The notes beneath the pieces were generated by a model. The model saw only the letters and a list, made by a program, of their open reading frames with translations. It did no database searches and was not told where the DNA came from. Below are positions 1-35,460 of a DNA stretch of 35,460 bases, in pieces. The stretch comes from an uncultured Lachnospiraceae bacterium. GTDB lineage: Bacteria; Bacillota; Clostridia; Lachnospirales; Lachnospiraceae. Position 1 is the first letter of the stretch, and the number at the start of each line of letters is the position of its first letter. The DNA lies in contig CAMVRS010000018.1 in NCBI GenBank assembly GCA_947169935.1, positions 1-35,460 of the forward strand, read 5' to 3'. Made by a program: the position numbers and the translations under genes.

Positions 1-717
1 CTTGGAAATGTCGATGCCGTAAGAAGCAGCCATTTCCTTCATCATCTTCAGAGCTGTCATCTGCTCGGAAAGCTCTTCACGAAGACGGATAACATCATCG
101 GTCATTACACGGCCGGTGGAATCCTTCTGAGCCTGCTTGTCCTCGAGCAGACGATCGATACCGTACAGAGCGACACGACGATAGTCGCCGATGATACGGC
201 CACGGCCGTAAGCATCAGGAAGACCTGTGATTACATGGCTGGAACGGCATGCTCTCATCTCCTGATTGTAAGCATCGAAGCAGCCTGCGTTGTGTGTTTT
301 TCTGTGAACTGAGAAGAACTCGCTGATCTCGGGATCTACGGTATAGCCGTTATCTGCGCAAGCCTTCTCTGCCATACGGATACCGCCGTAAGGCTGCATT
401 GAACGCTTGAAGGGCTTGTCGGTCTGGAAGCCGACGATCTTTTCCTTGCTCTTGTCCAGATATCCGGGGCCATGGGATGTAATGGTGCTTATCACCTTTG
501 TATCCATATCAAGCACACCGCCTGCCTCGCGCTCCTGACGCTGCAGATCGATTACCTGCTCCCACAGTTCCTTAGTTGCCTGTGTGGGACCTGCCAGGAA
601 GGATTCATCACCGTCATAAGGTGTGTAATTCTTCTGGATGAAGTCGCGCACGTCGATCTCGTTCACCCACTTGCCGCCGGTGAAGCCTTCCCACTCTGAT
701 CTCATTTCCTGACTCAT
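1..717 (-). CDS. pflB: Pyruvate formate-lyase (formate C-acetyltransferase), N-terminal 239 residues, cut by window edge
   Basis: This is the start of pyruvate formate-lyase, the cytoplasmic glycyl-radical enzyme that converts pyruvate and CoA to acetyl-CoA and formate during anaerobic fermentation. Translating the minus strand from the ATG at 715-717 gives an open frame of 239 codons to the window edge. It begins MSQEMRSEWEGFTGGKWV and contains the family-typical stretches DFIQKNYTPYDGDESFL and FGIQ-type PYGGIRMAEKACADNGY. The full protein is normally about 750 residues, so the catalytic Cys-Cys pair and the C-terminal glycyl-radical loop lie outside the window. The start is secured by AGGAGG at 725-730, seven bases upstream of the ATG. 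A sigma-A type promoter lies about 70 bases upstream. The identity is confident; whether an activase gene (pflA) follows cannot be seen. Confidence 0.96.
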   Translation of the reverse strand, partial: MSQEMRSEWEGFTGGKWVNEIDVRDFIQKNYTPYDGDESFLAGPTQATKELWEQVIDLQRQEREAGGVLDMDTKVISTITSHGPGYLDKSKEKIVGFQTDKPFKRSMQPYGGIRMAEKACADNGYTVDPEISEFFSVHRKTHNAGCFDAYNQEMRACRSSHVITGLPDAYGRGRIIGDYRRVALYGIDRLLEDKQAQKDSTGRVMTDDVIRLREELSEQMTALKMMKEMAASYGIDISK

Positions 718-783
718 TGCATTGCCTCCTATATAAAAATAATAAGTTATTGATTCACGGGACTTTAGCCCCAATTACCCACT

Positions 784-813
784 ATTATATAAAAAATCAC
801 CTCGAATAGTCAA
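784..813 (-). promoter_or_regulatory. Promoter of pflB
   Basis: On the minus strand TTGACT (808-813) is followed after 18 bases by a perfect TATAAT (784-789). The predicted transcript start near 777 gives a leader of about 60 bases before the pflB ATG, with the AGGAGG ribosome binding site at its end. The match is by eye. Confidence 0.75.
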
Positions 814-827
814 TAAAAAACCGTCCC

Positions 828-923
828 ATTTTTACAATAATTTCTTAATTAAAATGCCTAAAAAATTATGTCTACCTTTTTGACGGATATGTATCATCCG
901 GGCATCTTTTATATTGTAAAAAT
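828..923. promoter_or_regulatory. Spaced 12-bp inverted repeat upstream of the pflB promoter
   Basis: ATTTTTACAATA (828-839) is an exact reverse complement of TATTGTAAAAAT (912-923), with 72 bases between the arms. Both arms lie just upstream of the pflB -35 box, in the gap between pflB and the J-domain gene. The layout would suit an activator or repressor binding two sites by looping. The region is AT-rich, so chance is a real alternative. No consensus Rex-type site was recognised. Confidence 0.35.
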
Positions 924-956
924 AGCACGGTATATATGACATGTCGGTAACATATG

Positions 957-1760
957 TTACGTAGCGTATTTATATAATATCGCGTAACACTCATTGATCT
1001 TTTTGCACATCTCCTCGGAACCGCCCGGATTATCGGGGTGATATTTTTTTATCAGCATATTACGTTTTTCCTTTATCTCTTCTTCAGTGAAGGGGAGCTC
1101 CACATTAAAAATTGACTTGGCCTCATCCAGGGCCGCATTGCTCACATGCGGTTCCTTATCCGTCTTTACATGGGGACCGCCGCGCTTTGCGCGCTCACGC
1201 TCCGCCTCTTCCTCCATGCGCCGGCGCTTTCTTTCCGTATGCTCGCGGCGCTGTTCCTGTCTGGCCCTCTGCTTGGCTTTTGACCATTCTTCTTTTTCGC
1301 GCTGCTCCTTTTCCCGGGCTGCAGCTGCCTTTGCTTTCTCAGCCTTCTTCTCTGCTTCTTCCCTGGCCTTTCTCTCTGCCTCTTTTTCTTCCTCAGTCAT
1401 TTCACACTGGCGCTTTTCACGCTCATATCGTTTTATTCCATGCCTGCATTCGTCATAGCTCTTTGCAAAAAGATAAGTAAATGCCTCCAGGAACATAAAG
1501 AAGGTGGCCAATCCCTTCATGACCGGCTTATAAAGAAGAAATGCAACGACAGCCAATGCGGCGCCGCCAAGGAGCAGCAGCATGGTGTTTTTCCTCATAA
1601 GCCAGAGTCCAAGCCCAACCAGTGCCAGCGTACACAGCAAAAAAAGAGCCCTCCCTATGTCGCTGTGCTTTCTAAGCTTTCTGAGCAGCATATGAAGGCC
1701 CTTTCCCGGAGCCGCCAGTATCATTTCGGTTTTTAACATGAACACATTGATGGGGGACAT
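957..1760 (-). CDS. Membrane-anchored J-domain (DnaJ-like) protein, J domain at the C terminus
   Basis: This is a class III-like J protein that probably recruits an Hsp70 (DnaK) to the inner face of the membrane. With the ATG at 1760 it has 267 residues. Two hydrophobic segments lie near residues 35-52 and 57-90. A long charged helix follows, very rich in Glu, Lys, Arg and Ala (about 110-200) and likely coiled coil. The last about 60 residues form a J domain with the diagnostic HPD inside IKKYHPDNPGGSEE. I chose 1760 because GGAG lies five bases upstream and this start follows the stop of the preceding gene. The ATG at 1793 has a weaker AGGA with a three-base spacer and would overlap that gene by 20 bases. 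The client protein is unknown; co-transcription with the secreted lysozyme-like protein upstream is likely. Confidence 0.85.
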   Translation of the reverse strand: MSPINVFMLKTEMILAAPGKGLHMLLRKLRKHSDIGRALFLLCTLALVGLGLWLMRKNTMLLLLGGAALAVVAFLLYKPVMKGLATFFMFLEAFTYLFAKSYDECRHGIKRYEREKRQCEMTEEEKEAERKAREEAEKKAEKAKAAAAREKEQREKEEWSKAKQRARQEQRREHTERKRRRMEEEAERERAKRGGPHVKTDKEPHVSNAALDEAKSIFNVELPFTEEEIKEKRNMLIKKYHPDNPGGSEEMCKKINECYAILYKYAT

Positions 1761-1773
1761 CGGGTCTCCGTTA

Positions 1774-4440
1774 TCATCTGGGAACGATCGCATTGATCCT
1801 GAAGCTTACGGTCTTCTGTCCGATATAATCACCGCAGCCTTTTAACGTAACTTTTGCCGTACCCTTTTCCTTATTGCTGACATAACTGCCCGGAACTACG
1901 CGGTAATCCTCATTAAACGCCAGGTTTTCTCCCTTATATGAAGCAAACTCTATCTGATCCGCTGATGTGATCCTTATCTCATTTCCCGTATATGCCTGGT
2001 CTTTAATGCTTATCTTTACCTTCGCCGTGCCAAGATCAACATATCCCTTAATAATGGTATATTTTGTATACACTGTCTCATGGCTGTACCCGCCTTTACC
2101 GGTGATCGCAACATAGATCACATCACCCTTTCTGGGCGCATCGGAATCCTGGATGGTGTACATCTTCTTGCCTCTGACAATATAATATTTGGGCGCGGTA
2201 TAATCCTTACCCTGCACCAGCGGATTGCCGTGGGTATCCGTCACACAAACAGGCTGTATAAACCTGTCTTCCGTAGCTTTATTTACAGACTTATCCGCTG
2301 CATACATCCTCACGTTATCGGAGAAATCCAGGGCAGTGATCTTATATTTTATTTTTCGGCTGCCGCTGTAGCATCCTTTACCCTGTATATTAATGGTTGC
2401 TGTACCGGCCGCTTTGTTATTGGTCACCTTTACGCTGTAATCCACATCCCTTACCAGTTCTGCACCGTTATAGGAAACGGAAAACTCCGGTACTGCGCCT
2501 GTCTTATTATAGCTTACGCTTACACGGGTGTTCTCCGGAACGGGATCACCGTTCCCATCATAAACCGTTACTTTCGCATCCTTGATGGCATAACCCGTTA
2601 TTTTAAATGTAGCTTTCTTTGTACCGGTATATCTGTTGATACCGGTTACCAGTATCGTCGCTTTACCGGGCATGATATTATTCTTGTAACTTATGACATA
2701 ATCATTCGCGGTAAGTCCCGTTATTCCGCTCAGATTAACGGAGGGGGTTATCTCCTGTCCCGTGTATGCATAGCTTTTCGCGAATCCGCTTATCTTAAGC
2801 TTTCCTATCGATTTGCCCTTTATGTTGAACTTTATCCTCTTTATTCCCACAAAACTGTATCCCGTGGCACTCTTCCGGGCATTACATCCGCTTACCATAA
2901 TATATGCCTTACCGGGTTTATCCGCATTCTCAAGTCCCACGATCTGCACGTCATTATCGCTCAGACTCTTACCTTTATACTTAAGGCTTATAACATAAGG
3001 CTTTCCCTTCTTGCCTGTCAGATTATTCATGCTCAGGCTCTCTACCACAAAGCCCTCATCCTTATAAGTCTGGGCGGGTATGGAAGCCGCCGTCACCTTG
3101 GACAGCATTATCTGGGGCAGGGAATTTGATGAAGCCGTCTGCTTTCCTACATATGTAAGATATATGGTTTTGGTACCGGTATAATTACCCATACCGCACA
3201 GATTAAGGCTTACTGTCAGATTCCCCTTTTCATCTCCCTTAAATCCGTTTGCGATATTCTTATTATATTCAGGCACACTGAAATCCGTATCATATTTAAG
3301 GTTTACACCATTAAGCTTACATACGGGCTTGGGCTTCTGCTGCTTTCCGTTATACTGCAGGACTATATCCTCCGCATCTGCTTCAGAGATATCCAGCGCC
3401 ATCACCTTGTAATACTTCCTGATAGTCCCGACATAATTACCTTTGAATTCTATGATAAGAACAGCGGTACCTACCTTCTTATTATTCTCGTAGCTCACTG
3501 TATAATCCGTCTTTTCTTTCAACAGCTTATCGGAATAATAAATACGGAAATCCTGGGTCACTGCCTTGCCGGTATAATACTTATCCTCGATCCCCGCATA
3601 CCATATGCCTTCGGGTATGATTCCATCCTCCGGTATATCTTCCTCAAGTACGGAGGGTTCCTGCTCATCGGGCTCCGGCACATCGTCTTCGCTTAAGCTG
3701 GGCTGGGTTTCCTCCGGTACAGGCAGGATCTCCACCTTTTTTTCAGGTTTTTCCTCTTCAGGCGGATCTTCCTCTTCAGGCTCACCGTGTCCCAGATCCT
3801 TATAGAGAGGCCAGAAGGTATCCCTTGCGATATTGCCTCTTCTGTCTGACATGGCCAGCGTATCGGCAGGCACCTCAAAATTCTTGCACCAGAGATATGC
3901 GCTCCTGTATGCACCATCCGCATCATTGGAAGTATCCCTGATGGCTGCCATGGTCCTGGGAAAATCCTGTTCTGTTTCGTATTTAAGATAAGCCAGCTGG
4001 CCGCCCAGAGTATGCCAGTCAAGGCCGTGGGAATCGCAGAAACTCTTAAGTTTCTCCCAGCGCCCCGCATGCCACTGGCAGATACCGTAACTCGTGCCGT
4101 TATCACCAAGTGCATCATAACGGAACGAAGACTCGCAGAAGATATTTGCCAGGATACCCACTGCTGCCGCCGTATGAAGCCCCATATCATCTATAAGGAA
4201 ATAGAATATGGTCATGGCGTTCTCGCCTGTATATCCCAGCTCTCCCTTAAGCGTGCCCGGCTCGGGGCAGTCCGGATCGAATGACTGCAGGTCGTTATCC
4301 ACGCCGTAATATTCATACCATTCCGGCGAATACTCAACCAGTTCATTATCCCCCGCCTCTGCAAAAGGCGCAGCCTCCGTAAAGACCATAAGTATACATA
4401 AAAGAAATACTATTATCCTTCTGTTCTTTAAAGAAAACAT
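1774..4440 (-). CDS. Secreted phage-tail-lysozyme domain protein with seven Ig-like repeats
   Basis: This 888-residue exported protein is predicted to cut or bind peptidoglycan. It starts with a classical signal peptide (basic NRR, hydrophobic core, cleavage likely after AEA near residue 29). Residues about 65-220 resemble the phage tail lysozyme family, with the probable catalytic Glu in NIFCESSFRYDA followed by SYGICQWH. A Pro/Glu-rich acidic linker (about 222-280) leads to roughly seven beta-rich repeats, each 75-110 residues. Their recurring pattern is YTG..., an acidic-x-aromatic 'DY.V.Y' strand, then GTA.V.I.G.G.Y.GT. These look like bacterial Ig-like or wall-adhesive domains. No LPXTG anchor or SLH domain is visible, so attachment must be through the repeats. 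The start has AGGAG seven bases upstream and its own promoter at 4488-4516. The family assignment of the enzyme domain is good; substrate and role (autolysin or inter-bacterial weapon) are open. Confidence 0.85.
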   Translation of the reverse strand: MFSLKNRRIIVFLLCILMVFTEAAPFAEAGDNELVEYSPEWYEYYGVDNDLQSFDPDCPEPGTLKGELGYTGENAMTIFYFLIDDMGLHTAAAVGILANIFCESSFRYDALGDNGTSYGICQWHAGRWEKLKSFCDSHGLDWHTLGGQLAYLKYETEQDFPRTMAAIRDTSNDADGAYRSAYLWCKNFEVPADTLAMSDRRGNIARDTFWPLYKDLGHGEPEEEDPPEEEKPEKKVEILPVPEETQPSLSEDDVPEPDEQEPSVLEEDIPEDGIIPEGIWYAGIEDKYYTGKAVTQDFRIYYSDKLLKEKTDYTVSYENNKKVGTAVLIIEFKGNYVGTIRKYYKVMALDISEADAEDIVLQYNGKQQKPKPVCKLNGVNLKYDTDFSVPEYNKNIANGFKGDEKGNLTVSLNLCGMGNYTGTKTIYLTYVGKQTASSNSLPQIMLSKVTAASIPAQTYKDEGFVVESLSMNNLTGKKGKPYVISLKYKGKSLSDNDVQIVGLENADKPGKAYIMVSGCNARKSATGYSFVGIKRIKFNIKGKSIGKLKISGFAKSYAYTGQEITPSVNLSGITGLTANDYVISYKNNIMPGKATILVTGINRYTGTKKATFKITGYAIKDAKVTVYDGNGDPVPENTRVSVSYNKTGAVPEFSVSYNGAELVRDVDYSVKVTNNKAAGTATINIQGKGCYSGSRKIKYKITALDFSDNVRMYAADKSVNKATEDRFIQPVCVTDTHGNPLVQGKDYTAPKYYIVRGKKMYTIQDSDAPRKGDVIYVAITGKGGYSHETVYTKYTIIKGYVDLGTAKVKISIKDQAYTGNEIRITSADQIEFASYKGENLAFNEDYRVVPGSYVSNKEKGTAKVTLKGCGDYIGQKTVSFRINAIVPR

Positions 4441-4487
4441 TGCTCACTCCTGTTCTTTCATCATTATTACCTATATTGCGCGCCATG

Positions 4488-4516
4488 ATTATAGCATCTT
4501 GTATAATTATTGTAAA
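4488..4516 (-). promoter_or_regulatory. Promoter of the lysozyme-like / J-protein operon
   Basis: On the minus strand TTTACA (4511-4516) is followed after 17 bases by a perfect TATAAT (4488-4493). It is divergent from the argC promoter, which begins 20 bases away. Confidence 0.75.
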
Positions 4517-4536
4517 CCTCGCCCTCTCTGAGCGGG

Positions 4537-4565
4537 TTTACAAAGAAAGTGAAAGATGTTATCAT
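4537..4565 (+). promoter_or_regulatory. Promoter of the argC - MBOAT - SGNH operon
   Basis: TTTACA (4537-4542) and TATCAT (4560-4565) are separated by 17 bases, each one mismatch from consensus. The predicted leader is about 43 bases. A second TATAAT at 4590-4595 has only a poorly spaced -35. Confidence 0.6.
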
Positions 4566-4614
4566 TTCAATGCTGCGGAAGGCAGCCAATATAATATAAA
4601 GAGAGTATCGGATC

Positions 4615-5559
4615 ATGAAAAAGGTTTTTATCGACGGAAGTGAAGGCACTACGGGACTGCGCATACATGAGCGCCTTGAAAAAAGGGATGATATTGAGAT
4701 CCTTAAGATAGACAGCGATAAGCGTAAAGATCCCGATGAGATAAGGAAATTCATAAATGCTTCGGACATAACTTTTCTGTGCCTGCCCGATGCAGCCGCT
4801 ATTGAGGCAGTAAGCTATGTAGAGAATGATAATACCGTTATCATAGACGCTTCCACCGCTCATCGTACACAGGAAGGCTGGGCATACGGTTTCCCCGAAC
4901 TGTCGGCAGCTCACCGCGAAGCTATACGCAAGGGAAAACGTATTGCTGTTCCGGGCTGTTACGCCAGCGGTTTTATCGGCCTGGTATATCCCCTGGTGCA
5001 GGCAGGCATAATCCCGAAGGATTATCCCCTTTCGGTCTTTGCCGCATCCGGCTACAGCGGCGGCGGTAAAAAGCTTATCGCGCAGTATGAAGAAGAAGGC
5101 CGTGATAAGAAATACGATTCGGCGCGCATGTACGCCTGGGGTCAGACCCACAAGCATTTAAAGGAAATGAAGGCTGTATGCGGGATCGATAACGAGCCTC
5201 TTTTCCTCCCGTTTACCACCAATTATCACAGCGGCATGATGGTGCAGCTGCCGCTGTTTTCCCATCTCCTGAAAAACGGGACAACTCCCGAAGAGCTGCA
5301 TGAATGTTTCTCAAAGCATTATAAGGATGAACCCTTCATAAAAGTAATGCCTCTTGGCGCCGATGCCGAGGCAGGCGGCGCTCTTTTCACCGACGCCTGT
5401 GCAGGCTGGGACGGCATGGAGATATTTGTTACAGGTAATAACGACAGGATGGTTGCAGCCAGCCGTTTTGATAATCTTGGAAAGGGCGCTTCCGGTGCAG
5501 CTGTGCAGTGCATGAATATAGTTCTGGGCGTTGACGAAGCAACGGGGCTTGATCTTTAA
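4615..5559 (+). CDS. argC: N-acetyl-gamma-glutamyl-phosphate reductase, type 2
   Basis: The enzyme carries out the NADPH-dependent reduction of N-acetylglutamyl phosphate to the semialdehyde in arginine biosynthesis, in the cytoplasm. The 314 residues match the short type 2 form. The N-terminal Rossmann motif is GSEGTTGLRIHERL. The catalytic Cys115 sits in VPGCYASGF, followed by the ASGYSGGGK loop. A conserved HSGMMV segment comes later. The ribosome binding site is weak (GAGAG about nine bases upstream). The stop codon TAA overlaps the AAGGA that serves the next gene, so argC and the MBOAT gene are translationally coupled. No other arginine genes are nearby, which is unusual for a gene that often sits with argJBD. 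The identity is confident. Confidence 0.95.
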   Translation: MKKVFIDGSEGTTGLRIHERLEKRDDIEILKIDSDKRKDPDEIRKFINASDITFLCLPDAAAIEAVSYVENDNTVIIDASTAHRTQEGWAYGFPELSAAHREAIRKGKRIAVPGCYASGFIGLVYPLVQAGIIPKDYPLSVFAASGYSGGGKKLIAQYEEEGRDKKYDSARMYAWGQTHKHLKEMKAVCGIDNEPLFLPFTTNYHSGMMVQLPLFSHLLKNGTTPEELHECFSKHYKDEPFIKVMPLGADAEAGGALFTDACAGWDGMEIFVTGNNDRMVAASRFDNLGKGASGAAVQCMNIVLGVDEATGLDL

Positions 5560-5571
5560 GGACACGCGGGG

Positions 5572-6963
5572 ATGGTATTCAGTTCCTTTATCTTTTTATG
5601 GTTTTTTCTTCCCCTGATATTTATCCTGGGGATGACAGTCAGGACTCCCGGCAGGCAGAATATCCTTTTACTGCTGGGGAGTCTTCTGTTTTATGCCTGG
5701 GGAGAACCTGTATATATACTTCTTCTCCTGGCATCGATACTGGTCAATTATCTTTTCGGTCTTGGCATAGGTTCCGCAGAAAAACAGAATACTAAGAAAC
5801 TTCTGCTCACAGCGGCTCTGGTGCTGGATCTGGGTTCCCTTGCATGCTTTAAATATCTTGGGCTTCTCAGTTCATCACTTGCAGCTGTTTTTCCGTCTGC
5901 AAACCTGCCCGTGATCGATCTGCCGCTTCCCGTAGGTATTTCTTTCTTTACCTTCCAGGCCATGGCTTATATCATCGACCTCTACCGCGGCAAATATCCC
6001 GCACAGAAAGATCCGCTTAAACTGGCTTTATACATATCATTCTTCCCGCAGCTTATAGCCGGCCCCATAGTACGATATATCGACATCGAAAAGCAGCTTA
6101 CGGAAAGAAAGATAAGCCTTGACGGTGTAAGCTGCGGCATCAGGCGCTTTATCTTCGGTCTTGCAAAAAAAGTGCTGATAGCAAATATAGTGGCTGATGT
6201 TGTGGACAGTCTGCTGGCAAACGGCCCCTCCATGATCGGAAGCGCCGGCTGCTGGCTTTGCGCCATCGCATATACTCTTCAGATCTACTATGATTTTTCG
6301 GGCTATTCCGATATGGCGATAGGCCTTGGCAGGATATTCGGTTTTGAATTCAGGGAGAATTTCGATCTGCCCTATATCTCACGTTCCATCACCGAATTCT
6401 GGCGCCGCTGGCATATCTCCCTCGGCGAATGGTTCAGGGAATACCTCTATATCCCGCTGGGCGGCAACCGCAAAGGCAGGCTGCGCAGCTATCTGAACAT
6501 CTTTTTCGTATTTGCGATGACCGGTCTATGGCACGGGGCTTCCTGGCGCTTTATGATCTGGGGTATTTACCACGGTACCTTCCGCATGATAGAAAAAGCA
6601 GGCTTCGAGGATTTCCTGAAAAAACATCCCGTATTCTCGCACATATATACGGTCCTGGTATTTGTCGCCGGCTGGGTCATCTTCCGCGCAGACAGCCTTG
6701 GACTTGCTCTTGAACAGCTTAAGTTTATGGTTAACCCCACAGCTTCACAGGTAAATCCCGGCATCTATACAGGTAATTACAGGCTTCTGGCACTGGCAGC
6801 GGGCATACTGCTCTGCGGCCCCGCCCAGAAGATATTTAAAAAGATCGGCGATAAAACCAAAGACAGTTTTATCGAGCTGGTATGCTGCGCGGTACTGGCG
6901 GGTCTGTGCATATTATGTCTTGGAGGGGAAAGCTACAATCCCTTCATATATTTCAGATTCTGA
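5572..6963 (+). CDS. MBOAT family membrane-bound O-acyltransferase (AlgI-like), copy 1
   Basis: This 463-residue polytopic membrane protein is predicted to pass acetyl or another acyl group across the membrane for O-acylation of an extracellular polymer, as AlgI does for alginate. It has about ten hydrophobic segments. The MBOAT signature includes ISEFWRRWHISL-type sequence (here ITEFWRRWHISLGEWFREY) and the active-site His321 in GLWHGASWRFMIWG. AAGGA at 5558-5562, overlapping the argC stop, lies nine bases before the ATG. The partner SGNH protein starts 12 bases after its stop, which is the usual AlgI/AlgJ-type arrangement. The polymer acylated is not known, and no glycosyltransferase is adjacent. 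A DltB role is less likely because dltA, dltC and dltD are absent. Confidence 0.9.
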   Translation: MVFSSFIFLWFFLPLIFILGMTVRTPGRQNILLLLGSLLFYAWGEPVYILLLLASILVNYLFGLGIGSAEKQNTKKLLLTAALVLDLGSLACFKYLGLLSSSLAAVFPSANLPVIDLPLPVGISFFTFQAMAYIIDLYRGKYPAQKDPLKLALYISFFPQLIAGPIVRYIDIEKQLTERKISLDGVSCGIRRFIFGLAKKVLIANIVADVVDSLLANGPSMIGSAGCWLCAIAYTLQIYYDFSGYSDMAIGLGRIFGFEFRENFDLPYISRSITEFWRRWHISLGEWFREYLYIPLGGNRKGRLRSYLNIFFVFAMTGLWHGASWRFMIWGIYHGTFRMIEKAGFEDFLKKHPVFSHIYTVLVFVAGWVIFRADSLGLALEQLKFMVNPTASQVNPGIYTGNYRLLALAAGILLCGPAQKIFKKIGDKTKDSFIELVCCAVLAGLCILCLGGESYNPFIYFRF

Positions 6964-6975
6964 CGGAGAAGCAGA

Positions 6976-8100
6976 TTGAAAGACAAAAACATCATCAAAA
7001 AACTTTATATCGTACTCTTCGTGCTGGTATTCATCCTGCCCGCTCCGCTTTATTATGCAATGAAGCGTTATATAGACACGCATAATTATGAGAACCGCAT
7101 CATCCCGCAGTTCCCGGCTCTTACAGCCGAAAACTACAGTTCTTATCCTGCATCGGTTGAGAATTATTTAAAGGATATGCTGCCCTTCAAAAACCAGATG
7201 GCAAAGATCAACGGTATCATAGACTATCGTGTCTTTAAAGATACCTTAAGCCACGATGTGGTGATAGGAAAAGGCGGCTGGCTTTTCTATACCGGAAAAC
7301 AGGATATAGTAGAGGATCCCATAAGCGACTACACCGGCATCAACCTCTTTACCGATGATGAGCTGGATACCATAGCAGATAATCTTAAAAAAGCAGACGA
7401 ACTTATGCAGCAAAGAGGCGGCCGTTTCATGCTGGTGCTCTCTCCTTCTAAAATGAGCATTTACCCTGATATGCTTCCTGCCAGATATGGGGAATCCGCA
7501 GAGTATAAACGTATAGAACAGCTGTATGACTACCTTTCACAGAACACCGATATCTGCATAGTGAATGCTTATGAGGAACTCAGGGAATACAGGGCTTCAC
7601 ATCCGGAGCAGATAATATTCCTCAAGTATGATACACATGAAAATTATGCCGGAAGCTATATCAGCGCTCAGGCCATACTTAAGTCCCTGGGTTATGAAAG
7701 CCTGCCCGATATAAATACCCTCACACTAAAGGAAAATGAAGAACCGGAGGCAGATCTTGCTAATATACTGGGCATAAAATCTTCCGTAAATGATCCGAAT
7801 AATCTGATCGCGGGCGGATATGAAAAGCATGAAAATGAATTTTGGATGAACGCGACAGAGACAGAACTGCGTTATACCAATCTTAATGGTGATGCCGGAT
7901 ACGGAAAGCTTATGATGATAAGCGATTCCTTCGGGGAAGGCATGCTCCCCTTCCTTGCGGATTATCATAACGAATCCTATATGGTATATCCCAGAACATT
8001 TAAAGGCGAAATGATAGATAAAGAAGCGCCCGATGTCCTGATATATCAGGTAACCGAACGCCTTCTGGAAAATCTTTTAAAATTCGATATAAATAAATAG
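6976..8100 (+). CDS. AlgJ/AlgX-like SGNH O-acetyltransferase partner of MBOAT copy 1
   Basis: This 374-residue protein has one N-terminal membrane anchor (about residues 8-28) and an extracellular SGNH-type domain. It probably accepts the acyl group delivered by the upstream MBOAT and transfers it to a polysaccharide. Its order of catalytic residues matches the AlgX/AlgJ plan: Asp219 and His221 in YDTHENYAGSY, and Ser318 in MISDSFGEGM. A VIGKGGWLFYTG segment near residue 93 is also typical of the family. The start codon is TTG at 6976, with GGAG eight bases upstream; no in-frame ATG with a ribosome binding site is nearby. Its stop is only two bases from the stop of the convergent gene. DHHW-family protein is an equivalent label. 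Confidence 0.85.
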   Translation: MKDKNIIKKLYIVLFVLVFILPAPLYYAMKRYIDTHNYENRIIPQFPALTAENYSSYPASVENYLKDMLPFKNQMAKINGIIDYRVFKDTLSHDVVIGKGGWLFYTGKQDIVEDPISDYTGINLFTDDELDTIADNLKKADELMQQRGGRFMLVLSPSKMSIYPDMLPARYGESAEYKRIEQLYDYLSQNTDICIVNAYEELREYRASHPEQIIFLKYDTHENYAGSYISAQAILKSLGYESLPDINTLTLKENEEPEADLANILGIKSSVNDPNNLIAGGYEKHENEFWMNATETELRYTNLNGDAGYGKLMMISDSFGEGMLPFLADYHNESYMVYPRTFKGEMIDKEAPDVLIYQVTERLLENLLKFDINK

Positions 8101-8102
8101 CT

Positions 8103-9191
8103 CTATAACAATTCTTTTATAAAGGGTATTTTCTTAAGTACAAAGGTGACCACTCCGCAGACCACAAAACTCAGCACCACCCAGCATAAACAGAAAAGCA
8201 ATCCGTACGCGTAATCCCCGAAAAATCTTATATATGCAGGATAGATAGCCATCTTAAGGAAGGGATCCAGCAGATATATACCAAAGGTCAGGGAACCCAC
8301 AAAGCAGACCGTGGATGCGATCTTTCCTTCCGACAGTTTGGGAAAACGCTCTGTAAAAAGGTATTTCATTAAGATAAATACAAATATCCCGCCGATATAC
8401 TCCGACACCATATAGTATTTTTCGGGATATTCCCCTTCAAGATCCGTAGCAAAATGCAATCCTACACTGCTGATACCAACTGCAATAAAAGTGATGATCC
8501 CCATAAGCCATAACGTGGATGCCTTGATCTTCCTGATATCCAGACGCTTATCTATAAAGTATCCCGTCAGGGCGTAGAAGAAACAGTTTATGGCAGCTAT
8601 TGGGAAATTTAAATGTCCGCTAAGTGCTATCCCTTTGAATCCCCCGATCTTAGCAACCAGGTTGAAGACAGGCAGTACCGAGCAGAGTATGAAATGGATC
8701 ACAAAGAAAAATATATACTCACCCCAGCCGAATCGTTTGGCAGCCGGCCGCAGTACCGGAAGAACAAAAAGCAGGGAAAGATAAGCATATAAGAACCAGA
8801 GGCTGAAAGCGCCTTCCACATTTCCGGCAAAAAGACGTGTGATGAAATCCCATACGGAAAGATACAGCCCGTTACCGTGAACATATTCTATCAGGGCAGA
8901 GGCTATATAGGTCAGCAGGTTCATTCCCACTAAAAGGATACTGAAACGCAGTATCCTCTTTTTTAATAATACGGATATGGATTCGTCCCTGGGTATCAGC
9001 AGTGCGCCGGAAAGCATAAAAAACACGGGAATACTCAGACGTGTGAAGATGACGGAAAAAAGATAGATCCAGTGCAGCAGGCCTTCGTGTTCCACGTAAT
9101 TGCTCACAAAGGGGAGATGATTGAGCATAACAAATGCAATCGAAAGGATACGTAATATTTCAATGTATACCAATTTGTTCTTTTTTTCCAT
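8103..9191 (-). CDS. Acyltransferase-3 family membrane protein
   Basis: This 362-residue integral membrane protein belongs to the acyltransferase-3 family, which includes OatA, WecH and many exopolysaccharide O-acetyltransferases. It begins KLVYIEILRILSIAFVMLNH, where the conserved N-terminal Glu/Arg and His of the family are visible. A conserved RLSIPVFFMLSGALLIPRD block follows, then about ten transmembrane helices. There is no C-terminal SGNH domain, so it would need a separate partner or act alone. It starts 27 bases after the ABC exporter stop with no clear promoter or strong ribosome binding site (only ACAAAG), so it is probably the third gene of that transcript. The substrate is unknown. 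Confidence 0.85.
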   Translation of the reverse strand: MEKKNKLVYIEILRILSIAFVMLNHLPFVSNYVEHEGLLHWIYLFSVIFTRLSIPVFFMLSGALLIPRDESISVLLKKRILRFSILLVGMNLLTYIASALIEYVHGNGLYLSVWDFITRLFAGNVEGAFSLWFLYAYLSLLFVLPVLRPAAKRFGWGEYIFFFVIHFILCSVLPVFNLVAKIGGFKGIALSGHLNFPIAAINCFFYALTGYFIDKRLDIRKIKASTLWLMGIITFIAVGISSVGLHFATDLEGEYPEKYYMVSEYIGGIFVFILMKYLFTERFPKLSEGKIASTVCFVGSLTFGIYLLDPFLKMAIYPAYIRFFGDYAYGLLFCLCWVVLSFVVCGVVTFVLKKIPFIKELL

Positions 9192-9218
9192 CTTTGTCAG
9201 TATATCACGCAGTCTGCG

Positions 9219-11168
9219 TCAGGCCGACTGAATGCCTGTATACAGCTGATAATACTTTCCTTTTTCTTCCAGCAGTTCCTCATGGGTTCCGCGCTCGATT
9301 ATGCGGCCCTGCTCAAGGACCATTATACAGTCACTGTTACGTACAGTGGAAAGCCTGTGGGCTATAACAAAGGTGGTGCGCCCGCTCATAAGGCGGTCCA
9401 TTCCTTCCTGTACCAGCTTCTCCGTACGCGTATCAATAGATGAGGTAGCCTCATCAAGGATCAGCACGGGGGGATCTGCTATGGCGGCCCTGGCAATAGA
9501 TAAGAGCTGTCTCTGGCCCTGGCTCAGCGCCCCGCCGTCACCGGCCAGCATCGTATCATAGCCTTCGGGAAGCCTGCTGATAAAGCCGTGCGCATTGGCC
9601 AGCTTTGCAGCTGCCTCCACTTCCTCATCGGTAGCATCCAGTCTTCCGTAACGGATATTTTCGCGCACGGTGCCGGTAAACAGATGAGTCTCCTGAAGCA
9701 CTATTCCCAGTGAATGACGCAGATCATCTTTCTTTATTTTATTGACATTGATGCCGTCGTATCGTATCTTGCCGTCCTGTATATCGTAGAAACGGTTGAT
9801 CAGATTGGTGATGGTAGTCTTTCCTGCGCCTGTGGAACCTACGAAAGCTATCTTCTGCCCCGGCTTTGCAAAGAGCTTGATATCATGCAGCACCATCTTT
9901 TCATCGGTATAACCGAAGTCCACTCCGTCAAATACCACATCACCCTGAAGCTTGACATAGGTGGTGGTACCGTCTGCTTTGTGGAAATGCTTCCAGGCCC
10001 AGATACCTGTGCGCTCGCTGCTCTCCTTAAGCTCGCCGTTCTCTTCCACCGCATTCACCAGCGTTACATATCCGTCGTCAACCTCCGGCTTCTCATCCAG
10101 GAGCTTAAAGATCCTGTCTGCGCCGGCCAGAGCCATTACTATGGAGTTGAACTGCTGGCTGACCTGGTTGATGGGCCAGTTAAAGCTCTTGTTGAATGAA
10201 AGGAAGCTTGCCAGATCGCCTATATTGATAGCCAAAGCCGACGTGGGATCCACAGCCAGAGCCAGGATGCCGCCTACGACCGCACAAAGCACATAACTTA
10301 AGTTGCCCAGCTGCGCATTGATAGGTCCCAGGATATTCACATACTTGCTGGCCTTATATGCGGAATCCGTAAGATTTTCGTTAAGTTCATCAAACTTTGC
10401 GATGTTTACAGCCTCATGATTGAAGACCTTAACTACCTTCTGGCCTTCCATCATCTCCTCTACAAAACCGTTAAGTGCGCCCAGCTGCTTCTGCTGCTGA
10501 ACGAAGTAACGGCTGCTGCCGCCGGCTGCCTTTCCTGTGGCAAAGAGCATAAGCACAACCATGAACATGGTAACGCCTGTCAGCACAGGACTTAAGATGA
10601 TCATGCTTATGAATACGCTCACGATGGTGATCGCAGAGTTTAATATCTGCGGAAGACTCTGGCTTATCATCTGCCTCAGGGTATCGATATCATTGGTATA
10701 GATACTCATGATATCGCCATGGGCATGCGTGTCAAAATATTTGATAGGCAGGCGCTGCATCTTCGAAAAGAGCTGGTAACGCATGTTATTCAGTGTTCCC
10801 TGTGTCACATAGATCATCAGCTTGTTCTGCACATAACCTGCAACCACGCCGATCAGATAAATGACTGCCATGAAAAGTATCGCATACAGAAGACCGCTGT
10901 AGTCCACACTCTCTCCCTTAAGTGAAGCATCAAGCATGGGCGTGATATAGTCATTTATCAGCGTACGCAAAAACATCGTTCCCTTTATGGAACACAATAC
11001 GCTGGTAATGATGCATGCCACCACAAGTATTACATGTATCAGATAATCCTTGAATACATAAGAAAACACCCTGGCCAGTATCTTTCCGGGGTTTTCCAGC
11101 TTGGGACGGGGTCCCCTGGCCATGGGCCCGCGGCCCATCTTGACTTCTCTGGGTTTACTCTCTGCCAT
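9219..11168 (-). CDS. ABC exporter half-transporter, catalytically intact subunit (multidrug/lipid type)
   Basis: This 649-residue fused permease-ATPase has six transmembrane helices in residues about 35-340. A roughly 45-residue insertion containing WAWKHF precedes an ABC ATPase domain (about 395-640). Walker A is GSTGAGKTT, the signature is LSQGQRQLL, Walker B ends in LILDEATSSID with the catalytic Glu, and the H-loop is VIAHRLST. It should pair with the subunit encoded upstream, as in LmrCD/BmrCD-type heterodimers. This subunit supplies the hydrolytic Walker A/B. Its own signature has Gln for the second Gly (LSQGQ), which fits a signature facing the degenerate site. AAGGAG seven bases upstream supports the start. 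The substrate cannot be read from sequence; drug, lipid or peptide are all possible. Confidence 0.9.
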   Translation of the reverse strand: MAESKPREVKMGRGPMARGPRPKLENPGKILARVFSYVFKDYLIHVILVVACIITSVLCSIKGTMFLRTLINDYITPMLDASLKGESVDYSGLLYAILFMAVIYLIGVVAGYVQNKLMIYVTQGTLNNMRYQLFSKMQRLPIKYFDTHAHGDIMSIYTNDIDTLRQMISQSLPQILNSAITIVSVFISMIILSPVLTGVTMFMVVLMLFATGKAAGGSSRYFVQQQKQLGALNGFVEEMMEGQKVVKVFNHEAVNIAKFDELNENLTDSAYKASKYVNILGPINAQLGNLSYVLCAVVGGILALAVDPTSALAINIGDLASFLSFNKSFNWPINQVSQQFNSIVMALAGADRIFKLLDEKPEVDDGYVTLVNAVEENGELKESSERTGIWAWKHFHKADGTTTYVKLQGDVVFDGVDFGYTDEKMVLHDIKLFAKPGQKIAFVGSTGAGKTTITNLINRFYDIQDGKIRYDGINVNKIKKDDLRHSLGIVLQETHLFTGTVRENIRYGRLDATDEEVEAAAKLANAHGFISRLPEGYDTMLAGDGGALSQGQRQLLSIARAAIADPPVLILDEATSSIDTRTEKLVQEGMDRLMSGRTTFVIAHRLSTVRNSDCIMVLEQGRIIERGTHEELLEEKGKYYQLYTGIQSA

Positions 11169-11196
11169 TACTCTCTCCTTCTATACTCAGGAACCC

Positions 11197-12951
11197 TTAG
11201 CGGGGCTCATCAAAGTCACCGTTTCCCGAAGTCTGTGACTCGTAAACATCTCTGTAAATATCATTACCCTTAAGCAGCTCTTCGTGGGTTCCGAAACCGT
11301 TTACCCTGCCTTCTTCAAGAACGATTATACGGTCCGCATCCATTACGCTGGATACACGCTGCGCGATGATCAGCTTGGTAGTGCCGGGTATCGCCTTCTT
11401 AAAAGCCTCACGTATCTTTGCATCCGTAGCGGTATCAACAGCGGATGTGGAATCATCAAGTATAAGTATCTTGGGTTTCTTAAGCAAAGCCCGCGCAATG
11501 CACAGACGCTGCTTCTGTCCGCCGGAAACATTGCTGCCGCCCTGTTCTATGCGGGTATTGTATTTCTCCGGCATCTTTTCGATAAATTCATCGGCACAGG
11601 CCATGCGGCAGGCTTCTATGCATTCTTCTTCGGTAGCATCAGCCTTGCCCCAGCGCAGATTCTCCAGTATAGTTCCGGAGAACAGCACGTTCTTCTGAAG
11701 CACCACGCTCACCTCATCACGCAAAAGCGACATATCATAATCACGCACATCCACGCCGCCTACTTTTACCGATCCCTGTGTAACATCATAGAGTCTGCTG
11801 ATAAGGTTGACCAGTGAGGTCTTCGCGCTTCCGGTAGCGCCTATGATGCCTATGGTCTCGCCGCTCTTGATGCTCAGATTCACATCCTTGAGCACAGGCG
11901 CGCCGTTACCGGTCTTGTCATATGCGAAGTCAACATCATCAAATACTATGCTGCCGTCCTTTACCTCGGTAACGGGATTCTCGGGATTCTTAACATCGGG
12001 CTCTTCGTTGAGCACTTCACATATACGCTCTCCACTGGCTATGGACATTGAAGACATAACAAAGATCATGGATATCATCATGAGGCTCATCAGTATGTTC
12101 ATGCAGTAAGTCAAAAGGCTCATCAGATCGCCGGTCTCCAACACGGTGCCGCCGCTCTCAACTATTATATGTGCTCCAAACCAGCTGATCAGCAGTATAC
12201 ATGCATTTACGGTCAGTGACATCAAAGGCCAGTTGATGATGACCTTGTTCTCTGCCTTTACAAAAAGCTTGTAGATATTATCGCTGGCTTTCTTCATGCG
12301 CTCCTTCTCGTATTCCTCACGCACAAAAGCCTTTACCACACGGATTGAGGAAACATTCTCCTGAACGGTATTGTTCAGATCATCGTACTTCTTAAATACC
12401 TGGGTAAAATATTTCATCGCGGATCTCATGATAAAGAAAAGGCAGACAGCCAGAAAGATGACCGCGATAAGATATACGCTGGCTATCTTCGGAGATATGA
12501 TAAATGCGGCCGTCATGGCCATCACCATATTGAAGGGCGCACGGAAACACATACGCAGTCCCATCTGATAAGCATTCTGAACATTGTTAACATCCGTGGT
12601 AAGACGCGTGATCAGACCTGCTGTTGAGAACTTGTCGATATTGGCAAACGAAAAAGTCTGGATGCGGTCGAACATGCCCTTACGCAGATTCTTTGCAAAG
12701 CCCGTTGCCGCCTTTGCCGCAAACACACCGCCCAGTATGCCGCTCACCAGACCGCCTATAGCCAGAAGCACCATGAAGATACCTGTAATATAGATATGAT
12801 CGAGGTCTCCTTTATTGATACCGTCATCAACTATAGATGCCATATAGATCGGTATGAGGATCTCAAACAACACCTCAAATATCATACAGATAGGGGTAGC
12901 TATGGACGCTGCCTTATACTCCCTGACATAAGAAAAAAGTTTCTTGAACAT
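11197..12951 (-). CDS. ABC exporter half-transporter, degenerate-site subunit
   Basis: This 584-residue protein has six transmembrane helices (about 15-310) followed by an ABC ATPase domain. Its nucleotide site is degenerate in three places. Walker A is GATGSAKTS, with Ala for the Gly before Lys. Walker B ends LILDDSTSAVD, with Asp for the catalytic Glu. The switch region is IIAQRVSS, with Gln for His. The signature VSGGQKQRL is intact and would complete the active site of the partner. This is the asymmetric pattern known for LmrC/BmrC/TM287-type heterodimers, so it is a functional specialisation and not decay. The AGGA at the ribosome binding site is about nine bases before the ATG. The gene is first in the transcript, with a strong promoter containing a palindrome just upstream. 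No linked regulator gene is present. Confidence 0.9.
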   Translation of the reverse strand: MFKKLFSYVREYKAASIATPICMIFEVLFEILIPIYMASIVDDGINKGDLDHIYITGIFMVLLAIGGLVSGILGGVFAAKAATGFAKNLRKGMFDRIQTFSFANIDKFSTAGLITRLTTDVNNVQNAYQMGLRMCFRAPFNMVMAMTAAFIISPKIASVYLIAVIFLAVCLFFIMRSAMKYFTQVFKKYDDLNNTVQENVSSIRVVKAFVREEYEKERMKKASDNIYKLFVKAENKVIINWPLMSLTVNACILLISWFGAHIIVESGGTVLETGDLMSLLTYCMNILMSLMMISMIFVMSSMSIASGERICEVLNEEPDVKNPENPVTEVKDGSIVFDDVDFAYDKTGNGAPVLKDVNLSIKSGETIGIIGATGSAKTSLVNLISRLYDVTQGSVKVGGVDVRDYDMSLLRDEVSVVLQKNVLFSGTILENLRWGKADATEEECIEACRMACADEFIEKMPEKYNTRIEQGGSNVSGGQKQRLCIARALLKKPKILILDDSTSAVDTATDAKIREAFKKAIPGTTKLIIAQRVSSVMDADRIIVLEEGRVNGFGTHEELLKGNDIYRDVYESQTSGNGDFDEPR

Positions 12952-12991
12952 AATAACATCCTTTCAGGATACACAAAAAATACCTGTCTAT

Positions 12992-13019
12992 TTTATATCA
13001 ATCAGGGGATTGATGTCAA
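12992..13019 (-). promoter_or_regulatory. ABC exporter promoter with palindromic operator in the spacer
   Basis: On the minus strand a perfect TTGACA (13014-13019) is followed after 16 bases by TATAAA (12992-12997). Between them lies the perfect inverted repeat ATCAATC-AGGG-GATTGAT (12997-13014), which fills the spacer and touches both boxes. This is the classic position for a dimeric repressor. The -35 box starts only a few bases beyond the stop of the preceding gene. Confidence 0.65.
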
Positions 13020-13023
13020 ATCA

Positions 13024-14397
13024 TCAAAACTCTTTATAGCAGATAAGCCGGTTAAGAAAACGGTCATATACGGTGACGGAAAGTCCCGGATGTTCCTTAC
13101 TGTAGATCCCCCGGTTTATCATTATCGTACCGTTCTCTATCCTTAAGGTGGAATATTTATCCAAATCCTCCAGATAAGGTTCATCCCCTGCTCTGTATAT
13201 CACCTGATCCTTAAGGACCCAGATACCGCCGCGCATCAGATCATCCTCTGTCAGGCCATATTCCGTAAGTATTTCATACTTCTGCGGATCATATTCTTCA
13301 TTATCATTATAAATATTCAATATTGATACGGTATCGTCAAGACGCAGCATCATGGGAAGGAACTCATACATATCATACGATCCGGCCATTGCATCTCCAT
13401 CCCTGCGATGCTCATAATATTTCAGATCCAGATCCCACTGTTCGTAACCCGCTTCTCCGCGATGGTCCGGCAGGTCATAGGTATTATCCAGCCATTCCGC
13501 CATGAATCTGGAAAGTTTCTTTGCTCCCAGAGCATTAACATGAGTCTCGTCAAAGAAATCCGTCTCGGGATCTATTGCCAGCTCGTCCGTCATGCGGTTA
13601 AAGTCAAATATCGGTATTTCGTATTCATCCGCATAAACCACGGCATGGTCTATATACTGCTGCTCATCCTCATAGGAATGGAATGGCAGCGACATAAAAA
13701 CAAGTTCACAGTTATTCTCAGCGCACAGGCTGCGCAGATCATCCAGCCACTTTTCCTGATCCGAAAGGAACATCTTAGGCGATGCTTCATCCGGTCTGTA
13801 CAGCCAGGTGGGCATGGATTCCCAATTGAGATATTCTCCCCTGGCAAAGTAATTGGGCGCATCCAGGTCAAAATCATAACGGGTAAGCTCACGGTACCTG
13901 GTATGTATGATGGGCCAGCGCACCACATAATCATATATATTTGCGGATACACTCTCGTCCTTTGCGGCATATGCCTTAAGCTGCGGAAGCGTGTCCTTTG
14001 ATAAAGGCAGCGACAGATAATTGCGATATACATTTCCGATATGCTCGTGCTTATCAAATGACAGCGCAAACATATCAACCACAGCCACTTTGGGCGACTG
14101 GGTCTTAAACATGTGTTTCATATAATAGTATGCCGAATCCCTGTCCATTCCTGAAATGGATACATTAAAGGCGGATATCCCCCAGTCACTCCACATATAG
14201 GAAGGATAAATTCCCGCATAAACATGAGAGCTGCCCACAAAAACAACATCCACCGTATCATCAGGAGTATACTTAAGCTCCGTGACCGATGAGATATAGT
14301 CTCCGTGCGTATCCTTCCAGCGCAGCACCCCGTACACCGCTGACAGCCACAGGAAACACAGCGTTATGAAACATATAACTCTTACCGCTTTCTTCAT
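13024..14397 (-). CDS. SGNH-hydrolase-like membrane-anchored partner of MBOAT copy 2
   Basis: This 457-residue protein has an N-terminal membrane anchor (about residues 5-25) and an extracellular SGNH-like domain. The nucleophile block is VFVGSSHVYAG, where Ser57 would be the catalytic serine in place of the GDS motif. The C-terminal block is DETHVNALGAKKLS, with Asp283 and His286. It follows the second MBOAT gene by nine bases, so it is the likely transferase partner in O-acylation of a surface polymer. It differs clearly from the AlgJ/AlgX-like partner of the first cassette: here the Ser comes first and the Asp-His pair last, in normal SGNH order. The two cassettes are therefore not simple duplicates. 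The last about 130 residues have no recognisable motif. Confidence 0.8.
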   Translation of the reverse strand: MKKAVRVICFITLCFLWLSAVYGVLRWKDTHGDYISSVTELKYTPDDTVDVVFVGSSHVYAGIYPSYMWSDWGISAFNVSISGMDRDSAYYYMKHMFKTQSPKVAVVDMFALSFDKHEHIGNVYRNYLSLPLSKDTLPQLKAYAAKDESVSANIYDYVVRWPIIHTRYRELTRYDFDLDAPNYFARGEYLNWESMPTWLYRPDEASPKMFLSDQEKWLDDLRSLCAENNCELVFMSLPFHSYEDEQQYIDHAVVYADEYEIPIFDFNRMTDELAIDPETDFFDETHVNALGAKKLSRFMAEWLDNTYDLPDHRGEAGYEQWDLDLKYYEHRRDGDAMAGSYDMYEFLPMMLRLDDTVSILNIYNDNEEYDPQKYEILTEYGLTEDDLMRGGIWVLKDQVIYRAGDEPYLEDLDKYSTLRIENGTIMINRGIYSKEHPGLSVTVYDRFLNRLICYKEF

Positions 14398-14406
14398 CCT
14401 TTATCC

Positions 14407-15885
14407 CTAAAAATCAAAATATATAAACTGCGCAGAGTCAAAGTCGGCTCCGTATTCTCCCCAGACCACTACAGCAGTTATAAGGAAAATATACACCAGC
14501 CACCTGAACCAGAGATTCTGCTTCATCATAAATATGCCTATGTCTGTCTTCTTTACTTCCCTTACCACGGATACCGCAAACATCAGCAATACGCCAAAGA
14601 TCAGTATCCCCATTTCCCTGCGGTCAAGTCCCCAGCCAAAAATGCTCTCATCAAATATCACCCAGGGGTTAAATCGCGTGAACATGCGCTTTATAAATCT
14701 GAACGCCAGACTCATGGAGCCGGCACGGAAAAATATCCATGCAAAGCCGGTAAGCAGACAGGTTATAATGCAGCGCCCCGCTTTAAAGCTGAAGGCCTCT
14801 CTGTCTGTCTTGAAAAGATCCAGGATCTTCTCCCTTGCGGGTTTTAACAGATCCCCCGCTACCTGATACATTCCGTGCAGGCCGCCCCAGAATACGTAAC
14901 ACCATGAAGCTCCGTGCCAGAGTCCGCTGGTGAGGAAAGTGACCATCAGATTAAAATACTTGCGTATCCTGCCTTTTCTGTTTCCTCCCAGAGGGATATA
15001 AACATAATCCCTGAACCAGGTGCTTAAAGAAATATGCCAGCGGTGCCAGAATTCCGATATGCTCTGTGCAAAATAGGGTGCATTAAAATTCTCCATAAGG
15101 CTGAAGCCCATCATCCTGGCCGCTCCTATGGCTATGGCAGAATACCCCGCAAAGTCGGCATATATCTGCAATGAAAAGCCGGCTGCCGCCGCCAGCGCCT
15201 CAACGGTTCCTATTGCATGCACATTTGTGTATATGGTATCCACAAGTATGGACACGCGGTCCGCTATGCACATCTTCATAAAGTATCCCCAGAGCATCAG
15301 CCCAAGCCCGGATACTATGCCGTCATAATTCCAGAGACGTTTCTTACCACTTTCCTTAACCTGCTTTAACAGACTGCCGCTTCGTTCTATAGGGCCTGCA
15401 ACAAGCTGCGGGAAAAAGCTCACAAAAAGGGCATAATCAAGAAAGTTCTTCTCTGCCTTTATATTTCCCCTGTACACGTCTATCGAATAGCCCAGGCTCT
15501 GGAAGGTATAGAAAGATATACCCACGGGAAGCAGCAGATCAAAGGGCTTGGAGACCGCCTGCAGATGCAGTTTTGCAAGTACTGAGTTTAAATTCGATAA
15601 AGCAAAATCAAAATATTTGAAGAAGAACAAAACAGCAAGATTCATTATTATGACTGCTGCCAGAGCCGCCTTTTTCCCTTTGGGAAAACGCTCTATAACA
15701 AGCCCCGCCGCATATGTTGCTACTGTCGAGAATAAAATAAGAAGCACGTACTCAGGTCTCCAACACATATAAAAAAAATAGCTGGCGGCCAGAAGCCACG
15801 GCTTTCTGAGTATCCCCGGCAGGATATAATACAATAAGAGGACCGCCGGGAAGAATATCAGGAATTGCAATGAATTAAACAGCAT
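14407..15885 (-). CDS. MBOAT family membrane-bound O-acyltransferase, copy 2
   Basis: This is a second AlgI-like membrane O-acyltransferase, 492 residues from the ATG at 15885. It begins MLFNSLQFLIFFPAVLLLYY, the usual MBOAT N terminus. It carries SISEFWHRWHISLSTWFRDY and the active-site His324 in GLWHGASWCYVFWG. Some ten transmembrane helices are visible. The start at 15885 is chosen over an in-frame ATG at 15966 for two reasons. A promoter lies at 15910-15938, between the two. AAAGG also sits just upstream of 15885. The gene is first in a two-gene operon with the SGNH protein. It shares architecture with the 5572-6963 protein but is diverged in sequence, so it probably has a different acceptor polymer. 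Confidence 0.9.
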   Translation of the reverse strand: MLFNSLQFLIFFPAVLLLYYILPGILRKPWLLAASYFFYMCWRPEYVLLILFSTVATYAAGLVIERFPKGKKAALAAVIIMNLAVLFFFKYFDFALSNLNSVLAKLHLQAVSKPFDLLLPVGISFYTFQSLGYSIDVYRGNIKAEKNFLDYALFVSFFPQLVAGPIERSGSLLKQVKESGKKRLWNYDGIVSGLGLMLWGYFMKMCIADRVSILVDTIYTNVHAIGTVEALAAAAGFSLQIYADFAGYSAIAIGAARMMGFSLMENFNAPYFAQSISEFWHRWHISLSTWFRDYVYIPLGGNRKGRIRKYFNLMVTFLTSGLWHGASWCYVFWGGLHGMYQVAGDLLKPAREKILDLFKTDREAFSFKAGRCIITCLLTGFAWIFFRAGSMSLAFRFIKRMFTRFNPWVIFDESIFGWGLDRREMGILIFGVLLMFAVSVVREVKKTDIGIFMMKQNLWFRWLVYIFLITAVVVWGEYGADFDSAQFIYFDF

Positions 15886-15909
15886 GTACCTTTTCTCTCC
15901 CGGCGGTAT

Positions 15910-15938
15910 ATTATACAGTAATGCGGCAATATTAACAA
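15910..15938 (-). promoter_or_regulatory. Promoter of the second MBOAT-SGNH operon
   Basis: On the minus strand TTGTTA (15933-15938) is followed after 17 bases by a perfect TATAAT (15910-15915). It decides the start of the downstream gene, because the longer reading frame would begin upstream of it. Confidence 0.75.
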
Positions 15939-15963
15939 GGGTGAATCCGTTATTCCCGCGCCG

Positions 15964-16000
15964 CAAAACAAAAAGAGAGCCCCGGATTTCCGGAGCTCTC
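15964..16000 (-). terminator. Rho-independent terminator of gdhA
   Basis: On the minus strand a GC-rich stem of about 12 base pairs (AGAGC.CCGGA / TCCGG.GCTCT, 15975-16000) is followed by TTTTTGTTTT (15965-15974). It begins about 20 bases after the gdhA stop and separates gdhA from the MBOAT operon promoter. A perfect 14-bp palindrome GAAATGATCATTTC (16003-16016) lies between the stop and the terminator. Confidence 0.93.
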
Positions 16001-16021
16001 CCGAAATGATCATTTCAGCTC

Positions 16022-17410
<1,389 letters not shown>

Positions 17411-17488
17411 CTAATAAAGCGGCATTTACGAGCGCATTAAAAACGCCATAAATACCGCCTTTGGTATCAGAAACATGCTCTTCCTTAA

Positions 17489-17527
17489 TTTACAAACCTC
17501 GATTATCCTATCAAATCTGTTTGTAAA
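17489..17527. promoter_or_regulatory. Inverted repeat upstream of gdhA
   Basis: TTTACAAAC (17489-17497) and GTTTGTAAA (17519-17527) are exact reverse complements separated by 21 bases. Their centres are 30 bases apart, close to three helical turns. They lie about 120 bases upstream of the gdhA start, where a promoter is expected. A minus-strand GATAAT sits between the arms at 17502-17507, but no -35 box with ideal spacing was found. It may be an operator for a nitrogen-responsive regulator; that role is inferred from position only. Confidence 0.4.
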
Positions 17528-17542
17528 ATGCAAGTACTTTTT

Positions 17543-18184
17543 TTATTTCTTTATGGTGATGCTGTTGATGACCGGCTGCTGATCTGCGGGTACCGTACCG
17601 TTATCATCAACAGGTACTACTGTTTCGCAGATAGCATCCACCACTTCCATGCCGCTGACCACTTTTCCGAAGGAGGCATATAAGCCGTCCAGCGACATAT
17701 GGTTACGCTCGCTGTCCTCATGTACGATAAAAAACTGCGAAGAGGCACTGTTGGGATCTTTTCCTCTTGCCATACTGATCACGCCACGGTCGTGTAAAAG
17801 AGGATTGTCGAATCCGTTAGCCTGAAACTCTCCTTTTATAGTATGATCTGATCCTCCGATCCCCATTCCCAGAGGATCGCCGCCCTGTATCATAAAACCG
17901 GTCATTATCCTGTGGAAAGTAAGCCCGTCATAAAAGCCGCTTTCAGCCAGGTTCACAAAATTCTCTACTGTTTCGGGTGCTATATCCGGATAAAGTACCA
18001 GTTCAATGGTTCCGTAATCTTTTACATCAATAGTCGCATAAATCTCGGTGTTTTTTTCAGGCTCCTCCTGGGGCGTAACAGCTGCCTGTTCCCCCTCCCC
18101 GGTGCCGGCGGTTGTCTTTGTTTTGGTTCCGCACGCTGTTAGAAGCAGCATGCAGCTCAGCATGATCAACAGTAACTTTTTCAT
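17543..18184 (-). CDS. Cyclophilin-type peptidyl-prolyl isomerase lipoprotein
   Basis: This 213-residue lipoprotein is predicted to catalyse prolyl cis-trans isomerisation for proteins folding on the outer face of the membrane. A type II signal peptide ends in the lipobox LLTAC (Cys18), followed by a low-complexity Thr/Gly/Glu linker to about residue 48. The cyclophilin core follows, with APETVENFVNLAESGFYDG, the active-site Arg in FHRIMTGFMIQGGDP, the GVISMARG strand and SQFFIVH. GGAGG nine bases before the ATG supports the start. The gene is separated from gdhA by about 170 bases and from the upstream gene by the structured 201-bp element, so it may be transcribed alone. The client is unknown. 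Confidence 0.93.
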   Translation of the reverse strand: MKKLLLIMLSCMLLLTACGTKTKTTAGTGEGEQAAVTPQEEPEKNTEIYATIDVKDYGTIELVLYPDIAPETVENFVNLAESGFYDGLTFHRIMTGFMIQGGDPLGMGIGGSDHTIKGEFQANGFDNPLLHDRGVISMARGKDPNSASSQFFIVHEDSERNHMSLDGLYASFGKVVSGMEVVDAICETVVPVDDNGTVPADQQPVINSITIKK

Positions 18185-18221
18185 AATTGTTTTTCCTCCA
18201 TGTGATTAAATAATATTATGA

Positions 18222-18422
18222 ATAATGCCTGCGGATCGCTTCGTGCTCCGCACTCCCGCGATCCTAACGACCATTCGCAATCCGCTAAAATGCCTGCTCA
18301 CGCAGGCATTTCGCTACTTGCTCATGTTCGTTAGCGTGGCTCAAACCCGCCGACTGCTCCATGCAGATTCATGTAAACATGATCTGCCTGCAGCAATCAT
18401 CGGGTTTGGCCACAGGCATTAT
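18222..18422. repeat. 201-bp structured repeat-like element with terminal inverted repeats
   Basis: The element is bounded by perfect 10-bp inverted repeats ATAATGCCTG (18222-18231) and CAGGCATTAT (18413-18422). Inside are three nearly abutting arms. Arm A (18233-18264) is GGATCGC/GCGATCC enclosing GTGC-TCC-GCAC. Arm B (18264-18334) is CTAACGA/TCGTTAG enclosing the perfect hairpin AAATGCCTGC-TCAC-GCAGGCATTT. Arm C (18336-18413) is GTGGC plus CAAACCCG with CGGGTTTG plus GCCAC (one bulged base), enclosing GCAGAT.CATG-TAAA-CATG.ATCTGC. Together the arms and ends can fold as a four-way cloverleaf. The sequence AATGCCTG occurs four times, twice in each orientation. The right end carries the stop codon of the neighbouring gene. 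It has no coding frame of note, and only one copy is in the window. It may be a dispersed palindromic repeat, MITE or structured RNA. Confidence 0.75.
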
Positions 18423-19144
18423 ACGATCATGTGGTCTTCTGTCAACTTAAACTGTCTTCCGCATTTACATACTATAGTGGTACCTGGCAATACCATCGAT
18501 ACCGCGCCGCAGCCGGGGCACGCAACACTCATGGCTCCGGCCATGCCCATAGGCTGTGCCGCCACAGCCGGTCCTGCCATAGCATCTGCACCTATGGCCG
18601 GTGCGGATGATGAAGGTGTCATCATACTGTTGGAACCGTATCCCGTAAGCGAAACCACCTGGGCATAGGGATCCATCAGCTCTTCCTGTCCCGGAAGGTT
18701 CACCATCTCTGATCTCTTGCCTATAACGTAGATCTCACCTTCATACTCTGCTATCTCTATTGCTCCTCCCGCCTGAAACTTTTTCCAGTCGGTAGAGCCT
18801 GTTTTTACGACTTCCTGACGCAGTCTGCCCTGCCCGTCCTTAAAACGCAGAACCAATGCTATAGCCGGTCTGCCGTTCACCCTTATGCTGTAATCGGGTT
18901 CGTGTGAAATGATCTTTGCGTTATAATGAGCTCCTTCAGCCTTGGCCTTCATTGTCTTGAGCTTCTGCTTTATACCCGAATAAATGATCCCCAGACCGAT
19001 AAGTCCGAAGATGCCGCCTACCAGAATGCCGATCCAGGCATTCTCCACCACCGTTCCTTCAGGTTTGATGATGCAGATCGCCATTACAAAGAAGCCTACG
19101 CCGCCAAAACACAATCCGAAAAGAATCTCAAATAAGCCGTTCAT
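18419..19144 (-). CDS. Small membrane protein with C-terminal zinc-ribbon-like motif
   Basis: This 241-residue protein has no assigned function. Two transmembrane helices (about residues 5-25 and 38-60) lead to a cytoplasmic beta-rich region (about 70-150) resembling the DUF3592 type, with ALVLRFKDGQGR and IYVIGKRSEM. A Ser/Ala/Gly/Met-rich linker (about 170-205) follows. The tail has a CPGCG...CKCG cluster, probably one zinc ribbon. The start has a strong AAGGGGG site. It follows the neighbouring membrane protein by 30 bases in the same direction. The TAA stop (18419-18421) lies inside the terminal repeat of the structured element, so that element supplies or borders the end of the gene. Confidence 0.75.
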   Translation of the reverse strand: MNGLFEILFGLCFGGVGFFVMAICIIKPEGTVVENAWIGILVGGIFGLIGLGIIYSGIKQKLKTMKAKAEGAHYNAKIISHEPDYSIRVNGRPAIALVLRFKDGQGRLRQEVVKTGSTDWKKFQAGGAIEIAEYEGEIYVIGKRSEMVNLPGQEELMDPYAQVVSLTGYGSNSMMTPSSSAPAIGADAMAGPAVAAQPMGMAGAMSVACPGCGAVSMVLPGTTIVCKCGRQFKLTEDHMIV

Positions 19145-19174
19145 TTAATTCCCCCTTTTACTATATATAATACC

Positions 19175-19756
19175 TTAATCAGCTGCTCCGCTTAAGTAAT
19201 ACTTAACATTCTTTACGATACCTATTATGGCGCCTATGATAAGTCCCAGGCCTGCCAGCGTAAATATTCCGGAAACTATGTACAAACTTTCTACGGTAGT
19301 ACCCTCTGCCAGCATATCCGGGCCCTGGGTGAAAGCAAAAAAGCTGAATGCTACAAAGATCCCTCCGAATACCATCTGGAACACCCTGCCTGCGTTTGCC
19401 TGCATTGCCCCAACGATAACAATGAACCTGCGTCCTGCGCCTGTACCGTCATTTCCCGTCTGCAGAAGTATCAGGACCACCAGGCTGCGAATGAACATTA
19501 AAAATCCCATAACAATAAATAATACCAGCAATACCTTCATCCCCTTGGCGAATACCTGCGCAATATCATCCTCGGTTTCAGAGAGCCTGTCAAAGAACGG
19601 GGTAAAGAATAATACATAGGAACATATTCCCACTGCCATTAATCCCTTAACGAGATCCATTAACGCCCTGGCCTTTCTGACAATAGGATTATTTACGAAT
19701 TCTTCGATATTGGAATGCTGAATGCCGTTTTGAGCCATATTCTGAAAATCCTGCAT
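19175..19756 (-). CDS. Small multi-pass membrane protein, function unknown
   Basis: This is a 193-residue protein when started at the ATG at 19756, which has an excellent AAAGGAGGG site about five bases upstream. The longer frame from 19813 has no such site. Four hydrophobic helices are visible: near GLMAVGICSYVLFFT, VLLVLFIVMGFLMFI, VFQMVFGGIFVAFSFFAF and ESLYIVSGIFTLAGLGLIIGAIIG. The N-terminal 35 residues are hydrophilic. I do not recognise a family. It lies first in a probable two-gene unit with the zinc-ribbon membrane protein downstream. A minus-strand TATAAT at 19799-19804 may be its -10 box, but no well-spaced -35 was found. Confidence 0.7.
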   Translation of the reverse strand: MQDFQNMAQNGIQHSNIEEFVNNPIVRKARALMDLVKGLMAVGICSYVLFFTPFFDRLSETEDDIAQVFAKGMKVLLVLFIVMGFLMFIRSLVVLILLQTGNDGTGAGRRFIVIVGAMQANAGRVFQMVFGGIFVAFSFFAFTQGPDMLAEGTTVESLYIVSGIFTLAGLGLIIGAIIGIVKNVKYYLSGAAD

Positions 19757-19862
19757 TTTTCCCTCCTTTTGATAGTGGCATATGATTACAGATATACGAT
19801 TATATTTTAACACTAAACAGGATTATTACAAGTAACAGCTGTTGCATATACGCTACCGGGCA

Positions 19863-19891
19863 TTGCAGACAGGCCGGGAATGCTGTATAAT
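19863..19891 (+). promoter_or_regulatory. Promoter of the 81-residue protein and tRNA-Ala
   Basis: TTGCAG (19863-19868) and a perfect TATAAT (19886-19891) are separated by 17 bases. Transcription would start near 19898, giving a leader of about 75 bases. No separate promoter was found directly before the tRNA, so it may serve both genes. Confidence 0.65.
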
Positions 19892-19925
19892 AAGCGCGTA
19901 AATGCGATGCGCAATAATGTGACGG

Positions 19926-19944
19926 CTTCTGCAAACCGCAGAAG
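19926..19944 (+). other. Hairpin in the leader of the 81-residue protein
   Basis: CTTCTGC and GCAGAAG form a perfect 7-bp stem with the loop AAACC. It lies in the predicted untranslated leader about 28 bases before the start codon and is not followed by a T-run, so it is not a terminator. A regulatory role is possible but unproven. Confidence 0.4.
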
Positions 19945-19972
19945 AGCGTATCGGCGGCCTTGGGAGTATATA

Positions 19973-20218
19973 ATGGACGAGCTGACTTTGCAGATATCCG
20001 GAATAAGCGTTAAAGACGGCAAAAAGCAGGCCTGCGTCCGTTTTACCGATAATGAGCGCTATGCGGAAGGCACTATCCCTGACTGTGTCATTATCCGGTC
20101 TGAAGGCTTCACAAACGAAGAAAAAGCCCAATTGGAAGATTACCTGAAAGCCAATCTGGGTGAATTAAAAAAAACGTCAGCGAAGATAAATCCGCTTAAC
20201 GCTATCATGGGGATATAG
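19973..20218 (+). CDS. Conserved-looking 81-residue hypothetical protein ending inside a tRNA gene
   Basis: This is a short soluble protein of 81 residues that I do not recognise. It reads MDELTLQISGISVKDGKKQA at the N terminus, then an alternating beta-type pattern. A helical FTNEEKAQLEDYLKANLGEL segment follows near the C terminus. I chose the ATG at 19973 because GGGAG lies six bases upstream and a promoter with a 75-base leader precedes it. The frame from 19880 would start upstream of the predicted transcription start. Its last codons (ATG GGG ATA TAG) run into tRNA-Ala: the final ten bases, including the whole stop codon at 20216-20218, belong to the tRNA. RNase P processing of a shared transcript would remove the stop codon. 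Confidence 0.7.
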   Translation: MDELTLQISGISVKDGKKQACVRFTDNERYAEGTIPDCVIIRSEGFTNEEKAQLEDYLKANLGELKKTSAKINPLNAIMGI

Positions 20219-20281
20219 CTCAGCTGGGAGAGCGATGCGTTCGCAACGCATAGGTCAGGGGTTCGAATCCCCCTATCTCCA
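20209..20281 (+). tRNA. tRNA-Ala, anticodon CGC
   Basis: The cloverleaf is complete. The acceptor is GGGGATA/TATCTCC with the G3-T70 wobble pair that identifies alanine tRNAs. The D arm is GCTC/GAGC with loop AGCTGGGA. The anticodon arm is ATGCG/CGCAT with loop TTCGCAA (anticodon CGC, reading GCG). The variable loop is AGGTC, and the T loop is TTCGAAT. The discriminator is A, and CCA is not encoded. The outermost T-stem pair is an A-C mismatch (20257/20273); all other stems are sound. The 5' ten bases overlap the end of the upstream reading frame. Confidence 0.96.
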
Positions 20282-20310
20282 CTAACGGATAAATACTGTA
20301 GAAAGCGATC

Positions 20311-20354
20311 AAAAAACACGCCCTATACCGCTTGGATTTAACGATATAAGGCGT
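20311..20354 (-). terminator. Terminator of the four-gene signalling operon
   Basis: On the minus strand, ACGCC.TATA pairs with TATA.GGCGT (20318-20354; loop region about 17 bases with two further possible pairs) and is followed by GTTTTTTG (20310-20317). It lies 28 bases after the stop of the last operon gene. On the plus strand no T-run follows, so it would not efficiently end the tRNA transcript. Confidence 0.7.
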
Positions 20355-20382
20355 TCTGACATATTATATTCCGCTTTTTCCC

Positions 20383-21021
20383 TCAGAATCCCAGATTTTC
20401 ACCAACAAGTATCACGTGGATCCTGTCCTTATGTCTGGAAAATCTTGTGATCAGGAACTGACAGCAGATGGTGTCGGGTGATTTGCAGTTCATACACGAA
20501 CCGGTCTTTGCACACGGCGTCTGTAATCCGAACCTCTGCGCATTTATGGGAGCCGCCACGTTTCTCGCGCGCTTCATCGCGCCGTCCACATCATCGCAGA
20601 TCTTATTCATTCCCACGATACAGATCACTTTTTTAGGCCCCTGGGCTATCATGGAAACACGATTCGAATTACCGTCTATATTTACCATAATGCCATCCTC
20701 TGTCATGGCATTTGCGCTTGTCAGAAAGAAATCCGCGTCATAACCTTTAAGCATGACAGCGCGCTTTTCTTCCGGAGTCTTTGCCGCATCACGGTCCATA
20801 AAATCATAGTTGCCATCCTTTAAAGCTTTGACCAGCCCAATCTCATGAGCGCTCATAGCACCGCCCATAGTCACAGAGGATCCCTCCGGTATCAGCTCCA
20901 GCGCTTTTTTCAATGCCTCTTCCGCATTCTTCGCATAGTATCCCGTCATGTTACGGCTTTCAAGCCCTTTTATGACCTTCTCTGCCAGAAGTCTGTTTCT
21001 CTTATCGATGTACATGTTCAT
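20383..21021 (-). CDS. LUD-domain (LutC/YkgG-like, DUF162) protein
   Basis: This 212-residue cytoplasmic protein is of the LUD family, whose best-known members take part in lactate oxidation (LutC). Family features are SSVTMGGAMSAHEIGL (about residues 48-63), the DFFLTSANAMTEDGIMVNIDG block and GPKKVICIVGMNKI. The C-terminal cluster CAKTGSCMNCKSPDTICC has six cysteines and may bind metal or an Fe-S cluster. AGGAG about nine bases before the ATG supports the start. There is no lutA or lutB beside it, so a lactate role is uncertain. It is the last gene of the signalling operon, 26 bases after the degenerate HD-GYP gene and before the terminator. Whether it belongs functionally to that operon is open. 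Confidence 0.85.
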   Translation of the reverse strand: MNMYIDKRNRLLAEKVIKGLESRNMTGYYAKNAEEALKKALELIPEGSSVTMGGAMSAHEIGLVKALKDGNYDFMDRDAAKTPEEKRAVMLKGYDADFFLTSANAMTEDGIMVNIDGNSNRVSMIAQGPKKVICIVGMNKICDDVDGAMKRARNVAAPINAQRFGLQTPCAKTGSCMNCKSPDTICCQFLITRFSRHKDRIHVILVGENLGF

Positions 21022-21047
21022 TGATGCTTTCTCCTTTCATTGAGACA

Positions 21048-23435
21048 TTAATGATTCCTTATCCTTATATCCGTCAGCACGCAAAGATCACCTGTCAGCG
21101 CTATATAAAGCTCTCCCTGCAGATCATCCTTTATTACCGTGGTATTCTTTATACTTACGCCGCTGTCTTCCACATTGATGATTATCGTTCTGCCTTTCCT
21201 GGTGATCACCGCCTCACACTCGAGCCCCTTCTGGTTGTCTTCCATCCATTTATCCCAGTTACGAAAACCGTTATCCTTGCTGACTTCTATCTTATTATCG
21301 GCAAAGTCTCCTCCGTCATTACTCTCCCCGTTAAGCTTTACCAGCGAATATTCCTTATAGCCGTCGCCGCCCACTTTACCATCCCGGGATGTGAATAAAA
21401 TGATATACGGGCAATTCCAGACGAAATCCGATGACGGCAGGGTCATGGTACGGAATGTAAGCCTCAGGAAATCTTTCAGCAGAAAACCTTCCGTGCTCAC
21501 CGCCCTTGTGCCAAGGATCTGTATATTAGGTATGTCTCCTTCCAGCCGGTCCGTATAATCCTGTCTGGGAGCTATACGTTTTATATCAGACTCTTCCATA
21601 AGGATATCCGTCTTCTCAACATCTATATCATATACACGGCAGTTCTCCCCGGTGATAGCCATATATGCATACCGCGAACTGTCCGGAAGTGCGATCACCA
21701 CATCCATGAGCCTGCTGCCGTTTTTAATATGCATATTGATATGATCCTCATAATGGCCGGCAGTTATCTCATAAAAATTTTCATCTGCAGATCCGTTTTT
21801 TGCGGATCCGGCATCCTCTTTGATCTCCGCACTTATTTTGCTTGCGGCGGTACAGATAGTGTTCCCGTCAAACCATATTTCACCATATTCAATATAATGG
21901 AAAGCCTTTATTGTCTTAGCCTCATCATGTATACGTTTATCGTATGAATCAAAGATTATCAGTGAAGGCGCAGAGAATCCGGCTCCTTCCTTTTTCTCGC
22001 ACTTAAAACTAAGTTTTGTAATATTCCGTTCTATCAGTACTCCCGGGGATATTTCCTTTTTATACTCTGTGAATTCGATTTCCCGTACAGGTTCGTCATT
22101 TATGTTACTGTCCTTTTCCTGCATCAGATAATCCGGATCAAAATCAATAAGGTTCACCATTATGGAGGCAAATCTGGGATCAAACTGTATGCCCGCACCC
22201 TTTAATATATCTTCCCGGACCACATACTGCGGGAAAGGATCCCTGTAGCTTTTGGATGAACTCATCTTGTCATATTCATCCGCCACAGCCACTATCCTTG
22301 CCACTTCGGGGATCTCGTCTCCTTTTAATCCGTCCGGATACCCGCTGCCGTCATATCTCTCATTAACAGATCTGGCTGCCTTTCTGAGATAAGGATACTC
22401 TTCGATACTTGAAAGTATTTCATCTCCTATCAGGGATTTTGTCTTTAATATCTCAAACTCTTCCTTCGTAAGTTCTTCATCTTTAGCAATGATCTCATCT
22501 GAGATACCTATCTTTCCTACATCATGCAGCAGCGCGCTGTAATAGATCTCGTCGCATTCTCTATCACTCTTTCCGCAGGCATGCGCGATCTTCCTGGCAT
22601 ATTCGGCCACCCGCGCAGAATGTCCCTTTCCGTGTTCATCCTTGGCATCGATAGCGGATACAAAGGCCCTTGCTGTCTGGTCAAAGAGCCTCTTCATGCT
22701 CTTTCGCTCTTCCTCAAGCCCTCTCATCTCTGTTTTATGGGCATGTATGACAACATCATTTATATCGAGATAAGTAAAGAAATACAGGGATATCGATACA
22801 GCGACCATGGCCATATTGACTATGGATATACCATAGGCTTTGATCTGAATGATACCGCATAATACCGGAACGATCAGATATAAAAGCAGGGAAATAAATA
22901 TCAGTTTCCTGAATACCTTTTTAAACTGCAGCACTACCGATAACTGCAGCATCGGGCAGAACACGGGGATCACATATGCTATAATAAAACCGGATCCTCT
23001 GTGATATTTATTGGACTCATCAAAATAGTAATACAGGCCCGTAAAAGCCGATATCACAGCCAGCAGCATCCCGCATATCGAAAGTACCTGTACGATATCA
23101 AGACGTTTAGGTAAGATCTTCATCCCTCCTTCCGTCCTCATCCAGTCCCTTATATAAAGATTCATGCCGAATACCATGGCCGACGTAAGAAAGAAAACCA
23201 TAAAATTACTGATCCGCACCATTATATATCCCGTATAACCCGGATCCCCGGCATAGATATACGCCTGGCGGTCAAACCACAGGAGAAAGAGTGCCTGGAA
23301 CATCATAAGCAGCAGTATCCGTTTCCTGCTCTTCGATAAAAACCTGGTAATGATAAGCAGCAGCCCCAATATACCGCAGGCGCCGCACAATACCAGCATG
23401 ATATCGAGTTGATTGTTTTTTATCAGTTCATACAT
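21048..23435 (-). CDS. 7TM HD-GYP-like signalling protein with a degenerate metal site and two similar C-terminal beta domains
   Basis: This 795-residue membrane protein has about seven transmembrane helices in residues 8-225, a linker helix, an HD-GYP-like domain (about 255-420) and a 330-residue beta-rich C-terminal part. HD-GYP enzymes hydrolyse cyclic di-GMP or related dinucleotides. Here the HD pair (His304, Asp305) and the GSGYPDGLKG loop are present. Three metal ligands are lost: the His of the usual K-x-H motif is Lys333 (LKTKSLIG), and the usual HHE is Val357-Asn358-Glu359. A receptor or scaffold role is more likely than catalysis. The C-terminal part seems to hold two related beta-sandwich units, ending YMAITGENCRVYDIDV and YIALTGDLCVLTDIRI. 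The start follows GGAAGG, one base after the kinase stop, so the genes are coupled. The ligand is unknown. Confidence 0.85.
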   Translation of the reverse strand: MYELIKNNQLDIMLVLCGACGILGLLLIITRFLSKSRKRILLLMMFQALFLLWFDRQAYIYAGDPGYTGYIMVRISNFMVFFLTSAMVFGMNLYIRDWMRTEGGMKILPKRLDIVQVLSICGMLLAVISAFTGLYYYFDESNKYHRGSGFIIAYVIPVFCPMLQLSVVLQFKKVFRKLIFISLLLYLIVPVLCGIIQIKAYGISIVNMAMVAVSISLYFFTYLDINDVVIHAHKTEMRGLEEERKSMKRLFDQTARAFVSAIDAKDEHGKGHSARVAEYARKIAHACGKSDRECDEIYYSALLHDVGKIGISDEIIAKDEELTKEEFEILKTKSLIGDEILSSIEEYPYLRKAARSVNERYDGSGYPDGLKGDEIPEVARIVAVADEYDKMSSSKSYRDPFPQYVVREDILKGAGIQFDPRFASIMVNLIDFDPDYLMQEKDSNINDEPVREIEFTEYKKEISPGVLIERNITKLSFKCEKKEGAGFSAPSLIIFDSYDKRIHDEAKTIKAFHYIEYGEIWFDGNTICTAASKISAEIKEDAGSAKNGSADENFYEITAGHYEDHINMHIKNGSRLMDVVIALPDSSRYAYMAITGENCRVYDIDVEKTDILMEESDIKRIAPRQDYTDRLEGDIPNIQILGTRAVSTEGFLLKDFLRLTFRTMTLPSSDFVWNCPYIILFTSRDGKVGGDGYKEYSLVKLNGESNDGGDFADNKIEVSKDNGFRNWDKWMEDNQKGLECEAVITRKGRTIIINVEDSGVSIKNTTVIKDDLQGELYIALTGDLCVLTDIRIRNH

Positions 23436-23436
23436 A

Positions 23437-26400
23437 TCAGCCTTCCCCGTCTTCCTGCTTTTTATTTTCAGCCACAGAAGTATCCATGATCTTTTCAGGT
23501 ATATGCTTCATGATCGTCTTTTCAAGAAGAATGCTGTCTATAGGTTTTGACAGATAACCGGTATATCCCTGCGACAGATAATGCTCCACATCCGCCGTAG
23601 AATCCGCAGTCAGAGCATACACGGGCAGATCGGGATTGTTCTCCCTGATCCTGGCTACCGTATCGGCGCCGCTCATACCCTGCATCATATGCTCTATCAG
23701 AACTATATTAAAGCTTCCGTATTTGATCTTCTCAAGGCAGTCCTCGCCGCTCTTTGCAGTGGTAACGAAAACCTTTGTATCACGCAGCAGTGACTTGATA
23801 ACCGTAAGGCTCTTAGGATCGTCATCCACAACAAGTATATCAGCGTCGGGAGCTATAAACTGCGGTACATAAGCTCCGCCGGCATTCTTCTCTTCATCCG
23901 CATCAAATTTTCCCACTTTCTCATGTCCGGATATCTTCTGTTTCAGCCTGAGGGAAAACTCCGAGCCCTTTCCGTATGTACTTTCACAGCTTATGCTTCC
24001 TCCCATCAGATCCGCAAAACGCCTTGAAATGGTAAGCCCCATACCCTGACCGTAAGCGGAGCCGACATTTTCCCCATCATTATCGGAGAACAGTTTATCT
24101 ATATCTTCAGGCTTGATACCCTTACCTGTATCCTTCACGGAAAAGCACAGCAATACTTCTTCCTCTGTGCGATCCTGCGCAGTCACACTCAGTACTACGC
24201 TTCCGTCATCAGTATACTTTACTGCATTATTAAGCAGATTCAGAACGATCTGCTTTATCTTACCCTCATCACCAATAAGCTTTGCCGGCAGTTCCTCATC
24301 AAGATGCACTTCAAACAGCAGATCCTTTTCCCTGCTCTTTATCCGTATCATGGGAGTAACCGAATGAACGCATTCCTTCAGATCATATTCCTTTTCCTTA
24401 AGACGCATCTTACCCGACTCGATAACAGACATATCCAGTATACTGTTTACCATTTCCAGTAATAAAGTCGATGCTTTTTTGATATCGGAAGCATAATTCA
24501 TTACAGAGGTATAATAAGGTTTGGGTACGTCGACAGCCTTCTCCCTCATTATCATTTCATCCATGCCTATGATGGTATTGATAGGATTACGGATAACATG
24601 GGACATATTCGCAAGGAAACGTGTCTTTGCGGTGTTTGCCTGTTCCACTTCCTCTTTTGCCTCTCTGATCTGGCGCAGCTGTCGCCTGACCACCGTTCCC
24701 GATAAAATACGCCATATGATCAGTCCCACTATAAACGCAATGATCGAAACGATCAGTATACGTACAACCAGCAGCTCGTGTATCTGCGGCTGTTTCGTAA
24801 ACCCAAAGCTTTCCTCGTACCTGACTTCACCGGTAGCATTATCCATCACCTGTATATGCAGTGTATAGTTTCCGTGAGCCAGTCCGGTATACTCCAATAC
24901 CCCCAGGTCACTGACATGGGTCGTGATACCGTCATCATCACTGCCCTGAAGATAAACATGCACCAATGGATTAGTAAGCGTATAATCCAGTACAGCAGGG
25001 CTTATCCTTATACGTCCGCTGCCCGCAGGAATGATATAATCTCCTTTTTCGTCCGGAAGTATCTCTTCGTTATTACTGTATACTGAACGTACGCCAAGTT
25101 TTACATAAGCACTCTTTTCGGAAAAGTTATTGATATTTACCAGACACACCCCGCTCCTTCCGGGGATATACATATTACCCTGATCATCAATAGCGCTGTA
25201 AGAGTTTGATGTCGGTGCAAACACCAGGCCGTTTTCACTGGTATAAAGCCGGTAATCCGCAACTCTGTCTGTGATCATATCGTTGATCTTTACAATATAG
25301 ATACCGTAAGAAGAAAGTATCCACATATCATCCCCATAGGTATACAGGTCATAATTGTTATTATACGGGAAAGAATAAACATGGTTTACAACCCCGTTAT
25401 AAAGGTACTCTATCGAATTGGAGGTAACTATCCAATAAACTCCTCTCTCGTCATCCTTTTTGATCTTCATAATGACATCACTGGAGAGTCCGTCATCGCG
25501 CCCTATATGTCTGATACTGTTTCCGTTAATGATATAGATACCGTCACCATCGGTACCCGCATATATCTCCCCATCGTCACCTATCGCAACGGTAAGGGTA
25601 ACTGTATTACGGATACCGTCTTCAACGCCTATCGTCCTTTCAACTTTCCCGTCATTAATAATGGCTATCCCGCTGTTGGTACCCACGATAAGCCTGCCAT
25701 CTTCCGCAACGCTCACACAACGGACCTCATTTCCCGGCATACCGTTTTCGGTTGTATATGAAGATATCATCCCGTCAGGAGAATAGCTTATGAGTCCCAG
25801 ATCATGGGTAAAGCTGCTTACCAGGATATTCCCCTTTTTATCAAGTGCAAAGGATCTTATCCTGGCACTGCCCACATACTCAGTCAGATCGTTTTCGACC
25901 ACCCTTCTTTGATCATCCAGGATATACATGCCGCTGTTGGTACCGATATAAAGCCTGCCTTTATTCAGGAATGCTGCATTTACAACGCCGGTTTCTATCC
26001 CTGTATCATATGTATAATCCGTGAAATTATTAGCCACCACTTTCATGACGCCCTGAGCTGATGACGCGTACCACATGTTTCCCTGATAATCACAGTCCAT
26101 CATCTCTATGCCGCTATTCATGGGCAGATTTTCCAGCAGATGAAAAACACGCTTTTCATCGATATAGCCTGTTCCTTCCGGCGAAGAGACCCATATCCTT
26201 CCGCAGGCGTTACATATCCAGTGCAAATTTTCAAGAGGTGCAGCCGGTATCTTCTCAAGCTCAGCCTTTCCACCCAATTCACCGTAATACACCACACCGG
26301 CATCCGTACACAGATAAAACCTGTTATTCCCCACAGGAAGGATCGCGGTAAGTGTCTCTGTCCCCAGATCTTCACCGGTAAAATAATCTTTTACTTTTCC

Positions 26401-27078
26401 CGAATCTATGGAAAAAACTATGCCGTTGTTAGTCTGTCCGTATATTACGCCATCATCAGCGGTTTCCAGCCGTAAAACTCTCTGGTTATTTATACGTTCA
26501 TCATCAATAAGATGAACTGACATTCCGGGATCAACATAGCATACGCCGGAAGTAGTCGCTACATATATATTGCCACTCTGATCTTCCGCAAAATGCCTTA
26601 TCGATGAAGAAGGCAGCCCTTCCTTATAGCTTATATGCGTTCTTTGTCCCTTATCGATCACCACAACGCCGTTATCATTGGTCCCTACCCAAATCCTCCC
26701 CCTGCTGTCTTCAAAAAGTCCTCTTCCGCTGGTCAGTCCATCGGAAGAATCCAGTCTCTCAAAAGAGGAAACGTCATAACGTATTATGCCGCTGTAAGCG
26801 CCTATCCATATATATCCGTCCGATGAACAGAGCAGATAGTTTGCATCCGAAGTAGGAAGTCCGTTGGTCGCATCATACAACTCGGTGGAAAAACCTACGC
26901 CCGGGATCTGGCCCGTTGCTGCATAGCCGCCACCGGTCAGCTTTTCCGATTCTTCCTCCTTAACGCGATCCGTCTCTTCCGGCTCCGAAGCCATGAGCAA
27001 TGATGTTCTGCCCAATGCCAATATCAGTGTCAAAAAGACTGCAGCAAATATATTCAGTTTCAGAGACTTTTTCTTCAA
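23437..27078 (-). CDS. Hybrid sensor histidine kinase with periplasm-type beta-propeller and atypical phospho-sites
   Basis: This 1213-residue protein resembles hybrid two-component systems that sense glycans. A signal/anchor segment (about 8-30) leads to some dozen two-component-regulator propeller repeats (about 55-680), recognisable as GYIWIGAYSGIIRYD and similar blades. A Y_Y_Y-type domain (about 690-760), a transmembrane helix (about 772-793), HisKA, HATPase (N, G1 DTGKGI, G2 GQGMGL) and a receiver (about 1080-1197) follow. Two key positions deviate. The H-box reads SHVIRNP: His827 is kept, but the acidic residue next to it is Val828. The receiver reads VLIEHMMQGMSG: Glu1129 replaces the phospho-accepting Asp, while the acidic pocket, Thr and Lys remain. 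There is no AraC output domain. The start is TTG with GGAG eight bases upstream. The ligand is unknown. Confidence 0.9.
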   Translation of the reverse strand: MKKKSLKLNIFAAVFLTLILALGRTSLLMASEPEETDRVKEEESEKLTGGGYAATGQIPGVGFSTELYDATNGLPTSDANYLLCSSDGYIWIGAYSGIIRYDVSSFERLDSSDGLTSGRGLFEDSRGRIWVGTNDNGVVVIDKGQRTHISYKEGLPSSSIRHFAEDQSGNIYVATTSGVCYVDPGMSVHLIDDERINNQRVLRLETADDGVIYGQTNNGIVFSIDSGKVKDYFTGEDLGTETLTAILPVGNNRFYLCTDAGVVYYGELGGKAELEKIPAAPLENLHWICNACGRIWVSSPEGTGYIDEKRVFHLLENLPMNSGIEMMDCDYQGNMWYASSAQGVMKVVANNFTDYTYDTGIETGVVNAAFLNKGRLYIGTNSGMYILDDQRRVVENDLTEYVGSARIRSFALDKKGNILVSSFTHDLGLISYSPDGMISSYTTENGMPGNEVRCVSVAEDGRLIVGTNSGIAIINDGKVERTIGVEDGIRNTVTLTVAIGDDGEIYAGTDGDGIYIINGNSIRHIGRDDGLSSDVIMKIKKDDERGVYWIVTSNSIEYLYNGVVNHVYSFPYNNNYDLYTYGDDMWILSSYGIYIVKINDMITDRVADYRLYTSENGLVFAPTSNSYSAIDDQGNMYIPGRSGVCLVNINNFSEKSAYVKLGVRSVYSNNEEILPDEKGDYIIPAGSGRIRISPAVLDYTLTNPLVHVYLQGSDDDGITTHVSDLGVLEYTGLAHGNYTLHIQVMDNATGEVRYEESFGFTKQPQIHELLVVRILIVSIIAFIVGLIIWRILSGTVVRRQLRQIREAKEEVEQANTAKTRFLANMSHVIRNPINTIIGMDEMIMREKAVDVPKPYYTSVMNYASDIKKASTLLLEMVNSILDMSVIESGKMRLKEKEYDLKECVHSVTPMIRIKSREKDLLFEVHLDEELPAKLIGDEGKIKQIVLNLLNNAVKYTDDGSVVLSVTAQDRTEEEVLLCFSVKDTGKGIKPEDIDKLFSDNDGENVGSAYGQGMGLTISRRFADLMGGSISCESTYGKGSEFSLRLKQKISGHEKVGKFDADEEKNAGGAYVPQFIAPDADILVVDDDPKSLTVIKSLLRDTKVFVTTAKSGEDCLEKIKYGSFNIVLIEHMMQGMSGADTVARIRENNPDLPVYALTADSTADVEHYLSQGYTGYLSKPIDSILLEKTIMKHIPEKIMDTSVAENKKQEDGEG

Positions 27079-27091
27079 TGAATATTCTCCA

Positions 27092-29224
27092 TCATGTATC
27101 TGTATTGTTGTATTTCCTTAATATCTTTTTCACTTCATCAAGAGAATCCATAAAAACCTCTACGCATTTGGGATCGAACTGAGTTCCCTTGCCCTCTTCG
27201 ATTATCTGAAGAGCCTTTTCCAGCGGAAAGGCAGGCTTATATACACGCGGCGAAGTAAGCGCATCAAAAACATCTGCCACAGCCATGACACGGGCCGAAA
27301 GAGGGATCACCTCGCCATGCAGCCCTTCCGGATAACCCTTTCCGTCCCAGCGTTCATGATGATAAGCCGCCATATTACGTGCTTCCTTAAGATAATTCTG
27401 TCCTTCTACGGTACTGATCGCCTTCTCTATTATCGCCTTGCCCGCGGTAGTATGGGTCTTCATTATCTCGTATTCCTTATCCGTGAGTTTCCCGGCCTTA
27501 TTCAGCACTGCATCAGGAATATTTATCTTTCCAACATCATGCAGAGGTGCCGACATCTCCACATCACTCATATACTTATCGTTAAGCTTTTCCAGATAGT
27601 AACCTTTTGCTTTGAGTCCGTTAAGTATGATCCTGACATAAGCCGCTGTCTTCTGTATATGCGCGCCGGTATCGGAGTCACGGTTTTCCACCATGTCCGC
27701 CATGGTAATGATAAGACCGTTCTGCATCTTGGCTGTCGCTTCCGCATAATGGCGGATCTCGCGCAGCTGTTCTGCCATATCCGCTTCCATCTTACACATG
27801 GCGTGGTATAATTCTTCCACCTCATTTCCCGTACGTATATCCAGTATCCTTGCCTTTTTAACACTGGTGTCTATCTCTTTCTGTGTCTTATCACTGAGCA
27901 TGAAAAGCTGTACAGCCGATGTCATGCCGCGGATGGGGAATACCAGATAATACCCGGAAAGAGAAAGGCCAAAACCGATCACCAGCGCAAAGAATCCCGA
28001 AAAGATCAAAACTGTCTTGATTATAAAATCTATTACATATTCAGACAGATATTTCATGGAGATATCCGCTCCTGCATAAGCCACAGTCCTGCCCACGGAA
28101 TCCTTCACCGGACAGTATACGGTAAGTACCCAGCCGGAGATATCATCAGATTCAATGGGCACTATTTCATCCCCTTCCAGAAGTGCCGGAAGATATGGCT
28201 TAAACGCCTCCTCTATGGGGCTGAACTCTCCCGGCAGCATGCCTTCCTCATCCCCGGTCTGCAGATCGAATATATAGGTGCAGCCCTCATTTTCCACTTT
28301 AAGAACGTAAAGGTATTTAACGCCGTTCGCATTATCGCGTATGTTATAGAGAAGCTTCTCCGTTTCCGAATACCCTTCTGCGGCTTTCCCTTTTTTCAGA
28401 TACTCTTCCACTTTATCCCCATCAACAACCTCTGCCGCAAACCTTGCCGCATTATAGGCGTTATCCGTATATTCCTTTCGCAGATCATCCGAATAAAGCT
28501 TGATACTGATGGATGTCATTACCACAGCAAATGCAATAGCCGCTACCGCCACAAACAGTATCACTTCCCACTTAAGTGAATGCTTGCGGGGTATCCTGTC
28601 AGTATCGGATATATATCTTTCAGGCGGAGGGAGCTGTTTCCATCCGCTGTTCCAGATAGCCTTGCGCAGCTTAACCGGAATACATATAAAAACTACCGCT
28701 GCTATAACAGCAGATATCGCCTTGTCCACCAGATTAAGGCCTAAATTGATAAGCATTGTTCCAAGAAAATAGGACATCCCACTGTCTTTAAATATATACT
28801 TGGACACTTCGGCAACAGCTTCGAACTGCGGCTGTTTCAGTATAAGCCACTGTATACAAATGCCCAGAATACCGCTTACTGCCGTTATACTGAGCAGGTA
28901 AGCAGCTATCGTGCCCGCTTTTCTAAGCTTCCCATATTTAACAAACGCTGCTGTTATCAGAGCTATCAGAACATTTATCACAGAATAATAGAGGGCGTTT
29001 TCATTAAAGAAACTGCAAAAGACATTAGAAAGGACAGCCGTGACAAATCCCGGCAGCGCCCCTCCTACTGCCGACACCGCGATCGTACCGATACAATCCA
29101 GATATAAGGGCAACCCAAATCTATGCATAACAAAGGACAGCAGGACGTTAACAGCAATGCCAATAAGCACCGCGATCCTGCGATACAGGCTGTATTTATC
29201 CTTTCCGCTGCGTATTTCAGCCAA
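27092..29224 (-). CDS. Membrane/Cache HD-GYP phosphodiesterase, intact metal site
   Basis: This protein of about 710 residues is predicted to hydrolyse cyclic di-GMP or a related dinucleotide in response to an external signal. Residues about 10-195 form a polytopic membrane domain resembling ECF S-component-like folds (LPLYLDCIGTIAVSAVGGALPG). A second helix pair brackets an extracellular Cache-type domain (about 255-400), with a HAMP-like linker and then HD-GYP (about 500-700). HDVGKIN, KTHTTAGKAI, YHHERWDGKGYPEGLHG and DVFDAL are all present, so the metal ligands look complete. Start: the TTG at 29224 has GGAGG with an eight-base spacer. The ATG at 29239 lacks a well-placed site, and a GTG at 29275 would leave a nine-base leader after the predicted transcription start. 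It is first in the operon, 13 bases before the hybrid kinase. Confidence 0.88.
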   Translation of the reverse strand: MAEIRSGKDKYSLYRRIAVLIGIAVNVLLSFVMHRFGLPLYLDCIGTIAVSAVGGALPGFVTAVLSNVFCSFFNENALYYSVINVLIALITAAFVKYGKLRKAGTIAAYLLSITAVSGILGICIQWLILKQPQFEAVAEVSKYIFKDSGMSYFLGTMLINLGLNLVDKAISAVIAAVVFICIPVKLRKAIWNSGWKQLPPPERYISDTDRIPRKHSLKWEVILFVAVAAIAFAVVMTSISIKLYSDDLRKEYTDNAYNAARFAAEVVDGDKVEEYLKKGKAAEGYSETEKLLYNIRDNANGVKYLYVLKVENEGCTYIFDLQTGDEEGMLPGEFSPIEEAFKPYLPALLEGDEIVPIESDDISGWVLTVYCPVKDSVGRTVAYAGADISMKYLSEYVIDFIIKTVLIFSGFFALVIGFGLSLSGYYLVFPIRGMTSAVQLFMLSDKTQKEIDTSVKKARILDIRTGNEVEELYHAMCKMEADMAEQLREIRHYAEATAKMQNGLIITMADMVENRDSDTGAHIQKTAAYVRIILNGLKAKGYYLEKLNDKYMSDVEMSAPLHDVGKINIPDAVLNKAGKLTDKEYEIMKTHTTAGKAIIEKAISTVEGQNYLKEARNMAAYHHERWDGKGYPEGLHGEVIPLSARVMAVADVFDALTSPRVYKPAFPLEKALQIIEEGKGTQFDPKCVEVFMDSLDEVKKILRKYNNTDT

Positions 29225-29290
29225 TCCGCCTTCCTCCATAAATAAGAAAAAACTCCGTATATCTGATAAGTGCACAGAAATACAGAGTAT

Positions 29291-29319
29291 ATTATATCAC
29301 AATTGCAGCAGAATTCCAA
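29291..29319 (-). promoter_or_regulatory. Extended -10 promoter of the signalling operon
   Basis: On the minus strand TTGGAA (29314-29319) is followed after 17 bases by a perfect TATAAT (29291-29296), preceded by TGA to make an extended -10. Transcription would start near 29284. Confidence 0.75.
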
Positions 29320-29327
29320 AAAAGTCT

Positions 29328-30218
29328 TCAGCGGCCACTGTATCGGGCTATATATTCCCTTATCCTCTTAAAGCAGTCATTGAGCATATCCGTATCCACC
29401 CTGCCATCCTTTCCCAGAGCAGTAGTCTCTACCGTATAATCCCCATTATAGCCCCAGGCCAGCATATTCTCAAAAAAGCTCTCGAAATTCACATGCCCGC
29501 TGCCGATGGGAAGGATCTTCATATTGCCCCAATCCATATAGCCTCCGCCGTAATCATTGATGTGCAGATGGCGGATCCTGTCTTCTTTAAGAAGGCGTAA
29601 ATTCGGTCTTTCAAACAGATCCAGCGTCTGATCATGAAATTCGGCCATCTTTGTGTCATATACAAAGCCTGCATCTTTATATGCATCTGCAACCCTGTTC
29701 ATATTGGATAAGGGATCGTTATTATTACATACGACATTTTCCACAAGCAGATCTATGCCCTCTTTATCGGCAAGCTCCTTCCATGCTCCAAAGCGTCTTA
29801 TATTGTTATCCAGGCGTTTGTCGGAAGCTATCCCGTTCCACAGATGCAATACCATTTTGGAGGCCCCCAATTCTTTGGCAGCTTTAAGGTTTAGCAAAAA
29901 GCACTCTGTGCCTTTTTCAAACAGCTCCTGCTCTTCGCTGTCGGTCATGATATATTCACTGTAAACTCCGTCATCAAAGGATGCTGTCATACCGCAAAGA
30001 TACTCACCCAGTATTTTATTGGCGTGGATCACGGGAATATTCAGTTTATATGACTTAACCGTTTCTATCAGCTTATCCATCTCCGGATACCAGGTCCTGC
30101 TGATCAGCAGTTCAAATCCGTCACAGTCAAGCTTTTCGGCGTAGGTCTTCAAAAGCCTGTAATCATCATCGTTTCTCTTTCCTATAAATGCCCCCGATGA
30201 GCATAGGATCTCATTCAT
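29328..30218 (-). CDS. Sugar phosphate isomerase/epimerase family protein (xylose-isomerase-like TIM barrel)
   Basis: This 296-residue cytoplasmic protein belongs to the xylose-isomerase-like / AP-endonuclease-2 TIM-barrel family, members of which isomerise or epimerise sugars and inositols. The barrel strands end in likely metal ligands: LLVENVVCNNND (Glu), FVYDTKMAEFHDQ (Asp, His), RHLHINDYGGG (His, Asp) and DYTVETTALG (Glu). This set of Glu, Asp/His, His/Asp and Glu is typical for a divalent metal site. AAAGGAT lies upstream of the ATG. It follows the nucleoside hydrolase by 39 bases and is probably in the same transcript, suggesting that both act on a ribose- or inositol-type substrate. 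The exact substrate cannot be named. Confidence 0.85.
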   Translation of the reverse strand: MNEILCSSGAFIGKRNDDDYRLLKTYAEKLDCDGFELLISRTWYPEMDKLIETVKSYKLNIPVIHANKILGEYLCGMTASFDDGVYSEYIMTDSEEQELFEKGTECFLLNLKAAKELGASKMVLHLWNGIASDKRLDNNIRRFGAWKELADKEGIDLLVENVVCNNNDPLSNMNRVADAYKDAGFVYDTKMAEFHDQTLDLFERPNLRLLKEDRIRHLHINDYGGGYMDWGNMKILPIGSGHVNFESFFENMLAWGYNGDYTVETTALGKDGRVDTDMLNDCFKRIREYIARYSGR

Positions 30219-30257
30219 ATTATCTTTATCCTTTCATTTATTACAGCCCGCTGTTGA

Positions 30258-31130
30258 TCATTTCCCTGTAAACAATTCAAGTTTAGCAATAAGATCTTCA
30301 AGTATATATCTTGAATCTACATCCTTATATATCCTTATCTTACGATGATCCGGACATTCGGTTGAGGCCGTGTCATCCTCTATATGCGGTGCCGGAGCGA
30401 TCTCAAACCTTCCGCAGCCGGGATTTATTGCAAGGGCTATTGCCGGTGAATCTCCCAGAGACCAGCTCTCTCCCTGGGTCCATCCCGCGCCTTCCGAGTG
30501 ATTATACTCCATAAGGTTATTGTAAAGGTGTTCTCCTATCTTTCCGCAGGGTGCTATCCTTCTCTTTATTTCCGCTATCCCGATATTGATCGTTGTATAA
30601 ACATAAGAGGGCACCAGCCAAAGCTGTGTTTCTTCTTCAAGGACAAGGTTTGCGGCTTCCACATCATTGCCTGCGTTAAACTCGCGGAAAGGTACAGGTC
30701 CGTAATTCGTTCCGTGGGTACCTATCCAGATTATAGTCATGCGGCTGATTATCTCCGGATTGCTTTTTACCGCCATTGCCACGTTGGTGATCGCGCCCTG
30801 GCAGAGTATGAACAGCGGCTTATCATCTTCCTTCAAAGCCTCACTGATAATGAATGCCGAAGCCTCTGATAATTCCCCGTCCTGTGACAGCGGTCCCTTT
30901 TGGCCTTTTAATACGGGAACTTCCATATCCATGGCTTTCAATATGGTGACCACCTCATCATAGCTTTTCTCCATGGAACCCGGCTGTGCAAAATGTTCCG
31001 CACAGATTCCTTTGACTATCAGCTTGGGGCTTAACAGCGCCTGCACTATAGCATAGGGATCGTCAGCCTCGCAGGCCGCGTCTGTATCTACTATCACCCT
31101 TACCTTCTTGTATTCCGGTATATCAAACAT
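30258..31130 (-). CDS. Nucleoside hydrolase family protein with extended metal motif
   Basis: This 290-residue protein belongs to the inosine-uridine-preferring nucleoside hydrolase fold, which splits nucleosides to base and ribose. The N-terminal metal motif is VDTDAACEADDPYAI, that is D-x-D-x5-DD, two residues longer than the usual D-x-D-x3-DD of classical IunH/RihA enzymes. Further conserved parts are ILCQGAITNVAMAV, REFNAGNDVEAANLVL and a late SLGDSPAIALAI with the distal Asp. GGGAGG lies six bases before the ATG. It sits between the kinase gene of the ABC module and the sugar isomerase, with no clear promoter in the 47-base gap. The longer loop suggests a divergent subfamily, so nucleoside specificity should not be assumed. 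Confidence 0.85.
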   Translation of the reverse strand: MFDIPEYKKVRVIVDTDAACEADDPYAIVQALLSPKLIVKGICAEHFAQPGSMEKSYDEVVTILKAMDMEVPVLKGQKGPLSQDGELSEASAFIISEALKEDDKPLFILCQGAITNVAMAVKSNPEIISRMTIIWIGTHGTNYGPVPFREFNAGNDVEAANLVLEEETQLWLVPSYVYTTINIGIAEIKRRIAPCGKIGEHLYNNLMEYNHSEGAGWTQGESWSLGDSPAIALAINPGCGRFEIAPAPHIEDDTASTECPDHRKIRIYKDVDSRYILEDLIAKLELFTGK

Positions 31131-31177
31131 AATAAACCTCCCTTCATATCAAATAAACATTCCGTTTCCGTCAGTAA

Positions 31178-32167
31178 CTACAGATCAGGTGTATTACCTG
31201 TTATGTACAAGGTAATGATAAACTTACTCCCCTTCCCCGCTTCGCTTTCAACCTCTATCCTGCCGCCGTGGGAGTTAATGATCTGCTTAGCCATGGCAAG
31301 ACCGATCCCCACACTGTTTGGGGAAGAATTCCCGGCCTTATAGAATCGTTCAAAGATATGCGGGAGGTGTTCCTTATCGATGCCTTTTCCGTTATCTTCT
31401 ATAACTATGCTTGTGTATATATTGTTCTGGGCAGCGCAGACTTTTACAAAGCCGCCTGCTGCCGTATGTTCTATGCAGTTCTTGATTATATTTGATACCG
31501 CTTCCCTGAGCCAGTGTTTATCAGCTTTTATCTCTATCTTATCCGATACGCTGCAATCCAGTTCTACCTCTGCCACCTCCGCCAGTACGCTCAGCGAATC
31601 GGAGATGTCGCCCATCATTTCTTTAAGCACCACTCTTTCTGCTTTCATCTCCAGCACACCTGCTTCCAGCTGCGATAATGTCAGCAGGTTTCTGATCAGC
31701 CAGGTCATCTTGTTTATCTGCGTATCTATCTTTCCTGCATACTCCAGGCGCTGTTCTTCACTCACTCCCGGCTCCATCAAGAGTTCTGTCATAAGAGAGA
31801 TCGCAGTAAGCGGTGTCTTAAACTGATGCGATATATCAGACATCATATCCGACATGTATTTCTTCTGTTTATGTTCGGAGGAATACTGTTCACGCAGTAT
31901 CGTGACCACCTTGTAGATCTCGCTCTGCAGTATCCCTATACTGCCTTCTGTTATCTCCGCGATCCCGGGAAGTTCTGTATGATCCTGAACTCTGGTGATA
32001 TATTCCGTCAGTTCCTTTATCTGCTTTTCAAGTTTTCTTTTTTCTGTTATATCTGCGATCATCAGCGCCGCTATACACACAGCCAGGACTACCGTCATCC
32101 ATATCGGTTCCCTTACTATAAGACATATGACTGCGGCCAGCGCTATGATCACTATCTTAAGCTTCAT
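31178..32167 (-). CDS. Intramembrane-sensing-type histidine kinase of an ABC-linked two-component system
   Basis: This 329-residue kinase has two N-terminal transmembrane helices (about 4-17 and 22-40) joined by only a few residues (REPIW), so there is almost no external sensor domain. This is the BceS-like plan, in which the signal comes through a partner ABC transporter. The cytoplasmic part has the phospho-His in SDISHQFKTPLTAI, an N-box IIKNCIEHT, the G1 motif DNGKGID and the G2 motif VGIGLAMA. It lies 20 bases after the response regulator gene, with a weak GAGAG site, in the order permease, regulator, kinase. It should phosphorylate the adjacent OmpR-type regulator. Confidence 0.92.
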   Translation of the reverse strand: MKLKIVIIALAAVICLIVREPIWMTVVLAVCIAALMIADITEKRKLEKQIKELTEYITRVQDHTELPGIAEITEGSIGILQSEIYKVVTILREQYSSEHKQKKYMSDMMSDISHQFKTPLTAISLMTELLMEPGVSEEQRLEYAGKIDTQINKMTWLIRNLLTLSQLEAGVLEMKAERVVLKEMMGDISDSLSVLAEVAEVELDCSVSDKIEIKADKHWLREAVSNIIKNCIEHTAAGGFVKVCAAQNNIYTSIVIEDNGKGIDKEHLPHIFERFYKAGNSSPNSVGIGLAMAKQIINSHGGRIEVESEAGKGSKFIITLYITGNTPDL

Positions 32168-32187
32168 ACTATACTCTCACCCGGTCT

Positions 32188-32907
32188 TTATTCAGCATCC
32201 ATGCGATAACCTATACCGCGTACTGTCTGTATTACCGGCTCGTCCCCTTCCTCTTCGAGCTTCTTACGGAGCCTTCTTACATAAACGGTAAGGGTATTGT
32301 CATTTACAAAATCCCCTGCACTGTCCCACATATCCGTAAGTATCTTCTGTCTGGTAAGCAGCTGTCCCCTGCTGCCTGCAAAAGTCAAGAGCAGCCTGTA
32401 TTCCACAGCCGATAAGAAAATCTCTTCACCGCCGCGCATCACTTTACCCGTGCGGATGTTAAGCTCATTCCTGCCGATCTTAATGATATCCGCTCCGGCC
32501 GCAGCATCTTCCTCCGTCCGTACTTCCGTTGCCGCGCTCCGGCCGCTCCTTCTGATCACAGCCTTTATCCTTGCTATCAATTCTCTTATGCGGAAAGGTT
32601 TTGATATATAATCATCCGCTCCCTGCTCCAATGCCAGCACTGTATGTATCTCATCATCGCAGGCTGTAAGGAAGATGATGGGCACATCGGACTTTTCCCT
32701 TATGGCCTTGCAGATCTGATAGCCGTCACCATCCGGCAGATTAATATCAAGAAGGCACACGTCAAAGTGTACCTCCTTCGCTCCTCCTACCGCATCCAGC
32801 GCATCGTTCATACACCCAAATGCGGCAGTCTCGTATTTTTCCTGGGTAAGGGCCACCTTAAGCCCCTCAACTATAATAGGGTCATCCTCAACTATAAATA
32901 CTTTCAT
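32188..32907 (-). CDS. OmpR/PhoB-family response regulator
   Basis: This 239-residue regulator has a receiver domain (about 1-115) and a winged-helix DNA-binding domain (about 145-237). The receiver is complete: acidic pocket VEDDP, phospho-Asp in VCLLDINLPDGDG, Thr in FLTACDD and Lys in YISKPFR. The C-terminal domain shows TRQKILTDMWD and DNTLTVYVRRLRKKLEEEGD followed by VRGIGYRM, typical of the family. Its ATG overlaps the TGA of the permease gene by four bases (ATGA), so the two are translationally coupled. The likely target is the promoter of the ABC transporter upstream, outside the window. Confidence 0.95.
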   Translation of the reverse strand: MKVFIVEDDPIIVEGLKVALTQEKYETAAFGCMNDALDAVGGAKEVHFDVCLLDINLPDGDGYQICKAIREKSDVPIIFLTACDDEIHTVLALEQGADDYISKPFRIRELIARIKAVIRRSGRSAATEVRTEEDAAAGADIIKIGRNELNIRTGKVMRGGEEIFLSAVEYRLLLTFAGSRGQLLTRQKILTDMWDSAGDFVNDNTLTVYVRRLRKKLEEEGDEPVIQTVRGIGYRMDAE

Positions 32908-35460
32908 ACTGTTTCCGTTCTCACTTCGTCTATAAGTTCGTTCTTTCTTTTTTCACTGTAGCAGACCGCAGTGGATACCAGCAGACCTGCGCAGCTTATA
33001 ACTATTGTCAGGACTATCATCCATACCGGAAGTGTAAATATCATCCTGCCGAATCTGTTATTTAATACTACCCGTAAGAATACCACAAATGCCGCCGTTA
33101 TCAAAGCAGAATAAATAAAGGATCTTGCCAGCAGCCTTATGTTTTCCCACATAAGCATCTCCGCTTTCTGCTTCTTTGTGATACCCATGGAATCCAGAAC
33201 GGAGAGTTCACGGTGTCTAGCCAGTCTTCTGCCCACTACGGAATTATAAAGGTTAAGCAGGCAGATTACAGCGATCAGTATTGTAAAACACACAGCAACT
33301 ATTGAAACAATGTTCAGTGCGGCAGTTTTAAAATCCGTATATTCACTTAACATTGATGCAGAAGAAAGTGCGCTGTCTCCGTATTCATTCTTTATCTGCG
33401 ACAATCTCCTTATCAGTGGTGAATCATCATTATTTACATTAAAGAGTATATAGCGCGCGCCGGTATCAGCCCTGCCATCCCCGGGCGTATTAATTCTTAA
33501 ATACTCCGATGTTTCTTCGGGAACAATAAGCCAAAGTGCTTTACCGTGAAAGCTTCCGTATTCTTCCAGATCCCCGGCGCTTAAGTATCCTGCAAAAGTA
33601 ACAGGAATATCAACTTCCAGCACCTCCTCCTTTTCCTGATCGTAGTCTGTGGTGAGCATGTTAAAGCTCATTCCTTCCTTTACATCAAGAACCCTCTGTA
33701 GCTGGTAATTGGTATAATCCGGCGTTACTGCTCCTTCAAACGCAAACTTGTATTCATCCGTAGTAAGCTCCACCGTATCATATGCCAGAACAGGATTCTT
33801 CAATCCTTCTGTTTTTACTCCGGCTTTATACGCCAGTTCGGCAAATTCCTCATCCGTGACCGTGAGCATGTTCACTTCCGGATTCCCCCATACCGAATCC
33901 GGTTCAAGATAATTAGATACTATCATTTCCGGGATACCGCCGGGGAAATACATTTCCAGCAACGTTTTAAGTGTGTTATAGAACTCATCCGTGTAATCCC
34001 CGATCGCAATGTTATATTTAAAATAACTGAAATTCATTACCGTATATCCGTCCAGCTCATCAGAAGTTATAATATCATTCACTCCGGAATAATATTGCAG
34101 ATCATCATCAACACCAAAGGAATATGCATATCCCTGAAACTTTTCTCCGGGTATAAAATCTTCCCGGTTTGCTTTGCTCTTAAATATGTCCGAAAAACTG
34201 CGTACCGCAAATGCCGTAACCAAAGTAAGTACAATAAAGGCTGTGATGCTTCTTACTATCCCTCTCGTGGAATAACGGTTCCGGCTTATGGATGCTGTTG
34301 CCAGAAGCTGTTCCGGCATACCTTTTTTCATATATGATAATAAAGACTTAAATCCTTTTTTTCTCTTAATGGTGGTGATCTCTCCGCTGCGTATGCTTTC
34401 CACAGTTCCCACCTTGCTGATCTTTATCGCAGGTATCAAAGCGGACAGCCATACAGCAATGATCGAGAAGAGTATTATAAAAATGATATTTACGGGATTA
34501 ACCACAAGTCTGTATCCTATTTCACAGCTCCTGCCCGTTATCACATTGGTTGCTATCATACTGATGATATCTGCAAAGTGCGGATACAGCAGGCTCATAC
34601 CGCCTTTCACTACCAGAAGTCCCAGCAGGATGCCTGCAGGCAATGCGGGAATAAGCAGAGAGAACACTTCATAATAAACGCTCCATCTCTTCTGTTTTCC
34701 GGTAGCTCCAACAGATGAAAGCATTCCAAGGTAATGTGCTCTCTCATTATAAGAGATGCTGAACACATTATAGATCAGGACAAGGGAAGCTGCCGTGATC
34801 AGGACTATGAAGAATGCCTGGGCAAAGATCATCAGTGAATTCAGGTTTCCGTCCGTCCCTTTTGATGCAAAGGTCAGCAGCATACCGTTCGACACTATCC
34901 TTCCGTCCTCTATAGGGATATGCGTACCGTATTCCGTCACATATGCAGCGCCTGAACTCCTGACCTTTTCTCTCTCCTCTTCACTCCTGTGGCTGTCCAG
35001 GATCATAGCGATCTTTGCGAAAGCATCATCTTTTGACTTAAGATCTGTTGTTAAAACGATATTTACCTGCTCATCTTCTGCAACTGCCATGTCAGTCTTC
35101 ATCAGAGCCATGTAACCTGCCTGGCCCTCTGACTCATAGTAAGGAGCCTCCATTATTCCGACAACAGTGACCGTCTTCTTTAAACCGGCGGGAACGTGGA
35201 TCACTTCAAAATCCGCATTGGTAAACAGATACCCGAAATGATCGGGAAGTTTTACCGTATCCCCATGCATTACGGTAAAGCCTGAGAAAAACGTGATACC
35301 GCCGGGCTCGCTGCCCTGTGCGATCTTTTCTTCCTCCCCTTCTTTGTAGAAAGCATGGATATATCTGTCAAAGGTATCTATATCGATGGTATCACCGATC
35401 TTTATATCTGATCCTTCCTTTATGGCCCGTTCACTGATAAGGATCTCACTATCATTCTGA
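32904..35460 (-). CDS. FtsX-type ABC transporter permease, 5' end outside window
   Basis: This large permease is open for 851 codons up to the window edge. An internal ATG at 35270 is not the true start, because the same frame continues upstream through ILISERAIKEGSDIKIGDTI, a typical MacB-like extracellular segment. Two FtsX domains are visible. The first is near SLMIFAQAFFIVLITAASLVL with ERAHYLGMLSSVGATGKQ. The second, at the C terminus, has ISIV.VCFTILIAVICLLNLY and RHRELSVLDSMGITKKQK. About 330 extracellular residues lie between them. Together with the downstream regulator and kinase it forms a transporter-coupled sensing module, of the kind often used against cell-envelope-active peptides. 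The ATPase gene is expected just outside the window. The substrate is inferred from family context only. Confidence 0.92.
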   Translation of the reverse strand, partial: QNDSEILISERAIKEGSDIKIGDTIDIDTFDRYIHAFYKEGEEEKIAQGSEPGGITFFSGFTVMHGDTVKLPDHFGYLFTNADFEVIHVPAGLKKTVTVVGIMEAPYYESEGQAGYMALMKTDMAVAEDEQVNIVLTTDLKSKDDAFAKIAMILDSHRSEEEREKVRSSGAAYVTEYGTHIPIEDGRIVSNGMLLTFASKGTDGNLNSLMIFAQAFFIVLITAASLVLIYNVFSISYNERAHYLGMLSSVGATGKQKRWSVYYEVFSLLIPALPAGILLGLLVVKGGMSLLYPHFADIISMIATNVITGRSCEIGYRLVVNPVNIIFIILFSIIAVWLSALIPAIKISKVGTVESIRSGEITTIKRKKGFKSLLSYMKKGMPEQLLATASISRNRYSTRGIVRSITAFIVLTLVTAFAVRSFSDIFKSKANREDFIPGEKFQGYAYSFGVDDDLQYYSGVNDIITSDELDGYTVMNFSYFKYNIAIGDYTDEFYNTLKTLLEMYFPGGIPEMIVSNYLEPDSVWGNPEVNMLTVTDEEFAELAYKAGVKTEGLKNPVLAYDTVELTTDEYKFAFEGAVTPDYTNYQLQRVLDVKEGMSFNMLTTDYDQEKEEVLEVDIPVTFAGYLSAGDLEEYGSFHGKALWLIVPEETSEYLRINTPGDGRADTGARYILFNVNNDDSPLIRRLSQIKNEYGDSALSSASMLSEYTDFKTAALNIVSIVAVCFTILIAVICLLNLYNSVVGRRLARHRELSVLDSMGITKKQKAEMLMWENIRLLARSFIYSALITAAFVVFLRVVLNNRFGRMIFTLPVWMIVLTIVISCAGLLVSTAVCYSEKRKNELIDEVRTETV

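What the first reader, a model, noticed from the sequence alone, without database searches (positions are those of the whole stretch)
18222..18422. 201-bp cloverleaf-like element with 10-bp terminal inverted repeats
Almost every base lies in one of four stems: the ends (ATAATGCCTG/CAGGCATTAT) plus three abutting arms at 18233-18264, 18264-18334 and 18336-18413. AATGCCTG recurs four times. Such dense nested symmetry in an intergenic gap is typical of dispersed palindromic repeats or MITEs moved by a RAYT or transposase acting in trans, or of a structured RNA. From memory, similar sequence is widespread between genes in Lachnospiraceae, but I cannot verify that here.
Basis: partly seen in the sequence, partly recalled or inferred. 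Interest (0 to 1): 0.7.

Follow-up and report, generated by a model that had tools for sequence, protein, structure and literature searches.

The report
Mobile RNA hairpin at stop codons
This 200-base element is a copy of a known but unexplained RNA family (Clostridiales-1) that turns out to be a transposon-borne repeat in gut bacteria, and it sits so precisely at the ends of genes that its outer stem often folds over the gene's own stop codon.

Summary
The element is real: a copy of Rfam RF01699, "Clostridiales-1 RNA" (95.3 bits, minus strand), filed as an sRNA of unknown function. It is a dispersed repeat: 171 matches in 22 of 60 related genomes. Of 120 matches analysed, 10 keep both transposon ends, and 8 of these have perfect 5-bp target duplications. 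Similar ends flank IS1182-like transposase sequence in two related species, so these copies are MITEs. Three results go further. (1) The stop codon of the co-oriented upstream gene lies within -8..+5 nt in 47 of 82 copies (40 of 69 testable, 9.7 expected) and in 11 of 13 from other genera. (2) The closing stem pairs the whole stop codon in 27 of 59 copies, against 7-15 with swapped 3' strands. (3) Helices covary, and at shared sites the element is more conserved than adjacent DNA. In the window it starts at the TAA of a 241-aa gene whose homologues end at the same residue without it. Best reading: a mobile 3'-UTR RNA module. Mobility of the family is well supported; function is inferred; this copy has no TSD.

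The parts
18222..18422 (-). Whole element, a copy of RF01699 Clostridiales-1 RNA; its sense is the minus strand, same as both flanking genes
   Evidence: cmscan 95.3 bits over 18223-18414, gathering cut-off 48; folding
18413..18422 (-). P1 5' strand (minus ATAATGCCTG); holds the stop codon TAA of the upstream gene at 18421-18419
   Evidence: sequence; ORF 18419-19144 minus
18222..18231 (-). P1 3' strand (minus CAGGCATTAT), pairs with the stop-codon region
   Evidence: sequence, folding
18336..18412 (-). P2 arm, long hairpin
   Evidence: folding; RF01699 alignment
18265..18333 (-). P3 arm; holds the two most conserved sequence blocks (minus CATGAGCAAGTAGC at 18326-18313 and GCGGATTGCGAATG at 18285-18272)
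   Evidence: 85-copy alignment A1; folding
18233..18264 (-). P4 arm, hairpin with apex GCGGAGC here (GCGAAGC in many other copies)
   Evidence: folding, alignment
18419..19144 (-). Upstream gene, 241 aa, no Pfam match at 1e-5, ends ...DHMIV* with its stop codon in P1
   Evidence: homologues end at the same residue without the element
17543..18184 (-). Downstream gene, 213 aa, cyclophilin-type peptidyl-prolyl isomerase (PF00160, 7.6e-42); its start codon lies 37 nt beyond the element

Best explanation
The element is a non-autonomous mobile repeat whose body encodes a conserved RNA of four helices (RF01699). Recently moved copies carry 15-18-nt TG..CA ends and a 5-bp target duplication, and were moved in trans by an IS1182-like DDE transposase with similar ends (inferred from anatomy; transposition itself not observed). 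About half of the copies with a co-oriented upstream gene sit exactly at that gene's stop codon and, if transcribed with it, form the start of its 3' UTR or the intercistronic RNA. There P1 closes over the stop-codon region and P2-P4 form a stable RNA block. Inferred function: a REP-like barrier that slows the terminating ribosome and/or shields the upstream mRNA from 3' exonucleases, and so tunes the upstream gene and its operon neighbour. Selection then keeps the fold after the transposon ends have decayed.
For: Identity. Dispersal: 171 matches in 22 of 60 genomes, up to 30 per genome; G028 copies L006/L026 are 99% identical at different places. Ends and TSD: 10 of 120 matches keep the right end within 2 mismatches, 8 of 10 with a perfect 5-bp TSD; on the 15 rows with <=4 mismatches, 8 agree at >=4 of 5 bases against a shuffle mean of 2.3 and a maximum of 7 in 10,000. 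End motif in the genus: 66 matches against 6 for the reversed pattern. Mover: an intact 1855-bp IS in G004 with ends TGATATTGGGGTCAAAAG / TGATGTTGGGGTCTAAAC and a 532-aa DUF772 + DDE_Tnp_1_6 protein, best NCBIfam model IS1182; an IS in G009 whose left end differs at 1 of 18 bases from the right end of G028's MITE, with a C-terminus 59% identical to the G004 protein over 56 aa. Position: upstream neighbour co-oriented in 82, opposed in 35 of 120; 47 of 82 stops within -8..+5; 40 of 69 against 9.7 expected; replicate 11 of 13; several of these proteins are full length, e.g. ArgS DALR_1 117/117 ending at aa 529 of 529. Stop codon paired in 27 of 59 versus 7-15 swapped. RNA selection: 32 of 33 consensus pairs compensated; G.T 69 versus A.C 38 mismatches on the sense strand, p 0.0035; element identity above the downstream 60 nt in 34 of 36 between-species comparisons.
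Against: No expression data. 110 of 120 matches, the window's included, lack the right end and show no excess of 5-bp duplications (0 of 110 within 8 nt, 9 of 110 within 60 nt against 9.1 shuffled). A matching transposase was found in only 6 of 60 genomes at E<=0.001, the window's genome not among them (many are drafts). Outside the genus the end motif is no more frequent than its reversed control, 11 versus 10, although G051 and G056 carry the RNA. The G004 IS lacks a perfect 5-bp TSD, and its protein scores below NCBI's IS1182 cut-off (115.8 versus 270 bits). 35 of 82 co-oriented copies lie outside -8..+5, and in 35 copies the upstream gene is opposed. Stop adjacency could partly reflect a TA-rich target (TSDs such as TAATA). 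P1 is not in the RNAalifold consensus. Most of the sense/antisense stability difference is compositional (-5.8 of -9.3 kcal/mol), and related copies are not independent. At shared sites 156 changed stem pairs are broken against 189 kept. 15 of 59 stop-abutting copies pair no stop-codon base.
Confidence: 0.6

Rival explanations
1. A purely selfish MITE without host function: it piles up at stop codons because these are the least harmful TA-rich sites in dense genomes, and its stems covary through DNA-level processes (hairpin template switching, cruciform recognition).
For: TIRs and TSDs; TSDs are TA-rich (TAATA, TAATC, TTATA); patchy distribution, 22 of 60 genomes; short elements of 58, 70 and 123 bp with the same ends; a tandem array.
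Against: Element better conserved than the neighbouring 60 nt in 34 of 36 comparisons at shared sites; conserved sequence blocks; G.T over A.C asymmetry; strand bias relative to genes; stop pairing beyond swapped controls.
Confidence: 0.2
2. A resident structured RNA of Lachnospiraceae (3'-UTR element or sRNA) that one MITE lineage captured; most copies arose by other routes (vertical descent, tandem duplication, ectopic recombination), and the transposon ends are incidental.
For: Only 10 of 120 matches have a recognisable right end; G051 and G056, outside the family, carry the RNA with other terminal sequences and, in G056, a tandem array; sites shared between species.
Against: The left end (TGATGYYAGGGTCAAAAG) is itself part of P1-P2 of the RNA, so fold and transposon end are not cleanly separable; stop-abutting copies occur at 40 distinct gene ends.
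Confidence: 0.25
3. An intrinsic terminator or transcription attenuator between genes, replacing the native hairpin.
For: At the thiolase gene the element stands where 4 of 5 fetched orthologues have a short hairpin after the stop codon; strong hairpins.
Against: No consistent T-run follows the 3' end; the next gene is co-oriented in 85 of 108 copies with a called downstream gene, as expected for read-through operons.
Confidence: 0.1

Closest known systems
Clostridiales-1 RNA, RF01699 (Weinberg et al. 2010, PMC2864571; passages found by search terms)
   Same: Same family by covariance model; same taxa (Clostridiales, human gut).
   Different: Its table gives 'probably RNA, probably not cis-regulatory, probably not a riboswitch'. 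The name occurs once in the main text held; its supplements were not seen, so what they say of mobility or gene position is unknown to me.
REP elements of E. coli (passages of PMC12306157; size from the abstract of PMC3733652 in a listing)
   Same: Dispersed palindromic repeats after genes; REPs within 15 nt of a stop codon are reported to stall ribosomes, and removing REPs from 3' UTRs to shorten mRNA half-life.
   Different: REPs are 20-40 bp; this is a ~150-200-nt RNA of four helices with conserved sequence blocks and DDE-type ends with TSDs. The RAYT association of REPs is recalled, not tested.
bcr1-bcr3 repeats of the Bacillus cereus group (passages of PMC3446304)
   Same: MITE-like, intergenic, often transcribed in UTRs or within operons.
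   Different: Other taxon; not described in the passages seen as anchored on stop codons.
IS1272 (IS1182 family) stem-loop-replacing transposition (PMC5678879; abstract, passages and section 22 read)
   Same: Same transposase family by best profile match; targets stem-loops, some near gene 3' ends, and leaves no TSD, as in 110 of 120 matches here.
   Different: Here a subset has clear 5-bp TSDs; stem-loop replacement is suggested at one site only (thiolase).

Membership tests
RF01699 Clostridiales-1 RNA | Full-length match to the covariance model over the curated cut-off | tested here: met
   95.3 bits, cut-off 48, model 1-166
MITE (the family, TSD-bearing subset) | Terminal inverted repeats shared with an autonomous IS | tested here: met
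   Similar, not identical: 14 of 18 (G004 left end versus MITE left end) and 17 of 18 (G009 left end versus G028 MITE right end)
MITE (the family, TSD-bearing subset) | Target-site duplication | tested here: met
   8 of 10 matches with an intact right end, 5 bp; no excess in the other 110 of 120
MITE (the window copy) | Right end and TSD | tested here: not met
   L003 is not among the matches with a right end
IS1182-family transposase as mover | DUF772 + DDE_Tnp_1_6 protein between matching ends | tested here: met
   PF05598 6e-10 and PF13751 3.8e-11, above gathering; ends
IS1182-family transposase as mover | NCBIfam NF033551 at its curated cut-off | tested here: not met
   115.8 bits, cut-off 270; best of four models listed
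IS1182-family transposase as mover | Transposition of the element by the enzyme | not testable with these tools
   Needs an assay
REP/RAYT | RAYT (Y1 HUH) partner gene | not tested
   No search was made; DDE-type ends with TSDs argue against it for the TSD-bearing subset
REP-like function | Within about 15 nt of a stop codon | tested here: met
   49 of 82 co-oriented copies within -17..+5; 11 of 13 within -8..+5 in other genera
REP-like function | Effect on ribosome or mRNA decay | not testable with these tools
   Needs an experiment
Stem-loop-replacing insertion | Orthologous site without the element has a stem-loop that the element replaces | tested here: inconclusive
   Fits the thiolase site; at the aminotransferase gene the two closest relatives show no strong hairpin after the stop codon

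The most novel reading that the evidence does not exclude
A mobile stop-codon clamp. An IS1182-type, structure-directed insertion places the RNA into stem-loops at gene ends, and each copy has a closing stem tailored to the host gene's last codons and stop (e.g. flanks AGGATA..TATCCT at L041; ATGTAATTCACC..GGTGAATTACAT at L264). The terminating ribosome must melt P1, so the RNA would read out termination on many unrelated genes.
Probability: 0.25. Interest if true: 0.85.

Novelty: new variant of a known kind. Interest (0 to 1): 0.62.

Why it matters
It recasts an orphan Rfam 'sRNA' as an RNA module carried, at least in part, by a transposon, and names a likely mover. If the stop-codon clamp is real, one mobile RNA has been placed in the same spot on some 40 unrelated genes, among them argS, glnA and thiolase. 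That gives a natural test of how structure at a stop codon controls termination and mRNA decay, and of whether transposons spread regulatory 3' UTRs in bacteria. It also cautions annotators: an RF01699 hit need not be an independent sRNA gene.

Tried and rejected
IS21 as partner: PF01695 was searched in 60 genomes; L140-L145 (five of the six strong IstB hits and one fragment) were scanned for the ends, and no pair of ends around the genes was seen, only isolated 2-mismatch matches in L142 and L144. A TIR at a contig end (L119) looked like the partner but continues into sequence resembling the 3' region of an IS110-type element. Facing end pairs 0.8-4 kb apart: none seen by eye in ten genomes (that listing is truncated, most of G000's matches not shown). 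Synteny at the window locus: only 5 of 40 genomes, the own included, match the 241-aa protein, and the homologues have other downstream genes, so there is no strain-level empty site for this copy. TSDs in the other 110 matches: no excess. The sense/antisense MFE comparison is mostly compositional, so the mismatch test was added. 'Gene truncated by the insertion' was rejected for the full-length proteins and for the window gene; L047, whose stop is the element's TGA behind a TSD, may still be such a case.

Rows dropped: one search reports 171 matches and its listing is cut. 120 of the 121 listed rows at or above 49.7 bits were analysed (G028:C46:117772 was left out; weaker rows, L024 and G016:C1:31278 included, too). 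Some of the 120 are overlapping or tandem units of one array (e.g. in L016, L017, L025, L032, L060), so they are not independent. Alignment A1 uses 85 of the 120, chosen by score, length and redundancy; the window row was lengthened to 199 nt. One search uses 89 of 112 (score >=60 bits and three outer pairs formed, so it is selected for P1). The replicate uses 15 of the 16 matches listed for three other genera. One search covered 20 chosen genomes; of its hits 40 gene ends were fetched.

Full report
OBSERVATION. The inverted ends, three arms and repeated octamer are in the sequence as described, and the fold is far outside dinucleotide shuffles on both strands, stronger on the minus strand. 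Rfam names it: RF01699, Clostridiales-1 RNA, minus strand, 95.3 bits (alignment). Weinberg et al. 2010 list it as probably RNA and probably not cis-regulatory, in Clostridiales and human gut (table passage; supplements not seen). Searches of the paper library for 'Clostridiales-1 RNA', 'Clostridiales-1' with 'RNA motif', and 'RF01699' returned 2, 1 and 3 papers, none with a title or abstract about its mobility (listings only).

DISPERSAL. The window's own genome has 3 copies. In 60 relatives, 22 genomes have matches at E<=0.001, 171 in total, up to 30 (G029), 22 (G006) and 17 (G056) per genome; in the window's genus, 20 of 35 genomes. In a class-wide draw 4 of 118 match, all of the window's family. 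Copies L006 and L026 of G028 are 99% identical at different places, with flanks that do not align apart from a shared CCGGTATATG 3-6 nt upstream; other pairs of 92-96% occur at different places within and between species.

TRANSPOSON ENDS. Some copies start TGATGYYAGGGTCAAAAG, continue through the RNA, then have a short A-rich tail and end TTGACCYTAAYATCA (this consensus was drawn by eye from those copies). Of 120 matches, 10 keep the right end within 2 mismatches; 8 of these have a perfect 5-bp duplication (TGTCA, TATAA, TTATA, TAATA twice, TAATC, TAGAA, TAATG). On the 15 rows with up to 4 mismatches, 8 agree at 4 or more of 5 bases; shuffling gives a mean of 2.3 and a maximum of 7 in 10,000. 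The end motif TGATRNNARGGTCAA has 77 matches in 60 genomes against 16 for the reversed pattern: 66 versus 6 in the genus, 11 versus 10 outside it. Short elements of 58, 70 and 123 bp have the same ends. The other 110 matches show no excess of 5-bp duplications.

THE MOVER. G009, which has no RF01699 match, has repeated ends at contig breaks, TGATGTTGGGGTCAAATG (or AGATG...) and TGATATCAAGGTCGATTG. G004, also without a match, has an intact 1855-bp IS (L196:2076-3930) with ends TGATATTGGGGTCAAAAG and TGATGTTGGGGTCTAAAC. Its 532-aa protein has DUF772 and DDE_Tnp_1_6 above Pfam's cut-offs; the best NCBIfam model is IS1182, at 115.8 bits below the 270-bit cut-off. The G009 C-terminal piece is 59% identical over 56 aa. 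Only 6 of 60 genomes match this protein, the window's genome not among them. So trans-mobilisation is inferred from similar ends, not from co-occurrence.

STOP-CODON PLACEMENT. Of 120 matches the upstream neighbour (mechanical ORF calls) is co-oriented in 82 and opposed in 35; the downstream one in 85 and 23. The stop codon of the co-oriented upstream gene lies within -8..+5 nt of the element start in 47 of 82; where a downstream gene was also found, 40 of 69 against 9.7 under uniform placement. 0 of 85 co-oriented downstream starts and 1 of 35 opposed upstream genes show such contact; 40 distinct gene ends are involved. In three other genera of the family, 13 of 15 copies have a co-oriented upstream gene and 11 of 13 stops are within -8..+5. 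Several genes are full length: ArgS, thiolase, TldD/PmbA, aminotransferase and GlnA domains run to within 3 residues of the stop. In the window, the 241-aa gene ends ...DHMIV* with TAA inside P1; the G006 and G012 homologues end ...DHMIV* and ...DNMIV* without the element.

STOP CODON IN THE STEM. Beyond the model, flanks are more complementary than by chance: 1.40 outward pairs on average against 0.88 (sd 0.11, maximum of 2,000 shuffles 1.34) over 89 of 112 copies. Folding 59 stop-abutting copies with 20-nt flanks pairs all three stop nucleotides with the 3' closing strand in 27, none in 15; swapping 3' strands between copies gives 7-15 with all three in six trials. At L264 the stem runs through the last codons. 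The 5' strand is coding and constrained, so the 3' strand should be the tailored one, either through insertion into a pre-existing palindrome or through later selection; the data do not decide.

SELECTION ON RNA. On 85 aligned copies, 32 of 33 consensus pairs have a two-sided compensatory change; P1 is not in that consensus. Blocks CATGAGCAAGTAGC and GCGGATTGCGAATG are strongly conserved. Folding without G.U, single mismatches on the sense strand are G.T 69 versus A.C 38 (p 0.0035, ignoring relatedness), as expected of RNA in this sense. Sense is more stable than antisense in 112 of 120, but shuffles of 60 of them explain -5.8 of the -9.3 kcal/mol. In 36 between-species comparisons at shared sites (11 sites, not independent), element identity averages 0.82 against 0.67 for the 60 nt downstream and is higher in 34; stem pairs: 1803 same, 69 changed on one side and kept, 120 on both sides and kept, 156 broken.

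ORTHOLOGOUS ENDS. I fetched 40 gene ends for six genes; the proteins end within about 2 residues of the element-bearing ones. At the thiolase gene the element is in G024; G012 (94% identical C-terminus), G029, G019 and G006 have their own hairpin right after the stop and G018 has none. At the FliD end G019, G024 and G012 have the element, and G025 has a mini-hairpin with the same stem (TGTAATACCA..TGGTATTACA). At the aminotransferase, element in G034 and G008, the close relatives G002 and G026 have neither element nor a strong hairpin at the stop codon. IS1272, an IS1182-family IS, is reported to replace stem-loops without TSD (PMC5678879, abstract, passages and section 22). This fits one site here and is unproven.

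READING. Works like: REP elements near stop codons (PMC12306157 passages) and MITE-like bcr repeats in UTRs (PMC3446304 passages). Is: RF01699, here shown to include MITEs whose ends resemble those of an IS1182-like IS. Shown: identity, dispersal, ends and TSDs in a subset, placement, covariation. Inferred: trans-mobilisation, transcription in the 3' UTR, effect on termination or decay.

Noticed in passing
L102 (G056:C1:1030700-1034500), 1503-2242: Five-copy head-to-tail array (149-bp unit, 93% matches) of a Clostridiales-1 variant in a genome of another family, without the TGAT..GGGTCAA ends.
   Followed up: partly
L094, L097, L108, L128 (G029): Several G029 copies carry an extra internal block with its own palindrome (GTGCCGTGTGCCGG..CCGGCACAC-like), as if a second element had inserted into the first.
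   Followed up: no
L219 (G028, after ArgS): A different strong hairpin (-32 kcal/mol) with the stop codon inside its stem (TGACC..GGTCA); stop-anchored hairpins may be commoner in this genus than RF01699.
   Followed up: no
L021 and L049, 3' of the element at the FliD gene: Partial repeats of the element's 3' half directly downstream, suggesting growth and loss of units by tandem duplication.
   Followed up: no
L119 (G029:C84:1-213): Sequence resembling an IS110-type 3' region sits directly behind a MITE end at a contig break.
   Followed up: partly
window 20209-20281 (+): A tRNA gene (64 bits).
   Followed up: no
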